A DNA stretch of 64,000 nt from Chryseobacterium shigense (GTDB lineage: Bacteria > Bacteroidota > Bacteroidia > Flavobacteriales > Weeksellaceae): NCBI RefSeq assembly GCF_014207845.1, contig NZ_JACHLC010000006.1, positions 62,001-126,000 of the forward strand. Direction: 5' to 3'. The notes beneath the pieces are model-generated. The model searched no databases. It was not told the DNA's origin and worked only from the letters and a program-made list of their open reading frames with translations. Below are positions 1 through 64,000 of this stretch, piece by piece (the stretch's first letter is position 1; each line of letters opens with the position of its first letter). Both the position numbers and the translations under genes were made by a program.

Positions 1-638
1 ATGATGTCCTTCAGATAAATAAATTCATTTTCAACTTCTTCGGATAAAAGGGAGTTGTTGATATTTTCAGCTTTTATTTCATCAATAACCTTTTTTTCAT
101 TTTCCGTGAAATCATGACCATATTCGTTTAATTTTTCGGACAATATTTTTTCTGTTAAAAGGATCATATAATCATTAAAACAAAGAAAATCCTTTGAATC
201 TATATTGATTCCGCCATCCACATCTCTCATTTCTTCTATCGGGAAATATTGAGTATAATTTCCATACTGGAACATGTAACTGGTACATACCGTTGAGGTG
301 GGAAGCTCATAAAGCAGCAAGATCCCGTAATGCTTACAGAGGTCAAGAAAGTGATTTTCTCTTACTGAATAGCTTTCTCTTTCAAATGCAGAATGTATTT
401 CATCGCTCAGGAAAAGATTGATCTCAAACAGTTCATCAGCAGTGATCATATTGATATCACTTTTAACAGTTCCCAATATCTTATCAAAGCTGATTTCATA
501 GCCGGATAGGTCTTTTTTCCTGTTTTTCAGATATTCTCTGAAGGTACCGGTGTGAAATATCCTGTGCTGAAGATCCTTATAAAGATAGGCGGAGGCCTTT
601 TCCTTATCAAACCTATAAATCTCGGTGTTTCTTCCCAT
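1..638 (-). CDS. Hypothetical protein, 3' end cut by window edge
   Basis: An open minus-strand frame starts at an ATG (636-638, MGRNTEIYRFDKEKA) and stays open for about 212 codons to position 1, so the C-terminus is outside the window. The protein is acidic and rich in Asp, Glu, Tyr and Phe, with no signal peptide or membrane segment, so it is probably cytoplasmic. It begins 14 nt after the stop of the exonuclease gene and is probably co-transcribed with it. I do not recognise a family. Confidence 0.6.
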   Translation of the reverse strand, partial: MGRNTEIYRFDKEKASAYLYKDLQHRIFHTGTFREYLKNRKKDLSGYEISFDKILGTVKSDINMITADELFEINLFLSDEIHSAFERESYSVRENHFLDLCKHYGILLLYELPTSTVCTSYMFQYGNYTQYFPIEEMRDVDGGINIDSKDFLCFNDYMILLTEKILSEKLNEYGHDFTENEKKVIDEIKAENINNSLLSEEVENEFIYLKDI

Positions 639-652
639 GAGTTTTCCCTGAA

Positions 653-1174
653 TTATTTCAAAACAATTTTAAGCCCCATCTCTTTTTTCATATGCAGCAG
701 AACTTCTGCATTTCCCCTTGCATCATCTACGGGATTGTGTGTATGCTCCGTTTTACGGAGATGTTTCCACTGTGCAAACGTATCTTTTTCAAGACCGCAG
801 TACAGGTCAGACAACCTTCTTGAAGAATATCCGAAAGGATTTTTTCCGGTAAAATGATGGAAGTACCAGCAGATGAACATCCAGTCGAAACCATTATTAT
901 CACTGATAAAAATAGGTCTTCCTTTTGAATTTTCTTTAATCCACTGCTCAAAAGCCGGCATGACTTCTTCAGGATCATCAAAACTCATCGTTTCTTCCCT
1001 GCTGAAGCCTGAAACAGCCAGTGCATCGGGATTAAACTGCTCTGAAACAGGTTTCAGTTTTCCGTAAAAAGTAGTATCCAGTTCCTCATTTACAAGGACT
1101 GCTCCAAAACAGATCATTGAAAAATCTCCGGGAATCGGGCCATCCGATTCAATATCGACCATGAAATAACTCAC
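653..1174 (-). CDS. DEDDh-type 3'-5' exonuclease
   Basis: This 173-residue single-domain protein has the RNase-H-fold exonuclease motifs: ExoI Asp7-x-Glu9 (VDIES), ExoII Asp97 (NGFDW) and ExoIII His146 with Asp151 (HNPVDDARGN). These are the four acidic residues plus histidine that bind two metal ions in DEDDh exonucleases. The frame opens with GTG directly after the preceding stop; an ATG four codons later (1160-1162) is an equally good start and leaves the DIE motif near the N-terminus. It probably trims single-stranded nucleic acid ends; the substrate is unknown. Genes on both sides are unknown. Confidence 0.8.
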   Translation of the reverse strand: MSYFMVDIESDGPIPGDFSMICFGAVLVNEELDTTFYGKLKPVSEQFNPDALAVSGFSREETMSFDDPEEVMPAFEQWIKENSKGRPIFISDNNGFDWMFICWYFHHFTGKNPFGYSSRRLSDLYCGLEKDTFAQWKHLRKTEHTHNPVDDARGNAEVLLHMKKEMGLKIVLK

Positions 1175-1717
1175 TTAATCAAATTTTATGTTTCTGCTGT
1201 TCATGTATTCTTCATCAACCTCTTCTCTTTCCAAACGGTCAGGATATATAGAGATTTTTATGAATTTATTTTCGGAACTGTCTGCAACGAACAGTTCACT
1301 GCCATTTAATTTTACTTTTTTGCTGAAGCCTTTCGTAATGATTTCTTCTGCCTTTAGGGTATCAACATTGAACACAAAAAGCCTTTGCCCGTGTTTGTCC
1401 TGATATTGAGTAATAAGAAAATTTTCAAAAAACTGTAAATGTCCTCCCGATGAGGGCTGTCCCATTGTATTAATAGGAGGCCGCCAATTGATGATTATGT
1501 CTCTGTTTATTTTTATTCTTATCAGTTCATTTCCCGCTTCGTTGCTCTGCCACCATGCAAAAACACCCTGATTGTTGCTTGCTGTACTGTATCTGTATAT
1601 TTCAATTTCAGCACCGAAAGCATCTTTCCAGAAAATCCGGTCTTCCTCAATTGTAAAATCAGGAACCGTGAGATAGAGCTCTTCTTCTATGATGCTGAAA
1701 ATTTCTTCTGTGGTCAT
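1175..1717 (-). CDS. Hypothetical protein
   Basis: This 180-residue acidic protein has no signal peptide and no family I recognise. The C-terminal half alternates charged and hydrophobic residues, consistent with beta structure. Its TAA stop is immediately followed by the GTG of the exonuclease, so the two are almost certainly one transcription unit. It follows tyrS on the same strand after a 57-nt gap and could be read from the tyrS promoter. Confidence 0.6.
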   Translation of the reverse strand: MTTEEIFSIIEEELYLTVPDFTIEEDRIFWKDAFGAEIEIYRYSTASNNQGVFAWWQSNEAGNELIRIKINRDIIINWRPPINTMGQPSSGGHLQFFENFLITQYQDKHGQRLFVFNVDTLKAEEIITKGFSKKVKLNGSELFVADSSENKFIKISIYPDRLEREEVDEEYMNSRNIKFD

Positions 1718-1774
1718 TACTTTTTTCTTTAATAAGACGAATATATTGAAAATTATTCTCGCAAATCTGAAGTT

Positions 1775-2968
1775 TTATACAAGTTCGAAAAAACTTCTTT
1801 TCCCGATTTTTATTTTCGTCTCAGCCAATAGCTCAATCTCTTCATCAGGATTCATTATTTTTATGGTATTGATCTGAATTCCTCCGTTTTGGATAAGCCT
1901 TCGTACCGCCGATTTGCTGAGGTCGTTTCTGAGTTGGCTGCAAAGCTCTGTCAGCGTTATTCTTTCATTCTGAAACAGATTTAAGGCAACAGGTTCATAG
2001 GCTTTTTCTTCCATGTTTTTACTTTGAAACTGGCTGCTGAAAAATTTCTCTGCAAGTTCCGCTGCGGTTTCATTATGGTATTGAGCAATAATATTTTTGG
2101 CAATGAGCTTTTTGATGTTCATTGGATTTTCACCGTTTTCCAGTTTTAATTTTAAAGCTGCCTTTTCCTCAATTAAAAAATCAGAAGCAAGATCAATAAA
2201 TTCTTCAATCAGGCTATCCGGAATCGACATGGTTTTGCCGAACATTTCATTGGGTTCATCAGTAAGTCCGATGGTATTGTTAAGCGATTTACTCATTTTT
2301 TCCTTACCGTCAAGGCCCTTCAGCAGAGGCATACACATTACGGTTTGAGCCGTCATTTGATGAACTTCCTGCAACTGTCTTCCCATTGTACAGTTGAAAA
2401 GCTGATCCGTTCCGCCCATTTCAATATCGCATTCAATCTGTACGGAATCAAAGCCCTGAAGAATAGGGTAAACAAGCTCGTGCATTGCGATGGGAGTATT
2501 TTCTGTAAACCTTTTGCTGAAATCGTTTCTGTGCATCAGCTGTGCAACGGTGACTTTCGATAAAAGCCCGATAACTTCCGGGAAACTAAGCAGGTCCAGC
2601 CAATCTGAATTAAAGACAATTCTGGTTTTCTCTACATCAATAACTTTCGAAAGCTGGTTAATGTAAGTCTGTGAATTATGCTCTACTTCTTCAAAACTTA
2701 ACGGTTTTCGTGCTTTATTTTTTCCTGTGGGATCACCGATCCTTGCCGTAAAGCTTCCTACTACAATAACAATCTGATGGCCCAGATCCTGAAACTGTTT
2801 CAGTTTTTTAAGAACTACAGCATGACCTATATGGAGATCCGGAGCTGTAGGATCAAACCCCAGTTTTATAATTAGTTTCCTGTTTTCCTCTTCAGCCAGT
2901 TTCAGTTTCTGTTCCAGACCGTTTTCCGGAAGAATGATGGCTGCATTTTCTTTTAATGTACTGATCAT
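1775..2968 (-). CDS. tyrS: Tyrosyl-tRNA synthetase
   Basis: This class I aminoacyl-tRNA synthetase charges tRNA-Tyr with tyrosine. The 397-residue length fits bacterial TyrRS. The Rossmann-fold signature HIGH is at residues 46-49 (PDLHIGHA) and the KMSKS loop at 224-228, with the tRNA-binding S4-like domain in about the last 70 residues. The tyrosine-pocket region includes YPILQGFDS around residue 167. The HIGH/KMSKS forms match the TyrZ-type subgroup rather than the HVGH of E. coli TyrS. The gene is preceded by a structured leader that contains an intrinsic terminator, suggesting attenuation control. Confidence 0.95.
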   Translation of the reverse strand: MISTLKENAAIILPENGLEQKLKLAEEENRKLIIKLGFDPTAPDLHIGHAVVLKKLKQFQDLGHQIVIVVGSFTARIGDPTGKNKARKPLSFEEVEHNSQTYINQLSKVIDVEKTRIVFNSDWLDLLSFPEVIGLLSKVTVAQLMHRNDFSKRFTENTPIAMHELVYPILQGFDSVQIECDIEMGGTDQLFNCTMGRQLQEVHQMTAQTVMCMPLLKGLDGKEKMSKSLNNTIGLTDEPNEMFGKTMSIPDSLIEEFIDLASDFLIEEKAALKLKLENGENPMNIKKLIAKNIIAQYHNETAAELAEKFFSSQFQSKNMEEKAYEPVALNLFQNERITLTELCSQLRNDLSKSAVRRLIQNGGIQINTIKIMNPDEEIELLAETKIKIGKRSFFELV

Positions 2969-3140
2969 GTTTATTTGATTTTAAAATAAAAAAGCCCGGA
3001 CAATATTGCCCGGGCTCTATATGATATATAAGATTATTCTCGTTAGATAACAGATATAGAAAGTCTTCCCGAACGATTCGCCGGGGAGTAATACTCACTG
3101 AAAAAAGGAAGACGTAATATGCTGTTCAAATGTTTCATTA
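2969..3140 (-). promoter_or_regulatory. Structured 5' leader of tyrS
   Basis: Between the predicted transcription start (about 3140) and the tyrS ATG lies about 170 nt of non-coding leader. It can fold as a stem of 3107-3113 with 3063-3069 (GTCTTCC/GGAAGAC on the minus strand) enclosing two hairpins (about 3086-3096 and 3068-3085), followed by a strong intrinsic terminator at 2985-3016 placed before the gene. No T-box consensus (TGGNACCGCG) is present. The arrangement looks like a transcription attenuator, or a small RNA ending just before tyrS. Confidence 0.45.
2985..3016 (-). terminator. Intrinsic terminator in tyrS leader
   Basis: A perfect 7-bp GC-rich stem (AGCCCGG 2993-2999 with CCGGGCT 3010-3016) is followed on the minus strand by a run of six T and more T-rich sequence. 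It ends about 17 nt before the tyrS start codon, so it would stop tyrS transcription unless antitermination occurs. Confidence 0.7.
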
Positions 3141-3146
3141 GTAATG

Positions 3147-3177
3147 TAAAGGTAGAAAAAATCTGGTATTGTTCCAA
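3147..3177 (-). promoter_or_regulatory. tyrS promoter
   Basis: On the minus strand a TTG (3175-3177) is followed after 20 nt by TACCTTTA (3147-3154). This matches the flavobacterial -33 TTG and -7 TAnnTTTG pattern except for the last base. It predicts a start near 3140. Confidence 0.55.
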
Positions 3178-3180
3178 TAT

Positions 3181-3275
3181 TTAAGCCACTAAAATCCGCT
3201 GTAAAGTTCCATATCAGTTAAGATTTATCAAAAAAAATTACTGTTCTCAACAGTTTATTAATCTTAATGGCTTAA
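3181..3275. repeat. Nested inverted repeats
   Basis: Three nested pairings occur here: TTAAGCCA 3181-3188 with TGGCTTAA 3268-3275, TTAAGATT 3218-3225 with AATCTTAA 3260-3267, and a hairpin CTGTT 3241-3245 with AACAG 3249-3253. The right-hand arms are contiguous. No coding sequence is present. It could be a transcript end, a decayed repeat element or a regulatory structure. Confidence 0.35.
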
Positions 3276-3460
3276 AATAAAGGTTTCAAAACAATTTTAC
3301 TTAGCGCTCTTGCAGCCAATACCATGCCATACATCTTCTCAGAAATCAATTAAAGGTTAAAAACAGGCTGTGAATAAGTGTTCCCAATCTGCTCTTTCCA
3401 TATCTCAACCTCTGTGGGAAATGATTTGTGCTAAGTCCATAATTGTTTCTGATGAATCTA

Positions 3461-4081
3461 TTAACCGATGTATTTTTCTTCGTACAGTTTCTGCTGTTCA
3501 GCAGTAAGTAGCGGATAGAAAAGGTTCATCTGTATCAGGGCGTAATATTCTACGGCTTTATCTTTTTCAAATTTAAAAGCGAGGCTGTTATGAATAATCC
3601 AGTTGTCTGCGATAATAAATATTTGAGTGGTAAGGCCTCTAAGGATAAAATCAGGGATATCGTCTCTGAAAATATTGTTTTTCTGAAAGCCTTTGAAGAT
3701 CATCTGAAATTCGTCTTTTCTGCTCTCGTTGATAGATTCGTACTGGGATTCTATGGCCGGAATATGTTTTAGAATATCAAAGAAATTCATGAAAATAAAA
3801 CGGAAAGAATAAAAAACTTCATATGTGGAAAAAGTAAAGTAGTAGAGGTCTTCCAGTGTTTTGTTTTCTGTTTTGTGTAAATTATTCAGGATAACGTCCA
3901 TTTTAAGAACCAATTCAGAAAAAAGGATCTTGATAATATCTTCGGAATGCTTGAAATGATAGTGCAGATTTCCCGGACTCATATTAAGTTCAGCTGCAAT
4001 GTGTCTTGTTGTGATATTGTTGTAGCCGTTTTCATTGAAAAGCTCCATTGCTTTTTCCAATATTTTGTCCTTTGTTTTCAT
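3461..4081 (-). CDS. TetR/AcrR family transcriptional regulator
   Basis: This 206-residue protein has an N-terminal TetR helix-turn-helix at residues 5-50 (ILEKAMELFNENGYNNITTR, then NMSPGNLHYHFKHSEDI) followed by an all-helical ligand-binding domain rich in Phe and Tyr. Such proteins are dimeric repressors released by a small ligand. A perfect palindrome lies about 34 nt upstream (4115-4140) and is the obvious operator for autoregulation and for control of the divergent strand. The divergent gene it should control appears to be only a remnant. Confidence 0.88.
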   Translation of the reverse strand: MKTKDKILEKAMELFNENGYNNITTRHIAAELNMSPGNLHYHFKHSEDIIKILFSELVLKMDVILNNLHKTENKTLEDLYYFTFSTYEVFYSFRFIFMNFFDILKHIPAIESQYESINESRKDEFQMIFKGFQKNNIFRDDIPDFILRGLTTQIFIIADNWIIHNSLAFKFEKDKAVEYYALIQMNLFYPLLTAEQQKLYEEKYIG

Positions 4082-4082
4082 T

Positions 4083-4106
4083 GTTCAAATATAAGTGAGT
4101 TTGAAC
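4083..4106. promoter_or_regulatory. Inverted repeat next to tetR start
   Basis: GTTCAAA (4083-4089) and TTTGAAC (4100-4106) form a perfect 7-bp inverted repeat just upstream of the tetR ATG. It may be a second, weaker regulator site in the divergent promoter. Confidence 0.35.
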
Positions 4107-4114
4107 CATATTTC

Positions 4115-4140
4115 AAAATTAGAACATTTGTTCTAATTTT
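4115..4140. promoter_or_regulatory. TetR operator palindrome
   Basis: A perfect 26-bp palindrome has arms of 11 bp (AAAATTAGAAC at 4115-4125, GTTCTAATTTT at 4130-4140) around a 4-nt centre. Its size and place between tetR and a divergent -7 element fit a TetR dimer operator. Confidence 0.7.
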
Positions 4141-4142
4141 AG

Positions 4143-4150
4143 TATATTTG
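4143..4150 (+). promoter_or_regulatory. -7 promoter element facing right
   Basis: TATATTTG is an exact TAnnTTTG -7 element 3 nt downstream of the TetR palindrome, so a bound repressor would block it. It drives only the short remnant reading frame starting at 4168. Confidence 0.5.
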
Positions 4151-4167
4151 CTTTTTAAAGCTATCAG

Positions 4168-4307
4168 GATGGAAGGAAAGAAAATGTTCAACTACGAAAA
4201 CACTGAAAACAAAGACTCCATATGTATCGGCTTATCTGGCAGGAGGTATGCTTTATTATTTTTTTAAGCCTGTGTTATTGAACTTTTTCAAAAGTGATGG
4301 TATTTAA
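4168..4307 (+). pseudogene. Frameshifted 5' remnant of a TetR-controlled gene
   Basis: An ATG at 4168 (MEGKKMFNYENTENKDS) follows the repressible promoter. After about 17 codons the frame ends quickly with the unlikely tail ICIGLSGRRYALLFF and stops near 4267. In the neighbouring frame the same DNA reads YVSAYLAGGMLYYFFKPVL and stays open to a stop at 4305-4307. That segment is hydrophobic and protein-like, so one indel near 4220 plus loss of the rest of the gene would explain it. The end overlaps the convergent lipoprotein gene. A real short peptide cannot be excluded. Confidence 0.35.
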
Positions 4308-5033
4308 TACGTTTCTATAGGTTGTATATTCAATGATAAGCCGGTTGTTCCGGACAGAATATTTAAATGATAGAATCATATCTCCCGAACTGAATTCTAT
4401 TTTATCTTTTTCTGCGGTGTATCCAAAAGTAATAACCCCGTTTTTACAGCGAAATGAAAACTTATTATAACCAAAATTCACAGACTGGATTTCATCGGTT
4501 GGAATTTCTCCTATTCTTCTGTTTTCAGGCAAGCTTGTATAGATTGTATCTTCCGGGTATTTTGATGCAGAAATGGTTCCGGAACTTATGGCTTTCCAGT
4601 TTCCAATCAGTTTTTTTCGCTCTGTTTCGGTTTTTTCTGCTATAGATACAGCCGTTTTCATATCATACATCTGGAAGGATTCTTTGTAAAAGCTTCCATA
4701 ATAGCCTCTGCCTTTTATAACAATTTTATTGGAATCAATAACTTTAATCTGGAATAATTCCTTATCCCGGTCATATAATTTTAATCCTTTTAAACTTAGA
4801 TTTTTGTTAAGCAAGTATTGTTTTCCCCAAACAGTAGTACGTGCTGCATGGCCATTGTCAAAATATAAAAACTCCCGCCAATGATCATTTTGCTCAGTGA
4901 TTAATGAATCCGAAAGCCATTCACCATTGAAGAATCCGGGATCATAATCTTTGCTGCATGAGATCAGGAGAAATCCTGAACAGATCAGGATAATTCCGGG
5001 TTTCATTTTTTGCAGAAGAATAATCAGAATCAT
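4275..5033 (-). CDS. Hypothetical lipoprotein
   Basis: This 252-residue protein has a lipoprotein signal peptide ending in LLISC (Cys26, or Cys17 if translation starts at the second Met, 5004-5006, which gives a cleaner signal). After cleavage SKDYDPGF follows. Two segments starting NGEWLSDSLI and IGNWKAISSG may be two copies of a lipocalin-like beta-barrel unit; this is only a resemblance. It should be anchored on the periplasmic or outer-membrane face. Its ATG lies directly after the stop of the upstream gene, so they are co-transcribed. Confidence 0.65.
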   Translation of the reverse strand: MILIILLQKMKPGIILICSGFLLISCSKDYDPGFFNGEWLSDSLITEQNDHWREFLYFDNGHAARTTVWGKQYLLNKNLSLKGLKLYDRDKELFQIKVIDSNKIVIKGRGYYGSFYKESFQMYDMKTAVSIAEKTETERKKLIGNWKAISSGTISASKYPEDTIYTSLPENRRIGEIPTDEIQSVNFGYNKFSFRCKNGVITFGYTAEKDKIEFSSGDMILSFKYSVRNNRLIIEYTTYRNVLNTITFEKVQ

Positions 5034-5654
5034 CTAATGATCGAGTTGTATGATAGATCCCTTGTAAAACTTAGTTAAGTCATACAATTCTCCGAAATAA
5101 TGCTGCAGATCAAGATTATTATCCGGACCTGGCCCTTTCATACGGAACTGATCTTCTGCAAGTTCATATAAAGAAGGATGATCTGCCTTTAAATAATGGG
5201 GAAGTGTTGAGGAGTTTCCTTTTTGCTTTAGGGCAATATCTGAGAAGAAAAGTCCGAAAACAAGGAATTGGTTGAAATTTTGAGAATCCATCATAAAATC
5301 CAGATCCTGTTTGGAATAATTTTCATAATCTGTAAGCAGTTCCTGAAATGTTTTTACATTCTGTTCCTTAGGTATTTCATAAAAAAGATCAAGACCATGG
5401 ATAAAAAGCTGGGTTTTGGCTTCTTCACGGTCTGAAGGATAAATACTGCTGAACCAGGTAAAAATACCTGAAAGCTCTTCTTTGGTAAGGTTTTCTACAG
5501 AATCTTTTACTTTATTTTTAATGATTTCAAGGCTTACTCTGGCATCGGCCTGAAGAAAATTCAAGATGTTTTCCTCTTCGCGGCAAAGTTTATTGTACAA
5601 ATTGATTTTTGCAATATTTGGATTGGTCTTGATGAAATAAAGTTCTTCTGCCAT
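5034..5654 (-). CDS. Hypothetical protein
   Basis: This 206-residue protein is rich in Leu, Glu, Asn and Lys, probably alpha-helical and cytoplasmic (no signal peptide). I do not recognise a family. Its TAG stop touches the ATG of the downstream lipoprotein gene, indicating an operon. It follows the YD-like protein gene after about 140 nt. Confidence 0.6.
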   Translation of the reverse strand: MAEELYFIKTNPNIAKINLYNKLCREEENILNFLQADARVSLEIIKNKVKDSVENLTKEELSGIFTWFSSIYPSDREEAKTQLFIHGLDLFYEIPKEQNVKTFQELLTDYENYSKQDLDFMMDSQNFNQFLVFGLFFSDIALKQKGNSSTLPHYLKADHPSLYELAEDQFRMKGPGPDNNLDLQHYFGELYDLTKFYKGSIIQLDH

Positions 5655-5794
5655 TGCTTCTATACCACCTGATCTTTTCCAAAATGGTAATTAAAGATAC
5701 AAAATATGTTGCGACTAAAATTAAAAATGTTATGCAGCGGATTATTAATCATTTTTTGTTTACGAATGCTTCTGTCGCTAACTACGGCTGGGTT

Positions 5795-7039
5795 TTATCC
5801 GTAATATGTAATTTCATAAGATCTGAACCATTTCCGGTTTCCTTTCTCTGATGCATCCTCATAATAGATCAGGTTGCCATTTGAATCAAAAATATGGGTG
5901 AATTTTTGCCCATGTTCATTTTCCTGGATTTCAATTCTGTTTCCATTTTCATAAGAAATGTTGGTTACGCTTTTACTGTCACCGGTTGTTATCTTTTTGA
6001 TGATCCTGTTTTCACTGTCAAATTCATAGGCATACCTGTAACTTCCACCGAAATCATGGTTCTTTTCAGTTTCGTAATAACTGTGCGCAATTAGAAGCCC
6101 CTCATCATTATATTGGCTGGCACTGGATTTTACCCTTGTGAGCTCTTTTTCATTAAAATACGGCCAATACATATATTGTTCATTGGAAATTTCACGGCCG
6201 GCATGATCATATTGTACATCCGTAAATTCATCAAAAAAATCAACAGGCGGATATCCGGAGAGTTCCTTGCCATCCATATCATACCTGAACTCGCTAAGGA
6301 ATTTTTTAATATCATCAATGTGAGCAAAGGTATTATCCAGAGGGAAAACTGAACTTTCAGGCAGGTCATTGTGATCAATTTTTTTCAGATCTTTCACTGT
6401 AATCCGTGTGGCTCTTTCTGTATTATAGGTTTCGGGATGGTCTATAGAATCATTACCTGCTTCATATCTTGAAAATTTAAAACTTTGTAAAATTCTGCTC
6501 TTTTCATCCAGAATCATATACCTCAATTTGACTAATCTTTTTTCTGCATCAAATGATTTTCTTGTTATTGTATTTTCATGATAAAAATATTTAACAGTAT
6601 AAATTGTATCGCCGTGATCTGAAAAAGATATTTCCTCAACAGCCTGATTATTCCCGTTAAATTGTTTTTGAAAAAGAATAACTTCATCTTTAGAAAAGCG
6701 TATCCGTTTTCCTGTTGAATTATATTCGATGGATGTTTTGCCAATTTCTTTCTTTTCTAACAGGTTGTGTTCAAGATCATAATATTCCGTTCTGTTCCTG
6801 TTTCCCGATGAATCAGAATAGTGGAGCAGAATCATTTCAGGAGTATTTTCTCCCAACCGGTGAACTTCTCTCACTTGCATGCCGTCTTTCTCATACCTTT
6901 TTTCTATACTGCTCAGAATCCCCTTTTTATATAGTTTTATTTCTGAAATTTCCCCTTCAGGTAAGTACAGGCTTTCCCTCAGAATAATTCCTGAGATGTA
7001 TTCCTTTACAGATTTTACCTTTCCGTGAAACTTATCCAT
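5795..7039 (-). CDS. YD/RHS-like beta-repeat protein
   Basis: The likely start is the ATG at 7037-7039 (MDKFHGKVKSVKEY), giving 414 residues; an upstream ATG at 7099 would add 20 residues that do not look coding. The protein is a series of beta-hairpin units recalling YD/RHS repeats: YDHAGREISNEQY, YNDEGLLIAHSYY, FDSENRIIKKITT, FDSNGNLIYYED. There is no signal peptide in this form. In Bacteroidota such proteins are often cell-surface or polymorphic-toxin associated, but no toxin tip or immunity partner is recognisable. Function unknown. Confidence 0.6.
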   Translation of the reverse strand: MDKFHGKVKSVKEYISGIILRESLYLPEGEISEIKLYKKGILSSIEKRYEKDGMQVREVHRLGENTPEMILLHYSDSSGNRNRTEYYDLEHNLLEKKEIGKTSIEYNSTGKRIRFSKDEVILFQKQFNGNNQAVEEISFSDHGDTIYTVKYFYHENTITRKSFDAEKRLVKLRYMILDEKSRILQSFKFSRYEAGNDSIDHPETYNTERATRITVKDLKKIDHNDLPESSVFPLDNTFAHIDDIKKFLSEFRYDMDGKELSGYPPVDFFDEFTDVQYDHAGREISNEQYMYWPYFNEKELTRVKSSASQYNDEGLLIAHSYYETEKNHDFGGSYRYAYEFDSENRIIKKITTGDSKSVTNISYENGNRIEIQENEHGQKFTHIFDSNGNLIYYEDASEKGNRKWFRSYEITYYG

Positions 7040-7142
7040 TGTTTTGAATTTTAGCATAATTAAAGAATGAAATATACAGAAACCTGGCTGCCCATACAAT
7101 TCTGTATGCTCAGAGTTTTTAATCGAAAGAGTTTAGTAAAGC

Positions 7143-7769
7143 TTATCCCGGATCAGGTTTTTCAAATTTTCTGATCCATTCTTCCGGTTTTAGTATTTCA
7201 GAGTAATTGTCAGTTTCCAGTTGAGTTAAATACTGATATATTTCTTCGGTGACAAAAAGCAGGATGCTGGGAAACCTGCCGATAATGTAGCATTTTTCAG
7301 GGGATTTTATTTTAGACAGTTCCCGGTTTATTATTTCAGTAAAGCTGAACAAGAGTAATTCATCCTGCAGATATGGGTATTCTATTGTATGCGTTAACCC
7401 ATTAATACTTACTATCAGGCTGTTGAGCTCACTTTTTTCATCATGCTTTATAGGATCATCAAACGCAATGGAAAGTCCTATGACTTGTAAAAAATCAATA
7501 AAATCAATTTTATTGCCGGACCCTGCACTTATACAAAATTCTTCCCATTTATCATCTCTGCCTCTTTGATCGATGTCTAAAGTACTTTTGTCAATATTGT
7601 GATCTGCTAAAAAGCTCCTTTTGTCATGTGCGAAAGTGAACTTATTGATTAATTTATTCAACCCTGTCCGGTTGGAAGAATACAGTTGTATGGCTTTTTC
7701 AAATTCGTTTTTTTCATCAGGAGTATTGTACTTAAAATAGCCGATATGGTTTAATAGGTCTATGAGCAT
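7143..7769 (-). CDS. Hypothetical protein
   Basis: This 208-residue acidic protein is mostly helical and has no signal peptide. It is not one I recognise. A central hydrophobic stretch (QDELLLFSFTEIINREL) and a C-terminal one (CYIIGRFPSILLFVTEEIYQYL) look like buried helices rather than membrane spans. It lies in a minus-strand row of unknown genes between the YD-like protein and the lactonase. Confidence 0.55.
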   Translation of the reverse strand: MLIDLLNHIGYFKYNTPDEKNEFEKAIQLYSSNRTGLNKLINKFTFAHDKRSFLADHNIDKSTLDIDQRGRDDKWEEFCISAGSGNKIDFIDFLQVIGLSIAFDDPIKHDEKSELNSLIVSINGLTHTIEYPYLQDELLLFSFTEIINRELSKIKSPEKCYIIGRFPSILLFVTEEIYQYLTQLETDNYSEILKPEEWIRKFEKPDPG

Positions 7770-7820
7770 GTTTTTCTGTTAGTACATCAAGTTACACATT
7801 TTCCGATATATAAACACTTG

Positions 7821-8984
7821 CTAATACTTTCTGATTTTCACGCTGGAAACCCCAAACATTTTTGTTCTTCTTCCCACCTTTTTTAATAAGCCTGTTTCAG
7901 GATTACGTCTGAATACAAATGCATCTCCACTGGCTGCGTTGGCTGCAATTAAGAATTTTCCTGTTTCATCCATATCAAAAACCCTTAACTGTTTACCAAA
8001 AGTAGGCTGATAACCGATATTTTTTAATGTTCCATCTTCCAGGACCGAGAAAATGGCAATATTATTTTCGTATCCCCGGTTGGATGCATACAGAAATTTA
8101 CCATCCGGAGAGATATGGATATCAGAGCTTTCAAAATCCTCTTTGTATCTGTCGGTATGAGTGGCAATTCTCTGAATGCTTTCCAGACTGGAATTTGCAT
8201 ACAGGTAAGCATCAATTGTTCCTGATAGCTCATTAATGCAGTAGGCAAATTTTCCATTGGGATGAAAGGTTAAATGTCTTGGTCCGCTTCCTGAAACGGA
8301 TGATATATAAGGTTGTTGTGCCGCTTGCAGAGGTTCCGTTTTATCACTGTCGAATGTATAAGACCTGATTTTATCTGCCCCGAGATCAGGTAAAAACAGC
8401 TGTTTGAAATCAGGAGAAAAAACAGCAGCATGAACGTGTGATCTATCCTGTCTTTGTTTATTGATGCTTCCTTCCGAAAACTGAAAATTCTGTACATATG
8501 GCTGTATAGTTCCGTTTTCAGATACCGGATATACCGAGACACTGCCTTCGGTATAATTGGCATTAACCAGCCATTTACCGTTTTTATGTGCCATTACATA
8601 AACCGGGTTTTCGCCACCGCTTTTCTGACTGTTTATAAAGGTCAGTTTTCCATCTTCGGGATTGAACGCAAAGCTGCTTACGCTTCCTGCATTGGGAGTT
8701 TTACTTTCTGTACAGGCAAAAACATATTGGGCATCCGGAGATAACGTGAGAAATGAAGGGTTTAAAATTCCTTTTACAGAGGTTACCTTGGATAGTTTTC
8801 CCTTGATGGTATCCAGTTGATACACATACAGCCCTTCAGTTGCTTTATCACGGTTAAATGAGCCAAAAAACACATACGTTTTCTGGGAATATAAATGAAT
8901 GGAGGTTACAAGCAGGATGATGAGGGATAATGTGCTTTTCAATTTTAGGAATGGTTTTTTAAGCTGTTTTATTTGATTGGTCAT
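7821..8984 (-). CDS. Lactonase family protein (seven-bladed beta-propeller)
   Basis: This 387-residue protein has an N-terminal hydrophobic signal (about residues 15-33, LKSTLSLIILLVTSIHLYSQ) and then the 6-phosphogluconolactonase/3-carboxymuconate cyclase propeller. Blade motifs repeat: LSPDAQYVFAC, FSPDFKQLFLPDLGADKIRSY, SGSGPRHLTFHPNGKFAYCINE, ISPDGKFLYASNRG, DMDETGKFLIAAN. The GPRHL and SNRG motifs are typical of the family. The signal peptide suggests an exported enzyme, so a role in the cytoplasmic pentose pathway is doubtful. It starts 2 nt after the upstream stop (operon). Confidence 0.85.
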   Translation of the reverse strand: MTNQIKQLKKPFLKLKSTLSLIILLVTSIHLYSQKTYVFFGSFNRDKATEGLYVYQLDTIKGKLSKVTSVKGILNPSFLTLSPDAQYVFACTESKTPNAGSVSSFAFNPEDGKLTFINSQKSGGENPVYVMAHKNGKWLVNANYTEGSVSVYPVSENGTIQPYVQNFQFSEGSINKQRQDRSHVHAAVFSPDFKQLFLPDLGADKIRSYTFDSDKTEPLQAAQQPYISSVSGSGPRHLTFHPNGKFAYCINELSGTIDAYLYANSSLESIQRIATHTDRYKEDFESSDIHISPDGKFLYASNRGYENNIAIFSVLEDGTLKNIGYQPTFGKQLRVFDMDETGKFLIAANAASGDAFVFRRNPETGLLKKVGRRTKMFGVSSVKIRKY

Positions 8985-8986
8985 TT

Positions 8987-9787
8987 TTACTGTTCTATTT
9001 TGTAATCTTCGGGACTTAAAGACGGCAGCCAGTGCGTCATATCTGAAAAGCGCATGATGTGGAAGCAGTCGTAGCCTCCCAGAAGTTTTTTCTCGGTGGT
9101 CAGGATTAGCCTTACCTTTTTGGGAAAACAGTCGAATTTTGCTTCATAAATGGATAATCCTTCAAAAAAATTATTAAGAATATATGGACTTTTACGGCTT
9201 CCGTCCCCATATTTCAGTACAGATTTAATGATTTTGACCATCATTGAAAAATGAAGGCCGGACAAATTATTATCTCCAAGACGTTTGTATGCATAAGACA
9301 TTTCCTTGTGGGCGGTTATATTGTTGGGACTTTGGATAAGTATCTTTTTAGCTGTTTCTATAGCTTCGCTGTACTGTTTGTCTTCATTAAACTTATATGC
9401 TTTACCTGCCAAACTATCCAGATATGCCGGATTGATTGTACCGGTCTGGATTTTATATCTGGTGAGGCTTATCATTTGCTCTGCAGATACCAGGGTATCC
9501 AGTTTTGCGATCTGGGCCTCAATGTTCTTGAAGTAATAAACGGAATTTTTATCAGTTGATTCACTTAAAGAAACTTTGAATTGGGGAATAATATTTTGTG
9601 CCTCCTCATTTTCAGTGTTATTACTTCTTTTGATTTGAGAGACTTCTATGGGTTTAACTGTACTTTTTGTATTTCCGGCATTATAATTCTGAACTTCTTC
9701 AGGAGTTGGAGGTAACGGTGGAGCTTGTCCAAAACTGAAATTGAATAGAAGGAGAATAAGAAAAGTAAGGGAGTAGTTTTTTGTCAT
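8987..9787 (-). CDS. Exported TPR-like protein, possibly DUF4919
   Basis: This 266-residue protein has a signal peptide (NYSLTFLILLLFNFSFGQ, cleavage after about residue 20), then a Pro-rich linker (APPLPPTPEE). Residues about 130-175 look like one or two tetratricopeptide helices (YKFNEDKQYSEAIETAKKIL). The C-terminal part with LKYGDGSRKSPYI resembles the DUF4919 family of Bacteroidota, though I am not certain. It heads a two-gene unit with the lactonase (2-nt gap). Function unknown. Confidence 0.6.
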   Translation of the reverse strand: MTKNYSLTFLILLLFNFSFGQAPPLPPTPEEVQNYNAGNTKSTVKPIEVSQIKRSNNTENEEAQNIIPQFKVSLSESTDKNSVYYFKNIEAQIAKLDTLVSAEQMISLTRYKIQTGTINPAYLDSLAGKAYKFNEDKQYSEAIETAKKILIQSPNNITAHKEMSYAYKRLGDNNLSGLHFSMMVKIIKSVLKYGDGSRKSPYILNNFFEGLSIYEAKFDCFPKKVRLILTTEKKLLGGYDCFHIMRFSDMTHWLPSLSPEDYKIEQ

Positions 9788-10096
9788 TCTTTATAAATTA
9801 TATAGCGATGCAACTTTAAAATTAAGCAATTCCGTTCCTGGATTTGTCTTTTAGGGTTTTAAAGCTTTTTTATCAGGTTGTCTTTACTGCCTCATGAGTT
9901 TGCAGAGCTGCCAAATATAATACTTCAATTTGGTTTATAACATATTCACCGATCTGAAATTCATTAAAAATTTCAACCAAATATTCTTTATAAAAAGAAA
10001 ATAGAGAGAAGCTTTAATTTCTTACTTTCAGTTATTAAAACATCTCTGCTAAAATTGTAAGAAAGCTCAGTTGATAACTTCTCCCTGTGATGTAAT
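9788..10096. other. Intergenic region without recognisable gene
   Basis: These 309 nt between two minus-strand genes are AT-rich. They should carry the promoter of the exported TPR-like gene at the left end and a terminator for the oxidoreductase at the right. I see no clear hairpin with a T-run, no tRNA and no convincing small reading frame. Confidence 0.5.
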
Positions 10097-10756
10097 CTAT
10101 CCTAGTTTTTCTACGGTTTCTTTTTCGAGATTGGTTAACCTTTCAGACCAATTTTGTAGTGCGGTTTCCCTTTCGTCATCGGTAAGCCGTTCCACAGAAT
10201 AAATGATTTCCGGCTGTAAAACGGTAAAACCCAGAAATTCAAGGATTCCACGGTGTATCGGAAATAAAATTGAGTGTATCTCACCGTATCTGTCTTCGAC
10301 ATAATTTTTTTCAGGACCGCCGGTTGTTACAGAAAGCATTGCTGTTTTTCCTGCTGAAAATCCATTGCTGAAAATTTTACCGTTGTCGTAGAGTTTTCCC
10401 ATTGTAAAAACTTTATCAATCCAGCCTTTTAAAATGGCCGGAACCGAAAACCAGTACAGCGGAAACTGCCAGATCATTATTTCGCACCATTCAATCTTTT
10501 CCTGTTCAGCAACAATATCCGGCATCAATGTAGCGTGCTGTAAAGCAAATAGCTCTTCATCCTGCTGCTTGAAATAATCCGGATTTTTCAGCCGGGTGAA
10601 ATTTTGTTTTCCGCTTACCGGGTGATAATTTTCTTTGTATAAATTGGTAGTTTTAACTTCGTGGCCCTCTTTTTCCAACGTTCTGACAGCGGTATTAAAC
10701 ATTGCTGCGTTGAAGCTTTTTTCTTCCGGATGGGCAAGGATAATAAGTATTTTCAT
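10097..10756 (-). CDS. NAD(P)H oxidoreductase, flavodoxin-like fold (NQO/KefF type)
   Basis: This 219-residue protein opens with a flavodoxin-like strand-turn (MKILIILAHPEEKSFNAAM) and has the family's central motif FPLYWFSVPAILKGWIDKVF (about residues 95-115), which covers the flavin and forms the dimer interface. A glycine-rich loop SVTTGGPEKNY follows. The enzyme probably performs two-electron reduction of quinones using FMN/FAD. It is divergent from an HxlR regulator, a common pairing for quinone- or electrophile-responsive reductases, and an inverted repeat overlaps its promoter. Confidence 0.87.
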   Translation of the reverse strand: MKILIILAHPEEKSFNAAMFNTAVRTLEKEGHEVKTTNLYKENYHPVSGKQNFTRLKNPDYFKQQDEELFALQHATLMPDIVAEQEKIEWCEIMIWQFPLYWFSVPAILKGWIDKVFTMGKLYDNGKIFSNGFSAGKTAMLSVTTGGPEKNYVEDRYGEIHSILFPIHRGILEFLGFTVLQPEIIYSVERLTDDERETALQNWSERLTNLEKETVEKLG

Positions 10757-10789
10757 TTTCTTAAATTTGTACTATAATAAATTGAGTTA

Positions 10790-10820
10790 CAAAAGTATTT
10801 TTAGTACTTTAAACCTGCAA
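10790..10820 (-). promoter_or_regulatory. Promoter of oxidoreductase with overlapping operator
   Basis: On the minus strand TTG (10818-10820) is followed after 20 nt by an exact -7 element TACTTTTG (10790-10797). An inverted repeat AAAGTA (10792-10797) and TACTTT (10805-10810) overlaps the -7 element and spacer, the right place for repression by the divergent HxlR protein. Confidence 0.6.
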
Positions 10821-10855
10821 TAACTATCTAAACGGATAGGCTAAATACAATTGAA

Positions 10856-11245
10856 ATGAAAACAGAATGTATTGGTGATAAGGTAAAACTGAAAGGAAAG
10901 ACCTACCCATGTACGGTAAGCCTTACGATGGATCTGGTAGGCGGAAAATGGAAAACCGTAATACTTTACCATCTGAAAAACGAGGCTAAAAGATATAGTG
11001 AACTTCGTAAAGAACTGGCAACAGTTACGGAAATGACTTTGAGTTTACAGTTGAAACAGCTGGAAAAAGACGGTTTGGTGTCAAGAAAAGTTTTTGGCAA
11101 AAAACCGCCTGTTAAAGTTGTGTACAGCCTGACTGAACTTGGAAAAACCTTTGTTCCTGTGTTGGAAGCCATTACAGAATGGGGCAATCAGGTTGTTCTT
11201 GAAAATGGGGAGTTTATAAATAGGCCGGAAAAAGAAATTAATTAA
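10856..11245 (+). CDS. HxlR family winged-helix regulator
   Basis: This 129-residue protein has the HxlR winged helix: CTVSLTMDLVGGKWKTVIL, recognition helix region TEMTLSLQLKQLEKDGLVSRKVF, and wing KPPVKVVYSLTELG. Cys5 and Cys19 sit at the N-terminus; Cys19 is at the place of the redox-sensing cysteine of YodB/HypR-type members. It probably represses the divergent NAD(P)H oxidoreductase and releases it on oxidation or quinone attack. That target is inferred from the shared 99-nt divergent region and its inverted repeat. Confidence 0.9.
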   Translation: MKTECIGDKVKLKGKTYPCTVSLTMDLVGGKWKTVILYHLKNEAKRYSELRKELATVTEMTLSLQLKQLEKDGLVSRKVFGKKPPVKVVYSLTELGKTFVPVLEAITEWGNQVVLENGEFINRPEKEIN

Positions 11246-11270
11246 ATTTTATAGTGGTAAATCAGGGCTT

Positions 11271-12095
11271 TTATTTTTTCAGATGCTGTTGGAAATAGAT
11301 AAAATGATGCCCAATAGATTTGCTCCAGTATTCCGTATTATGATCGCCCGGCTGGCTGATGAAGGTTGCGGGGATTTTCATGCTGTCAGTCTGATGTTTG
11401 AGATTTACAGAATTTGAATATAGAATATCCTCCGTTCCGCAGTCAAAAATAAATGCTTTCTTAAAATCCGGATGTTGTTTCAATAGTGTTGAGATACTGT
11501 ATTGGTTCCAGTTTACGGTTTTTGAATTGCCGATATTTATTGTCATATCGTTTATCAGCCTGTTTGTCTGCCAAAATTGTTGGCTTACTTTCTGAAAACC
11601 GGAATAATCAATTTCCAGAGCTCCGCTTGTGGAACCTGCTGTATTAAAGTAATCTGAATGTAAAATGAAATACCGCAAAGCTCCGTAACCGCCCATACTT
11701 AAACCGCTGATGAAAATATTTTTGTCATCAATATGGAAAGAACGGTGCACTTTCGGTACTAATTCTTTAAAGAAAAAATCTTCATACCGCGAATTTTTAT
11801 TCACCGGGCTGTTGATGTAGAAAGATGTAAACCCGTCTGGTGTAACGATGATAAAACCATATTGGTCAGCCAGCTTTTGCAGGTCCGTTGTTTGTGACCA
11901 TTGCCCGTAATCCTCGCTATATCCGTGAAAAAGATAAACCAAAGGGTATTTTTCTGTTTCCTTATATGCTTTCGGTTTAAAAACCAGAACGGTATCAGGT
12001 TGTGCCAGGTATCCTGATTTCATAATCCATTTTTCCTGTGCTTTTGATGAAACTGTCGCCAATAATCCAATCATGATCAATAATATTTTGTTCAT
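11271..12095 (-). CDS. Exported esterase, alpha/beta-hydrolase (esterase D type)
   Basis: The start chosen is the ATG at 12093-12095, which begins a standard signal peptide (MNKILLIMIGLLATVSSKA); a start at 12143 would sit inside the predicted promoter. The mature protein has the oxyanion region LFHGYSEDYG, the nucleophile elbow GLSMGG with Ser133, and a late histidine (PGDHNTEYW). This matches the PF00756-type esterases such as S-formylglutathione hydrolase and feruloyl esterase. It is likely periplasmic or secreted; the substrate is unknown. A divergent HxlR regulator adjoins it. Confidence 0.85.
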   Translation of the reverse strand: MNKILLIMIGLLATVSSKAQEKWIMKSGYLAQPDTVLVFKPKAYKETEKYPLVYLFHGYSEDYGQWSQTTDLQKLADQYGFIIVTPDGFTSFYINSPVNKNSRYEDFFFKELVPKVHRSFHIDDKNIFISGLSMGGYGALRYFILHSDYFNTAGSTSGALEIDYSGFQKVSQQFWQTNRLINDMTINIGNSKTVNWNQYSISTLLKQHPDFKKAFIFDCGTEDILYSNSVNLKHQTDSMKIPATFISQPGDHNTEYWSKSIGHHFIYFQQHLKK

Positions 12096-12112
12096 ATTTC
12101 GTATTTTTATTA

Positions 12113-12143
12113 CAAAATTCAGCAAGCAGTTTGTTGTGTGCAA
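12113..12143 (-). promoter_or_regulatory. Candidate promoter of esterase gene
   Basis: On the minus strand TTG (12141-12143) is followed after 20 nt by GAATTTTG (12113-12120), one mismatch from TAnnTTTG. The predicted start near 12107 lies just upstream of the chosen esterase ATG at 12095. Confidence 0.4.
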
Positions 12144-12181
12144 TAACGAACAAAATTGTGAGCCGTTAAAAACAATTGATT

Positions 12182-12559
12182 ATGCGTAAAGAAAATTCCA
12201 CCAATGCAATAAATGAAAAATTTTTGTTTCAGGTTTGTGAGCTGAACTCGGCGATTGCAATGATCGGAGGCCGCTGGAAGTCGCAGATTGTTTATTCTGT
12301 TTCACAGGGAAACAACCGCTTTCACCTGCTGAAAAAAGAGTTGCCGAATATTTCTGAACAGGTCCTGAGCCGGCAGCTTAAAGAACTGGAAATCCATGCG
12401 GTAATTGTCAGAAAAGAAATTCCCGGAACTGTTCCTGCGGGGATTAAATATGTTTTGACTAATAAAGGGCAGGACTTGGTTCCTATTCTGGAAAGCCTTT
12501 GCGATTGGGTAAAAACTTATGCTGAAGGTAAAGAAATCTCCGTTTGTCCGATGTCATAA
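12182..12559 (+). CDS. HxlR family winged-helix regulator
   Basis: This is a second HxlR-type regulator of about 125 residues starting at ATG 12182 (a TTG two codons earlier is less likely). It contains NSAIAMIGGRWKSQIVYSV, the recognition-helix region NISEQVLSRQLKELEIHAVI and the wing PAGIKYVLTNKGQDL. One cysteine (CELNSAIAM) lies at the conserved sensor position and another is at the C-terminus (VCPMS). It is divergent from the exported esterase, which it probably controls. Confidence 0.88.
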   Translation: MRKENSTNAINEKFLFQVCELNSAIAMIGGRWKSQIVYSVSQGNNRFHLLKKELPNISEQVLSRQLKELEIHAVIVRKEIPGTVPAGIKYVLTNKGQDLVPILESLCDWVKTYAEGKEISVCPMS

Positions 12560-12588
12560 TATTTAAGAACGATTCAGCTTTAAAAGGA

Positions 12589-13023
12589 TCAATTATCTTT
12601 TTCATCCTGTTCAAACCCGTCCCGTATGGCGGCTTTGAGTATTTCGATGTTTATGTCTTTCAGAGCCTTGAACTTAATGCAGTATCCGGTCACGCTTGCT
12701 TTTCCGATTTCCTGTCCATATGTTTTAGCTAAGTAAGTTTTATCGCTGATGGTGAGAATATAGATGGAGATTCCTGTTGTATTGGCACTCATACCGATTT
12801 GATAAAATTCCTGGGTTTTTCCACCTGCATACTGCATGGTTTGAAGCCCATATCCGATATTAGGATTGGAAACCGTTTTGTTTTCATCGTTTTTGCCATC
12901 AAGGAACCATAATTTGCAGGCTGGCTTTATTTCCAGAATAATCCGGTGAAGTTCCTGCATATCGCTACATTTGGGTTCGGGCTGGCTGGTGATGTATTCG
13001 GTGATTTGTTTTTGGATGGTCAT
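12589..13023 (-). CDS. DUF1801 / YdhG-like protein
   Basis: This 144-residue protein matches the DUF1801 fold (related to CyaY/YjbR-like domains): an N-terminal helix with MQELHRIILEIKPACKLWF, then NPNIGYGLQTMQYAGGK and a mixed alpha/beta C-terminus ending KALKDINIEILKAAIRDGFE. It is cytoplasmic with unknown biochemical role. It converges with the second HxlR gene (29-nt gap) and is the last gene of a minus-strand row of four. Confidence 0.75.
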   Translation of the reverse strand: MTIQKQITEYITSQPEPKCSDMQELHRIILEIKPACKLWFLDGKNDENKTVSNPNIGYGLQTMQYAGGKTQEFYQIGMSANTTGISIYILTISDKTYLAKTYGQEIGKASVTGYCIKFKALKDINIEILKAAIRDGFEQDEKDN

Positions 13024-13060
13024 GTGGATTCTATTGCTTTTGTAAAGGAATTCAGGAGGA

Positions 13061-13696
13061 TTAATTTACCAATTCAAATTTATATTTTCTTTGGTTACAT
13101 TCCATCTCAAAAATCTGTCCTTTGCTGTTAAGTTTAAAGTTTGTTTTATTGGGAACAAAGTCATCAATTATTTCTGTTCCGTCATAAAAATAATTTTTGT
13201 CAGCTCCATATTTATATTGTCCCGGCAGAATTTTGAATGTTTTATTGTCTGCTTTATCAAGTTTTGAAATCTGCATTCCTCCGCTTACAGGTCTGTAATA
13301 ATAAATATAATTTTTGTCTTTTGCGTACCATCCGTCAAGTGGCTCAAATGTTAAGGGGTCTACATCCTGTGAAAAAGAGCCATTGAAGTATTCTATTTCT
13401 TTTAAATGCCCATTAATTTCTCTCTGAGCTTCAGTTTTTTCGTATAAATGCCCTGTTTTGCTTTTATAAAATTGATTTTTAATGTGGACAAGCTTAATAC
13501 TGTCTTTCGATTCAAATTCTGCTGAGCAGTTGCAACTGTCGGAATGTTTGGCCAAAAAAATGTCATTTGCAGCAAATTGAGATTTTCCTGTTTTTATAGA
13601 TTTATTGTGTAAGGTGTTCTTTTCATTGGTCTGGTTACAGCTTTTCAGAAAGAAAGAAGTGGCTGAAAAAAAAAGTAATTTACTTACTAATTTCAT
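13061..13696 (-). CDS. DKNYY-family lipoprotein
   Basis: Starting at the second Met (13694-13696) gives a 211-residue protein with lipoprotein signal SFFLKSC (Cys20). The C-terminal half carries DKNYY-type repeats: YAKDKNYIYYYRPVSGG and YGADKNYFYDGTEI, the motif that names the family (PF13644). Such proteins are surface or periplasmic with unknown function. It lies 15 nt downstream of another small lipoprotein gene on the same strand. Confidence 0.78.
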   Translation of the reverse strand: MKLVSKLLFFSATSFFLKSCNQTNEKNTLHNKSIKTGKSQFAANDIFLAKHSDSCNCSAEFESKDSIKLVHIKNQFYKSKTGHLYEKTEAQREINGHLKEIEYFNGSFSQDVDPLTFEPLDGWYAKDKNYIYYYRPVSGGMQISKLDKADNKTFKILPGQYKYGADKNYFYDGTEIIDDFVPNKTNFKLNSKGQIFEMECNQRKYKFELVN

Positions 13697-13729
13697 TTTT
13701 TGTTGGATAAACATAGTCGAGTTTGTGTT

Positions 13730-14242
13730 TTAATTTACTTCTTTTATAAGTAAAATTTTATTCTTCAGATACAGGCACCCTCCATTATTGGTTCCAAAAA
13801 TGAGATCAGGATGAATACTTTTCAGGCTGTCAGACTGCTCTAGTTCGGAAAGAGTTTCCTTATCAAGCCAACTGAATGTAAAATGATGCTTTTGGTAATT
13901 TGAAACCGGAAGGCTTGCATTTTGATCGGTTTCCCGTATTTTTTCCATTGTTTTGTCATCAAAATATAGCAAAGCTTCCAGAAAAGAATCGGAAGGGCCG
14001 GGAACTCTTCCTCCTGAATTATCAATAAATGTATATTTAAATTTAACTTTTTCAGGCCTGAATTCTGATAGATTAATCAGTTTTTCAAGCTGATTGATGT
14101 CCGTTGAAATTTCAGTGGTAATATTCTTCTTCTTTTCAGTTTTAACCTTTGGTTCATTTTCAAAATTAACATCATTTTTATTCTTTTCTTTACAGGAAGA
14201 GAAGATTAAAATAATTAAACAAAAAATCAGATTCCGGTTCAT
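13730..14242 (-). CDS. Small hypothetical lipoprotein
   Basis: This 170-residue protein has a lipoprotein signal (LIFCLIILIFSSC, Cys17) followed by a Lys/Glu/Asn-rich linker, then a compact domain with DNSGGRVPGPSDSFLEALLYF. I do not recognise the family. It is in the minus-strand unit between a membrane protein and the DKNYY lipoprotein. Confidence 0.65.
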   Translation of the reverse strand: MNRNLIFCLIILIFSSCKEKNKNDVNFENEPKVKTEKKKNITTEISTDINQLEKLINLSEFRPEKVKFKYTFIDNSGGRVPGPSDSFLEALLYFDDKTMEKIRETDQNASLPVSNYQKHHFTFSWLDKETLSELEQSDSLKSIHPDLIFGTNNGGCLYLKNKILLIKEVN

Positions 14243-14276
14243 TGGTGGGAATTTGTTTGTATTACAGATAACGGTT

Positions 14277-14813
14277 TTATCTGCGTTTATTTATATTGAT
14301 GACTCTTTCTATTCTCGGGCGGTTGTACCGCTGAAGAAAAACAGGATATATATTCAGTAAAATATTTGAAGTCAACAGCCATAAGGATTTAATAATTCCA
14401 AACTTAACTGCTGCAAAAATGTTAAATCCCAGAACGATAATCATGATAATCAGATGCCCCAGTTCATCCTGTTTTGTCCGGTAATAAAGATTCGCTAAAG
14501 CTGCTGCATTTTTTTTTACGGGTTTGGATTTTTTGTTCAGCTTTTCCCAGCCCACAGCAACTAATAGTTTTCGGTAAACATTAATTCCAAGCGATTCGTA
14601 TATTTTTCCCTTCTTTTCCCAGGCTTTTTCCTGGAAGTAGGGCGAATTCAGCTTGCTTTTCATTGTTTCTGTAAAAGTAAGTGTACATGCCATCAGCATA
14701 AAGTTCAGGGCCAGGGCAAAAGAAAAGCCGTCCATCCTGATATAATGGACCAGAGCATAAACCAGCCCAATCGTAATGATTGAAATCAGGGTTAGAGTTA
14801 AGAGTTTTTTCAT
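14277..14813 (-). CDS. Hypothetical membrane protein
   Basis: This 178-residue protein has about four hydrophobic segments (near residues 4-24, 28-48, 119-135 and 139-157) and a lysine-rich cytoplasmic stretch between them. No catalytic motif is visible. It is the first gene of the row that continues with two lipoproteins and the DUF1801 protein. Confidence 0.6.
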   Translation of the reverse strand: MKKLLTLTLISIITIGLVYALVHYIRMDGFSFALALNFMLMACTLTFTETMKSKLNSPYFQEKAWEKKGKIYESLGINVYRKLLVAVGWEKLNKKSKPVKKNAAALANLYYRTKQDELGHLIIMIIVLGFNIFAAVKFGIIKSLWLLTSNILLNIYPVFLQRYNRPRIERVININKRR

Positions 14814-15001
14814 GGAGTTTTTTTATTCAGATTCTATAATGTTTCCAATAGTCCGGAATCTCCATACTTTTTAACAGGTAACATCATAAAAACTGATTCC
14901 AAATTTAATGGAAAATGCTTAATAATCTCTCCTGAAATAATGTGTTTTACAATTTTTCTTTATTTTTTCTAAGATATATTTCACTTTTAGCGGTAAATAT
15001 T

Positions 15002-15436
15002 TTATTTGACAATGCTGTATGTATAATCCTTTAATAGGTATCTGTGGCTTGCTTCTTCAAGATCGGTTCCTTTGGGTTCAGGTATGCCCTGTTGAAGTAC
15101 CGGATCATTTTCATTGGGGATAAAAACAGGGAGATCATTTTTCTCTATGATAGTTCCTGTCACTTTCACGGTTTTCAGATTATTGTCATTTACGTAATAT
15201 CCTTCCGGCCAGCTATCCATTCCGTCCATCCAGATATTTTCTCCATTATCTGTAATCAGTATCGCACCGAGTTTCATATTTACGGTTTGCCCGGTAACGG
15301 TTATATTTTTCCCGATATATTTTTTCAAATCTTTATTTTGCAGATTTTCTTTTCCTGTTCTCTTTATATCTGAACAAGCATAAACGCAAAATATGCAGAG
15401 AATTAAAATTTTTTTTACCGTTAATATCTTTTTCAT
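15002..15436 (-). CDS. Small hypothetical lipoprotein, OB-fold-like
   Basis: This 144-residue protein has a lipoprotein-type signal (ILILCIFCVYAC, Cys21). The mature part KKYIGKNITVTGQTVNMKLGAILITDNG, then LKTVKVTGTIIEKND, resembles small OB-fold domains that start with a strand carrying VTG. Function unknown. It stands alone on the minus strand between intergenic gaps. Confidence 0.6.
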   Translation of the reverse strand: MKKILTVKKILILCIFCVYACSDIKRTGKENLQNKDLKKYIGKNITVTGQTVNMKLGAILITDNGENIWMDGMDSWPEGYYVNDNNLKTVKVTGTIIEKNDLPVFIPNENDPVLQQGIPEPKGTDLEEASHRYLLKDYTYSIVK

Positions 15437-15529
15437 TATTGATGTGTGTTGAGCTAATTTATGTATTCTTATGGAAATATAAGTTAAAATTCATACAACA
15501 TCTGGTATTCTTGCAACTTGCCTTCACTG

Positions 15530-15561
15530 AAACGAAAAAAGAACAGCTATTGACTGTTCTT
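15530..15561 (-). terminator. Intrinsic terminator after M3 peptidase gene
   Basis: A perfect stem of about 9 bp (AAAGAACAG with CTGTTCTTT) is followed on the minus strand by a T-run. It lies about 25 nt after the peptidase stop codon. Confidence 0.65.
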
Positions 15562-15586
15562 TCTATATTTATCACAATTATATTTA

Positions 15587-17635
15587 TTATCCAAATGCCC
15601 TTTTCAGTAAGCTTTCCACTTTCGGTTCGCTTCCTCTGAAACTTTTATACAGCTCCATTGGGTCCTTTGTTCCGCCGGAAGAAAGAAGCACTTTGTATTT
15701 CTCTGCGGTTTCATGATTGAAAATTCCTGTTTCCTTAAAATACTGGAATGCATCCGCATCCAGAACTTCTGCCCATTTATAAGAATAGTAGCCGGCAGAA
15801 TATCCGCCCTGGAAAATATGGGAGAAACTTGGACTCATAGCTGTTTCAGGATTTACGGGATAAAGTGTTGTTGCCTTTGTATATTTATCCTCAAAAGCCT
15901 TTACACTTTCAGTTTCCAGTTCTTTTACCTTTGTATGGTAATTCATATCCAGAAGCCCGAAACCAAGCTGTCTCATGGTCTGGTAACCTTCCATGAAATT
16001 TTTAGACTGTTCAATTTTCTCGATTTTTTCGTCCGGAAGTACTTCTCCGGTTTTATAATGTCTGGCAAATGTTTTCAGGAATTCCGGCTCGTAACAGAAG
16101 TTTTCCAGGAATTGAGAAGGAAGTTCCACGAAATCCCATTTTACAGAAGTTCCGGAAAGGTTTGGATATTGTGTATCTGCCAGCATTCCGTGAAGTGCAT
16201 GCCCGAATTCATGGAACAAAGTTGTTACTTCCTGGAATGTCAGTAAGCTCGGTGTATCTTTCGTTGGTTTGCTGAAATTACAGACAATAGAGATGTGCGG
16301 ACGGGAATTTTCACCGTCTTTTTTATACTGACTTTTGTAGCAGGTCATCCATGCACCGGCTCTTTTCCCTTTTCTCGGGAAATAGTCTACATAAAGCAAT
16401 GCCTTGAAATCCCTTGCTGTGTGGCCGCTGGTAGAAACTGCACTCAGCTCTTTTACTTCATATATTTTTACATCATTATGGTATTTGGGAAGGTCATTTC
16501 TTTCCTCAAAAGTAAGTCCGAAGAGTTTTTCAGCCAGTCCAAAAACCGCATCCTGTACCTGATCTAACGGAAAATACGGCTTCAGTTCCTCATCATTAAA
16601 ATCATATTTCTGTTTTCTTAATTTTTCTGCGTAGAAAGCGTGATCGTATCCCTGAAGTTCATCTATTCCGTCAGCTTTGGCTAAAGATCTCAGCTCATCT
16701 GTTTCTTTATCTGCGTAGGGTTTTGCTTTCGTTAAAAGTTCATTTAAAAAATCAAAGACTTTCACCGGAGATTTTGCCATTCTTTCTTCCAGAACATAAT
16801 CTGCATAATTCTGGTAACCTAATAATTCCGCTTTCTGCTGTTTTAATTGAAGGAGTTCTTTAATAAGTTCCTGATTGTCGAATTCTCCGCCATTAAAAGA
16901 TTTTTTGCCGTTGGCAAGGGCAATTTCTTTTCTCAGTTCACGGTTTTCAGCATATGTCATGAAAGGAATGTAGCTTGGATACTGTAACGTAACTACCCAG
17001 CCTTCCAGTTCTCTTTCTTTGGCTTCTTCGGCATATTGTTCAAGGATAGCTTCGGGGATTCCGGCCAGATCTGCTTTATTTGTAATATGCTTAAAATAAG
17101 CATTGGTAGACGCTAAAACATTCTGCCCGAACTGAAGTGATTTCAAAGAGAGATCCATATTGATCTTCTGTAACTTTTCCTTGCCTTCTTTATCAAGCAG
17201 GGCACCACTTCTTACAAAGCCTTTATAGGTTTCATTCAGCAGCATTTCCTGTTCTTCATTCAGCGTATATTTTTCCTTCTCGTCATATACTTTTTTAATC
17301 TTGCTGAAAAGGGCTTCATTTTGAGAGATTTTTGAAGAATATTCTGTTAAAAGCGGGGAAACTTCCTGTGCGATTTTTTGAATTTCATCACTTGTTTCTG
17401 CAGAGTTCAGATTGAAAAAAATACTTGAAACCACTTCAAGCTGCTCCCCCGAATAAGCCAATGCCTCAATAACATTTTCAAAAGTGGGAGAGGCGGGATT
17501 GTTTACAATAGTATTGATTTCATCTTCAGATTTTGTAATTAAATCCTTGAATGCAGGAAGAAAATCTTCATTTTTAATACCGTCAAAAGGGGCTGCGTGA
17601 TATGGTGTATTGAATTTCTCTGTTAAAATATTCAT
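15587..17635 (-). CDS. M3 family zinc metallopeptidase (peptidyl-dipeptidase/oligopeptidase A type)
   Basis: This 682-residue protein matches the Dcp/PrlC branch of M3 peptidases in length and sequence. The zinc site HEFGH spans residues 475-479 (TTLFHEFGHALHGM), followed by SGTSVKWDFVELPSQFLENF, which supplies the third ligand region. The C-terminal FQGGYSAGYYSYKWAEVLDAD is also typical. It has no signal peptide, so it is probably cytoplasmic and degrades oligopeptides from protein turnover. It is monocistronic with its own terminator. Confidence 0.93.
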   Translation of the reverse strand: MNILTEKFNTPYHAAPFDGIKNEDFLPAFKDLITKSEDEINTIVNNPASPTFENVIEALAYSGEQLEVVSSIFFNLNSAETSDEIQKIAQEVSPLLTEYSSKISQNEALFSKIKKVYDEKEKYTLNEEQEMLLNETYKGFVRSGALLDKEGKEKLQKINMDLSLKSLQFGQNVLASTNAYFKHITNKADLAGIPEAILEQYAEEAKERELEGWVVTLQYPSYIPFMTYAENRELRKEIALANGKKSFNGGEFDNQELIKELLQLKQQKAELLGYQNYADYVLEERMAKSPVKVFDFLNELLTKAKPYADKETDELRSLAKADGIDELQGYDHAFYAEKLRKQKYDFNDEELKPYFPLDQVQDAVFGLAEKLFGLTFEERNDLPKYHNDVKIYEVKELSAVSTSGHTARDFKALLYVDYFPRKGKRAGAWMTCYKSQYKKDGENSRPHISIVCNFSKPTKDTPSLLTFQEVTTLFHEFGHALHGMLADTQYPNLSGTSVKWDFVELPSQFLENFCYEPEFLKTFARHYKTGEVLPDEKIEKIEQSKNFMEGYQTMRQLGFGLLDMNYHTKVKELETESVKAFEDKYTKATTLYPVNPETAMSPSFSHIFQGGYSAGYYSYKWAEVLDADAFQYFKETGIFNHETAEKYKVLLSSGGTKDPMELYKSFRGSEPKVESLLKRAFG

Positions 17636-17898
17636 TTTTCTATTTTTATGTATGGTAAATTTAATAATTCATCGGGAATCAGAGCTGAAATACACAAAAA
17701 TAATGCCCGGATACCAAGATGTGACAAAAATGCTTTATCTTTAATAATCTTGTCATATGAAAAGAAGCAATGTAAGTGGAATGACTAATTTTGAAAACAA
17801 TAAAACCACAATACATTAGTCCGGTAAAGCTGTAATTTTCATGTTAAATGAATTTTTGTGGTTGAAAAAATAGAAAATAAACTCAAAATATCAAAACT

Positions 17899-18429
17899 AT
17901 GAAAACACTCTTAAAAATTCTTGGCGTAATTATCCTTCTGGCGGTAGTATATGTAATTATTGCAATGCTGGCATTCAGTAAAGATTATCATTTTGAAAAA
18001 TCTGTGGTGATTAATGCTCCAAAAGAAAAAGTATGGCAGCATGTAGGCTCACTGAAAGAGTATAATGTCTGGGACCCGTTTTCCAAAGCGGACAAAGATA
18101 TTGTAATTACCTATTCCGGAACTGGTGACAAAGTGGGAGACTCCTATCACTGGAAAGGAAATGACAAAGTAGGAGAGGGCGAACAGTCTGTTACTGAAAT
18201 TGTACCCAATGAAAAACTGATTACCAAGCTTCATTTTATCAAACCTTTTGAAGGTGATGCTAAAGCAAACCTTATTTTAACTCCTGAAGGGAACGGAACC
18301 AAAGTTACCTGGTCAATAGATAACGAGCTGAACACCATGATGAAGATCATGAAACCTATGATGGATAGTAATATGAATACGATGTTTGAGCAGGGACTCG
18401 GAGATCTTAAAAAAATTGCTGAAAAATAA
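17899..18429 (+). CDS. SRPBCC family protein with N-terminal membrane anchor
   Basis: This 176-residue protein has one N-terminal transmembrane helix (about residues 4-27, LLKILGVIILLAVVYVIIAML) and then a START/Bet v1-like SRPBCC domain: KSVVINAPKEKVWQHVGSLKEYNVWDPFSKAD. Such domains bind hydrophobic ligands in a deep pocket. The ligand is not indicated by the context. It converges with the M24 peptidase and shares a strong terminator hairpin with it. Confidence 0.85.
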   Translation: MKTLLKILGVIILLAVVYVIIAMLAFSKDYHFEKSVVINAPKEKVWQHVGSLKEYNVWDPFSKADKDIVITYSGTGDKVGDSYHWKGNDKVGEGEQSVTEIVPNEKLITKLHFIKPFEGDAKANLILTPEGNGTKVTWSIDNELNTMMKIMKPMMDSNMNTMFEQGLGDLKKIAEK

Positions 18430-18466
18430 AAGAATAAGCCTTGCGGAACGCAAGGCTTATTCTTTT
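18428..18466. terminator. Bidirectional terminator
   Basis: An 18-bp perfect stem (left arm 18428-18445, right arm 18449-18466, loop GAA) ends in T-runs on both strands. It directly follows the SRPBCC gene; the converging M24 peptidase gene ends about 65 nt further on. Confidence 0.8.
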
Positions 18467-18531
18467 AAAATGAGTTTTTGTACTAAATCAATAAGCTTCA
18501 TCAGCTATATTGGCTTTCTTTTTTTTGGTGT

Positions 18532-19830
18532 TTAGTATTCTGTTTTGGCTATACAGTTTGTAAGATTTTCGTTGCCATCATTCTTAATCAGGATATTATC
18601 TTCTATACGGACTCCGCCGATATCGTACCACTTTTTGAGCTCCGTCCAGTTGATATCATCATAAAATTTCTTCTGCTGATAAGCACTTTCGAGAATGGCA
18701 GGCATAAAATAGCAGCCTGGTTCTACGGTAATTAAATGGTTTTCTTCCAGTTCCAGATCAACCCTTAACCGAGCTCCGAAATATGTTTTCGGATTTAGGT
18801 TTTCTTCCTGCCCTGTATCACGGACTCTCAGGCCTACTAGATGCCCTACTCCGTGAGAATAGAAAAGGGAGACAATTTCTTTTTCGATCAGGTCGCTGAG
18901 GTTTCCTTTTAAAATGCCAAGCTGCAGAAGACCTTCTGTAATCACTTTAGCCGAATGGATATGGACATCTCTCCAGAAAACTCCGGCTTTTGACATAGCT
19001 ACACATTCATGATAAGCTTTCAATACAATAGAATAGAGATCTTTATGTTGTGAAGACATTTCTCCGGAAGAATAAAATGTTCTGGTAACATCTACACAGT
19101 AATCAAAAATATCTGCTCCGGCATCTACCAATACAAATTCATTTTCTTTGATTATTTTTTGAGAAGGCAATGCATGCAGAATCGCTGAATTGCTCCCGCT
19201 TCCCACAATAGTTTCGTAAGGAACCGTATGGGCTCCGTTTCTGAAAATTTCCGATTCATAAGCGATCTGGAGTTCCCTTTCCGTCATTCCCGGCTGCAGG
19301 ACAGAAGTTATTTTCTGATATCCTGAATTGGCGATTTCTGCAATATGCCGGATAAAACTAACCTCAGAAGCATCTTTTTTCCTCCTTGTTTTATCCAATA
19401 AAGTTTTCAGTTCAAAAGCTTCAGGTGAAGCATCTTTTGCCTGTCCTAAATGGAAGATCCGTGAAAAACGATGGTTTTCCAGAAAATTTTCCAGACTGTT
19501 GATATTTTTCCCCTGTGATGAAATCAGAATGTCATTCTTTTCTCCTTCCCAGAAAATCTCTTCATTGGAAATCTCTTTGTGAAACTCAATCCATCCAAGG
19601 TCTTTACTGTATAATAAAATCTCTGTTTCGCGTCTTCTTAAAGTCAGCCAGAAATAGGCAGGATGGGGTAAAAAAGGATAAGTAGAATCGAGCCCTCCGG
19701 GTTTCTGGATAGGTTCTCCTGAGTGGATCAGTACGGCTTCGTTTGTTTTCAATACTGTATCCCATTGGGAACTCATCTGCTGTTTCCTTGTTTTGATCTG
19801 CTCTTCTGAAAAATATTTATTGTGAATCAT
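18532..19830 (-). CDS. M24 family aminopeptidase P (Xaa-Pro aminopeptidase)
   Basis: This 432-residue protein has an N-terminal AMP_N-like domain (about residues 1-145) and a C-terminal pita-bread catalytic domain. Metal ligands are visible: Asp236 and Asp247 (VDAGADIFDYCVDVTRTF), His330 (SHGVGHLVGL), Glu370 (ITVEPGCYF) and Glu410 (GGVRIEDN). It removes N-terminal residues that precede proline. It is cytoplasmic (no signal peptide). The divergent Gre-like factor gene starts 75 nt away. Confidence 0.92.
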   Translation of the reverse strand: MIHNKYFSEEQIKTRKQQMSSQWDTVLKTNEAVLIHSGEPIQKPGGLDSTYPFLPHPAYFWLTLRRRETEILLYSKDLGWIEFHKEISNEEIFWEGEKNDILISSQGKNINSLENFLENHRFSRIFHLGQAKDASPEAFELKTLLDKTRRKKDASEVSFIRHIAEIANSGYQKITSVLQPGMTERELQIAYESEIFRNGAHTVPYETIVGSGSNSAILHALPSQKIIKENEFVLVDAGADIFDYCVDVTRTFYSSGEMSSQHKDLYSIVLKAYHECVAMSKAGVFWRDVHIHSAKVITEGLLQLGILKGNLSDLIEKEIVSLFYSHGVGHLVGLRVRDTGQEENLNPKTYFGARLRVDLELEENHLITVEPGCYFMPAILESAYQQKKFYDDINWTELKKWYDIGGVRIEDNILIKNDGNENLTNCIAKTEY

Positions 19831-19905
19831 TGATCTGTTTTATGTGAAACGAAAATATTAATTATTATTTTAAAAAATTATTATCTTTATGTAAAGATTA
19901 GATTC

Positions 19906-20355
19906 ATGGAGAAGATCGTATTTGAGAAAAGTGATATAAGGGATTATGTGAAAACCGTGATTTCTGAAAAAATAGAAAAGCTTAAAAAATTTATAGAGTT
20001 TACTTTAGAAGCAAGCCGTGATATTAAAAAGACCCCTAAATATGACAGTATGAGAGAGGAGATGCAGGAGGAAATTTACCAGATGCAGCGCCAGCTGGGT
20101 GCCTTGAACGATCTTAAAAGAAACATGTCAAAGGTGCTGAATACTTCTACAGAAAAAGTGCAGCTTGGTTCTCTGGTGATTACCAACAAAGCACGTTTTT
20201 ATATCTCGGTTTCTCTGGGAGAATTCTTTTATGAAGGTGACAGGTTTTATGCCATTTCCCCGGAAAGCCCTATGGCCAAAAAAATGATGGGAATGAGATC
20301 CGGCGATGCTTTTACATTGAATAATATCCATCAGAAAATTGTGGAAGTGATTTGA
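19906..20355 (+). CDS. GreA/GreB-like transcription factor
   Basis: This 149-residue protein has an N-terminal antiparallel coiled coil (about residues 10-80) and a C-terminal FKBP-like GreA/GreB domain (VQLGSLVITNKARFYISVSLGE, then ISPESPMAKKMMGMRSGDAF). In this family the coiled coil enters the RNA polymerase secondary channel. Compared with true GreA the sequence is divergent, so it may be a Gre-fold regulator rather than a cleavage factor. A -7-like TATCTTTA lies at 19882-19889. Confidence 0.8.
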   Translation: MEKIVFEKSDIRDYVKTVISEKIEKLKKFIEFTLEASRDIKKTPKYDSMREEMQEEIYQMQRQLGALNDLKRNMSKVLNTSTEKVQLGSLVITNKARFYISVSLGEFFYEGDRFYAISPESPMAKKMMGMRSGDAFTLNNIHQKIVEVI

Positions 20356-20361
20356 TTTTGA

Positions 20362-20470
20362 AGCTTAGAGTTAAGAGCCAAGAACCAAGATTTCATGCAA
20401 GGAAGCCTTTTAGTGATATTTCTCCCAACTGATTTGCAAGCTAATAATCTTCAAACGTTCAAACACGACC
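20362..20470. repeat. Possible decayed intergenic repeat
   Basis: The gap after the Gre-like gene contains purine-rich near-duplications (AGAGTTAAGAGCC, AAGAACCAAG), followed by sequence with no coding look. This type of low-complexity spacer is common between flavobacterial genes. No second copy was found in the window. Confidence 0.25.
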
Positions 20471-20489
20471 ACTCGAAAACTAACCAACT

Positions 20490-21128
20490 ATGACATTTCA
20501 AAAGCTTCGTACCAACAGATGGAATCATTGGATCATCATTCATGTAAGATATTTGGTGGGATTCGCATTTTTTCCTTCCGGTCTCACAAAATTGGCAGGG
20601 AACAGATTTACTTCAATTTCAACGGATACTCCTATCGGGTACTTTTTTGAAGCCATGTACCGGACAGGATTTTACTGGAATTTCCTTGGACTTTGCCAGA
20701 TCACAGCTGGAATTTTATTGATGACACAGCGCTACGCACTCTTAGGTGCCCTTATGTTCCTTGCGATATTGAGTAATATCTGGATTATTACCATCAGTCT
20801 TTCCTTTACCGGAACCTGGGTAATCACTTCCCTGATGATGGTCGCTGTTATCACATTACTGGTCTGGGATTATTATAAACTGGCACCCATTTTTAGTTAT
20901 AACCGTTCAATGACCATACCCTCTTATCCTGACCCGGATCGAATGTGGATCAATGCAGGTATTATTTATACAGCTTGTCTTATGGGACTGTCTTTGCCCG
21001 GACCTGTGCATAAAGATTGGGGACAATGGATTTCAAGAATATTGGTTTTAGCGGTATTTCTTACATTTCTGGTTTCTAACTACAAAATGTATAAAAAGCG
21101 TAGTCTGTTGTTAAAAAATCAGGTATAG
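20490..21128 (+). CDS. DoxX-like membrane protein
   Basis: This 212-residue integral membrane protein has about five or six hydrophobic helices and the DoxX-like start VRYLVGFAFFPSGLTKLAGNRF, typical of the DoxX/SURF4-like superfamily. Later helices include FYWNFLGLCQITAGILLM and TLLVWDYYKLAPIF. Members are often linked to quinone or thiosulfate metabolism, but many have unknown roles. No functional partner is evident beside it. Confidence 0.75.
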   Translation: MTFQKLRTNRWNHWIIIHVRYLVGFAFFPSGLTKLAGNRFTSISTDTPIGYFFEAMYRTGFYWNFLGLCQITAGILLMTQRYALLGALMFLAILSNIWIITISLSFTGTWVITSLMMVAVITLLVWDYYKLAPIFSYNRSMTIPSYPDPDRMWINAGIIYTACLMGLSLPGPVHKDWGQWISRILVLAVFLTFLVSNYKMYKKRSLLLKNQV

Positions 21129-21133
21129 ATTAA

Positions 21134-21165
21134 TGTAATGCATTCAATTACATATTGTAAATTTG
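21134..21165 (+). promoter_or_regulatory. Promoter and inverted repeats before nitroreductase
   Basis: An exact -7 element TAAATTTG (21158-21165) ends four nt before the nitroreductase ATG, predicting a leaderless or nearly leaderless mRNA. Upstream are TGTAAT (21134-21139) and ATTACA (21147-21152) as an inverted repeat, and TTACA/TGTAA spaced by 3 nt, which look like regulator half-sites. Confidence 0.5.
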
Positions 21166-21169
21166 CAGT

Positions 21170-21682
21170 ATGAATAATGCAGAAATTTTAAAACAAATCA
21201 TAGAGCAGAGAAGAAGCATCTTTCCAAAAGATTATTCTGAAAATGAAATACCTCAGGAAATAATAGACGAGATTATACACTCGGCAACATTGGCTCCGAA
21301 TCATAAGCGTACAAAACCTTGGCGTTTCAAGACTTTCAAAGGAGAAGAAAAAGCAAAATTAGCTTCAGAAATGCAGGCTATTTACAAAGCGACACAATCT
21401 GAACAGACTTTTTTAGAGAAAAAATACCAGGATATTGGTTTTAAAATCAATAAAGCCAATGCCGTAGTTTCCATTGTGGTTAATTTCAGCGGCATGGTTC
21501 CGGAATGGGAAGAGATCGCAGCCGTTTCCATGGCAGTTCAGAATATGTATCTTACCTGTACAGCCAATAATATAGGATGCTACTGGAGTTCTCCGGCTAT
21601 TGTAAATCATCTTAAAGAATCTTTAACCATTGAGGAAAACCAGAAATGCCTGGGGCTTTTCTATATGGGTTCAATACATTAA
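21170..21682 (+). CDS. Nitroreductase family protein, short C-terminus
   Basis: This 170-residue FMN-dependent oxidoreductase carries the nitroreductase N-terminus (IIEQRRSIFPKDYSENEIP), the FMN-contacting segment APNHKRTKPWRFKTF and AVSMAVQNMYLTCTANNIGCYWSSP. It reduces nitro compounds or related substrates with NAD(P)H. It ends at GLFYMGSIH, roughly 15-20 residues before where relatives end, and the expected basic tail is missing, so a C-terminal truncation is likely. The convergent ATPase gene ends only 22 nt further on. Confidence 0.85.
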   Translation: MNNAEILKQIIEQRRSIFPKDYSENEIPQEIIDEIIHSATLAPNHKRTKPWRFKTFKGEEKAKLASEMQAIYKATQSEQTFLEKKYQDIGFKINKANAVVSIVVNFSGMVPEWEEIAAVSMAVQNMYLTCTANNIGCYWSSPAIVNHLKESLTIEENQKCLGLFYMGSIH

Positions 21683-21704
21683 AAATATTCAAGATTTTTT
21701 TATT

Positions 21705-22181
21705 TTACCGGGGTGATGCCAATTGTTCAAGCGAGGCTGCTATTTCTTCAACCGTCATCACTTCAGTATTAAATTCAAAATCGGCACCTTCCTGTAACAA
21801 AGGCTGGATGTTTTCAAAGTTCCAGATAATTTCGTCGCGCTCATGGGGTAATTGCCCATATGGATTGGAAGTTCGAGTGGAAACCCTTTCAAGAATGGTT
21901 TCAATTGAGGAGGAAAGTAACAGGATATGATCAAAAAAAGGATAGAGATTCACCTGATTGGAACAGCACCCGGCTATAAAAACAGGTGAAATAAGCGGTT
22001 TTGAAACTGATTTTTTTATTTTTTCTTCCTTTAATAGCCATTCCGGGGTATCACCTGATAAGGAAAGTTCCTTCCAGTCTCCATAATCGGTGTCAATGGC
22101 TGTAAAGCCCTTTTCGCTGAGATGTTGAATAACGGATGACTTTCCTGTTCCCGACATTCCTGTAATGTAAATGCTTTTCAT
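21705..22181 (-). CDS. Small P-loop kinase/ATPase
   Basis: This 158-residue P-loop protein has Walker A GMSGTGKSS (residues 8-16) right at the N-terminus and the order of a small nucleoside- or shikimate-kinase-like fold: strand-Walker A-helix, FTAIDTDYGDW, FIAGCCSNQ, LLLSSSIETILERVSTRTSNPYG. This suggests a nucleotide-dependent small-molecule kinase; the substrate cannot be named. It converges with the nitroreductase. Confidence 0.75.
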   Translation of the reverse strand: MKSIYITGMSGTGKSSVIQHLSEKGFTAIDTDYGDWKELSLSGDTPEWLLKEEKIKKSVSKPLISPVFIAGCCSNQVNLYPFFDHILLLSSSIETILERVSTRTSNPYGQLPHERDEIIWNFENIQPLLQEGADFEFNTEVMTVEEIAASLEQLASPR

Positions 22182-22302
22182 TCCAATCAGTTTTTGGGCT
22201 AAAGATAAAGCATAATTTCCAGCCGGAATTATTAAAACAGCAGTTTCCGGACAGTTTCACGGATATGCTTTTTTAGCATTTTACAATAATTACATTTTTG
22301 CA

Positions 22303-22332
22303 TTGATAGATTGGATTTTTTGTTTATCTTTG
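22303..22332 (+). promoter_or_regulatory. rpsP promoter
   Basis: TTG (22303-22305), a 19-nt spacer and an exact -7 element TATCTTTG (22325-22332) predict a start near 22338. The roughly 45-nt leader contains a small hairpin TGGGA (22351-22355) with TCCCA (22361-22365). Confidence 0.7.
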
Positions 22333-22381
22333 CACTCTTAAATATTTAACTGGGACGAGTTCCCATAAAATTCACAACATT

Positions 22382-22945
22382 ATGTCAGTAAAAATCAGAT
22401 TACAAAGACACGGTAAAAAAGGTAAGCCTTTCTTCCACATCGTGGTTGCAGATTCTAGAGCTAGAAGAGATGGTAGATTCATCGAGAAACTAGGAACTTA
22501 CAACCCAATTACTAACCCTGCAACTATCGATTTGAACGTTGATTCTGCTGTAAAGTGGTTAAACAACGGTGCTCAGCCAACTGATACTGCAAGAGCGATC
22601 CTTTCTTATAAAGGTGCCCTTTACAAAAAACACTTACAAGGTGGTGTTGCTAAAGGAGCTTTTGATGAGGCTGAAGCTGAGAAAAGATTCAATGCTTGGT
22701 TAGAAGCAAAAGAACAAAAAGTACAAGGTAAAGTTGAAGGTTTATCTAAAGCTGGAGCTGACGCTAAGAAAGCTGCTTTAGAAGCTGAAGCTAAAGTAAA
22801 CGAAGCTAGAATCGCTGCTGCTGCACAAGCTGAGGCTGATGCTAAAGCTGCTGAAGAAGCTGCTAATGCACCTGCTGAAGAAGTTGCTGAAGCTACAGAA
22901 GGAGAAGCTCCTGCTGCTGAAACTGAAGAAAACACTGAAGCTTAA
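22382..22945 (+). CDS. rpsP: 30S ribosomal protein S16 with long Ala/Glu-rich tail
   Basis: The first 80 or so residues are a normal bS16 ([34 protein letters not shown]), a structural and assembly protein of the small subunit. Typical bacterial S16 ends near residue 80-90, but here the protein runs to 187. From about residue 110 it is an Ala/Glu/Lys-rich, probably helical tail ([20 protein letters not shown], then an acidic C-terminus). Such extensions are known in Bacteroidota. Codon use is strongly biased (GCT, GAA), as expected for high expression. rimM follows after 12 nt. Confidence 0.96.
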
Positions 22946-22957
22946 GACCCAACCTGT

Positions 22958-23500
22958 ATGCGTAAAGAAGATTGCTATTTATTAGGAAAAATCACGCGCA
23001 GACATGGCCTTGCGGGAAATGTTATCCTTAAACTGGATACCGACCAACCCGAGCTTTACAATAAATTGGAATCAATATTCGTTGAAATCAACGGATTATT
23101 GGTTCCTTTTTTTATTGCAAAATCATCATGGAGCAAAAATGACGCTCTGAATATTGCCTTCAAAAACTCTACCGAAGCATTGGTAGATCAATCTTTAGGG
23201 AAAAGTGTCTACTTGCCGCTTTCCAGTCTTCCAACACTTTCAGGGAAGCAGTTTTATTATCACGAAATCATTGGTTTCGATATTCTTGATGAGAATGATA
23301 AAGAATGCGGCGTGATAAGATCTGTAAACGACCAGACCGCTCAAAACTATTTCGTAACCAACCTGGACGGAAAAGAAGTGGTAATCCCTATCATTAAAGA
23401 CTGGATTCTTGAAGTGAACCGGGAAGAAAGGTTTATCAAAATGCAGCTTCCGGAAGGACTTATCGATGTCTTTTTAGTTTCTTCTAAAAAAGACGAATAA
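22958..23500 (+). CDS. rimM: Ribosome maturation factor RimM
   Basis: This 180-residue protein has the N-terminal RimM domain (CYLLGKITRRHGLAGNVILKL) and a C-terminal PRC-barrel (YYHEIIGFDILDENDKECG, VVIPIIKDWILEVN). RimM binds S19 and helps 16S processing in 30S assembly. Pairing with rpsP is the classic bacterial order, although trmD and rplS do not follow here. Its stop codon directly abuts the stop of the convergent lipoprotein gene. Confidence 0.95.
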   Translation: MRKEDCYLLGKITRRHGLAGNVILKLDTDQPELYNKLESIFVEINGLLVPFFIAKSSWSKNDALNIAFKNSTEALVDQSLGKSVYLPLSSLPTLSGKQFYYHEIIGFDILDENDKECGVIRSVNDQTAQNYFVTNLDGKEVVIPIIKDWILEVNREERFIKMQLPEGLIDVFLVSSKKDE

Positions 23501-24559
23501 TCAGTTTTTCAGATAATAAATCTGGAACTTACCCTCTTTCAAATTACTTACCAGAAAATATTTTCCTGTTTTTGCCTGTATAGGATCAGAAGCGATTATT
23601 TTTGTATGATCCTCTTTGGTAGAAACCGTTTTATTTCCAACTTTCACATCATAATAATACATATAGACCGGAGTATATCCGAAGGAACCTACAAAATGAT
23701 TCCCTCTGCTGAACCATTGGTTCCCTGAGACTATTTTATCCTTTATTTTAAATGATACAGAATCTATATATTCTTTACCGATTTCGGGTGAAAAATTGTT
23801 TTCCTTCTGAGACAGCTTTATTTTCGGACGAAGCTTGATATAGAAAGGGTCAGCTTCCTCAGAGAATACAGTAGAATCCTTGACATTCAGCTCCTGTAAA
23901 AGATTTGAAGATACAAAATACGTATTTTTCTGCCCCGGATTAAACAGGTAACTGTCACTGTATTTTGCATAATCCCCAATTCCGGCGCTCATTTCATCGG
24001 GAATCAAAAGGATTTGACTGACTTTATCTAAAATGTTTTTCTGAAGAATAGCCTGTTCATCCGCTATTTTTCCGAATACCACAGAATCTTTCTCAGGTTC
24101 TCCGGGGTGGAAAAGGTGTTCATATTTTTTCTTTACATTATCCAGATCATAGAAAGGAAGGATCTCTTTGTAACGGAAATCCGGAGCCATATATTTCCTG
24201 TTATTCGCATACAGGTTACCTCCCGGGTCCGTAAAAGCAAGGTTATTGATATTCGGGGCATTTTTCCATGCTTCCGCAATAACCAGTTTACCATTATTTA
24301 TGATGAAAAGTCTGTTCGTATTATTTTTATAAGAATCCAATCTCGGAAAACTGTATATAAAGAGATTATTACCTTTCACTAAATAAGTACAGTTGTCTTT
24401 TTGGGAAAGCGGAAGTTCCATAACCTTCTCCAAAAGAACGTTTTTATCTGAAAAATGGGGAAATTCAGGAATTTCAGGATGCTTGTCTTCTTCTATATCG
24501 GTTTTAGGGCTATAGCATGATGATAAGATAAAAAGAGACAGTAAAAGTGAAATTCTCAT
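23501..24559 (-). CDS. Hypothetical lipoprotein
   Basis: This 352-residue protein has a lipoprotein signal (LLLSLFILSSC, Cys15) and an acidic start of the mature chain (TDIEEDKHPEIPEFPHF). The rest is rich in aromatic and charged residues with a predicted beta character; no domain is recognised. It converges with rimM with no spacing between the two stops. Confidence 0.65.
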   Translation of the reverse strand: MRISLLLSLFILSSCYSPKTDIEEDKHPEIPEFPHFSDKNVLLEKVMELPLSQKDNCTYLVKGNNLFIYSFPRLDSYKNNTNRLFIINNGKLVIAEAWKNAPNINNLAFTDPGGNLYANNRKYMAPDFRYKEILPFYDLDNVKKKYEHLFHPGEPEKDSVVFGKIADEQAILQKNILDKVSQILLIPDEMSAGIGDYAKYSDSYLFNPGQKNTYFVSSNLLQELNVKDSTVFSEEADPFYIKLRPKIKLSQKENNFSPEIGKEYIDSVSFKIKDKIVSGNQWFSRGNHFVGSFGYTPVYMYYYDVKVGNKTVSTKEDHTKIIASDPIQAKTGKYFLVSNLKEGKFQIYYLKN

Positions 24560-24710
24560 GGTTTGTTTTTACTAAAGATACATTTTTTTACCTTGTTCGG
24601 TTATATTCAGATTATCTTTATTCATTATCTATTATCAGGATTAAATAGGCCTGGAAACGAAACATTTCATTGGTTTTTCAGAAAAGTTCCCCGTTATGAA
24701 GATTTTCATA

Positions 24711-25655
24711 TTATAGTTTCTGTTTTAAACTTTCAATCTGTTCATACATCTTATTGAAAAATATTTTTCTGTCGCGGTTTCCGGAAGTATTCAGGGATTT
24801 TGAGTTTTTAATCTGATGTTCAAAATAATTCTTTGTTTCACCGCAGGTTTTTGCATCATTAATCAGAATGTACCCAAACGTATTCACCGGTATGGCGAAA
24901 AGTGACTGGTTCGGATGATGCAGGAAGATATCATTGGAAAGATGCATCAGTTCATTTTCATATAAATGAAACTTGGGATTGTTTTCCGTCTTTTGTTCAA
25001 TATACTTTATAAGTTCCTCCAGCTCTTTCAGAATGATCCTGCCTTCATTCTTTTGTAAAAGTCCGGTTTCGTAATAAAATAAAACCTGTTGCAGAATACT
25101 GGAAATCGTTCTGTCGTTCCACAATTCCACCACATTTTGCGCTTCATATTTTTTCTTTAATTCCTGTGTATTCGATTCAAAATAAGGAGGTGAAAACTGC
25201 AGAAAAGGAATAAAAACCTGTTTGGCATTCAGCAGATTCATCCACACATAGATCTTAAAACGGGAAAGCAATGTATCTGAAAGCGTATAAAAAAACGGAA
25301 TATCCTTCGCCGAATAATAAATAGTCATCCCATCAGAAAGCGGCAGATTTTCAAAAATACTGAGATTATTCCGGAAAAAAGACTGCAGATCCTCTGTTGT
25401 TTCTACTGCTGAGGTTTTCTGAACCACAAGCTGCTGGTCCGAGGTGATAAACTGATTGAGGGAAATCTGGTAATATTTAGCCAGTTCCAATGCCTCTTCA
25501 AAGCTGAATTTCGCTTTCAGAGACGTTCTTCTGTGTGCAGCATCATAACTTATATTGAGAATATTCGCAATCTCATCATTCAGAGACTGATTACCTATTT
25601 TTCTGCGGATTTCCTTAAGGAGAAGTTCCTGGTACATGTTTTTTGTGATTTTCAC
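24711..25655 (-). CDS. XRE-like helix-turn-helix protein
   Basis: The first 70 residues look like a lambda-repressor-type helix-turn-helix (SLNDEIANILNISYDAAHRRTSLKA, FEEALELAKYYQISLNQF). The remaining 240 residues are helical and unrecognised, perhaps a sensory or TPR-like domain. A start at the Met seven codons in is also possible. It is divergent from an exported surface-repeat protein with an 89-nt gap, so regulation of that unit is plausible but unproven. Confidence 0.65.
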   Translation of the reverse strand: MKITKNMYQELLLKEIRRKIGNQSLNDEIANILNISYDAAHRRTSLKAKFSFEEALELAKYYQISLNQFITSDQQLVVQKTSAVETTEDLQSFFRNNLSIFENLPLSDGMTIYYSAKDIPFFYTLSDTLLSRFKIYVWMNLLNAKQVFIPFLQFSPPYFESNTQELKKKYEAQNVVELWNDRTISSILQQVLFYYETGLLQKNEGRIILKELEELIKYIEQKTENNPKFHLYENELMHLSNDIFLHHPNQSLFAIPVNTFGYILINDAKTCGETKNYFEHQIKNSKSLNTSGNRDRKIFFNKMYEQIESLKQKL

Positions 25656-25744
25656 AAATGTACTTATTTATTTTAATTTTTTTTCGCATTCGGATTGGCG
25701 TTTTTCACAGATAATTTTGGAGTATAATTTTAAAACAATGAGTT

Positions 25745-26386
25745 ATGAAAATAAAATTTTTAATGATGATTGGCCTGTTTACAGGAAGTATCATTAATGC
25801 TCAGGACAGTTTGAATACTAAATCGGATAAGCCCAGGCTTATTGGATTTTCACCTTCCAAAAAAACAAAAAATGTTAATGGGGTGCTTATTAAGTATTAT
25901 GATGAGATTGATCATGAAATACAGCCTAAGAAAGTTAATGGTATTGGATTGGGATTTAACGGCCTGGGGATTTTCTTTCCCGCATTGCTGCTCGTAAGTA
26001 TCCCGTCTATAGATAATTGGGCGATTAATGATATTGGTTCGGAACCTTTGCCGGATAAAATGAATAAAATTAATGGAATGCAGCTGTCCATTATTAATAT
26101 GGAACCTACGGTTACCAACGGCCTGGAAGTAAATATATCCAGCAACATCAGTGCCCTTTCGGTGACAAATGGAGTTGCTTTTTCACCATTGTATAATTTC
26201 CATCACACCACAAAAGGAGCTGTTGTTTCCACTTTTGCGAATGTAAGCCGGAAATGCAGAGGTGTTCAGATTTCACTGTTTAACGTATGTAAAGATTCAA
26301 GAGGAATCCAGATTGGCCTTTGGAATGAAAATGAAAGAAGGAAGCTTCCTTTAATCAACTGGAATTTTAAAAATAAAAAATCATGA
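25745..26386 (+). CDS. Exported LA_2272-like surface repeat protein
   Basis: This 213-residue protein has a signal peptide (MKIKFLMMIGLFTGSIINAQ) and a domain of short beta repeats of the form NGxxxSxFNxx, as in GVQISLFNVCKDSRGIQIGLWNE and GLEVNISSNISALSVTNGVA. This matches the LA_2272-type surface repeat known in Bacteroidota and Leptospira. Its TGA stop overlaps the ATG of the next gene (ATGA), suggesting translational coupling. Confidence 0.7.
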   Translation: MKIKFLMMIGLFTGSIINAQDSLNTKSDKPRLIGFSPSKKTKNVNGVLIKYYDEIDHEIQPKKVNGIGLGFNGLGIFFPALLLVSIPSIDNWAINDIGSEPLPDKMNKINGMQLSIINMEPTVTNGLEVNISSNISALSVTNGVAFSPLYNFHHTTKGAVVSTFANVSRKCRGVQISLFNVCKDSRGIQIGLWNENERRKLPLINWNFKNKKS

Positions 26387-26982
26387 AAAAGCTGCCCTAT
26401 ATACTTATTGCAACCAGATTTATCCTTGCTCCTGTTATTCTGTTACTGGCTTATTTAAAAGGGCCAGAACCAAGATTCCTGATTTTGGCATTAATGTATT
26501 TCGGATTATTAACGGATATCTTCGATGGAATTATTGCCCGGAAAACCGGAGTTTCATCAGAAAAATTACGAAGATTAGACAGTCAGACCGATTTGGTTTT
26601 CTGGCTTTCATTAGGATTTGCCGCCTATTTTCTCAATCCAGAATTAATTAAAAATGAATGGCCGGGAATTCTGTTAATCTTCATTATGGAAGCGCTCTGC
26701 TACATTGTCAGTCTCTCGAAGTTCCGGAAGGAAACCTGTACCCATGCTTTTTTGTCAAAAATGTGGGGACTGAGCCTGCTCATTGCTTTTACTTACCTGA
26801 TCGGGTTTCAGCAAACAGGCTGGGCATTTTATCTTGCCGTAGGATTGGGGTTTATATCTCATATTGATGTGATCCTGATTGTTTTGCTGCTTCCAAAATG
26901 GCAGTATGATGTTCCAAGTTCCTATCACGCCTGGAAAATCCGGAACGGGAAACAGAGAAAAAAGACCGTATTTTTTAATTAA
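26383..26982 (+). CDS. CDP-alcohol phosphatidyltransferase family protein
   Basis: This 199-residue membrane protein has about six hydrophobic helices and the CDP-alcohol phosphotransferase motif: Asp45-x2-Asp48-Gly49-x2-Ala52-Arg53, then Asp66 and Asp70 (RRLDSQTD). The family joins a CDP-activated lipid head or tail to an alcohol in phospholipid synthesis. The glycine normally 8-9 residues after AR is absent (Leu62/Arg63), so activity or substrate may differ. It is coupled by a 4-nt overlap to the exported repeat protein. Confidence 0.82.
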   Translation: MKKLPYILIATRFILAPVILLLAYLKGPEPRFLILALMYFGLLTDIFDGIIARKTGVSSEKLRRLDSQTDLVFWLSLGFAAYFLNPELIKNEWPGILLIFIMEALCYIVSLSKFRKETCTHAFLSKMWGLSLLIAFTYLIGFQQTGWAFYLAVGLGFISHIDVILIVLLLPKWQYDVPSSYHAWKIRNGKQRKKTVFFN

Positions 26983-27001
26983 AGTAAGGAAGATTGAAGC
27001 T

Positions 27002-27115
27002 GGAAGAGGGAAGTTATGCAAGCCGGAAAGAACGACTTTTATGATTTTTAAAGAATAATTCAGTAAACTCTGTAACCATTAGAAGTTTTAGGACCTATAT
27101 TAACTTCCCTCTTCC
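27002..27115. repeat. Intergenic inverted-repeat element
   Basis: A perfect 15-bp inverted repeat (GGAAGAGGGAAGTTA at 27002-27016, its complement at 27101-27115) encloses 84 nt. Weaker complementarity continues outward. It sits between two same-strand genes and has the look of a short non-autonomous repeat. Confidence 0.5.
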
Positions 27116-27215
27116 ATTCCTTCCCATCATATTCGCAACATAGTTTTTGATTAATATATTTTGATAATGGTTTTTTAAAAATACAGCGTAATCATCAAGT
27201 TGCGCTGTTTTTTTG

Positions 27216-27223
27216 TAACTTTG
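27216..27223 (+). promoter_or_regulatory. -7 element of asnS
   Basis: TAACTTTG is an exact TAnnTTTG match 38 nt upstream of the asnS ATG. No TTG occurs at the usual 19-21 nt spacing. Confidence 0.5.
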
Positions 27224-27261
27224 CAGACGTTAATTTTTATAAGAAAATTTATAATCAACAA

Positions 27262-28710
27262 ATGAAAAAGCAGACAATTAAGGAAATCCTACAGGATTAC
27301 AAGAAAGTATTACATCATGACATTACGGTTTACGGTTGGGTAAGAACATTCCGTGCCAATCGTTTCATAGCACTTAATGATGGTTCTACGATTAATAATT
27401 TGCAGATTGTTGTTGATTTTGAAAATTTCGACGAAGAGATTATCAGTAAAATCAGTACGGCAGCTTCTTTAAAAGTAGTTGGTGAAGTGGTGGAAAGCCA
27501 GGGAGCAGGACAAAGTGTTGAAATTGTGGCGAAAAAGATCATTATTTTAGGAGATAACTTTACTGAAGAAAGAGACAAAACTATTCTTCAGCCTAAAAAA
27601 CACTCTTTGGAAGTGTTGAGAGATCAGGCCCATTTAAGATTCAGAACAAATTTATTCGGAGCTGTTTTCAGAGTGCGTCATGCAGTAAGTTTTGCCGTGC
27701 ATTCTTTCTTTAACAAAAACCAGTTCTTCTACATCAATACACCTGTAATTACCGGAGCTGATGCAGAAGGAGCAGGAGAAATGTTCGGAGTAACCAACTT
27801 TGACCTGAACAACATCCCAAGAACAGAAGACGGCGAAATTGATTTTGCACAGGATTTCTTCGGAAGAAAAACCAATCTTACGGTTTCCGGACAGCTTGAA
27901 GGAGAAACAGCCGCAATGGGATTAGGCAGAATTTATACATTCGGGCCAACTTTCCGTGCTGAAAATTCAAACACCACAAGACACCTTGCCGAATTCTGGA
28001 TGATAGAGCCGGAAGTGGCATTCAACAACCTTGAAGATAACATCGACCTTGCGGAAGATTTCTTAAAATATGTAATTCAGTATGTTCTTGACAACTGTAA
28101 AGATGATCTTGAATTCCTGGATAAACGCTTTGAGGAAGAGCAAAAAACAAAAGCAGAAAAAGACAGGGCGAAAGAAGGGCTTATTGAAAAACTTCAGAAT
28201 GTTGTGGCTAAACGTTTCAAGCGTGTAAGCTATACGGAAGCCATCGAAATCCTGTTGAACTCGAAAGAAAATAAAAAAGGAAAATTCCAGTATCCGGTGG
28301 AAAGCTGGGGGACAGATCTTCAGTCTGAACACGAAAGATACCTGGTTGAAAAGCATTTTGAAAGCCCGGTAGTGCTGTTCGATTATCCTAAAGAGATCAA
28401 AGCCTTCTACATGAAGCTGAACGAAGACAATAAGACCGTTGCGGCAATGGACGTTCTTTTCCCGGGAATCGGGGAGATCATCGGAGGATCAGAAAGAGAA
28501 GCAAGATTAGATGTATTAAAACAAAAAATGGCAGATATGCATGTAGACGAGCACGAACTTTGGTGGTACCTTGATACCCGTAAATTCGGTTCCGTACCAC
28601 ATGCAGGTTTCGGTTTAGGATTGGAAAGACTGGTTCTTTTCGTAACGGGAATGACGAATATCAGAGACGTGATTCCTTTCCCTAGAACACCGAAAAGCGC
28701 TGAATTCTAG
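27262..28710 (+). CDS. asnS: Asparaginyl-tRNA synthetase
   Basis: This 482-residue class IIb synthetase charges tRNA-Asn. An N-terminal OB-fold anticodon-binding domain ([19 protein letters not shown]) is followed by the class II core: motif 2 [19 protein letters not shown] and motif 3 [15 protein letters not shown]. The residues fit AsnRS rather than AspRS/LysRS. It has its own promoter and is followed by a good terminator. Confidence 0.95.
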
Positions 28711-28716
28711 AACAAT

Positions 28717-28750
28717 AAAAAAGCCTTAATGTAAAAATTAAGGCTTTTTT
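28717..28750 (+). terminator. asnS terminator
   Basis: A stem of AAAAAAGCCTTAAT with ATTAAGGCTTTTTT around a 6-nt loop ends in a T-run, just after the asnS stop. Confidence 0.8.
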
Positions 28751-28868
28751 TATTTTCTAATAGTTTATTAAGTTAAAAGTATAATGCAAAAATCATGCTA
28801 AATGTGTTTTTTTTCAAATTAATTCATTAAATTCGTAGAATATGTTATGTTAAAACACAGGGACTAAT

Positions 28869-30332
28869 ATGCTTAAACAACACTTACAACTCAAATTAGG
28901 ACAGAAGCTGGCCCCTCAGCAGATCCAGTTGATGAAGCTCATCCAGCTTCACACATTGGAATTCGAGGAGGAGCTGGAAAGAGAGCTCGAGGAGAATCCT
29001 GCTTTGGAAATTGTAAAGGAAGATTCTAAAGAGGATGATTATTCTTCTATTGAAGATGCTTATCAGGACGAAGGTACAGAAAGTATTGAAACGGATTTTG
29101 ACGTCAATGAGTATATCTATGACGACGAACCCAGCTATAAAACAGCATCCAGCAACTATTCTCCGGACGATGAAGAATTTGATAATGAAAGCCTTTTAAC
29201 AGAAGGTCAGTCATTATATGATTACCTGCTGGAACAGATTCATTTAGTAAATATCAGCGAAGAAGACGAAAGAATTGCAGAATATATCATCGGAAATTTA
29301 GATACGGACGGGTATTTAAGAAGAGAGATCAAAGCGATTGTAGATGACCTTGCTTTCTCACAGGGGATTTATACTACAAGAGAAAAAGTGGAGGACATCC
29401 TTGAAAACTATATTCAGAAGCTTGATCCGCCAGGTGTTGGTGCAAGAGGACTTCAGGAATGCCTGCTGCTTCAGATTGAGAAAAAAGTGAGCTCTGATAA
29501 GGCGGTTTCTCTGGCTGCCAATATTTTAAGACATCAGTTCGATGCCCTTACCAATAAGCATTACAATAAGATTATCCAGAAATATGATATAGAGGAAGAC
29601 GATCTTAAAGACGCTCTGGATGAGATCTCTAAACTTTCACCGAAAGTAGGAGGAAATTTTGATACACAAACCATCACCATCAATCAGGAAATTATCCCGG
29701 ATTTTGTAATTCAGGTGAAAGACGGTTTAGTGATTCCGATGCTGAACAGTAAAAATGCCCCGACATTGAGAGTTTCAGAAGAATACAAGGATATTTTAAC
29801 CACCTATTCCCACGATAAAAACTCTTCTGAACATAAACAGGCGGCATTATTCATCAAGCAGAAATTAGATGCTGCAAAATGGTATATAGATGCAATTAAC
29901 CAGCGTCAGAACACATTATTGCAGACTATTACAGCAATTGTAAAATTCCAGAAGGATTATTTCATTACAGGCGACGAAAAATCGCTGAAGCCTATGATCC
30001 TTAAAGATGTGGCAGATATTACCGGATTTGATATTTCTACCATTTCAAGAGTAGTAAAAAGCAAGTATGCCGATACTCCGAACGGGATCGTTTACCTGAA
30101 AGACCTCTTCTCGGACAGTTTAACCAACGATGATGGTGAAGAAGTGTCTACAAAAGAGATCAAAACACATCTTCAGGAAGTAATCGGTAAAGAAAACAAA
30201 AGAAAACCTCTTACAGATGATGCTTTGGTAGTCATGCTGAAAGAACAGGGCTACAATATCGCCAGAAGAACAATCGCCAAATACCGTGAACAGCTTAATA
30301 TCCCGGTAGCAAGATTGAGAAAAGAACTGTAA
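28869..30332 (+). CDS. rpoN: RNA polymerase sigma-54 factor
   Basis: This 487-residue protein has region I at the N-terminus (LKLGQKLAPQQIQLMKLIQL), an acidic linker (about residues 55-120), the core-binding domain and the C-terminal DNA-binding part with the RpoN box at about 465-474 (ARRTIAKYRE). Sigma-54 recognises -24/-12 promoters and needs AAA+ activators; none is encoded in this window. It is flanked by terminators on both sides, so it is monocistronic. Confidence 0.95.
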   Translation: MLKQHLQLKLGQKLAPQQIQLMKLIQLHTLEFEEELERELEENPALEIVKEDSKEDDYSSIEDAYQDEGTESIETDFDVNEYIYDDEPSYKTASSNYSPDDEEFDNESLLTEGQSLYDYLLEQIHLVNISEEDERIAEYIIGNLDTDGYLRREIKAIVDDLAFSQGIYTTREKVEDILENYIQKLDPPGVGARGLQECLLLQIEKKVSSDKAVSLAANILRHQFDALTNKHYNKIIQKYDIEEDDLKDALDEISKLSPKVGGNFDTQTITINQEIIPDFVIQVKDGLVIPMLNSKNAPTLRVSEEYKDILTTYSHDKNSSEHKQAALFIKQKLDAAKWYIDAINQRQNTLLQTITAIVKFQKDYFITGDEKSLKPMILKDVADITGFDISTISRVVKSKYADTPNGIVYLKDLFSDSLTNDDGEEVSTKEIKTHLQEVIGKENKRKPLTDDALVVMLKEQGYNIARRTIAKYREQLNIPVARLRKEL

Positions 30333-30353
30333 TAAGTTATACAGTATACAATA

Positions 30354-30385
30354 TAAAAAAGCCCGGTATTTCTGGGCTTTTTGTA
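30354..30385 (+). terminator. rpoN terminator
   Basis: A stem AAAAAGCCC (30356-30364) with GGGCTTTTT (30374-30382) lies just after the rpoN stop. Confidence 0.75.
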
Positions 30386-30445
30386 TTTCTTTAACATAAG
30401 TCGGTTTAATTGATAATGAAGTAAAACCTGCTCAATCTTCTAGAA

Positions 30446-30618
30446 TTTTTAACGCAAAGTTTTCATTATCATATTCTATATTTAAGTGAGCTAAGAAAGA
30501 TCAATTTCATTGATCTGACTAAGCGGCCGTTATTCATACAGCTTAATCAACGGCGTAGCCGGTTACTTTGCATTCCTTAAAATTAAATATATTTAGAATA
30601 AAACTTTGCGTTTAAAAA
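30446..30618. mobile_element. MITE-like element with terminal inverted repeats
   Basis: The outer ends are near-perfect inverted repeats of about 18 bp (core AACGCAAAGTTTT at 30451-30463, AAAACTTTGCGTT at 30600-30612). Inside is a perfect hairpin AGATCAA (30498-30504) with TTGATCT (30510-30516) and a GC-richer stretch (CAACGGCGTAGCCGG). No reading frame is present. The size of about 170 bp and the ends fit a non-autonomous miniature element; no transposase or second copy is in the window. Confidence 0.5.
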
Positions 30619-30627
30619 AATATATAA

Positions 30628-32256
30628 CTAGGAACGTTGCTTCAAAGCATCCAGCTGTAACTCTTTGATAGAAACCTCCCGCATTTCCACCTTTCTTATT
30701 TTCCCTGAAATAGTCATAGGAAACTCATCTACAAATTTCCAGTATTTCGGAACCTTATAATGGGCAATTTTCCCCTTGCAATATTCTAAAAGTTCAGTTT
30801 CCGTTACATCAAACCCTTTTCTCACTTTTACCCAGGCCATCACTTCCTCCCCGAATTTTTCACTGGGAACTCCAATAATCTGCACATCCAGGATATTCGG
30901 ATAGGTGTATAGGAAATCTTCAACTTCTTTTGGGGAAATATTTTCACCGCCGCGAATGATGAGATCTTTTATTCTTCCTGATATAGTAATGTAGCCATCA
31001 TCATCCATGACAGCCATATCGCCGGTGTGCATCCACCGGGCATCATCCAGAACCTTTTTGGTATTTTCCGGATCATTCCAGTATTTCAGCATTACTGAAT
31101 AGCCTCTTGTACAGAGCTCGCCATGTTCACCGCGTTCCAGTATTTTTCCGTTTTCATCAATGATTTTGATTTCAAGATGATCCTGAACGGTTCCCACGGT
31201 ACTGACCTGTTTTTCCAAAGGTGTTCCTATCAGGGTTTGGGTAGAAACAGGCGAAGTTTCCGTCATTCCATAGCAAATGCTCATTTCTTTAATATTCATA
31301 AGGCTTTCCACTTTTTTTATGATTTCAGGCGGACAAACAGACCCGGCCATGACACCGGTCCTTAAGTTTGAAAAATCATAAGTATCAAAATCTTTCACAG
31401 CCAGTTCAGCGATAAACATCGTTGGAACTCCGTATAAAGAAGTACATTTTTCTGTAGAAACTGTTTTTAACGTAATATCAGGATCAAAACTGTCATTAGG
31501 AACCACAATACACGCCCCATGAGCGGTACAGCATATATTTCCGATCACCATTCCGAAGCAATGATAGAACGGAACAGGAATACAGACACGGTCCTTTTCA
31601 GAATATTTTAAGCGTATTCCGATAAAGTATCCGTTATTTAAAATATTGTGATGGGAAAGGGTAACCCCTTTTGGAAAACCTGTTGTTCCGGAAGTATACT
31701 GGATATTTACGGGATCATCAAACTGCACATGTTCCTCAAAGCTGTGGAGCGTATCGTCTGAAATATCCTGTCCGTTATTTAAAAAATCTTCCCAATTATC
31801 GTCAAAGAAGATTTCGTGTTCCAGGCTGGGGCAAACTTCTTTGGCGTATTCCACCATTTCTTTATAATTACTCGTTTTAAAGCTTAAGGAAGAAAACATC
31901 AACCGGATTCCTGACTGGTTGATTACATAAGTAAGCTCATGAGTTCTGTAGGCTGGATTGATATTGACCAATATAGTACCTATCCTCGCTGTAGCATATT
32001 GAAGCAGTACCCATTCATAACGGTTTGAAGACCAGATTCCGATTCTGTCTCCTGATTTTGCACCCAAAAAAATTAAAGCTTTTGCAACCGCTGTGGTCTG
32101 ATTATAAAATTCCTGATAGGTAGCCCTGTAATCCTGGTGAACACATACTAAAGCTTCCTGGTTTGGATATTTTTCAACGGTCTTTTTAAGATTTCCACCG
32201 ATGGTTTGTCCCAATAATGGAATATTGGAAGTTCCATAGACGTAAGATAATGGCAT
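30628..32256 (-). CDS. AMP-binding acyl-CoA synthetase
   Basis: This 542-residue ANL-superfamily enzyme activates a carboxylic (probably fatty) acid to its CoA thioester through an acyl-AMP. Motifs: P-loop YTSGTTGFPKGVT, SICYGMTETSP, HTGDMAVMDDDGYITISGRIKDLIIRGGENI and the C-terminal catalytic lysine in TISGKIRKVEMR. Length and motifs fit medium/long-chain acyl-CoA synthetases. It has no signal peptide. It is monocistronic between the MITE and the sigma-factor unit. Confidence 0.92.
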   Translation of the reverse strand: MPLSYVYGTSNIPLLGQTIGGNLKKTVEKYPNQEALVCVHQDYRATYQEFYNQTTAVAKALIFLGAKSGDRIGIWSSNRYEWVLLQYATARIGTILVNINPAYRTHELTYVINQSGIRLMFSSLSFKTSNYKEMVEYAKEVCPSLEHEIFFDDNWEDFLNNGQDISDDTLHSFEEHVQFDDPVNIQYTSGTTGFPKGVTLSHHNILNNGYFIGIRLKYSEKDRVCIPVPFYHCFGMVIGNICCTAHGACIVVPNDSFDPDITLKTVSTEKCTSLYGVPTMFIAELAVKDFDTYDFSNLRTGVMAGSVCPPEIIKKVESLMNIKEMSICYGMTETSPVSTQTLIGTPLEKQVSTVGTVQDHLEIKIIDENGKILERGEHGELCTRGYSVMLKYWNDPENTKKVLDDARWMHTGDMAVMDDDGYITISGRIKDLIIRGGENISPKEVEDFLYTYPNILDVQIIGVPSEKFGEEVMAWVKVRKGFDVTETELLEYCKGKIAHYKVPKYWKFVDEFPMTISGKIRKVEMREVSIKELQLDALKQRS

Positions 32257-32314
32257 AGTTTAAGATTTGGTGGAATAAAATTAATGAAAAATCTTGAATT
32301 GATGCCTGTTTATC

Positions 32315-32989
32315 CTAATTTTCCTGGGAATCTATGTCTTTAAGCTGTTTTAAATTTCTGTCCAGTTTTCTGATGATAATTCCGTACACAAGCCTGTAAT
32401 AAAGCCAGATCAGGAGCACACATAATACCGTGCTTACAATAATCCCGATGATAACGATAATCAGGTTGGTGTTATCAGGCCGCACATTCTGGGAATTTAA
32501 TGCATAGAAAATAAAGGCTGTAAACACAAATGTAAAAGCCACAAGCAGGGCAATACTGATCAGGATAAAAGCATTGACCGTTTTCTTGAATTTAATGATT
32601 CTTATAATAAGGCCCTTGAGATTTTCCTCAATTTTTATTTTACGGTAGTTCTGATAAAATTTAAAAACAAAATAAGCTGTAATTAAAAGGCTTAAAATTT
32701 TTATGGACAAATAAGCATGATCGAAATTAGTCTCTATTTCAGGGGATTTCTGGGCTCCCAGTTTTTCCAGTATCTTGCGGAAGCTGTCCGATTCCTCATC
32801 CTGAAAGAAATAAAATAGTCCAAGAACAGAAAAGAATAAAAATTCTGCCACACTGATCCAGAAAATATATTTCACATAATTTCGTGATTTTCTGTTCAGC
32901 ATCTGAAGGATTTCATTACTGTCGTATTTCGGCTGAACAGGTTGCTCCTGCCACGTTTTCTTAAAGCTGTCTAAATCAAAATCAGGCAT
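32315..32989 (-). CDS. Membrane protein partner of ECF sigma factor
   Basis: This 224-residue protein has a cytoplasmic N-terminal segment (FKKTWQEQPVQPKYDSNEIL) and four hydrophobic helices in two pairs. Its start codon overlaps the end of the sigma-factor gene by 8 nt, so the two are translationally coupled. The position is that of an anti-sigma factor, but no zinc-binding HxxxCxxC motif is present. A role as membrane-bound sigma regulator is inference from context. Confidence 0.7.
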   Translation of the reverse strand: MPDFDLDSFKKTWQEQPVQPKYDSNEILQMLNRKSRNYVKYIFWISVAEFLFFSVLGLFYFFQDEESDSFRKILEKLGAQKSPEIETNFDHAYLSIKILSLLITAYFVFKFYQNYRKIKIEENLKGLIIRIIKFKKTVNAFILISIALLVAFTFVFTAFIFYALNSQNVRPDNTNLIIVIIGIIVSTVLCVLLIWLYYRLVYGIIIRKLDRNLKQLKDIDSQEN

Positions 32990-33497
32990 ATTTTTGCATC
33001 TGTTCTTTAAGGGTTTTCTTTAATCTGTTCATTTTCACACGTGCATTTACTTCGGTAATCCCGAGGTTTTCTGCAATATCCTTGTAAGGCAAATCATCCA
33101 GATACATCATTACAATTGCTCTTTCTACGTTGGGAAGCGTTTTAATCACGGTGTACAGAAGCGAGATCTGCTGCTGCTTTTCGTCATCATCCTCTACAAA
33201 ATCCCTGTGATTGATGTCCAGTTCATTCGTAGGAAGGCTTTTACTTTTTTTTCTGAAAAGAGTAATGGCTGTATTAAGGGCTACACGGTACATCCACGTA
33301 GAAATTTTAGAGTTCCCTTTGAAGGAATCATAGCTTCTCCAGAGTTGGAGAACAATTTCCTGGAAAAGATCTTCTTCATCTTCAAGAGAATTGGTATACA
33401 GGCGCGAAACTTTAATAATCAGGCCCTGATTATCTTTAATAAGCTGCGCAAATTCCTTTTCCTTTGAAGCCAATGTAGATGTGTAATTTTGTTGCAC
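32982..33497 (-). CDS. ECF-type RNA polymerase sigma factor
   Basis: This 171-residue sigma-70 family protein has region 2 (DEEDLFQEIVLQLWRSYDSF, ISTWMYRVALNTAITLFRKK) and region 4 (ERAIVMMYLDDLPYKDIAENLGITEVNARVKMNRLKKTL) and lacks regions 1 and 3, as in ECF sigma factors. It probably directs a stress or envelope response. It is followed by, and overlaps, a membrane protein that may control it. Confidence 0.92.
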   Translation of the reverse strand: MQQNYTSTLASKEKEFAQLIKDNQGLIIKVSRLYTNSLEDEEDLFQEIVLQLWRSYDSFKGNSKISTWMYRVALNTAITLFRKKSKSLPTNELDINHRDFVEDDDEKQQQISLLYTVIKTLPNVERAIVMMYLDDLPYKDIAENLGITEVNARVKMNRLKKTLKEQMQKYA

Positions 33498-33616
33498 GAA
33501 GATAACGACAAAATCTCAATCTAACAATTTAATAATTTACCAATATAGCAATCCGAAAAACAGCATATTTTTATATTGTTAAACTGTTTACATAGGTAAA
33601 TTGTTACATTAAATTG

Positions 33617-33624
33617 TATCTTTG
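33617..33624 (+). promoter_or_regulatory. -7 element of rnpB
   Basis: TATCTTTG is an exact -7 match ending 4 nt before the predicted 5' end of the RNase P RNA. Confidence 0.65.
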
Positions 33625-33627
33625 CGG

Positions 33628-33953
33628 CCACGAGAAAGTCGGCTTGTTGATTCCTGTTTCGGCAGGGGTAGGAAAGTCCGGACACCATAGAGCAGCAAAG
33701 CGGATAACATCCGTCACCCGTGAGGGTAGGACAAGTGCAACAGAAAGCAGGTACAGTTCGGCTGTAGTGAAACCAGGTAAACTCTTTGCGGTGCAATGGT
33801 AAGTATATCGGTTCTTTTCAGTAATGAAAATAGGGGCGGCTCGTCCTGAAAGCCGAGGGGTAATCAGCTCAAGTTTTGCAGTAATGTAAGACGCAGATAA
33901 ATAACAGGCACTTCTTCGGAAGCACAAAATCCGGCTTATAGATTTTCTCGTGA
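33628..33953 (+). ncRNA. rnpB: RNase P RNA (bacterial class A)
   Basis: This is the catalytic RNA of RNase P, which matures tRNA 5' ends. Conserved blocks are in order: GAAAGTCCGGACACCATAGA near the 5' end (about 33692), ACAGAAAGCAGGTACAG, GTGAAACCAGGTAAACTC, the AGATAAATAACAGGCAC segment, and AAATCCGGCTTA near the 3' end. The termini CACGAGAAA (from 33629) and TTTCTCGTG (to 33952) pair as helix P1. Length of about 325 nt is typical. A promoter precedes and a terminator follows. Reading frames in either strand here are not genes. Confidence 0.95.
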
Positions 33954-33983
33954 TTTTTAAAGATATTATATTCAAAAATAAAT

Positions 33984-34009
33984 AAAAGCGGAGATTGTTC
34001 TCCGCTTTT
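33984..34009 (+). terminator. rnpB terminator
   Basis: A perfect 11-bp stem AAAAGCGGAGA (33984-33994) with TCTCCGCTTTT (33999-34009) and a 4-nt loop lies about 30 nt after the RNase P RNA. Confidence 0.75.
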
Positions 34010-34089
34010 GATATTTAAAAACTACGTCAAAGTTTTCCTTTTGATAAATTGTGTATTACTACTTAATCATGATCATTTACGTTTCTTGA

Positions 34090-34959
34090 TTACTCATTTT
34101 CAAGAATCTTTTTAGCTTCATCAAGCTCTGCTTTTTCCTTTTCTCCAATTTGAGGATATCTCAGATCCATCTTTTCAAGGGTATCAATAATGATCTGTAT
34201 AGCAGCTACTCTTGCAAACCATTTATTGTCTGCAGGAAGTACATACCATGGAGCATAATCTTTTGAAGTTTCGTTGATAGCTTCTTCATAAGCTTCCATA
34301 TATTGAGGGAAAAGTGCTCTTTCAGGAAGATCCCCAGCAGAGAATTTCCAGTTTTTTTCCTGCTCCTCTATTCTGTCTAACAGTCTTTTCTTCTGCTCGT
34401 CCTTGGAAACATTCAAAAATATTTTAACGATGGTTGTTCCATTCTGTGAAAGGTGTTTTTCAAAATTTCGGATGCTTTCATATCTGTTTTCCCAGAATTT
34501 ATCGTCAAAATCCTTTACGGAAGACCATGTTTTCTCACTGAGGTTGTATTCTGGATGAACTTTACAAACCAGCACACTTTCATAATGAGACCGGTTAAAA
34601 ATGCCGATCATTCCTTTCTGCGGTAAAGCCAGATAATGCCTCCAGATAAAATCGTGTGAATATTCTTTAGAACTTGGGGCTTTAAAGCTGGTAACACTGC
34701 AGCCCTGCGGATTTACACCTCCGAAAACATGCTCTATCAAGCTGTCTTTTCCTGCCGCATCCATCGCCTGAAGTACTACAAGCAAAGACTTGCTGCCATC
34801 TGCATAAAGTTTTTCCTGTAATTCGCGTAGCTTTTCTTTTTCCGCACTTAATAATTGTTCTCCTTCTTCTTTTGTAAGTTTTCCTTTATATTCTGTTGAA
34901 GTCTTTTTTATTGAAAATTTTCCTTTTATCAGGAAATCATCTGAAAAATTAGTATCCAT
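34090..34959 (-). CDS. Polyphosphate kinase 2 family protein (PPK2)
   Basis: This 289-residue protein transfers phosphate between polyphosphate and nucleotides. It has Walker A at residues 66-73 (MDAAGKDS), the lid and substrate region GGVNPQGCSVTSFKAPS, HDFIWRHYLALP, and Walker B-like IGIFNRSHYE. The subclass (AMP, ADP or both as acceptor) cannot be told by eye. It is cytoplasmic. It lies downstream of DUF1573 but is separated by a terminator. Confidence 0.9.
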   Translation of the reverse strand: MDTNFSDDFLIKGKFSIKKTSTEYKGKLTKEEGEQLLSAEKEKLRELQEKLYADGSKSLLVVLQAMDAAGKDSLIEHVFGGVNPQGCSVTSFKAPSSKEYSHDFIWRHYLALPQKGMIGIFNRSHYESVLVCKVHPEYNLSEKTWSSVKDFDDKFWENRYESIRNFEKHLSQNGTTIVKIFLNVSKDEQKKRLLDRIEEQEKNWKFSAGDLPERALFPQYMEAYEEAINETSKDYAPWYVLPADNKWFARVAAIQIIIDTLEKMDLRYPQIGEKEKAELDEAKKILENE

Positions 34960-34989
34960 AAACTGATTGTATTTTAATCTAAATGTAAT

Positions 34990-35025
34990 AAAAAAACCGC
35001 CTTCATGGAAGACGGTTCTTTTATT
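34990..35025 (-). terminator. Terminator after DUF1573 gene
   Basis: The imperfect stem AACCGCCTTC (34996-35005) with GAAGACGGTT (35009-35018) has one mismatch and is followed on the minus strand by seven T. Confidence 0.65.
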
Positions 35026-35037
35026 TTTTAGTAGAGA

Positions 35038-35502
35038 TTACTTTGCGGCAGCTTTTTTAGCAAGTTTAGCAGCTTTCTTTTCAGCTTTTGCTGCTGCTTT
35101 TTGTTCTTCAGCTGTTAATGGCTTCGGCTCAGGAGCATTAGCGTCAACATTACCTTTGATGTAAATTACGCTTCTGCTGTTGGCGGGGTCATTAGAGAAA
35201 ACCTCGATCATTTTATTGAAAGGTCCGTTAATAGCAGTGTTATAACCTACTTTAATCTTAGCAGACTTTCCTGGCATGATAGGGTCCTGGCTGAACTCAG
35301 GCGTAGTACATCCGCAAGAAGGCTTTACGTTAGAAAGGATCAGAGGCTTGTCACCTGTATTCGTTACTGTAAAGAATCTTGTACCATCAGCACTTGGTTT
35401 AATAGTACCATAGTCGAAAGTAGTCTTGTCAAACGTAATTGTTTGTGCAGATGCCAATGCAAATGTTCCAAATAATGCAATTCCTGCAATTAATTTTTTC
35501 AT
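35038..35502 (-). CDS. Exported DUF1573 protein
   Basis: Starting at ATG 35500-35502 gives 154 residues with a clear signal peptide (MKKLIAGIALFGTFALASAQ). The DUF1573 domain is an Ig-like/ASPM-type beta sandwich: FDYGTIKPSADGTRFFTVTN, KPLILSNVKPSCGCTTPEFS, and INGPFNKMIEVFSNDP. The SCGCT motif is diagnostic. The C-terminus is an Ala/Lys-rich tail (about residues 128-154). The protein is periplasmic or surface and of unknown function. It is divergent from valS. Confidence 0.88.
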   Translation of the reverse strand: MKKLIAGIALFGTFALASAQTITFDKTTFDYGTIKPSADGTRFFTVTNTGDKPLILSNVKPSCGCTTPEFSQDPIMPGKSAKIKVGYNTAINGPFNKMIEVFSNDPANSRSVIYIKGNVDANAPEPKPLTAEEQKAAAKAEKKAAKLAKKAAAK

Positions 35503-35594
35503 ATTCTTGAATGTTAATATGTTTGTTAGATAAATTTTGAGAAACAAAGTTAAAAATTATTTTAATTCATACTTAAAATTTTTTTTCTTTAGAC

Positions 35595-35602
35595 TATTTT
35601 TG
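35595..35602 (+). promoter_or_regulatory. -7 element of valS
   Basis: TATTTTTG is an exact -7 match 28 nt upstream of the valS ATG. Confidence 0.5.
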
Positions 35603-35630
35603 CAAATTGTAAGCAAAAGAAATAGAATTT

Positions 35631-38333
35631 ATGCAGATTTCAGAAAAGTACAATCCACAGGAGACTGAACAGAAATGGTACAATTTCTGGATGGAGAACA
35701 AATACTTCCATTCAGAGCCTAATGACAAACCACCATATACTGTGGTAATTCCTCCGCCAAACGTAACGGGGATATTACACATGGGACATATGCTGAACAA
35801 TACCATTCAAGATGTTCTCGTCCGCCGTGCAAGAATGCAGGGCTTTAATGCCTGCTGGATTCCGGGCACAGACCACGCTTCAATTGCCACTGAAGCCAAA
35901 GTTGTTGCTAAACTGAAATCCGAAGGAGTCAATAAATCAGATATTACCCGTGAAGAATTTTTAAAGCATGCCTGGGAATGGACCGATAAATATGGAGGAA
36001 CCATTCTTGAGCAGCTGAAAAAATTAGGTTGTTCATGTGATTGGGACAGAACCCGCTTTACAATGGAAGAAAAACTTTCCCAGCAGGTAATCAAAAGTTT
36101 CGTAGATCTATACAATAAAGGATTGATCTACAGAGGCTACAGAATGGTAAATTGGGATCCCGAAGCAAAGACCAATATTTCTGATGAAGAAGTAATCTTT
36201 AAAGAACAGAACGGAAAACTGTACTTCCTTAAATATAAAATTGAAGGTTCGGAAGAATTCCTTTCCGTAGCTACCACACGTCCCGAGACTATTTTCGGGG
36301 ATACAGCGGTATGTATCAATCCTAATGACGAAAGATATGCCCATCTTAAAGGTAAAAATGTAATTGTACCGATTGTAGACAGGGTAATTCCTATTATAGA
36401 AGATGAATATGTAGATATAGAATTCGGAACCGGGGCATTGAAAATTACACCGGCCCACGATACCAATGACTATGAGCTAGGACAGAAACATCAGTTGAAA
36501 ATGATCGATGCTTTGGATGATGACGGAAACCTGAATGAACACGGCTTGCACTACGCAGGTAAAAATAGGTTTGACGTAAGAAAACAGATCGCGAAAGAAC
36601 TGGAAGAAAAAGATCTTTTGTTAAAAGCAGAAGATTATGTGAACAAAGTAGGAACTTCAGAAAGAACAGGAGCCGTTATTGAACCTAAAGTTTCTGTTCA
36701 GTGGTTTTTAAAAATGTCTGAAATTGCCAAGCCGGCTTTGGATGTGGTAATGGATGATGAGGTGAAATTCTATCCTGAGAAGTTTAAAAATACCTACAAG
36801 CACTGGATGGAAAACATCCGCGACTGGAATATTTCCCGCCAGCTTTGGTGGGGACAGCAGATCCCTGCATTCTACTACGGAGATGGTGAAAATGATTTTG
36901 TAGTTGCGGAAAATATCGAAGATGCTTTGGCTCTGGCTAAAGAAAAAACAGGAAATTCGAGTCTCGGAATATCTGATCTGAAACAGGACGAAGATGCTCT
37001 TGATACATGGTTTTCATCATGGTTATGGCCAATATCTGTATTCGATGGTCTGCTTGATCCTGAAAATAAAGATATCAATTATTACTATCCAACTTCCGAC
37101 CTTGTTACGGGTCCGGATATTATTTTCTTCTGGGTAGCCAGAATGATTATGGCCGGATTGGAATACAGAAAAGAAGTACCGTTCAAAAACGTTTATTTTA
37201 CGGGGATTGTAAGGGATAAGATTGGCAGAAAAATGTCCAAATCGCTTGGGAATTCACCAGATCCATTAGATTTAATAGAACGTTATGGAGCTGATGCTGT
37301 AAGAGTGGGAATTATGATGAGTTCAGCAGCTGGAAATGATTTAAAATTCGATTCTGAGCAAATTGACGAAGAAGGAAATGTTTTAACTGAAAAGCAGATA
37401 AAACAAAGGATGGAAGAAGGGAAAGATGCTATTTATACTTCTCCGCTTTGTGACCTGGGAAGAAATTTCGGAACAAAAATTTGGAATGCTTTCCGATTGA
37501 TCAATATGTGGAGTCATGAAGATAAGCTGGTTAATTCAACCGAAACTCAAACAATAGAATGGTTTGAAAATCAATTGAATAAATCGATTTCTGAAATTAA
37601 TGACCAATTCGGGAAATTCAGAATTTCAGATGCTTTACATTTAATTCAAAAATTAGTTAAAGACGATTTTTGCGGTTGGTACCTGGAAGCAATCAAACCA
37701 AATTATGGAGAAGGAATTTCTAAAGAAGTTTATCAAAAAACAATATATTTCTTTGAAGAGCTAATGAAATTGCTCCATCCGTTCATGCCTTTCTTAACAG
37801 AGGAACTATGGCAGACTATTTCGGAAAGAAACACAGAAGATGCATTAATTATTGCCCAGCAGAAAAAAGAAGGAGCCTTTAATGAAGAGATCATTAAAAA
37901 CTTTGAAACTGCAGGAGAATTGATCTCAGGAGTTAGAAATTACCGTCAGACGAAAGGAATTTCTCCAAAAGAAACTGTTGAGATCTACACAAATGCTTCA
38001 GAATTTGCAAACGAATCCGTAATTAAAAAACTGGCAAATGTTTCCGAAATTCATTTCGGAGCAAAAACGGATAAGCCAAGCTTTACATTCCTTGTTGGTG
38101 CAACTGAAGTTTCTATTCCTTTAAGTGAAAACCTGGATTTGGGTGAAGAGAAAAAGAAAACTGAAGAAGAGCTAAAATATTTAAAAGGATTTTTAACTTC
38201 TGTAGATAAAAAACTTTCCAATGAAAAGTTTGTAGCGAATGCCAAACCCGAAGTTGTAGAAGTAGAGCGCCAGAAACAAAAAGATGCTCAGGATAAAATT
38301 GCTATTTTGGAAGAGAAACTGAAAAGTTTGTAA
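35631..38333 (+). CDS. valS: Valyl-tRNA synthetase
   Basis: This 900-residue class I synthetase charges tRNA-Val. The HIGH signature is HMGH (residues 50-53, GILHMGHM) and KMSKS is at 534-538 (GRKMSKSLGN). The editing (CP1) domain includes FLSVATTRPETIFGDTAVCI, a zinc-free type. The C-terminus is the coiled-coil tRNA arm (EEKKKTEEELKYLKGFL to the end). The next gene is the repeat-bracketed GIY-YIG gene, and no clear terminator separates them. Confidence 0.96.
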   Translation: MQISEKYNPQETEQKWYNFWMENKYFHSEPNDKPPYTVVIPPPNVTGILHMGHMLNNTIQDVLVRRARMQGFNACWIPGTDHASIATEAKVVAKLKSEGVNKSDITREEFLKHAWEWTDKYGGTILEQLKKLGCSCDWDRTRFTMEEKLSQQVIKSFVDLYNKGLIYRGYRMVNWDPEAKTNISDEEVIFKEQNGKLYFLKYKIEGSEEFLSVATTRPETIFGDTAVCINPNDERYAHLKGKNVIVPIVDRVIPIIEDEYVDIEFGTGALKITPAHDTNDYELGQKHQLKMIDALDDDGNLNEHGLHYAGKNRFDVRKQIAKELEEKDLLLKAEDYVNKVGTSERTGAVIEPKVSVQWFLKMSEIAKPALDVVMDDEVKFYPEKFKNTYKHWMENIRDWNISRQLWWGQQIPAFYYGDGENDFVVAENIEDALALAKEKTGNSSLGISDLKQDEDALDTWFSSWLWPISVFDGLLDPENKDINYYYPTSDLVTGPDIIFFWVARMIMAGLEYRKEVPFKNVYFTGIVRDKIGRKMSKSLGNSPDPLDLIERYGADAVRVGIMMSSAAGNDLKFDSEQIDEEGNVLTEKQIKQRMEEGKDAIYTSPLCDLGRNFGTKIWNAFRLINMWSHEDKLVNSTETQTIEWFENQLNKSISEINDQFGKFRISDALHLIQKLVKDDFCGWYLEAIKPNYGEGISKEVYQKTIYFFEELMKLLHPFMPFLTEELWQTISERNTEDALIIAQQKKEGAFNEEIIKNFETAGELISGVRNYRQTKGISPKETVEIYTNASEFANESVIKKLANVSEIHFGAKTDKPSFTFLVGATEVSIPLSENLDLGEEKKKTEEELKYLKGFLTSVDKKLSNEKFVANAKPEVVEVERQKQKDAQDKIAILEEKLKSL

Positions 38334-38364
38334 ATATAAAAGATAGATAGTAAGTTTGTCGGAA

Positions 38365-38390
38365 TGTCAGGCTGAGCGGAGTCGAAGCCT
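38365..38390. repeat. Left arm of 26-bp inverted repeat (REP-like)
   Basis: TGTCAGGCTGAGCGGAGTCG and six more bases are perfectly complementary to 38719-38744. Each arm is itself an imperfect hairpin (AGGCT...AGCCT). It lies 32 nt after the valS stop and 11 nt before the GIY-YIG start. It is much more GC-rich than its surroundings. Confidence 0.75.
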
Positions 38391-38401
38391 GTCATCTTAA
38401 A

Positions 38402-38752
38402 ATGAAACAATACTTTGTATATATTTTAAAATGTTCCGATGGCTCTTACTATACAGGAGTTACTCATAATATTGAGACCAGATTGGCTCAGCATCAGTCT
38501 GGAAGATTTCCTGAAAGTTATACTCACAAAAGAAGACCGGTTGAACTAGTCTTCTTTTGTGAATTTAATGATGTTACTCAGGCTATTTTATTTGAAAATC
38601 AAGTAAAAGGATGGAGCCGAAAGAAAAAAGAAGCCATTATCAATGATAATTGGGAAAAGCTGAAAGAATTATCTGTTTGCCAAAATAAAAGTCACTCGGA
38701 TAATTTTGAAAAAAAAGAAGGCTTCGACTCCGCTCAGCCTGACACAGTTTAA
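38402..38752 (+). CDS. GIY-YIG nuclease, URI/UPF0213 type
   Basis: This 116-residue single-domain nuclease has the GIY-YIG elements: YFVYILKC (residues 4-11), YYTGVT (16-21), Arg27 and the catalytic Glu65 (LFENQVKGW). The core ends near residue 90, and the tail EKKEGFDSAQPDTV is encoded by the right arm of the inverted repeat that brackets the gene, so the stop lies just beyond the repeat. This suggests gene and repeats move or spread as one unit. The family cleaves DNA and includes homing and repair nucleases; its role here is unknown. Confidence 0.85.
   Translation: MKQYFVYILKCSDGSYYTGVTHNIETRLAQHQSGRFPESYTHKRRPVELVFFCEFNDVTQAILFENQVKGWSRKKKEAIINDNWEKLKELSVCQNKSHSDNFEKKEGFDSAQPDTV
38719..38744. 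repeat. Right arm of 26-bp inverted repeat (inside GIY-YIG gene)
   Basis: This arm is perfectly complementary to 38365-38390 and codes in frame for EGFDSAQPDT, the C-terminus of the GIY-YIG protein. The distance between arms is 328 nt. Confidence 0.75.
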
Positions 38753-38766
38753 ACAACAAAAATTAA

Positions 38767-39402
38767 ATGACACACATAGAAAACATAAAAAAACTATTCT
38801 CAAAAAACTTTGTAGAAAGCCCTTTATTAGAGAGCTTTGAAGTTGGGAAACTCTACCTTTCAAGCGGAAAGCTCGTTGCCTGTGATCCCCTCATCACCAA
38901 CGATATGCTGCCGTTTTCTACAGAATTTCCGAAAGGGAATTTTTCTGTTTTACTGCATAAAGAAAGAGAAAGCAACTGTGTAGCCTATGCAGAGGTTATT
39001 TTCAGTAATACAGCAATTGCCGAATGGAAAATGGCTGTTACAGAAGGTCAGGACGTAAAAGACCTTGCTGAAGAAGAAGTTTTCGGGTACCCTGTGGAAA
39101 GCGGGATGGGATGCCTTATGGATGCAGATACCCAGAACAGCCTTAACGAACTTGAAAAAAGATTATACCATAGTAAAGGAGTAGATTTCATGGGAATATA
39201 TGAAGAATTTTTTCATGATTATTTCTTTGATGAGAAAGGAGCTATAGATCAGTATGCTTTTCTAAAGCCGGCCGGAGATCATCCCGGTACTATTTTTGCC
39301 TTTGAAACAGGATACGGTGAAGGCTTTTATGCCAGCTATATTGCTTATGATAAAGATCACAAACCTGTGAAGATAATTACTGAATTTATTGAAATAAGTT
39401 AA
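38767..39402 (+). CDS. DUF4241 protein
   Basis: This 211-residue protein fits DUF4241: LYLSSGKLVACDPLI near the start, the central VESGMGCLMDADTQ, and the C-terminal PAGDHPGTIFAFETGYGEGFYASYIAYD. The family often occurs with polymorphic toxins as a possible immunity or accessory domain, but no toxin lies beside it. It has no signal peptide. It follows the GIY-YIG gene after 14 nt. Confidence 0.82.
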   Translation: MTHIENIKKLFSKNFVESPLLESFEVGKLYLSSGKLVACDPLITNDMLPFSTEFPKGNFSVLLHKERESNCVAYAEVIFSNTAIAEWKMAVTEGQDVKDLAEEEVFGYPVESGMGCLMDADTQNSLNELEKRLYHSKGVDFMGIYEEFFHDYFFDEKGAIDQYAFLKPAGDHPGTIFAFETGYGEGFYASYIAYDKDHKPVKIITEFIEIS

Positions 39403-39466
39403 TTAAATTAGTTACTTTTGAAACTTATTTTTCAATATATTATATTAAACTAACATAAAAACACCA

Positions 39467-40357
39467 ATGAATTTCTCATCAGAACAACCCAAAATTATTG
39501 TTGTAGGAAGCTCTTCAATCGATCTGGTTTTAGAAACTGAAAAAATCCCTCAAACCAATGAAACCGTTTTAGCCGTTAATTCAGACAGTTATTTCGGTGG
39601 AAAAGGTGCCAATCAGGCAGTAGGAACCGCTAGACTTGGTGCCAGCGTTTATTTTATAGGATGTGTAGGAATGGACCCTTTGGGGCAGCAGATCATGCGA
39701 AACCTTGTAGGTGAAGGAATCAATGTAGGTTTCGTTCATGAAACTGATATGGAATCCACGGGCACTGCATATGTAACGACCAGCCACGGAAATGCCGCTA
39801 TCGTAGTAGTTCCGGCAGCTAACAAACGCCTTAGTATTCAGCATATAGAAGAAGCAGACCGTTATTTTCATACGGTAGATCTTATACTTGTTCAGCTTGA
39901 AGTAGCTATGGAAGTTGTGGAGTATACGGTAAGAAAAGCCAAAAAGTATGGTAAAAAAGTAGGACTTTATGCCTCACCGGCAATGAGGATCAGCGAAGGA
40001 ATTATCGAAAACGTAGATTTTATCATCGCAAAAAGCAGTGAATTACATACTGTTTTCGGGGAAGATAAAAGAGAAGAGATCCTGAAAAAATATTTCAATA
40101 AAGTTTTTGTAAGGGATGATACCAATTCAACCATCTATTTTGACGGAACAGAAATGAAGTACTATAGGAATGACAAGGATGAAACCGCTTACAAAATGGG
40201 AATGGGTGATGCTTTTACTTCAGGATTTGCTATAGCACTCTGCCACGGGAACTCTGTTGAAGACTGCGTAAAATTCGGAAACGAGGTTTCTTCAAGGGTT
40301 TCAGGAGGTAAAGGCTCGCAAACAGGACTTCCTAGAATGTCCGATTTCTTTTCCTAA
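39467..40357 (+). CDS. rbsK: Ribokinase (PfkB family)
   Basis: This 296-residue sugar kinase phosphorylates ribose (by family). It has the substrate motif FGGKGANQAVGTARLGA (Gly44-Asn49 region) and the ATP/catalytic motif KMGMGDAFTSGFA with Asp248 as base. The C-terminus keeps GNEVSSRVSGGKGSQTGLP. Adenosine kinase or another PfkB member is less likely given the ribokinase-like motifs. No ribose transporter is nearby. A terminator follows. Confidence 0.87.
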   Translation: MNFSSEQPKIIVVGSSSIDLVLETEKIPQTNETVLAVNSDSYFGGKGANQAVGTARLGASVYFIGCVGMDPLGQQIMRNLVGEGINVGFVHETDMESTGTAYVTTSHGNAAIVVVPAANKRLSIQHIEEADRYFHTVDLILVQLEVAMEVVEYTVRKAKKYGKKVGLYASPAMRISEGIIENVDFIIAKSSELHTVFGEDKREEILKKYFNKVFVRDDTNSTIYFDGTEMKYYRNDKDETAYKMGMGDAFTSGFAIALCHGNSVEDCVKFGNEVSSRVSGGKGSQTGLPRMSDFFS

Positions 40358-40407
40358 AGCTATTTGCCACATATCGAAACTTAGAAACTTAACATAAAAA
40401 TATAAGT

Positions 40408-40440
40408 AAAATTTCCACTTTTATAGTGGATTTTTTCTTT
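40408..40440 (+). terminator. Terminator after ribokinase gene
   Basis: A short stem TCCACT (40414-40419) with AGTGGA (40425-40430) is followed by a run of six T. Confidence 0.6.
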
Positions 40441-40448
40441 TTACAACT

Positions 40449-41294
40449 ATGGAAAAACTGGAACTTATCACAAAAGACTATATACCTTTGGCGGTTCACC
40501 TTTTCAGGCCTGATAAAAGCAACGGAAAGCTGCTTCTCATCAATTCTGCAACAGGGGTAAAACAGCAGGTCTATTTCTCGTTTGCCCGTTTCTTTTCAGA
40601 ACATGGGTTTACAGTTATTTCCTATGATTACAGGGGAATCGGGCTTTCAAAACCGAAAAATATGAAAGGTTTCAAGGCTTCCATGAGAATCTGGGGTTCT
40701 GAAGATTATAAAACGCTGACCCGGTATATCAAAACAGAATTTCCGGAATATAAAAAATACTGCCTGGGGCATTCTGTAGGTGCGCTGATTCTTGGAATGA
40801 ATGAAGATTCAACCATGTTTGATGAATTCGTTTTTGTGGGAACCCAGAATGCATTTGTAGGAAACCTGAAATTCAGGACCAAAGTAGAAGCTTATCTCGG
40901 ATTTGGAATTGCCCAGCCACTAACTACCGGATTGTTAGGCTATTTCCCCGCCAATTGGTTTGGACTTGGAGAAAGTCTTCCAAAAAATTGTGCATATGAC
41001 TGGAGAACCTTAATTTTAAACAGGAAATCAACCAACAGACTGTTGGAGAAAATTGATGACTATTCTAAAAATTTGACCCAGAAAGTGTTTGTAATCCGGG
41101 CGGAAGATGATGTGTGGCTGACAGAAAAAGGAGTATTAAGCCTTTTAAACAATACATATCCCAACCTTAAGCCTTCCTACAGGCTGGTAAAAATATCCGA
41201 ATCTGACCAGAAAGAAATAGGACATGTCAATTTTTTTAGAAGCTATAATAAAAAACTCTGGAACATTATTTTAAACGAATTGACAGATCAATGA
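40449..41294 (+). CDS. Alpha/beta hydrolase (serine aminopeptidase-like)
   Basis: This 281-residue protein has an alpha/beta-hydrolase core: ISYDYRGIGLSKPK (oxyanion-side strand), nucleophile elbow LGHSVGAL with Ser109, and a late acid/His pair (RAEDDVWLTEKG, IGHVNFFR). It resembles the monoacylglycerol-lipase/S33-like subgroup. The substrate is unknown. Its stop overlaps the ATG of the HD-domain gene by 4 nt (ATGA). Confidence 0.82.
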   Translation: MEKLELITKDYIPLAVHLFRPDKSNGKLLLINSATGVKQQVYFSFARFFSEHGFTVISYDYRGIGLSKPKNMKGFKASMRIWGSEDYKTLTRYIKTEFPEYKKYCLGHSVGALILGMNEDSTMFDEFVFVGTQNAFVGNLKFRTKVEAYLGFGIAQPLTTGLLGYFPANWFGLGESLPKNCAYDWRTLILNRKSTNRLLEKIDDYSKNLTQKVFVIRAEDDVWLTEKGVLSLLNNTYPNLKPSYRLVKISESDQKEIGHVNFFRSYNKKLWNIILNELTDQ

Positions 41295-41935
41295 AGAGTA
41301 CAATTGAAAACACCGTAGAATTTGTAAAGAAAAAATTGGAAGGCGCTGAAGCAGGACATGACTGGTACCACATTGAAAGGGTATGGAAACTGTCGAAAAA
41401 AATTGCAGAAACAGAAAACTGTAATCAGGATGTGGTAGAATTTTCTGCGCTGTTACACGATATTGCTGACCCAAAGTTTCATAACGGAGATGAAACTATA
41501 GCCCCGAAAATTGCAGGAGAATTTCTGGAAGAACAGCAGGTTCCTGAAGATATAATCGAAAAGGTATTATTCATTATTAAAAATATTTCGTTTAAAAACA
41601 GAGGCGAGTTGCCGGCTGAGCTGCCTGTTGAACTTAAAATTGTTCAGGATGCAGACCGTATAGATGCTATCGGGGCTATTGGGATTGGAAGGACCTTTAA
41701 TTTCGGAGGCTTTAAAAATAACCTCATGTATGATCCTGAAATTAAGCCCAGCCTGAATATGTCCAAAGATGAGTATAAAAAATCCAACGGCACAACAATT
41801 AATCATTTCTATGAAAAGCTCCTGCTTTTAAAAGATATGATGAATACCCAAAAAGGAAAAGAGTTGGCCCAGGAAAGACACGATTATATGCTTGGATTCC
41901 TTGACCAGTTTTACAAAGAATGGAATGTAGATTAA
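41291..41935 (+). CDS. HD-domain metal-dependent phosphohydrolase
   Basis: This 214-residue HD-superfamily protein has His27 (DWYHIERVWKL), the HD pair His56-Asp57 (SALLHDIADPKFH) and the fourth Asp in QDADRIDAIGAIGI. The order H...HD...D matches the YedJ/YpgQ-type small phosphohydrolases that act on nucleotides. It is translationally coupled to the hydrolase gene upstream. Confidence 0.88.
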   Translation: MKSTIENTVEFVKKKLEGAEAGHDWYHIERVWKLSKKIAETENCNQDVVEFSALLHDIADPKFHNGDETIAPKIAGEFLEEQQVPEDIIEKVLFIIKNISFKNRGELPAELPVELKIVQDADRIDAIGAIGIGRTFNFGGFKNNLMYDPEIKPSLNMSKDEYKKSNGTTINHFYEKLLLLKDMMNTQKGKELAQERHDYMLGFLDQFYKEWNVD

Positions 41936-41961
41936 CATTCCCCTGAAAAATCTTAAATCAG

Positions 41962-41969
41962 TATCTTTG
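41962..41969 (+). promoter_or_regulatory. -7 element 4 nt before a start codon
   Basis: TATCTTTG is an exact -7 match ending 4 nt before the ATG at 41974, so transcription should begin at or next to the start codon (leaderless mRNA). Confidence 0.5.
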
Positions 41970-41973
41970 CAGT

Positions 41974-42564
41974 ATGGTATTTATCATTTTTGTTATCTTC
42001 TGGGCTTGTGTTCTTTCTCTGGTTTTATATAAAGTAGAATCAGGAAGGATGGCAAAATGGGCAAAGCTGTTTCGCATTCTTACGGTAGTTTTTTCAATTT
42101 CAACTTTTACGTATTGGTTTATTAAAAAAAGTGCGGTAAGTTTTGTAGACAATTCGGTGGGGCTGCAGGTTGTTAATAAACTTCCCCAGACACTGGATTT
42201 TTACCTTATAAAAGTGGATACCGCTCAGAACGGCAACCTGGAACCTAAACATATCGGAAAAATCCGTCCGGAATATTACAGGATAGAGTATCTCAAAATG
42301 GATCAGTCTGATGAATACTGGATCATAGGATATCTGGGTAAAAAGAATATGGTTTACTTTTCCCAGCACGCTGTTCCGAATAAAAATATCGACCAGATAG
42401 TGGAAGTTCAGAATTATATCAACCAAAGTGTAAAACTTTCGGAAACCGCAAAAAAGCAGGTTGAAGCTTATAATTATGAAAATGCAAAACTGGGAATCTG
42501 GGTTACTTTAGACTTTCTTCTGCTTTTCCTGAACCTTGTACTGCTACTGAGAAAAAACAAATAA
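41974..42564 (+). CDS. Hypothetical membrane protein
   Basis: This 196-residue protein has two N-terminal membrane helices (about residues 1-19 and 35-51), a soluble central domain of about 120 residues (FYLIKVDTAQNGNLEPKHIG) and a C-terminal helix ending in RKNK. Family unknown. The promoter suggests a leaderless message. Confidence 0.65.
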   Translation: MVFIIFVIFWACVLSLVLYKVESGRMAKWAKLFRILTVVFSISTFTYWFIKKSAVSFVDNSVGLQVVNKLPQTLDFYLIKVDTAQNGNLEPKHIGKIRPEYYRIEYLKMDQSDEYWIIGYLGKKNMVYFSQHAVPNKNIDQIVEVQNYINQSVKLSETAKKQVEAYNYENAKLGIWVTLDFLLLFLNLVLLLRKNK

Positions 42565-42565
42565 A

Positions 42566-42612
42566 CAATGAGCGGTAGGTAATATATTTAAAAATTACTT
42601 ACTGCTCATTAC
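42566..42612. terminator. Imperfect hairpin between convergent genes
   Basis: AATGAGCGGTAGGTAAT and ATTACTTACTGCTCATT form a long imperfect stem between two converging genes. It may act as a bidirectional terminator. Confidence 0.4.
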
Positions 42613-42618
42613 TTATAC

Positions 42619-42849
42619 TTATGGATAGTCAAGGATCTGCATAATTTTTTCTTTGAACTCTTCCGGACAGCTTTTTACCAGCTTATCTTTATTCTGTTTG
42701 TTTATCTGATGGGGTTCCAGCCATTCCGTACGGTTTACGCTCAGGCTATGATTGTCATAAACCCTTTTTATTTTATGGTCCTCATAAAATGTATATTCGT
42801 CACCAAGCCAGTTGCTGGCAATGCTGATTGTGCAAATTTCTTTTTCCAT
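42619..42849 (-). CDS. Small hypothetical protein
   Basis: This 76-residue protein (MEKEICTISIASNWLGDEYT) has a beta-like N-terminal half containing FYEDHKIKRVYD and a helical C-terminal half. No signal peptide or known motif. Flanking gaps and a protein-like composition support a real gene. Confidence 0.5.
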   Translation of the reverse strand: MEKEICTISIASNWLGDEYTFYEDHKIKRVYDNHSLSVNRTEWLEPHQINKQNKDKLVKSCPEEFKEKIMQILDYP

Positions 42850-42976
42850 GGCATTTGTATTTAAAATACCGTGCTCTTTTTATGAACAGCAGTTATATCC
42901 TAAATTACTAAATTTTTTCAACAAAAACAGCTTTTTTGCAGGATTTATTGAAAAATGGAATGTATTTTCATTACTG

Positions 42977-43867
42977 TTAGAATAATGTTCCGTTATTATC
43001 AGTAGCCATTTGCGGAATATGAATATCTGTTTTCCACTCTTCATTCATCTTTTTGATGAAGTAGGCAGATAATAGGGGAGATGCTTTTTCAATATTCTGA
43101 TGCACAAAGAAATAGACATTCTGAAGACCTTCTTTTTTCCACTTTGTCAAATGCTGCATCCAGTCATCCAGCCTGTTGTAATCACTTTCTGCATTGGCAC
43201 CTACATATCTTATAAAGGCGTTGGGTGTGGTAAGGCGCATATGAAGCATATCCCTTCTTCCTGCGGTGTCTACTATAATATTTGTAATATGATGAGTTTC
43301 GAAAAGCTCACAGGTTGTATTGAAAATCTCTTCGTCAGTAAACCATTCGGTATTGCGGAGCTCAATGGCCAGGGGAACTTCTTTAGGCCAGTCTTTCACA
43401 AATTTCTCCAGTCTGTCATAATCCTTAGGTTTGAAATTATCATGAAGCTGTAGAAAAGCCATGCCTAATTTCTGGTCAAAGTTCATAACAGCTGATGCAA
43501 ATTGGGTAACCGGTTCTGTTACATCAATCAGTCTTCTGAAATGAGAAACAGTATTCGTGATCTTTGGGAAAAACTTAAAATTATCGGGCGTTTTTTCTTT
43601 CCAGACTGCCACCTGTTCAGGGGTAGGCATTCCGTAGAAAGTGGCATTCAGTTCAATAGAATTAAATTGTTTGGCGTAGTAGGTAAGCTCATCTTTGGTT
43701 CCTTTAGGATAAAATCCTTTAAGATCGGTTTTATTCCATTTTGCACATCCGATGGAAATATTTTCAAGTCCTTTTTTATTCTGGTTCAAAATTTCCTTAG
43801 TTCTGGAATGATCTTTAGGAAGCGTGAAATCTATTTTCGACGGGTCTTCTACTTGTCCGAATTTCAT
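42977..43867 (-). CDS. DUF72 protein
   Basis: This 296-residue TIM-barrel-like protein has the DUF72 signatures: ISIGCAKWNKTDLKGFYPKG, YAKQFNSIELNATFYGMPT, FKFFPKITNTVSHF, LAIELRNTEWF and the late AYFIKKMNEEW. It has no signal peptide, so it is cytoplasmic. No experimentally fixed function is known to me for the family; a nuclease or sugar-related role has been suggested only by fold. Confidence 0.88.
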   Translation of the reverse strand: MKFGQVEDPSKIDFTLPKDHSRTKEILNQNKKGLENISIGCAKWNKTDLKGFYPKGTKDELTYYAKQFNSIELNATFYGMPTPEQVAVWKEKTPDNFKFFPKITNTVSHFRRLIDVTEPVTQFASAVMNFDQKLGMAFLQLHDNFKPKDYDRLEKFVKDWPKEVPLAIELRNTEWFTDEEIFNTTCELFETHHITNIIVDTAGRRDMLHMRLTTPNAFIRYVGANAESDYNRLDDWMQHLTKWKKEGLQNVYFFVHQNIEKASPLLSAYFIKKMNEEWKTDIHIPQMATDNNGTLF

Positions 43868-43910
43868 AGCTGAATTTTTAAGAATTTAACTTTTAAACAA
43901 ATATAAAACA

Positions 43911-43936
43911 AAAACCATAGAAATTTCTATGGTTTT
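43911..43936 (-). terminator. Terminator after T9SS protein gene
   Basis: A perfect 26-bp palindrome of AAAACCATAGAAA and its complement is followed by T-rich sequence on the minus strand, about 20 nt after the stop codon. Confidence 0.7.
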
Positions 43937-43956
43937 GTTGTTTAAAATGTTTGGAA

Positions 43957-45924
43957 TTAATCCTTTATTATTTTCTTTGATATTTCTTTTTCTCCTGCTG
44001 TTATTTTAATTGTATAAACTCCATTCGGGTAAGGAGATAAATCAATTCTGACTAAGTTTTGGCTGGAATTCCAATTTGATATTATTTTCCCCTGCCCATC
44101 AAATAATTTTATATTTTTAATGATATCCGAAGATTTTACTTGAATGAAATCTTTTGCTGGGTTAGGAGAAATTGTGATGTCGGTTTTTGTTAATAAATTA
44201 TCTATTGTCTTTAAAACACCCCCTCCACAATTGGCAGTGAAAGCAATATTGGGAAATGTATTTTGTAGCTGGACTAATTGTGCTGCATCTACACACATAG
44301 ACAGATTACTGTTGTTATTGGAAAAATAAGCATTTTCTACAGAGCCGTTTTTGATATTTGCATAAGTAAGATTGGCATTACTATTAAGATTAAGAGAATT
44401 AAGTACAATACAGTCGGATGCAATAAGTTCCATGATTTTTGTATTGGTAACGGTCAGGTTTTGAAGCGCTGTACACTGTAATATATTTAAAGTGTTCAGG
44501 TTTGAAAAAGAAGGAATTGTAGAACTGTCAGGAGGGAGATTTAAAGTTTGTAGGGCTGAACAGTTCTGTAGATTTAAACTTTTCAAATTAAAATTTCCAT
44601 TGATCTGTAAATCAGTTAATGCAATACAATTTTGTGCAGTGATACTTTGTAAATCAAAATGAGAAGCAGACGATAAGCCGGACTGAATAATTATATCTGA
44701 TTTCAGAGTATTAAGATTGGCCAGATTACTCACATTTAAGGTCGTCATGTATCCGCACGAATTAGTAATGTCAATTTTTTGTAAAGCAGTTGCTGCGGTG
44801 AAATTAACAGTATTGGTAATAGGCTGGTTAAAAGCTTTTAATACTTTAAGTTTTGGCAAACCTGAAAGATTCAGAGAAGTGAGATCACCAAAATAGGTCG
44901 TTGAATTAGTATAATAAACATTCCTGTTATAAAACGAACAGTCAAGTTCTTCCAGATTAATCAGTCCGGCTGTTGAAAAATTAACAGTTGGTGAGTTAAG
45001 CCCTTTTATTTTTTTCAAAGAAGTACAGCCATTTAAATTAACTGATGTAAAATAAGCTCCTGTGGTATTATAATGATCCGTATCTGCAACAATTTCCTCA
45101 AGATTGGTACAGTTGTTGGCAATCAGTTCAATATTCTGATTAATGTAATTTGGTGCACTAGCTCCTGTGTTTCCTAAAATTGATATTTTTGTAATGCTGT
45201 TAAGATTGGGAACAGATATTTTCTTTAAAAATTTGCAGGAATTGAATGTTAAAGTACTGATACTTGAATTTTCAATATATATTTCCGTCAGCTCGGCCAG
45301 ATCAATAATTGCATTACCATTAATTTGTGTACAGTTCTTTATTTTCAAAACATTCTCATCTGTTGACCATGGATTAAGAGAACTTTGATAGGCTATTATA
45401 TCTGCAATATTCTGAATCCCTGAGCAGCTATCAAACGAAAGATTGATCGGAGACGGAATATACTGCCCTGGCTGGTTAGCATCATAATAATGTGGTCTTC
45501 CTTTTACCTTTCTTATTTTGCTATTGTTAATAAAACTGATATTGGCCGATTTTGTAATCTCAATATATAATTCTTCTACATTTGGGAAAAGCAATGCATC
45601 AGTGATTCCATCAGGTAAATGGCTGTTATAATAAGCCAGATTGATGTTATTTATATCGCTTGGGTCGCCATTGGGATCAATATACATTTGATTAGGATCC
45701 TGATTTATCGAAAGTATTTTTACCTGCTGCGCCTCCGAAACCTGAATTTCCCCATCTCCGTTTGTATCTACGGCAATAGGATTTCCGTTGGCATCCTTTG
45801 TAATATCATTGCTTGTAGCGGAGCTTAAAATTAAAGCTTTAAACTTAGAATCTGTAAAATTTAAATTTTGAGAGTAAGCCACAGAAAAGCAGCTTACCGA
45901 TAAGGTAAGAAAGATTTTTTTCAT
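43957..45924 (-). CDS. T9SS-secreted leucine-rich-repeat-like surface protein
   Basis: This 655-residue protein has an N-terminal signal peptide (IFLTLSVSCFSVAYSQ), then an EF-hand-like calcium loop (DTNGDGEIQVSEA), then many irregular leucine-rich-type repeats built on LxxLxLxxxxxLxxLxxxxC/N (for example LKSLNLQNCSALQTLNL). The last 75 residues are a type A T9SS C-terminal domain (ISPNPAKDFIQVKS, then LSPYPNGVYTIKIT and EISKKIIKD). It should be exported through the outer membrane and attached to the surface. It may be an adhesin. Confidence 0.88.
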   Translation of the reverse strand: MKKIFLTLSVSCFSVAYSQNLNFTDSKFKALILSSATSNDITKDANGNPIAVDTNGDGEIQVSEAQQVKILSINQDPNQMYIDPNGDPSDINNINLAYYNSHLPDGITDALLFPNVEELYIEITKSANISFINNSKIRKVKGRPHYYDANQPGQYIPSPINLSFDSCSGIQNIADIIAYQSSLNPWSTDENVLKIKNCTQINGNAIIDLAELTEIYIENSSISTLTFNSCKFLKKISVPNLNSITKISILGNTGASAPNYINQNIELIANNCTNLEEIVADTDHYNTTGAYFTSVNLNGCTSLKKIKGLNSPTVNFSTAGLINLEELDCSFYNRNVYYTNSTTYFGDLTSLNLSGLPKLKVLKAFNQPITNTVNFTAATALQKIDITNSCGYMTTLNVSNLANLNTLKSDIIIQSGLSSASHFDLQSITAQNCIALTDLQINGNFNLKSLNLQNCSALQTLNLPPDSSTIPSFSNLNTLNILQCTALQNLTVTNTKIMELIASDCIVLNSLNLNSNANLTYANIKNGSVENAYFSNNNSNLSMCVDAAQLVQLQNTFPNIAFTANCGGGVLKTIDNLLTKTDITISPNPAKDFIQVKSSDIIKNIKLFDGQGKIISNWNSSQNLVRIDLSPYPNGVYTIKITAGEKEISKKIIKD

Positions 45925-46029
45925 TTAATTGTGTTTTTTATATTGAAACTATAATTCTAATTCTTATGAATTAATTTAATTGTGCAAAAATATTTTTTTT
46001 TTTGAAAAAGACACATTTTTATATAAAAC

Positions 46030-46055
46030 AAAACCGTAGAAGCTTCTACGGTTTT
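46030..46055 (-). terminator. Terminator after lectin-like protein gene
   Basis: A perfect 26-bp palindrome of AAAACCGTAGAAG and its complement lies about 35 nt after the stop on the minus strand. Confidence 0.65.
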
Positions 46056-46088
46056 ATCAATTTGTAATTAAATTAATTTGTCTTTATC

Positions 46089-47657
46089 TTATTTTACACC
46101 CTGTGTTACCATCTTGTTCGAAATAACAGAATAGATACAACCGGTTGTTTTTAAACTAACAGTAATTGTACCCGGAACAGATCGGTAGGCAGTATCGCCG
46201 TAAGGTTCAATAATCTTTCCGTTTGAATCTTTTACAGTTCTTCCTTTAACAGAATACGTCATAGTTGCTGTTCCTGTAAATCCGCTTGAAGGATTGAAAG
46301 TAACAATACCATTAGCTTTATTGTAAGTCCAGGTTCCCTGTGGAGTTACTTTTTTGCGGTACAGTGTAAGATCCGTATCACTGGTTTTTGTAAAACTGAA
46401 GGTTGAATAATCTATATTGGCATTGCTCGCTGTTGGCGGAGTAGTAATGCTGATTGCTCCTTTGTAAGCTATGTCGTTATTGAACACCGGGATATTTACC
46501 GGTTGGAACTTACAGGTAGAAGTTACATCGTCATTCGTAACAGCAGCATACGGAAGGGTCAGTTTCACATTTCTGATGATATGTTGCTGAAAAGCTCCCC
46601 CTGTAGCGGCTGCAAAACCAAGTTTCAAAACAGCCGGAACCGTTGCATCCAGAGTTTGGGCGGTAGCAGCTCCTTCAGTGTCTGAAGTGTTAAAGTCAGT
46701 CGTTTGCGGATTTGCATTTTCAGTATAAGGAACCGAAGTTTTATAGTGGTAATAATTGATTACGTTGATAGGCGTTCCGTTTTGGGCGGTCTGGATATCC
46801 ACTTTTATATCAAATCCGTCCGTTGTGGTTGGAGTTGTAAAATGGGGAATCAGGTCAAGATATACCTTTCTGAGCTCTCCGGAATTATTCCTGAGGTCAA
46901 ATAAAGTGGGAAGCGAATTGGAAGTCGCCAGATAACTTCTGTCGGTTTGCAGTATTCTGCCTACTGCACCGGAATTGCTTAAGGTAGAACGTGTAACCAA
47001 TACAGGATAACCTGTATATCCTAATCCTAAACCGTTTGAATTGATGGCAGCACCTCTTGCCCCTCTTAAGGTAACATGGCTTGTTGCCTCGCCCCAGGTT
47101 ACTCCTGATATACCATTGATTCTGGATTCACCCTGAAAACGTTTAGATTTGAAATTCCCGAACTCATCCAAAGCAATCCCCAGGTAAGCCCCCGATAAAC
47201 CTGCTTTCCTTTGACTTGCGTAAGTATTCTGTGTTCTGTTATAAGAATACCCGATACCCGCACCCGGTGCTCCAATGGTAGGACTTGCTACTGACCCGTC
47301 GTAAAGGAAAAAAGATAAACCGTCTCCATAAGTACTGCCTAATGGTGTACCGTTTTTCATATCATATTCAAATTCAACATGAAGCCCGTTTACTGAAGTG
47401 AAGGTTCTTCCGTTGATAAACAATCCTCCGAACTGTCCTGAGCTGGCAGGAGTAAGCTGTACTCCCGTAGAAGTATGGGACGCACTTCCCTGTATGGTAA
47501 GTTCAGATGCTGAAGAAGCATTCATTAACGAACTTGAATAGGAATAGAACCCGTAAATACTTGCTACTTCAGTACTGTCTGTCTGAGCATACATGAAGTT
47601 GGTAAGCATTATGAAAACCAGGCTCATCAGAGATAACCCTTTAAAATTCTTTTTCAT
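46089..47657 (-). CDS. Exported L-type-lectin-like protein with CshA-like repeat
   Basis: This 522-residue protein has a signal peptide (about residues 1-24), then a region of about 270 residues resembling L-type (legume-like) lectin domains: LHVEFEYDMKNG, YGDGLSFFLYDGS, LGIALDEFGNF. The C-terminal part has a beta-sandwich unit with TPQGTWTYNKANGIVTFNPS, then GFTGTATMTYSVKGRT, like CshA-type fibril repeats. There is no T9SS domain at the C-terminus. It probably binds glycans on a surface. It follows the next gene by only 6 nt. Confidence 0.72.
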   Translation of the reverse strand: MKKNFKGLSLMSLVFIMLTNFMYAQTDSTEVASIYGFYSYSSSLMNASSASELTIQGSASHTSTGVQLTPASSGQFGGLFINGRTFTSVNGLHVEFEYDMKNGTPLGSTYGDGLSFFLYDGSVASPTIGAPGAGIGYSYNRTQNTYASQRKAGLSGAYLGIALDEFGNFKSKRFQGESRINGISGVTWGEATSHVTLRGARGAAINSNGLGLGYTGYPVLVTRSTLSNSGAVGRILQTDRSYLATSNSLPTLFDLRNNSGELRKVYLDLIPHFTTPTTTDGFDIKVDIQTAQNGTPINVINYYHYKTSVPYTENANPQTTDFNTSDTEGAATAQTLDATVPAVLKLGFAAATGGAFQQHIIRNVKLTLPYAAVTNDDVTSTCKFQPVNIPVFNNDIAYKGAISITTPPTASNANIDYSTFSFTKTSDTDLTLYRKKVTPQGTWTYNKANGIVTFNPSSGFTGTATMTYSVKGRTVKDSNGKIIEPYGDTAYRSVPGTITVSLKTTGCIYSVISNKMVTQGVK

Positions 47658-47663
47658 GGCTGC

Positions 47664-48236
47664 TTATTTTACAACAAATACAATGTTGATGAAAGATGCT
47701 GAAGTGGCATTTGATAAAACATCGTAACTTAATACGCCCGAGCTGCTGATGCTGTTTATTTTGAAAACAGAAGTATCATAACCCGTTACATAGTAGTACA
47801 GATCTGTTGCATTTGGAAAAAACGGAATTGTAGCCGGAGCCGATGCACTTCTTGCATTGGCAGGTACATTAGAAAACTGGTTTTTGTACAAAGTATACAG
47901 ATCTTTTGTTTGTCCCGTTGCTGGGGTAGTTGTATCAAAAACTACACTCGGCATGTAGAAAAATTTGGCTACATACGGAGATAAACATACCCAGTCCGGA
48001 GCAGCAGGAGTTCCTACATTTTGGCTGATACATTTTTTGTTGGTATCAAAAATAACCAGTCCTGTAGCGGGATTTGTAACTGTTGCAAGGTTGCTGACTC
48101 TCGGTAAAAGAACTCCCTTGGAAGTACTTGTGATATCTAAAACGGAACTTGTGTCAGGTGTTGATGTGTTAATACCCACCTGTGCGGTAATGGTGCAAAA
48201 AGCCATTACCAAAACTAAAGTGATAATTTTGTGCAT
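47664..48236 (-). CDS. Exported protein with collar-family N-terminal module
   Basis: This 190-residue protein has a signal peptide (MHKIITLVLVMAFCTITAQ) and then VGINTSTPDTSSVLDITSTS, KGVLLPRVSNL and ATGLVIFDTN. This N-terminal module is shared with the three collar paralogs to the right. Its C-terminal part is different, with no HxH pairs. It sits 6 nt upstream of the lectin-like gene on the same strand, suggesting co-expression. Function unknown, likely surface or secreted. Confidence 0.65.
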   Translation of the reverse strand: MHKIITLVLVMAFCTITAQVGINTSTPDTSSVLDITSTSKGVLLPRVSNLATVTNPATGLVIFDTNKKCISQNVGTPAAPDWVCLSPYVAKFFYMPSVVFDTTTPATGQTKDLYTLYKNQFSNVPANARSASAPATIPFFPNATDLYYYVTGYDTSVFKINSISSSGVLSYDVLSNATSASFINIVFVVK

Positions 48237-48735
48237 TTTCGAAATAATTTTTTTTGTGTTTGTTCTATTAACAAATTTCCTGCCAATAGAAGATTAATTG
48301 TTCAATTTGTATTTTTTATTTATTTTATATTGCTAATGAAATGTATTTATAATTAATTAAAAAATAAAAAAACTTCATTAGATTTAAATTTTTCATTTAG
48401 TGATTTGACCAGAGTTGTTTTCTATATGTTTTCTTCTCTGTTTGAATATTGTAGCATTCCATGTTTGTTTTGTGTTTTTATGAATGCTTTATAATTTTTA
48501 ATAATTGAAAAATGTATTATTTTAATTAATTCTTTACTTTTAATGAAAAATAATTAATATCTGAAATTATGTGAGATTTATTTAATTATATTGGTTTAAT
48601 GTATAATTAAATAAAATTTTTAAGGCTCTTTTTGTGTTAATTTGAATAATAGATTTTCAATTTTTTTTATCATTGCTTTACTTGAAGAGTGTTTTTACTT
48701 AATAAATTTTAAACAAATGTATGTAAAAATATATT

Positions 48736-48858
48736 ATGATAATAACCAAAGACCTGTGTTATAAGGACTTGATTCACTATTATGGGAGTGAGGAGCGAAT
48801 ATTTTCAGTGTTAATGAACGATTACAGCAAAATTAAATTTCAAAATCATAAATGTTAA
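48736..48858 (+). CDS. Possible 40-residue small protein
   Basis: An ATG frame encodes MIITKDLCYKDLIHYYGSEE and 20 more residues ending KFQNHKC. The stretch has higher GC than the flanking DNA and a protein-like composition. It has no known motif. It could be a small protein, the remnant of a larger gene, or chance. Confidence 0.25.
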   Translation: MIITKDLCYKDLIHYYGSEERIFSVLMNDYSKIKFQNHKC

Positions 48859-48909
48859 AATTTGTTAAAATTTAATTATTAAATGATTTCGTCCTGTTTT
48901 TTCATCCAA

Positions 48910-48940
48910 AATGAAAAAAGCCATAGATATCCTATGGCCT
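48910..48940 (-). terminator. Terminator of the collar-protein operon
   Basis: Stem GCCATAG (48920-48926) with CTATGGC (48932-48938) is followed on the minus strand by six T, about 45 nt after the last collar gene. Confidence 0.7.
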
Positions 48941-48984
48941 GGTATAGTTTATTTTTATTACAATTCTTTTAGATAATAGCAGTC

Positions 48985-49803
48985 TTATAGTCCGAGATAA
49001 ACAAATACATAAGCTGAAAGATATTTGGGTTCCAGATTTAAAGGAGTATTTGAACCTCCTGTGGAAACAGAAAATGTATGGGCATGAGCTCCTGTGCTGG
49101 AAGTTGTTGAAGTTGTGGCATCATTATCTACAACTGTCATGTTGCTTCCTCCTTCTGAGCTGTTTGTAGTTCCGCTTGCTCGGTCATTGTAAGTGTGGTT
49201 ATGTGTTCCTGAGCTTACGGTAGTAGTATTGTAGGTGACATTAGGAAGATTAGCCTGCGTAAGAGCTGTACTGGTGCTTCCTCCTGTTGAGCCCAAAGTT
49301 TCAGATCCAGATCTGGATTTCAGATATCTGTCTGAACTGTTGGGTAACGTTGTGGAAAAGCCTAAAGAAGCAGCCCTGGTCTGTACAGCTGCAGGAAGTG
49401 TTGAGACTGCTCTTCCGTTCAGAAGATACCATCCGTCATGATCCGGAGCAGTACTGCTGTATTTAATGTCTCCAACAGTTGGAAGCTGTACTTCCAGTTT
49501 GTTCCAGTTTATTCCGTCATTGTAATAAAAACCGGGAGTTACGCCTGTGAGTGCTGTTGTTGTTGTATTGGTATTGTATACTGTCATTCCGGCAATATGG
49601 CCAGGAAGCGGGCTTGCATTATTGGTTGCTGTAAGGGAAACCTTTGGCATCAGAAGACCTTTATTTTGACCTTGAGAATAAAGCTCAAGAATTGCCTGTG
49701 TATTGGGAACAGGGGAAGGAGAGGTTCCGACTGTTATGAGTACCTGCGCGTTCGCTATGTTGAAAGTGGCGAGCAGAAGTATGATATAATTAATTCTTTT
49801 CAT
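48985..49803 (-). CDS. Exported tail-fibre collar-like protein, paralog A
   Basis: This 272-residue protein has a signal peptide to about residue 19, the shared N-terminal module (GLLMPKVSLTAT, AGMTVYNTNT, GFYYNDGINW) and a C-terminal phage tail-collar-like domain. The domain opens with GDIKYSSTAPDHDGWYLLNG and contains two HxH motifs: HNH 201-203 and HAH 240-242. In phage T4 gp12 and gp37, HxH residues bind metal at the three-fold axis of the fibre, so a trimeric metal-containing fibre is likely. It is the last gene of a three-gene operon. No phage genes are nearby. Confidence 0.75.
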   Translation of the reverse strand: MKRINYIILLLATFNIANAQVLITVGTSPSPVPNTQAILELYSQGQNKGLLMPKVSLTATNNASPLPGHIAGMTVYNTNTTTTALTGVTPGFYYNDGINWNKLEVQLPTVGDIKYSSTAPDHDGWYLLNGRAVSTLPAAVQTRAASLGFSTTLPNSSDRYLKSRSGSETLGSTGGSTSTALTQANLPNVTYNTTTVSSGTHNHTYNDRASGTTNSSEGGSNMTVVDNDATTSTTSSTGAHAHTFSVSTGGSNTPLNLEPKYLSAYVFVYLGL

Positions 49804-49811
49804 GAGATATT

Positions 49812-50615
49812 TTATTTTCCTAAGTAGATGAAGTACTGCACTACCATATGTTTCGGGTATTGGGAGATTGCTGTGCTGCTTCCTCCGCTGGCTACGGAAA
49901 AAGTGTGGCTATGATCTCCTGCAGCACCTGTAGTTCTGGTTTCCGTATTAATGGTTCTTGTGGTAGCAAGGCTTCCTGCATTATAGTTCCAGTAATTCAC
50001 TCCTCTGTTGGTGTAGGTGTGGCTATGGGCTCCGTTTGTACTGGTATTTCCTGTGAATGTAAGATTCGGAAGATTGGCCTGGGAAAGGGTGTATGAGCTG
50101 GCTCCTCCTGTTGCTGCAAAAGATTCTGATGCGTTTTTTCCTTTTAAAAGCCTGTCAGATGTATTAGGAATACTGGTAGCAAAACCCAATGTTGTTGCGT
50201 TGGCTTGTGCGGAAGCGGAAAGAGTTGATGTGTTTCTCCCGTTCATCAGATACCATCCTTCATGATCTGCATTTATCATACTGGATTTAATATCTCCGAT
50301 TTTTGGAATATCTGTATTAACAGACATCAGAACCCATTTTGATCCGTCATTGTAATATAGGCCGGGAATTACATCGTTTGGGGCTGTTCCTGCAGTAGCA
50401 ATATTGTATACCCATATGCCTTCCGTATGGGCGGCAAGTGGGGTGGCAGACAATGTTGATGTTAATGAGATCTGATTCATTAAAAGTCCTTTATTATTGC
50501 TGTTTAGTTCCAGAACTGCCGAATTTGAAGGGTTTGATGTACCTATACCCACCTGCGATTTTGCGGGTGAAAAAAATAATAGTCCGAGAAGTGTATATAA
50601 ATAATTTTTTTTCAT
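49812..50615 (-). CDS. Exported tail-fibre collar-like protein, paralog B
   Basis: This 267-residue protein has the same plan as its neighbours: signal peptide (residues 1-20), N-terminal module (VGIGTSNPSNSAVLELNSNN, GLLMNQISLTST), collar start GDIKSSMINADHEGWYLMNG, and HxH motifs HSH at 197-199 and 235-237. The segment between the two HxH motifs (about residues 203-230) is unlike the paralogs in sequence, as expected of a variable fibre tip. It starts 2 nt after paralog C and ends 8 nt before paralog A. Confidence 0.75.
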   Translation of the reverse strand: MKKNYLYTLLGLLFFSPAKSQVGIGTSNPSNSAVLELNSNNKGLLMNQISLTSTLSATPLAAHTEGIWVYNIATAGTAPNDVIPGLYYNDGSKWVLMSVNTDIPKIGDIKSSMINADHEGWYLMNGRNTSTLSASAQANATTLGFATSIPNTSDRLLKGKNASESFAATGGASSYTLSQANLPNLTFTGNTSTNGAHSHTYTNRGVNYWNYNAGSLATTRTINTETRTTGAAGDHSHTFSVASGGSSTAISQYPKHMVVQYFIYLGK

Positions 50616-50617
50616 GA

Positions 50618-51442
50618 TTAGTTTCCTAAATAGATAAAAACATTAGTGATAATATTGTTCGGTATTAGGTTTACCGGTTGGCTTGTTCCGCCCAAAGAGA
50701 AAGAAAGGGTATGGGTATGAGCTCCTGCGTTGTCGGTATTGGTATCGATACTTGCTGTGTTGGAGACCGGGTTGTTCGTTCCGCTTACTACCCCGTTGGC
50801 TGCAGTGTTTTGCGGATTATCCGTATAGGTATGGGTATGACTTCCCGTTGTATTGGTGGAACCTGAAAAAGTAAAATTCGGAAGATTGGTCTGTGCAAGT
50901 GTAAAGGAATTGGCTCCTGCAGAGGTTCCGGGAGTGTCTGCTCCGCTTGTGCTTTTCAGATATCTGTCTGAAGCATCGGGAAGATTGGCGGCAAATCCTA
51001 AGGCTGTAGCTCTGGCTCTGGGATTTACTGCTAAAGTGCTTACCGCTCTTCCGTTGAGAAGATACCATCCGTTGTGGTCCGCACTTTGAAATCCGTTTTT
51101 AATATCTCCCGGCTGCGGGGATTTGGTGGTCATTTTTACCCATTGGGAACCATTATTGTAATATAGTCCGGGAGTTACATTATTCGGGGCGGTTCCTGCT
51201 GTAGCGGTGTTGAATACAATCATTCCGGCCACGTGAGACGAAAGCGGTGCGGCTGCATTGGTTGCCTGAAGGGCAAGTCTTGTCAGCAGAAAACCTTTAT
51301 TGTTTGCTGAATTTTCTAAATGCAGAACGCTATCCGTATTAATTACTCCTGATGAATTTGAAATTTTGACCTGTGCATTTGCATTTATGGTAGGATATGA
51401 CAGTAATATTAATAATACATTACTAATTAATATTTTTCTCAT
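50618..51442 (-). CDS. Exported tail-fibre collar-like protein, paralog C
   Basis: This 274-residue protein is the first gene of the operon. It has a signal peptide (to about residue 23), N-terminal module (LTRLALQATNAAAPLSSH, GMIVFNTA, GLYYNNGSQW), collar domain start GDIKNGFQSADHNGWYLLNG and HxH motifs HTH at 202-204 and 242-244. The inter-motif segment (NTAANGVVSGTNNPVSNTA) again differs from the paralogs. The protein ends LIPNNIITNVFIYLGN; all three end in a similar aromatic strand (VYLGL, IYLGK, IYLGN). Confidence 0.75.
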   Translation of the reverse strand: MRKILISNVLLILLSYPTINANAQVKISNSSGVINTDSVLHLENSANNKGFLLTRLALQATNAAAPLSSHVAGMIVFNTATAGTAPNNVTPGLYYNNGSQWVKMTTKSPQPGDIKNGFQSADHNGWYLLNGRAVSTLAVNPRARATALGFAANLPDASDRYLKSTSGADTPGTSAGANSFTLAQTNLPNFTFSGSTNTTGSHTHTYTDNPQNTAANGVVSGTNNPVSNTASIDTNTDNAGAHTHTLSFSLGGTSQPVNLIPNNIITNVFIYLGN

Positions 51443-51469
51443 AAAATTAACTTTGAAATAATTTTTTTA

Positions 51470-51477
51470 CAAATATA
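51470..51477 (-). promoter_or_regulatory. -7 element of the collar operon
   Basis: TATATTTG on the minus strand is an exact -7 match, 28 nt before the paralog C start codon. No TTG is at the usual distance. Confidence 0.45.
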
Positions 51478-51640
51478 TTGAATTTTTATTTATAATATTA
51501 TCGATGGTTAATAATGGAAAGGCTTATTTTCACTATTTTGAGAATAAGGTATTAGGGTTTTCAATATTTATAGTATCTGGCTTAAAAAAAATAATAACAA
51601 ACGGAAGATTAAAATTTTATTAAATCTTTAGTAAATATAA

Positions 51641-51665
51641 AAAGCACGCTAAAAAAGCGTGCTTT
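51641..51665 (-). terminator. nrdA terminator
   Basis: A 10-bp perfect stem AAAGCACGCT (51641-51650) with AGCGTGCTTT (51656-51665) ends in a T-rich stretch on the minus strand, 26 nt after the nrdA stop. Confidence 0.75.
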
Positions 51666-51691
51666 AGTATTATACTGATATTATTTATAGA

Positions 51692-53350
51692 TTATGCTTC
51701 ACAAGCAGAACAGGTCACAAAATTAACCATCATTTCTTTAGAAACAGAAGAACTTCTTTGATAATAAAGTGTTTTTACACCTTTTTTCCATGCTTCAATG
51801 TAAAGGTAGTTTACGTCTTTTACAGGCATTGTGGATGGGATCTGCAAGTTCAGGGACTGGGCCTGGTCGATATACTGCTGTCTTTGGGCAGCCTGAGAGA
51901 TAATTTCCATCGGAGAGATCTCTTTGAATGTTTTGAAAACTGCTTTCTCATCATCCGTTAACTCTTTCAGGTGCTGTACGGAACCGTGGTTCAGCATAAT
52001 CGTTCTCCATGTTTCCTCATTATCAAGACCTTTTTCTTCTAACAGTTTTGCTAAATATTTGTTCTTACGCATAAAGTTTCCTTTCGCAAGACCAGCTTTG
52101 TAGTAGTTGGAGGCAAACGGCTCAATTCCCGGAGAAGTCTGTCCTAGGATCGCAGAACTTGAAGTAGTAGGGGCAATAGCCATTGTGGTGGTATTTCTCA
52201 ATCCGTACCCTTTTAATAATTCCGGTTCTCCGTAGATGTTGGCCAGTTCTCTTGAAGCGATATCCGCCTGTTCTTTGATGTGTCTGAAAGCTCTTGCATT
52301 GAACTGAGTCGCTTCAAAACTTTCAAACGGGATCATATTTTTCTGTAAATAAGAATGGTATCCCAAAACTCCCAATCCGAGAGCTCTGTGACGCATTGCG
52401 AAATTTCTGGCTCCCTGCAGGTAATAGTTTCCTTCCGTTTTTTCAATAAATTCGGATAAAACAGCATCCAGGAAGTAAATGGCTAATTTTACAGCGTCTG
52501 TATCTTTCCATTCATCATATAATTCTAAGTTCATGGATGACAGGCAGCAGATGAAAGATTCTTCTCTGGTAGAAGGAAGCATGATCTCAGAACATAAATT
52601 ACTTGCATTAACAGTAAGTCCTAAATCTTTGTAAACCTGTGGCTTGTTTCTGTTAACATTATCTGTGAAGAAAATATACGGAAGACCTTTTTGCTGGCGG
52701 CTTTCAAGAACTCTTGCCCAGATCTTACGCTTATCCATATCACCGTCAATCATATCCTGCATCCAGTAATCAGGGACACAAATTCCCGTAAACAGGTTCT
52801 GGATAGGGCTTCCGATATCTTTGATTGATAAGAATTCTTCAATATCACCGTGGTCAATATCCAGATAAGCAGCAAACGCACCTCTTCTTACACCTCCCTG
52901 AGAAACCACATCCATCGCAGTATCGAATAATTTCATGAATGAAACCGCTCCTGAAGATTTTCCGTTATCCGTTACGGCTGTTCCCCTGTTTCTAAGCTCT
53001 CCGAAATACCCTGAAGTTCCGCCACCGATTTTAGTCTGCATAATTACTTCGCCCATTTTGTGGGTAATTCCTTCAATACTGTCCGGAATGTGAACGTTGA
53101 AGCAAGAGATAGGAAGACCTCTTTGTGTTCCCATATTCGCCCAGACAGGAGATGAGAAACTGATCCATCCTTTGGTGATCATTTCTTTGAAAGCAGCCTG
53201 TAATTCAGGCTTGTATAGTTTTTTTGCGGCTGCGGTGGTAATTCTGTCGATGGCTCCATCTACAGTTTCCCCTTTTAGCAGGTAGCCTCTGTTCAGCATC
53301 TGCTCAGACTCTTCATTGAGCCACCATATATTTGAATTTTGTTCTTCCAT
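51692..53350 (-). CDS. nrdA: Ribonucleotide reductase class I alpha subunit, short form
   Basis: This subunit reduces ribonucleotides to deoxyribonucleotides. Visible residues: Cys83 (GLPISCFN), the thiyl Cys253 with Asn251 and Glu255 (NASNLCSEI), a partner cysteine in FICCLSS (268/269), the radical-relay tyrosine pair near residue 525 (LYYQRSSS) and the C-terminal redox pair Cys547/Cys550 (CSACEA). At 552 residues it is far shorter than E. coli NrdA (761) because the N-terminal ATP-cone is absent, so it lacks the usual dATP off-switch. Downstream partner of nrdB. Confidence 0.94.
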   Translation of the reverse strand: MEEQNSNIWWLNEESEQMLNRGYLLKGETVDGAIDRITTAAAKKLYKPELQAAFKEMITKGWISFSSPVWANMGTQRGLPISCFNVHIPDSIEGITHKMGEVIMQTKIGGGTSGYFGELRNRGTAVTDNGKSSGAVSFMKLFDTAMDVVSQGGVRRGAFAAYLDIDHGDIEEFLSIKDIGSPIQNLFTGICVPDYWMQDMIDGDMDKRKIWARVLESRQQKGLPYIFFTDNVNRNKPQVYKDLGLTVNASNLCSEIMLPSTREESFICCLSSMNLELYDEWKDTDAVKLAIYFLDAVLSEFIEKTEGNYYLQGARNFAMRHRALGLGVLGYHSYLQKNMIPFESFEATQFNARAFRHIKEQADIASRELANIYGEPELLKGYGLRNTTTMAIAPTTSSSAILGQTSPGIEPFASNYYKAGLAKGNFMRKNKYLAKLLEEKGLDNEETWRTIMLNHGSVQHLKELTDDEKAVFKTFKEISPMEIISQAAQRQQYIDQAQSLNLQIPSTMPVKDVNYLYIEAWKKGVKTLYYQRSSSVSKEMMVNFVTCSACEA

Positions 53351-53407
53351 AGATCTTATATTTTCGAATTCCGGGGCAGTGTTTATACTCCGGAATTTTG
53401 TTGCTTT

Positions 53408-53695
53408 TTATATTGATTGTAATATTTCCACTTTGTGCGTACCATTTAGTCCGCTTTCATCTCTCAGTCTCTGAAATTCTTTAAAAGAAGGTGTGTTCAA
53501 AACCTTGTGCTGAATTTCTTCATTAATATAGTTTGAATAATGTAAAAAAGTAATACCGTCTTCTTTTAGATAAACCTTATATTCAAATGTTTCCTGATCC
53601 AGGTTTTTGAAATCATCCAGAAACGTTTGGATATGGGTTTTGTTTTCTGAAACGTATTCAGGTTTTACGGTATAGGTTACAATTACATTGATCAT
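53408..53695 (-). CDS. Small monooxygenase-like protein (ABM domain)
   Basis: This 95-residue protein has the ferredoxin-like antibiotic-biosynthesis-monooxygenase fold: INVIVTYTVKPEYVSENKTH, ETFEYKVYLKEDGITFLHYSNY, and HKVLNTPSFKEF. Members include quinol and heme monooxygenases, acting without a bound metal or flavin, though many have unknown substrate. It lies between nrdB and nrdA, so it is probably co-transcribed with them; that linkage is unusual. Confidence 0.75.
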   Translation of the reverse strand: MINVIVTYTVKPEYVSENKTHIQTFLDDFKNLDQETFEYKVYLKEDGITFLHYSNYINEEIQHKVLNTPSFKEFQRLRDESGLNGTHKVEILQSI

Positions 53696-53762
53696 TTTTG
53701 TGCTTTACGAAGAAGTTTATTTAGGTAAAATGTCTTGATAGGCTGCTAATACTAACTGCTTT

Positions 53763-53783
53763 GACGCTCGCTTCGCTCGCGCC
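53763..53783. repeat. GC-rich palindrome-like motif
   Basis: A GC-rich stretch carries the hexamer GCTCGC twice (around TTC) just downstream of nrdB, unlike the surrounding AT-rich DNA. It looks like a short REP-type repeat. No second copy was seen in the window. Confidence 0.35.
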
Positions 53784-53789
53784 TTTTTA

Positions 53790-54764
53790 TTAAAACAAAT
53801 CGTTTGCTGTAATACTCTTATCGTGTTTCGTATAATCCACTGGTCTTTTTGCAAAGAAGTCATCCATGGAATTAGCAAAAACTTCCTCTTCAAACCATAC
53901 CATCGGGCGGTACTGTTCTGGGGAAACATTGTAGCGGGTTTCCATATTGATTTTCTTTAAGCTGTCATCTACACGGTATTTCATGAAGTTCAGGAGATCT
54001 TCTTTTGAGAAAACGTTTAACTCTCCAAGTTCAAAGATCCAGTCAAGAATTTCACCTTCCAGCTCAATAGACTGATCTACTAATGTGTAAATATCTTCAA
54101 TATCAGAATCTGTTAACAGATCCGGTTGTTCTTCACGGATTTTGTTGATCAGATAAATTCCTGCATTGGCGTGGATCTGCTCATCAACGGATGTCCATGC
54201 GATGATATTGGAAACGTTTTTCATGTATCCTTTGAATCTTGTAAAAGAAAGGATGATCGCGAATTGTGAGAAAAGAGATACATTTTCAATCAGGATACTG
54301 AATAATAGAAGAGAAGATACATATTCTTTAGGTGTTGTGGAATTAGCGTGTTTCAGAACATTTGATAAGAAATCAATTCTCTTTTTCACTGCTGGAATTT
54401 CCACTACATGGGTAAATTCTTCATTATATCCCAGAACCTCCAATAATCGGGAATAAGCTTCGGAATGGCGGAATTCGCATTCTGCAAAAGTAGCGCCTAA
54501 GCCGTTGAATTCAGGTTTTGGTAAGTGGTTGTATAGGTTTCCCCAGAATGTCTTTACAGACACCTCAATCTGTGCAATAGCTAAAAGTGCATTTTTTACA
54601 GCGTGTTTTTCGTGTGGCTCCAACTGCGAATGAAAATCCTGAACATCTGCAGTAAAATCCACTTCCGAATGCACCCAGAACGATTTGTTGATCGCCTCTA
54701 CAAACTGAAGAACCTCAGGGTATTCAAATGGCTTGTAACTTACTCTTTTATCGAAAATTCCCAT
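53790..54764 (-). CDS. nrdB: Ribonucleotide reductase class I beta subunit, class Id-like
   Basis: This 324-residue subunit supplies the oxidant for NrdA. Metal ligands read: Glu67 (IEVSVK), Glu97 and His100 (ECEFRH), Glu160 (LIENVS), Glu195 and His198 (DEQIH). Tyr104 is at the usual radical-tyrosine place. A Glu instead of Asp as first ligand, and the flavobacterial origin, fit class Id enzymes such as that of Flavobacterium johnsoniae, which use a dimanganese cofactor rather than a tyrosyl radical. No N-terminal ATP-cone is present. DnaA-box-like sites lie upstream. Confidence 0.93.
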   Translation of the reverse strand: MGIFDKRVSYKPFEYPEVLQFVEAINKSFWVHSEVDFTADVQDFHSQLEPHEKHAVKNALLAIAQIEVSVKTFWGNLYNHLPKPEFNGLGATFAECEFRHSEAYSRLLEVLGYNEEFTHVVEIPAVKKRIDFLSNVLKHANSTTPKEYVSSLLLFSILIENVSLFSQFAIILSFTRFKGYMKNVSNIIAWTSVDEQIHANAGIYLINKIREEQPDLLTDSDIEDIYTLVDQSIELEGEILDWIFELGELNVFSKEDLLNFMKYRVDDSLKKINMETRYNVSPEQYRPMVWFEEEVFANSMDDFFAKRPVDYTKHDKSITANDLF

Positions 54765-55190
54765 ATTAAAATATCTTTAAAATTAAATAATTTGCATCAC
54801 TGTGGATAACTTTGAAGAGATGCTTAACTTCTTGTATTTTTGGCATTTACATCTGAAACATATTCACATTCAATAAGTGCAGGTTTCTTGTAAAGAACTA
54901 ATGACAAAGTTCGAAAAAAAGAAACGATTTTGAAAGGGGTAAATACTAATTGGCTGAGTTTTAACTGTAAAAGTTTTCCACATTTACATGAAACCAGCAC
55001 GAATAATGGCTTAAGCAGGGTTATGTACAAAAAATACATAAAAAATTAAGGTTACAGTTAAACAGTTTGATCTAATGTATTATTAATAAAGGATAAATTT
55101 ATTAAACAATAAAATATTCGAATAAATTATTGTTCTTGTAACAAATTGAAAATATCATCTACTTATTGGGTATAAAACAAGCATCACTTA
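54765..55190. other. Divergent intergenic region nrdB / ABC transporter
   Basis: This 426-nt gap should carry promoters for nrdB (minus) and the ABC operon (plus). It holds DnaA-box-like 9-mers (listed separately). I see no TAnnTTTG at a good distance for the ABC operon. No RNA gene or convincing small gene is present. Confidence 0.5.
54801..54809 (-). promoter_or_regulatory. Perfect DnaA box upstream of nrdB
   Basis: TTATCCACA on the minus strand, 36 nt before the nrdB start codon, equals the consensus DnaA box. Two weaker sites lie at 54974-54982 (TTTTCCACA) and 54860-54868 (ATATTCACA). Confidence 0.5.
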
Positions 55191-55880
55191 ATGTTAGTAA
55201 TTCAGGATTTACACAAATCATACGATACGGGGAAAAGCAAGCTGCACGTTCTTAAGGGAATTAATCTTAATATTTCCGAAGGCGAGTTTGTTTCTATTAT
55301 GGGAAGTTCCGGTTCCGGAAAGTCCACACTTCTTAATATCATCGGTATTCTGGATGAAAAAGATTCAGGTACCTATGAGCTGGATAATGTTCCCATTGAG
55401 CACCTGTCTGAAGTGAAAGCTGCAGAATACAGAAGTAAATTCTTAGGATTTATTTTCCAGTCTTTCAACCTGATTAGCTATAAAACAGCTCTGGAAAACG
55501 TAGCGCTTCCATTATACTACCAGAATGTTCCCAGAAAAGAACGTAATCAAAAAGCGTTGGAGTACCTGGAAAAAGTAGGCCTTGGACAATGGGCAGATCA
55601 CCTTCCCAATGAACTTTCCGGAGGACAGAAACAGAGAGTGGCCATCGCAAGAGCCCTGATCACAGATCCTAAGGTGGTTCTGGCAGATGAACCTACAGGT
55701 GCGCTGGATTCCAAAACAACACATGATATCATGAAGCTTCTTCAGGAAATCAATAATGAGGGAAGAACCATCATTGTGGTAACCCATGAACCCGATGTAG
55801 CAGCACAAACGAAGAGAAATGTGGTGCTGAAAGACGGTATCATAGAAAGTGATGAATTTATCAAGCAGATTGTTTTATAA
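55191..55880 (+). CDS. ABC transporter ATP-binding protein (MacB/LolD type)
   Basis: This 229-residue ATPase has Walker A GSSGSGKSTLL (about residues 38-48), Q-loop FIFQSFNLI, signature LSGGQKQRVAIARAL, Walker B VVLADEPTGALDSKT and the H-loop THEP. It resembles MacB/LolD/FtsE ATPases. It is the first gene of a four-gene set with two permeases and an adaptor, so it powers an efflux or export machine. Confidence 0.93.
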   Translation: MLVIQDLHKSYDTGKSKLHVLKGINLNISEGEFVSIMGSSGSGKSTLLNIIGILDEKDSGTYELDNVPIEHLSEVKAAEYRSKFLGFIFQSFNLISYKTALENVALPLYYQNVPRKERNQKALEYLEKVGLGQWADHLPNELSGGQKQRVAIARALITDPKVVLADEPTGALDSKTTHDIMKLLQEINNEGRTIIVVTHEPDVAAQTKRNVVLKDGIIESDEFIKQIVL

Positions 55881-55977
55881 ATTTTGTTGATTTGAAAATT
55901 TGATAATGAGATAATTTGAAAATTTAAAGTTCAGTTTTTAATCTTTAAATTTTTCAATCCTTTAATACCAATAAAAA

Positions 55978-57207
55978 ATGTTTGACCTAGATCGTTGGCA
56001 GGAAATATTCAGTTCTATTCGCAGTAACGTATTGCGAACGGTACTTTCAGGGTTCACTGTGGCCTTGGGACTGTTTATTTTCATTGTTCTGTTCGGAATA
56101 GGAACGGGGCTTCAGAATGCCTTTACCGAAGGTTTTGCAAGAGACGCCCAGAACCTTATCACCATCTATACAGGTAAAACCACTGTGGCGTATAAAGGGC
56201 TTCAGTCTGACAGAACCGTCACAATGAATAATGACGATTATGATTTTCTGATCAATACAGATAAAGAAAAAGTAGGCGATGCCAGCCCGAGATACAGCAC
56301 CAGCCTAATGGTAAAATATGGTAAAGAAAGTGGAACGTACCAGGTAAACGGTGCGGAACCGGGAGAAAAGGTTATTGAGAACAGAAAGATGCTGGACGGA
56401 CGTTACCTGACACCCATGGATCTCGAAAGAAAGCAAAACGTTGCAGTGATCGGAAGAATGGTTCAGCGTGACCTGATCAAGAATGGAAGCCCGGTAGGAA
56501 AAGACCTTGATATCAATGGAACCATGTTCAAAGTGGTAGGCGTATTTTCTGATGACGGAGGAGACTGGGATGAAAGACATATTGCTGTTCCTATCACCAC
56601 CCTTCAGCAAATGAAAAAAGGTTCTGATACAGTATCTACAGCATATATTGCCTATAACGAAAAGCTGACACCTCAGGAAGCTATTAAATATGGGGATGAG
56701 CTTAAAGACAGGTTAAAAGCAAGAAAAAATGTTGCTCCTGACGATGAAAACGGAGTCCGTGTCTGGAACAACGCCCAGAATATGAATGAAACCTTCCAGT
56801 TTATGGCGGTGCTTACCCTTATTGTAGGTTTTATCGGATTGGGAACACTATTGGCAGGAATTATCGGGATCAGCAACATCATGGTGTATATCGTAAAAGA
56901 AAGAACCAAAGAAATCGGAGTTCGTAAAGCCATCGGCGCCAAACCCAGAAGTATTGTAGCCCTTATTGTACAGGAAAGTGTTGTAATTACAGTAGTTTCG
57001 GGTATTGTTGGAGTTGCGGTGGGTGTATTGGCCTTAAGCTTAATAGGAGACAGCCTTGAAGAATATTTTATCAAGAGCCCGGCTGTAGGGTGGGGAACTA
57101 TCTTCATGGCTTTTATAGCGTTAGTGTGCTCGGGGCTTATTGCAGGATTCGTTCCGGCATACAGAGCCTCAAAAATTAAGCCGATAGAGGCATTGAGAAC
57201 AGAGTAA
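55978..57207 (+). CDS. MacB-like ABC transporter permease
   Basis: This 409-residue permease has an N-terminal membrane helix (TVALGLFIFIVLFGIGTGL), a large periplasmic domain (about residues 55-260) and three C-terminal helices with the FtsX signature (KERTKEIGVRKAIGAKPRSI, then FVPAYRASKIKPIEALRTE). It starts with MFDLDRWQEIFSSIRSNVLRT, typical of MacB-type proteins. It is the first of two homologous permeases and could pair with the other. Confidence 0.9.
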   Translation: MFDLDRWQEIFSSIRSNVLRTVLSGFTVALGLFIFIVLFGIGTGLQNAFTEGFARDAQNLITIYTGKTTVAYKGLQSDRTVTMNNDDYDFLINTDKEKVGDASPRYSTSLMVKYGKESGTYQVNGAEPGEKVIENRKMLDGRYLTPMDLERKQNVAVIGRMVQRDLIKNGSPVGKDLDINGTMFKVVGVFSDDGGDWDERHIAVPITTLQQMKKGSDTVSTAYIAYNEKLTPQEAIKYGDELKDRLKARKNVAPDDENGVRVWNNAQNMNETFQFMAVLTLIVGFIGLGTLLAGIIGISNIMVYIVKERTKEIGVRKAIGAKPRSIVALIVQESVVITVVSGIVGVAVGVLALSLIGDSLEEYFIKSPAVGWGTIFMAFIALVCSGLIAGFVPAYRASKIKPIEALRTE

Positions 57208-57296
57208 TGAATTAAAAATGATGCAGAGAATGAGTTTTTTTGCTTGTCAGTCATCATTCATAATTTATAATATATTTAAACTTATAACTCAAAGAA

Positions 57297-58568
57297 GTGA
57301 ATATTTTATTTAAAAAAGATACCTGGCAGGAAATTTATTATTCACTGAGGAATAATAAGCTTCGAACATTCCTTACCATGATTGGTGTAGGCTGGGGAAT
57401 GTTTTTGTATGTGAGTCTTCTTGGGGCGGCAAAAGGAATGGAAAATGGTTTCGATAAATTATTTTCCGGATTTGCTACCAACTCCATTTTTCTTTGGGCG
57501 CAGAAAACCTCTATTCCATATGAAGGCTTTCCCAAAGGAAGAGAAGTACACCTGAACCTATCCGATATGGAAATGCTGAAAAGAAAAGTTACTGCCGTAG
57601 ATTATATATCACCGCAAAATGCCAGAGGAAGCTTTACCGGAACTCCCGGAGAGTCCATGTCCAGAAACGGCAAAAACGGTACCTATTCCCTTACCGGAGA
57701 TTACTCGGTAGGGAATAAAATTTCTGAAAAGAAGCTTATTTTCGGGCGTTATATTAATGATGCTGATGTTTTGGGAAATAAAAATGTAGTGGTAATTGGT
57801 GAAGAGATCTACAAGAATTTCTTTGATGCCAAGAAAAAAGAAAACCCGATAGGAAAACAGGTTAACATCAAAGGTTTGTTTTTTAATGTAATCGGTGTTT
57901 TCAGAGTGAAAAAAGGAGGAGGTTTTGAAAACGACAGGACTGCTTTTATTCCCCTTTCAACCTACACAAAAATGTATAATGCTGGAGACCAGATTGATAT
58001 GTTCGCCATCGTAAGCAAACCTAATGCTAACGTTAATGGAGTAGAAGAAGAAGTAAAACAGGTCCTGAAAACCAAAAATAAAGTATCCCCCGAAGATACC
58101 AATGCCTTTGGAAGTTTCAACCTGGGAAAAGAATTTAAAAAACTGACAGGTTTCCTTACAGGAATGCAGCTTTTAACAATTATTGTAGGAACGCTGACGA
58201 TTCTTGCGGGAGTGATCGCCATCTCAAATATCCTGCTGATCACCGTAAAAGAAAGAACCAAAGAAATCGGAATACGCAGAGCCTTGGGGGCAAAACCTGC
58301 TGAAGTAAGAAACCAGATCCTTCTGGAAAGTGTTGTCATTACACTCTCTTCCGGAATTCTGGGGTTTATGTTCGGGATATTTGTTCTGATTATTCTAAAT
58401 ATGGTAACCCAGAACCAGGACGAGTTTCCGTTCTACAATCCGACTGTAAATTACGGGAACGTATTTGGTGCTATGGCCGTAATGGTTGTCCTGGGCCTGA
58501 TTATAGGAATGATTCCGGCACAACGTGCAGTAAAAATCCGCCCGATTGAAGCCCTGAGATCAGAATAA
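57297..58568 (+). CDS. MacB-like ABC transporter permease
   Basis: This 423-residue homologue of the previous permease probably starts at GTG 57297 (MNILFKKDTWQEIYYSLRNN). It has the same topology: N-terminal helix (LRTFLTMIGVGWGMFLYVSLLG), periplasmic domain and three C-terminal helices with KERTKEIGIRRALGAKPAEV and IPAQRAVKIRPIEALRSE. Two permeases of this type suggest a heterodimer. Confidence 0.9.
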   Translation: MNILFKKDTWQEIYYSLRNNKLRTFLTMIGVGWGMFLYVSLLGAAKGMENGFDKLFSGFATNSIFLWAQKTSIPYEGFPKGREVHLNLSDMEMLKRKVTAVDYISPQNARGSFTGTPGESMSRNGKNGTYSLTGDYSVGNKISEKKLIFGRYINDADVLGNKNVVVIGEEIYKNFFDAKKKENPIGKQVNIKGLFFNVIGVFRVKKGGGFENDRTAFIPLSTYTKMYNAGDQIDMFAIVSKPNANVNGVEEEVKQVLKTKNKVSPEDTNAFGSFNLGKEFKKLTGFLTGMQLLTIIVGTLTILAGVIAISNILLITVKERTKEIGIRRALGAKPAEVRNQILLESVVITLSSGILGFMFGIFVLIILNMVTQNQDEFPFYNPTVNYGNVFGAMAVMVVLGLIIGMIPAQRAVKIRPIEALRSE

Positions 58569-58686
58569 TGATGGGTAATAAGTAATTTGAAAAATAGCAA
58601 CAGATTTTTTTAATGTTTAAATTCTTAAATCATTAAATATTTAAATCAGCTGATAAACCTTTAACAGTAAAAAATAAACTAGATAT

Positions 58687-59880
58687 ATGAAAAAGAAATT
58701 CACTTGGAAAAAAGCCATTTATATTGTACTCGGGCTTTTATTTGCAGTGGCATTGTTCTCCGGGATCGGGTATCTCGTGAAATCCAATTCTAAACAGAGT
58801 GAAGCTTTCCTGACCAGAAAACCAAAGTATCAGGACATGGAAGACAAGGTAATGGCAACCGGAAAAATCATTCCGAAAGAAGAGATCGAGATCAAGCCCA
58901 ATATCGCAGGAATCATAGATAAGATTCTTGTAGACGAAGGAGATAAGGTTGAGGCAGGGCAGTTGATTGCTACCGTGAGAATCATTCCTAATATTGCTGA
59001 TGTAAACAATGCTCAGCAGGAAGTGGTGAACTCCCAGCTGCAGATCAGCAATGCCAGGATGAATGTGGATAATATGCAGAAACAATATGCCATGCAGGAA
59101 AAACTGTACAAACAAGGCGTTATTTCCAAGCAGGAGTATTTAAACTCACAACAGCAGTTGTTTTCACAGCAGCAGTCTCTTAAAAATGCCAATCAGCAGT
59201 TGGCTACCGCTCAAAAAAGATTACAGATTGTAAAAACCGGGGCAACTCCGGAGCTTCAGGGATTGGCAACAACGCAGATCCGTTCCAAAGCAGCCGGTAC
59301 CGTTCTTGAAGTTCCTGTAAAAGTAGGAAGCCAGGTAATTGAGGCAAACTCATTCAATGCAGGTACAACCATCTGTTCCATTGCAGATCTTAATTCTTTG
59401 ATCTTCCAGGGTGAAATAGACGAAGCCCAGGCCGGAAAACTTAAGCAGGGAATGGATATGAAAATCGTCATCGGAGCCCTTCAGAACAAAACATTCCCAG
59501 GAAAACTGACTATGATTGCCCCTAAAGGAAAAGATAACCTAGGGACCATAAAATTCCCGGTAGAAGGTGATGTAAACAACCCTAATAATGAATACATCAG
59601 AGCCGGATTTTCAGCCAATGGAGAAATTGTCCTGAAATCTGAAAAAAATGCTTTACTGTTGGATGAGTCATTGATCCAGTACGAAAAGAAAAACGGAAAA
59701 GATACCCCTTTTGTAGAAGTGAAGCAGCCGGATGGTAAATTCAAAAAAGTATACGTGAAGCTTGGAGCGAGTGATGGTATCAATGTACAGATCCTTTCAG
59801 GACTTACCAAAGATTCTGAAGTGAAAGTATGGAACCCTTCCGATAAAGACAAAGAAGAGCTTAAAGAAAAACAGAAATAG
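58687..59880 (+). CDS. Periplasmic adaptor (MacA/HlyD-like)
   Basis: This 397-residue membrane-fusion protein has an N-terminal anchor (KKAIYIVLGLLFAVALFSGIGYL), a lipoyl-like half motif (VMATGKIIPKEEIEIKPN, VDEGDKVEAGQLIATV), a long alpha-hairpin (about residues 113-175, Gln/Asn-rich, coiled-coil) and beta-barrel parts (LEVPVKVGSQVIE). It connects the ABC pump to an outer-membrane channel. No TolC-like gene is in the window. A terminator follows. Confidence 0.9.
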   Translation: MKKKFTWKKAIYIVLGLLFAVALFSGIGYLVKSNSKQSEAFLTRKPKYQDMEDKVMATGKIIPKEEIEIKPNIAGIIDKILVDEGDKVEAGQLIATVRIIPNIADVNNAQQEVVNSQLQISNARMNVDNMQKQYAMQEKLYKQGVISKQEYLNSQQQLFSQQQSLKNANQQLATAQKRLQIVKTGATPELQGLATTQIRSKAAGTVLEVPVKVGSQVIEANSFNAGTTICSIADLNSLIFQGEIDEAQAGKLKQGMDMKIVIGALQNKTFPGKLTMIAPKGKDNLGTIKFPVEGDVNNPNNEYIRAGFSANGEIVLKSEKNALLLDESLIQYEKKNGKDTPFVEVKQPDGKFKKVYVKLGASDGINVQILSGLTKDSEVKVWNPSDKDKEELKEKQK

Positions 59881-59907
59881 TAAACAAACACTATATATTT
59901 AAACTGT

Positions 59908-59942
59908 GAAATCCTGGGAATTTTTTCTCGGGATTTTTTATT
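59908..59942 (+). terminator. Terminator of the efflux operon
   Basis: AAATCCTGGGA and TCTCGGGATTT form an imperfect stem followed by a T-run. Confidence 0.65.
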
Positions 59943-60036
59943 TTAATTGATTAAACTGATGTAATGATTATTTTTATAAATTGTCTTAAAAAAGATAACC
60001 TAACCATACAAGCAAGATGTGTAATGTAATCAACCT

Positions 60037-60789
60037 ATGAAATCAATATCCAAAATTTTATATTTATTCTCAGTAGTATTTTTCTTGAGCTGTGGCCCGC
60101 ATAAAGAACTGAAGCAGCCCAAAATAGTCTATGAAACAGAGAACCTCTCTATTATTCAGCTTTCAGACGGTATTTACCAGCATATTTCCTATAAAGATAC
60201 AGAGTCCTTCGGAAAAGTGCCCTGCAACGGGATGATCGTAAAAGACGGAAACGAGGCTGTAGTGTTGGATACCCCTACTAATGATAAAAGTTCCGGAGAA
60301 TTAATTTCCTGGGTTAAAAATAATCTTCATTCAAAAATCAATGCAGTGGTAGTTACCCATTTTCATGATGATAGCCTGGGAGGACTGAAAGAATTCGATA
60401 AAAATAATATTCCGTCTTATGCCGGTGATAAAACTATTGAACTTGCTAAAAAACAGATAGGATTTGGAGTCCCTGATCACGGGTTTAGCGATGCGATTAC
60501 ATTAAACGCCGGAAAACATCAAATTTTAGTAAAGTATTTTGGAGAAGGACATACAAAAGACAATGTTGTTGCTTATGTTCCCGATGAAAAAACCATGTTC
60601 GGAGGTTGCTTGATCAAAGAAATGGATGCTACAAAAGGATATTTGGGAGATGCCAATATTCAGGCCTGGTCCAATACTGTCGAAAAAGTAAAAGTACAGT
60701 ATCCGGATGTGAAACTTGTAGTTCCCGGACATGGAGAAATAGGAGGGAAAGAACTTCTTGATTATACCATAAAGCTATTCAGGCAATAA
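60037..60789 (+). CDS. Subclass B1 metallo-beta-lactamase, probable lipoprotein
   Basis: This 250-residue zinc beta-lactamase hydrolyses beta-lactams, typically including carbapenems. All B1 ligands are visible: His108-x-His110-x-Asp112 (HFHDD), His172 (GEGHT), Cys191 (GGCLIK) and His232 (PGHGE). Lys194 and Asn207 (LGDANIQAW) match substrate-contact residues of IMP-type enzymes, which it resembles more than BlaB. The signal ends FFLSC (Cys19), suggesting a lipoprotein, as in NDM-1; the -3 residue is Phe, so this is not certain. The gene follows the efflux operon but has its own terminator. Confidence 0.9.
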   Translation: MKSISKILYLFSVVFFLSCGPHKELKQPKIVYETENLSIIQLSDGIYQHISYKDTESFGKVPCNGMIVKDGNEAVVLDTPTNDKSSGELISWVKNNLHSKINAVVVTHFHDDSLGGLKEFDKNNIPSYAGDKTIELAKKQIGFGVPDHGFSDAITLNAGKHQILVKYFGEGHTKDNVVAYVPDEKTMFGGCLIKEMDATKGYLGDANIQAWSNTVEKVKVQYPDVKLVVPGHGEIGGKELLDYTIKLFRQ

Positions 60790-60813
60790 ACTGATCCATA
60801 CGATAATAAATTG

Positions 60814-60854
60814 ACAGCTGATTTTAAATTTTTAACAGGTTTAAAATCAGCTGT
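60814..60854 (+). terminator. Terminator after metallo-beta-lactamase gene
   Basis: A perfect 15-bp stem (ACAGCTGATTTTAAA at 60814-60828, its complement at 60840-60854) ends in a T-run. Confidence 0.75.
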
Positions 60855-60897
60855 TTTTATTTTAGAAGGATGATATTTCTCAACAAAGAAAAAAAAT

Positions 60898-60942
60898 ATT
60901 AATGCAACATTGTTTCATTAATGGAATTTTATTTTAACTTTG
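60898..60942 (+). promoter_or_regulatory. Promoter and operator-like palindrome of disulfide reductase
   Basis: ATTAATGCAAC (60898-60908) and GTTTCATTAAT (60912-60922) form a near-perfect inverted repeat that includes the -33 TTG (60910-60912). An exact -7 element TAACTTTG follows at 60935-60942 after 22 nt. A repressor bound to the palindrome would block the promoter. Confidence 0.5.
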
Positions 60943-60969
60943 TCTGAGCAAATAAAATCATCATCTGCA

Positions 60970-61869
60970 ATGAAAAATTTCGATGTTATTATTATAGGAG
61001 GAAGTTATGCAGGATTATCAGCAGGAATGTCTTTAGGAAGATCATTAAGAAATGTCCTGATCATTGACAGCGGTAAACCATGCAACAGGCAGACTCCACA
61101 TTCTCATAACTTTATCACTCATGATGGGAAAACACCAACAGAAATCTCAGACCTTGCCAGAGAACAGGTAAAAGCATATGATACAGTAAAATTTCATGAA
61201 GATTCCGTAGTAAAACTGAAAAAAACAGATGAAGGCTTTGAAACGGAGACTTCTGCAGGAGAAAAATTCTATGCAAAAAAACTGATTCTGGCATCAGGAG
61301 TAAAAGACATCATGCCGGATATACCCGGATTTGCAGAATCTTGGGGAATCTCAGTTTTGCACTGTCCGTATTGTCATGGATATGAAGTGAGAAATGAAGT
61401 AACAGGGATACTTTCAGATGGTGATATGGGGTATGATTTTTCAAAACTGGTATACAACTTAACGAAAGATTTTTTCTTGTTTAGCAACGGACAATCGGTT
61501 CTTTCAAATGATCAGAAAAATAAACTGGCCAGGAATAATATCAGTTTGGTAGAAGATGAAGTTGAAAAAATAGAGCATGAAAACGGGAACATCCGTAAGA
61601 TCATTTTCAGAAGCGGAAAAGAGATTTCCCTGAAGGCATTATACGCAAAGATTCCCTTTGAACAAAATATAAACGCTTCCGGGGATCTGGGCTGTGAACT
61701 TACAGAACATGGATTTATCAAAGTAGATGTTATGCAGAAAACAAATATTCCAGGCGTTTTTGCATGCGGGGATAATGTAACCATGATGAGGTCTGTTGCC
61801 AATGCGGTTGCCCAGGGGAATTTCACCGGAGCTGTAGTGAATAAAGAGCTTGCAGAAGAAAAGTTTTAA
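60970..61869 (+). CDS. FAD-dependent disulfide oxidoreductase, GliT/thioredoxin-reductase-like
   Basis: The start chosen is ATG 60970; an earlier TTG overlaps the -7 promoter element. The 299-residue protein has an N-terminal FAD Rossmann motif (VIIIGGSYAGLSAGMSLG), a redox pair Cys132/Cys135 in HCPYCHGYE, and the FAD motif GVFACGDNVTMMRS near the C-terminus. The CxxCHGYE form is that of GliT-type disulfide reductases rather than the CATCDG of classical thioredoxin reductase. The NAD(P)H-binding region (GILSDGDMGYDF) lacks a clear GxGxxG, so its electron donor is uncertain. It has its own operator-like site. Confidence 0.85.
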   Translation: MKNFDVIIIGGSYAGLSAGMSLGRSLRNVLIIDSGKPCNRQTPHSHNFITHDGKTPTEISDLAREQVKAYDTVKFHEDSVVKLKKTDEGFETETSAGEKFYAKKLILASGVKDIMPDIPGFAESWGISVLHCPYCHGYEVRNEVTGILSDGDMGYDFSKLVYNLTKDFFLFSNGQSVLSNDQKNKLARNNISLVEDEVEKIEHENGNIRKIIFRSGKEISLKALYAKIPFEQNINASGDLGCELTEHGFIKVDVMQKTNIPGVFACGDNVTMMRSVANAVAQGNFTGAVVNKELAEEKF

Positions 61870-61889
61870 TTCTATATTATAAATTGGTG

Positions 61890-61922
61890 CGGTCCCTGCG
61901 GAAATTTCTGCGGGGATTTTTT
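61890..61922 (+). terminator. Terminator after disulfide reductase gene
   Basis: GTCCCTGCGGAAA with TTTCTGCGGGGA forms a GC-rich imperfect stem followed by six T. Confidence 0.7.
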
Positions 61923-62100
61923 ATATGAAAATAAAAACTGATACCATAGAAAACATCATCAAAAATATTTTTGAATAGAATTAAAGTTACCCACAATAGT
62001 TTGTAAAAGAAAACCCTTAATACAGAATAATAGGAAAGATTTGTGAAATTGAAGATCTAAAATCATACTTTATCATAAAGAAATCTTAGCGGAAATTCCG

Positions 62101-62108
62101 TACATTTG
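62101..62108 (+). promoter_or_regulatory. -7 element of glyA
   Basis: TACATTTG is an exact -7 match, 30 nt before the glyA ATG. Confidence 0.5.
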
Positions 62109-62138
62109 GGGTGAAAAATTTCAAAAACTAAAAGTAAA

Positions 62139-63404
62139 ATGGACATTATTTTCGACCTGATTGAAAAAGAAAGACAAAGACAAGCCCATGGATTAGAGCT
62201 TATTGCGTCAGAAAACTTTGTTTCTGAGAACGTAATGAAAGCAATGGGAAGTGTACTGACCAACAAATATGCCGAAGGATATCCCGGAAAAAGATATTAT
62301 GGAGGCTGTGAAGTAGTAGATGAGGTTGAAACATTAGCCATCAACAGAGCAAAAGAACTTTTCGGTGTAGATTATGTGAATGTACAGCCGCATTCAGGTT
62401 CTCAGGCTAATGCTGCCATTTATCTTGCCGTTTTGAAACCGGGAGACAAAATCATGGGAATGGACCTTTCAATGGGTGGGCACCTTACCCACGGATCTGC
62501 GGTTAACTTTTCAGGAATCCAATATCAGGTTGTTTCTTATGGTGTTCAGAAAGAAACAGGACTTATCGACTACGATCAGATGAGAGAAGTTGCTTTAAGA
62601 GAAAAACCGAAAATGCTGATTGCAGGTTTCTCTGCTTATTCCAGAGATCTTGATTATGCTAAATTCAGAGAAGTGGCTGATGAGATTGGAGCTACACTTT
62701 GGGCAGATATTGCTCACCCGGCCGGTTTGGTTGCAAAAGGACTTTTAAACTCTCCATTCGAACATTGCCATGTAGTAACTACAACCACTCATAAAACGTT
62801 AAGAGGTCCAAGAGGAGGAATGATCATGATGGGCAAAGACTTCGAAAATACATATGGCCACAAAACCCCGAAAGGAGAAACAAAGATGATGAGCCAGGTA
62901 CTGGACGGAGCCGTTTTTCCGGGAATTCAGGGTGGTCCGCTTGAGCATGTTATTGCAGGTAAAGCAATTGCTTTCGGAGAAGCACTGGACGGTCAGTTCG
63001 AAACCTATGCCAAGCAGGTTAAAGCCAATGCACAGGCATTATCAAAAGCCATGATCGACAGAGGTTTTGATATCGTAAGCGGAGGTACAGACAATCACTT
63101 AATGCTGGTAGACCTTAGAAATAAAAACGTAAACGGAAAAGAAACAGAAAAAGCTTTAGTGCTTGCAGATATTACATGTAATAAAAATATGGTTCCTTTC
63201 GATGATAAATCGCCATTCACTACTTCCGGTATCAGACTGGGAACTGCAGCAATCACAACAAGAGGTCTTAAGGAAAACGATATGGATACTATTGCAGGGT
63301 TAATCTCTGAAGTGGTTGACAATATCAAGAATGAAGAGGTGATCAGCTCTGTAAAGAAGAAAGTAAATGAACTGATGGAAGGCAAAGCCCTGTTCAACTA
63401 TTAA
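62139..63404 (+). CDS. glyA: Serine hydroxymethyltransferase
   Basis: This 421-residue PLP enzyme interconverts serine and glycine with transfer of a one-carbon unit to tetrahydrofolate. The PLP lysine is Lys219 ([14 protein letters not shown]). The N-terminal [12 protein letters not shown] and [18 protein letters not shown] are diagnostic, and the length is typical. It has its own promoter and terminator. Confidence 0.97.
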
Positions 63405-63425
63405 TTTGAATTAAAATAGTACTAT

Positions 63426-63455
63426 AAAGAATGGGCATTTTGTCCATTCTTTTTT
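63426..63455 (+). terminator. glyA terminator
   Basis: AAAGAATGG (63426-63434) with CCATTCTTT (63444-63452) forms a 9-bp perfect stem ending in a T-run. Confidence 0.75.
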
Positions 63456-63465
63456 CATACCTATC

Positions 63466-63930
63466 ATGGAGAAAAAATCATTCACTTTTGATGAAATAAA
63501 ACAGAAAATGGTAAATTATTGCGTTTACCAGGACCGCTGTCATGCAGAAGTTGAGCAGAAAATGAGAGAATTCCTGCTCATTGAGGAAGCAAAAGATGAA
63601 ATCATCCTGTACCTTCTGAAAGAAAACTATCTTAATGAAGAACGATTCACGCGAAGCTATATCAGAGGTAAATTTTATATCAAGCACTGGGGGAAGAATA
63701 AAATCAAAATGCACCTTAAACAAAAACAGGTTTCTGAAAAATTAATCAACAGCTGTTTTAATGAAATAGATGAAGAGGATTACGGAAAAATGATCAGGAA
63801 AATCTTTGAAGATTATTATTCCAGGCAGAAAGGAATGCAGGAATACCAGCGAAAATCAAAAACAATAAAATATTTGATGAGCAGAGGCTTTGAATATGAA
63901 AAAATAAATGATACTTTTGACGAAACATAA
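63466..63930 (+). CDS. recX: RecX regulatory protein
   Basis: This 154-residue protein is built of helical triplets like RecX: YCVYQDRCHAEVEQKMREF, LLKENYLNEERFTRSYIRGKF, KIKMHLKQKQVSEKLI, and IKYLMSRGFEYEKI. RecX binds RecA filaments and limits recombination; recA is not in this window. It is a short form of the family. The gene ends 70 nt before the window edge. Confidence 0.88.
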   Translation: MEKKSFTFDEIKQKMVNYCVYQDRCHAEVEQKMREFLLIEEAKDEIILYLLKENYLNEERFTRSYIRGKFYIKHWGKNKIKMHLKQKQVSEKLINSCFNEIDEEDYGKMIRKIFEDYYSRQKGMQEYQRKSKTIKYLMSRGFEYEKINDTFDET

Positions 63931-64000
63931 GTAGATAATTGAAAAAAGAAAAGATTTGGCTCTCACCTCCGCATATGGGGGGAAACGAGCTTAAATATAT

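Follow-up and report, generated by a model that had tools for sequence, protein, structure and literature searches.

A small gene for a GIY-YIG nuclease that is bracketed by a perfect inverted repeat raises the question of how enzyme and repeat belong together, and whether the gene and its flanking arms spread as a unit. The gene studied here lies in a 64,000-nucleotide stretch of the Chryseobacterium shigense genome (64 kb, hereafter the window). As judged from sequence comparisons, the locus is probably that of a vertically inherited, putatively repeat-specific nuclease located between two copies of its cognate REP.

Architecture of the nuclease locus

The nuclease gene is located between valS and a DUF4241 gene; the features of the locus, in window coordinates, are as follows:

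35631–38333, + strand: valS, valyl-tRNA synthetase; upstream neighbour and conserved flank of the site
38365–38390, + strand: left REP copy, a 26-nt perfect inverted repeat, defined by the consensus and covariation of its copies
38365–38368, 38369–38373 with 38386–38390, and 38374–38385, + strand: tag TGTC, stem, and loop GAGCGGAGTCGA of the left REP copy, respectively
38402–38752, + strand: GIY-YIG nuclease gene, 116 aa (PF01541, E 1.6e-17)
38524–38562, + strand: long hairpin within the nuclease coding sequence, located by the core-search script, with compensatory changes at some outer pairs
38719–38744, − strand: right REP copy, inverted, encoding the C-terminal tail EGFDSAQPDT in frame
38767–39402, + strand: DUF4241 gene (Pfam DUF4241, E 1.6e-44); downstream neighbour and conserved flank of the site

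The two arms are complementary over 26/26 nucleotides and lie 328 nt apart, with the open reading frame between them; the start codon of the nuclease is 11 nt past the end of the left REP. The original prediction, which described a perfect 26-bp inverted repeat bracketing the gene, a right arm read in frame as the C-terminus of the protein, and arms that are GC-rich in AT-rich DNA (16/26 G or C, in a window of 37% GC), is correct on each of these points. Within the window the 26-mer is found, at up to three mismatches, at the two arms alone (0.00 expected from shuffled sequence), and exact inverted 18-mer pairs no more than 2 kb apart are confined to the nuclease locus and three short local palindromes. 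The product of the upstream gene matches Pfam tRNA-synt_1 (E 3.4e-129) and Val_tRNA-synt_C (E 2.8e-10). A PADLOC search for defence genes gave no match to the nuclease, and an Rfam search over positions 38250–38850 returned one microRNA-model match, far under the cut-off, which covers the internal hairpin.

A dispersed REP makes up both arms

Counting of the 26-mer, the check suggested with the original prediction, revealed that the sequence is not unique to the locus: in the window's own genome (G000; 4.15 Mb) it is exact at four places, namely the two arms, C1:543995 and C1:1683297. A 20-nt core is present at 31 places at no more than three mismatches (reversed control, 0), identifying the arms as copies of a dispersed repeat; 22 of these places form 11 inverted pairs, spaced 58–88 nt start to start. 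The TGTC tags lie inside in all 11 dimers, and outside in the pair around the nuclease gene. The consensus of 30 copies from this genome is TGTCA-TGCT-GAGCGGAGTCGA-AGCA-T, in which the tag (frequencies T.97, G.90, T 1.0, C 1.0) is unpaired.

Covariation was analysed in 37 copies (33 distinct), 30 from G000 and seven from relatives, with a match in coding sequence (L035) and the 31st G000 place dropped; the copies were gathered by core similarity, so wider variants fall outside the set. In this alignment 98.0% of stem cells are paired, compared with 86.4% after shuffling, and there are 16 two-sided changes, compared with 3.8; none of 500 shuffles attained either observed value. The loop is near-constant across the 37 copies. 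The architecture is a 5-bp stem with one inner G-C pair and a 12-nt loop region, with no CCA tail; in single-stranded DNA, tandem G.A pairing might arise between the constant GA dinucleotides on either side of the loop. Dispersal, inverted pairing and covariation all conform to a REP, and the arm is one: an unpaired TGTC tag followed by a short covarying stem. The original prediction took each arm to be a small imperfect hairpin, for which folding energy alone is weak evidence (left arm, −6.1 kcal/mol, z −1.75; right arm, −2.9 kcal/mol, z 0.05); it is the covariation among copies that backs the stem.

There is also a longer REP variant, whose loop includes two additional small hairpins; it was observed as GAGCACAGATGAAAATCTGCGAACAAATGTTCACGAAGCC in G025 (L046) and also in G005, G112, G138, G139, G149 and G177. 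Arms of the long and short forms may mix at one site.

The nuclease protein

The PF01541 match and the predicted fold place the protein in the GIY-YIG superfamily. Y17 and R27 are invariant, and E65 nearly so, among 22 aligned sequences; we take these three residues to be the catalytic positions. The closest solved structures are the UPF0213 proteins 1zg2 and 1ywl, followed by SLX1 and UvrC, both structure-specific nucleases. The predicted fold is confident to approximately residue 90, except around residues 31–40; the repeat-coded tail likely lies outside the protein core, since its pLDDT is about 50. The window protein has no NCBIfam match, and matches among the 22 aligned sequences are scattered and weak.

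The hairpin within the coding sequence (38524–38562) comprises about 14 bp and an inner 3 bp, and its core was found by script in 28/31 nuclease copies. Two-sided changes occupy 15 cells, compared with 6.3 after shuffling (0/500 shuffles; 18 distinct sequences), and the number of pairs that carry them (three) is not above chance (282/500 shuffles). Synonymous recoding of the G000 nuclease gene gave an equally strong fold in 35/2000 trials. This hairpin is possibly a second recognition or control element.

Most related nucleases examined adjoin their own versions of the repeat

The association between nuclease and repeat was analysed at 80 loci of relatives, the best 80 of 552 by similarity, of which 78 have enough flanking sequence. 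Exact inverted repeats of at least 13 nt span the gene at 39/78 loci, compared with 1/441 shifted windows from the same loci, and those of at least 15 nt at 32/78, compared with 0/441. A REP core of the GAGC/GAGG...TCGA class is located within 250 nt of the gene at 76/80 loci, compared with 8/298 control windows, with densities of 3.49 and 0.238 per kb, respectively; the core patterns are partly derived from such loci themselves. Of 29 homologues from the window's relatives, 5 lack any listed core within 250 nt.

The core differs by nuclease clade, with GNAG, TTG, CTG and GCTC loops, and further clades carry TGTCATTCTGAA, GTCATTGCGAGG or TGTCATTCCG hairpins; one genus contains several nuclease clades, each with different REPs. 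Mapping of REP type onto the nuclease tree requires 13 changes, compared with a shuffled mean of 26.4 (0/200 as low), on a tree of 109 rows, 100 of them labelled and 27 of those labels taken from one flank only, that is weakly resolved (13/104 branches starred; the broken copy L061 left out). REP type follows nuclease clade. Because most of the related enzymes examined adjoin their own version of the repeat, the nuclease is a good candidate for the missing partner of these REPs, and we consider it likely to be dedicated to them.

These controls bear on the most conventional explanation, namely that the gene encodes an ordinary repair nuclease of the YhbQ/UPF0213 kind and that the repeats are transcription terminators or have arisen by chance. 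The UPF0213/YhbQ/YazA proteins have the same domain and a similar size and provide the best solved-structure matches, and repeat-free distant homologues exist. Neither a repair role nor chance accounts for the inverted-repeat and REP-core frequencies relative to controls, or for a tag and stem conserved among dispersed copies, and no long T-run follows the arms in the sequence around the nuclease locus; we therefore regard this explanation as highly improbable.

Two genomes contain near-identical small GIY-YIG genes, of another clade, arrayed in tandem (L080, G019 C1:134000–136500; L094, G013 C1:3683500–3686500). Both arrays adjoin tRNA genes, mostly tRNA-Asp, and seem to represent a different GIY-YIG lineage that has expanded in linkage with tRNA genes.

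History of the site between valS and the DUF4241 gene

Throughout the 35 same-genus relatives in which the region was read, valS adjoins the DUF4241 gene directly or with a short insert between them. Full-length alignments of the unit at this site were obtained in 32 of 173 genomes of the genus, broken genes included, and the gene is absent or decayed there in many others. Comparison of seven genomes gave pairwise identities of 79–89% for the nuclease and 78–87% for the flanks; since the two diverge to similar degrees, the nuclease gene is old at this site and vertically inherited.

The arms have been kept with the gene. The original prediction would have failed had the 26-mer been unique to this locus, or had relatives carried the gene here with a normal tail and no repeats, and neither is so. 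Of 23 genomes with an intact gene, 22 entered the arm survey (the site in G155 was not read), and both arms are present in 22/22, three right arms and one left arm being mutated. By pattern, the left arm is short at 16 sites, long at five and a visible variant at one (G034), and the right arm is short at 18, long at one and mutated at three. The protein ends in an FDSAQPD-like tail in 20/22; G149 reads the repeat in another frame, and in G025 the arm is enlarged.

Many sites without the gene carry a hairpin in which the outer arm sequence recurs. In the sister species G177 and G137, whose flanking genes share 97.3% identity, the outer left flanks match fully and there is a single-base difference in the outer right flank. 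The gene-free sequence of the pair, TGTCAGGCTGAGCACAGATTTTCTATCTCCGCTCAGCCTGACA, retains the outer portion of each arm, with a piece of the left arm in inverted orientation between them, and the gene-free state is therefore best explained by a deletion within the palindrome. At 6 of 28 hairpin sites the outer left flank is 88–100% like that of the nearest filled site, which fits deletions in place as read from sequence. At the other 22 it is 53–76% (one value of 10%, in G034, is an artefact of the script's cut); because these outer-flank scores are lower, these sites may represent either a separate, older allele or recombinational exchange, the direction being unproved. A tree covering 79 of the 173 genomes requires at least 16 state changes for hairpin-only sites, a rough count as the states were labelled by crude patterns and some intact genes fall in class D. 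The nuclease gene has undergone repeated loss, after which the palindrome tip sometimes persists as a hairpin.

This history speaks against part of the original prediction. A gene unit that is self-spreading at this site is rejected on its single genomic location, the concordant divergence of gene and flanks in the seven genomes, and the deletion scars; the multicopy element is the REP, not the gene. Such a proposal, in which the nuclease and its two REPs constitute a transposon-like unit inserting whole, draws on the alternation of gene-bearing and gene-free sites on the tree and on the hairpin sharing outer arm sequence at many gene-free sites. It does not sit with the presence of the unit at one place only in G000 and with close homologues that are mostly one per genome in a search of the genus, nor with the agreement of gene and flank divergence or the G177/G137 deletion, and we give it very little credence.

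In four genomes the gap without the nuclease was seen, by eye, to hold unrelated palindromes (L138 in G008, L139 in G026, L142 in G009 and L152 in G018). For this reason, the gap between valS and the DUF4241 gene may be one that collects hairpins, perhaps terminators.

REP number and nuclease presence

With genome classes assigned by hand, genomes with an intact gene contain a median of 7 REP cores (n = 23, own arms not counted), those without a relative at E 1e-20 a median of 1 (n = 89; p 1.9e-4 versus intact), those with a broken gene 2.5 (n = 12), and those having only another GIY-YIG relative 3 (n = 49). After correction for ancestry the trend persists without reaching significance (18 independent pairs, median p 0.07–0.25 depending on threshold). 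A clean presence/absence rule linking nuclease and REP number was rejected, since it has exceptions and the link is significant only before this correction.

Seven of 16 REP-rich genomes picked have no relative at E 1e-3. One of the seven, G104, contains 52 REP copies and a single GIY-YIG match, located in a 599-aa frame and, by its length, UvrC. In view of these exceptions, either the REPs outlast the nuclease or another factor can sustain them.

An alternative that takes account of these observations is that the nuclease acts on the REPs without spreading them, as a site-specific single-strand nuclease whose sites tune transformation, recombination or repair, while the REPs spread by other means. 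The host-like behaviour of the gene (a fixed site, divergence like that of its flanks and frequent loss), the persistence of REPs in its absence and a fold nearest to UPF0213, SLX1 and UvrC are all consistent with such a role. By itself it leaves unexplained the joint change of REP type and nuclease clade, and the higher copy numbers with an intact gene (the latter link being that which loses significance on ancestry correction). We judge this alternative rather unlikely.

RAYT transposases as candidate partners

REPs could also be moved in trans by RAYT transposases in the same cell, the nuclease being a bystander beside which REPs landed. Candidate enzymes are available: there are two PF01797 matches in G000, and at least one in 39 of 59 genomes searched. 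The REP core is nevertheless absent from all six PF01797 loci read (both G000 loci and four others), and the repeats that flank some of these loci are other palindromes, which differ from it. Moreover, G019 lacks any PF01797 match at E 0.001 yet contains the core at 32 places at no more than two mismatches, together with several small GIY-YIG genes, and the 76/80 association belongs to the nuclease. A RAYT as partner of the REP is thus not supported, and mobilisation in trans appears very unlikely. The gene beside the REP here encodes a GIY-YIG enzyme, where a RAYT/REPtron would have a PF01797 HUH tyrosine transposase.

Relation to known systems

A close parallel is Ssn, a family of site-specific single-stranded nucleases of the GIY-YIG superfamily, reportedly described in Nat Commun in 2025. 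In Neisseria these enzymes are said to cut single-stranded DNA at a repeat, NTS, present in hundreds of copies, the dispersed sites reportedly tuning natural transformation, recombination or repair; thousands of homologues, many with a repeat of their own, are said to exist. On that description, the two systems have in common a small GIY-YIG protein and a cognate short repeat with many genomic copies, also beside the gene. The window system differs in being from Bacteroidota, in its TGTC-tagged, long-loop REP and in its inverted pairs with tags inside. The window enzyme is best read as a putative repeat-specific nuclease of this kind. If Ssn is as reported, the kind of enzyme is already known; the REP differs from the described CGTC families.

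According to Di Nocera et al. 2013 (PMC3733652), REPs mostly are either GTAG-tagged, and linked to RAYTs, or CGTC-tagged (often TGTC); the latter occur in five phyla, Bacteroidetes included, were stated there to have no dedicated enzyme, and comprise, as CGTC-1, the dRS3 repeats of Neisseria. Relative to the description given there, the window REP shares the short palindrome, the unpaired CGTC/TGTC tag, an A:T at the stem base and inverted dimers, and tyrosine transposase genes are not flanked by the repeat in either case. It differs in its stem (5 bp, compared with 8–9 bp), its loop (12 nt, compared with 4–5 nt), the lack of a CCA tail (CCA-like tail in CGTC-tagged REPs) and its tag-inside dimers (tag-outside predominant), as well as in adjoining a GIY-YIG nuclease, no dedicated enzyme being found for CGTC-tagged REPs in PMC3733652. 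The window REP therefore has the unpaired tag of the CGTC superfamily and, on account of its stem, loop, tail and dimer orientation, belongs in none of the four CGTC families.

RAYT genes, according to Quentin et al. 2018 (PMC6006769), are usually present as one full-length copy per REP type, often REP-flanked; they are predominantly vertical at the subgenus level, with horizontal transfer followed by loss also argued. A gene flanked by REPs, and REPs that are dispersed and in inverted pairs, are features common to these REPtrons and the window system, the differences being a GIY-YIG enzyme and TGTC tag here and a HUH tyrosine enzyme and GTAG tag there. A search of open-licence PMC papers gave no paper joining GIY-YIG to REPs among the matches listed, and six repeat words had no match in such papers.

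Proposed role of the nuclease

Recognition of the REP by the GIY-YIG enzyme, cleavage in single strands and a role in REP spread are proposed here. The enzyme would recognise the tagged hairpin in single-stranded DNA, as on the lagging strand, during repair or in incoming DNA, and would nick at or near the TGTC tag; such nicks may enable the copying or movement of REPs and REP pairs, or may mark them for processing. The nuclease gene would then occupy the position taken, in the case of GTAG-tagged REPs, by the RAYT tyrosine transposase. Mobilisation of the REPs driven by the nuclease is a proposal that we make tentatively, rating it a little below an even chance. The original prediction of a REP-mobilising system without a transposase is supported in part, namely in that the arms are copies of a dispersed REP, that the nuclease family is linked to such repeats well beyond this species and that the core is absent at the two PF01797 genes of G000; its self-spreading gene unit has to be given up. 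More tentative still is the extension to the family as a whole, in which GIY-YIG nucleases of several phyla might be dedicated mobilisers of CGTC/TGTC-tagged REPs, independent of RAYTs, acting on single-stranded tagged hairpins and co-evolving with them.

If Ssn is as reported, the additions made here are the connection with tagged REPs and their pairs, the contrast with RAYTs and the history of one site. The results point to one candidate enzyme family for CGTC-tagged REPs in Bacteroidota and some alphaproteobacteria. They also identify a genus in which the nuclease is by turns present, decayed or lost among close species, so that the question of REP maintenance is directly testable. Clade-specific repeats predict the target of each nuclease, which would be useful for finding sequence-specific single-strand cutters.

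Homologues outside Bacteroidota

Among 61 matching records of a plasmid collection, 18 were read, hand-chosen for spread. Repeats of at least 16 nt lie across the gene in four of these (Methylobacterium, 17 and 28 nt; Sphingomonas, 16 nt; Sphingobium, 31 nt), and no repeat in control windows from the plasmid records is longer than 12. None of at least 16 nt is present in the other 14 plasmid-collection homologues (reach 7 to 12); these 14 include E. coli YhbQ and B. subtilis YazA (8 each), which, unlike the window nuclease, are without a flanking repeat. The CGTC-tagged Sphingobium pair of 31 nt recurs at 16 places on its plasmid at no more than three mismatches (reversed control, 0), and from its sequence looks like a plain CGTC-tagged REP. 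In Sphingomonas, the core CTGAGCGAAGTCGAAG, which it has in common with Sphingobium, lies across the nuclease gene. On plasmid p1 of Planktothrix agardhii (L329), a GIY-YIG gene with no flanking repeat at its locus has a gene for a type IIL restriction enzyme on one side and drmA (DISARM) on the other.
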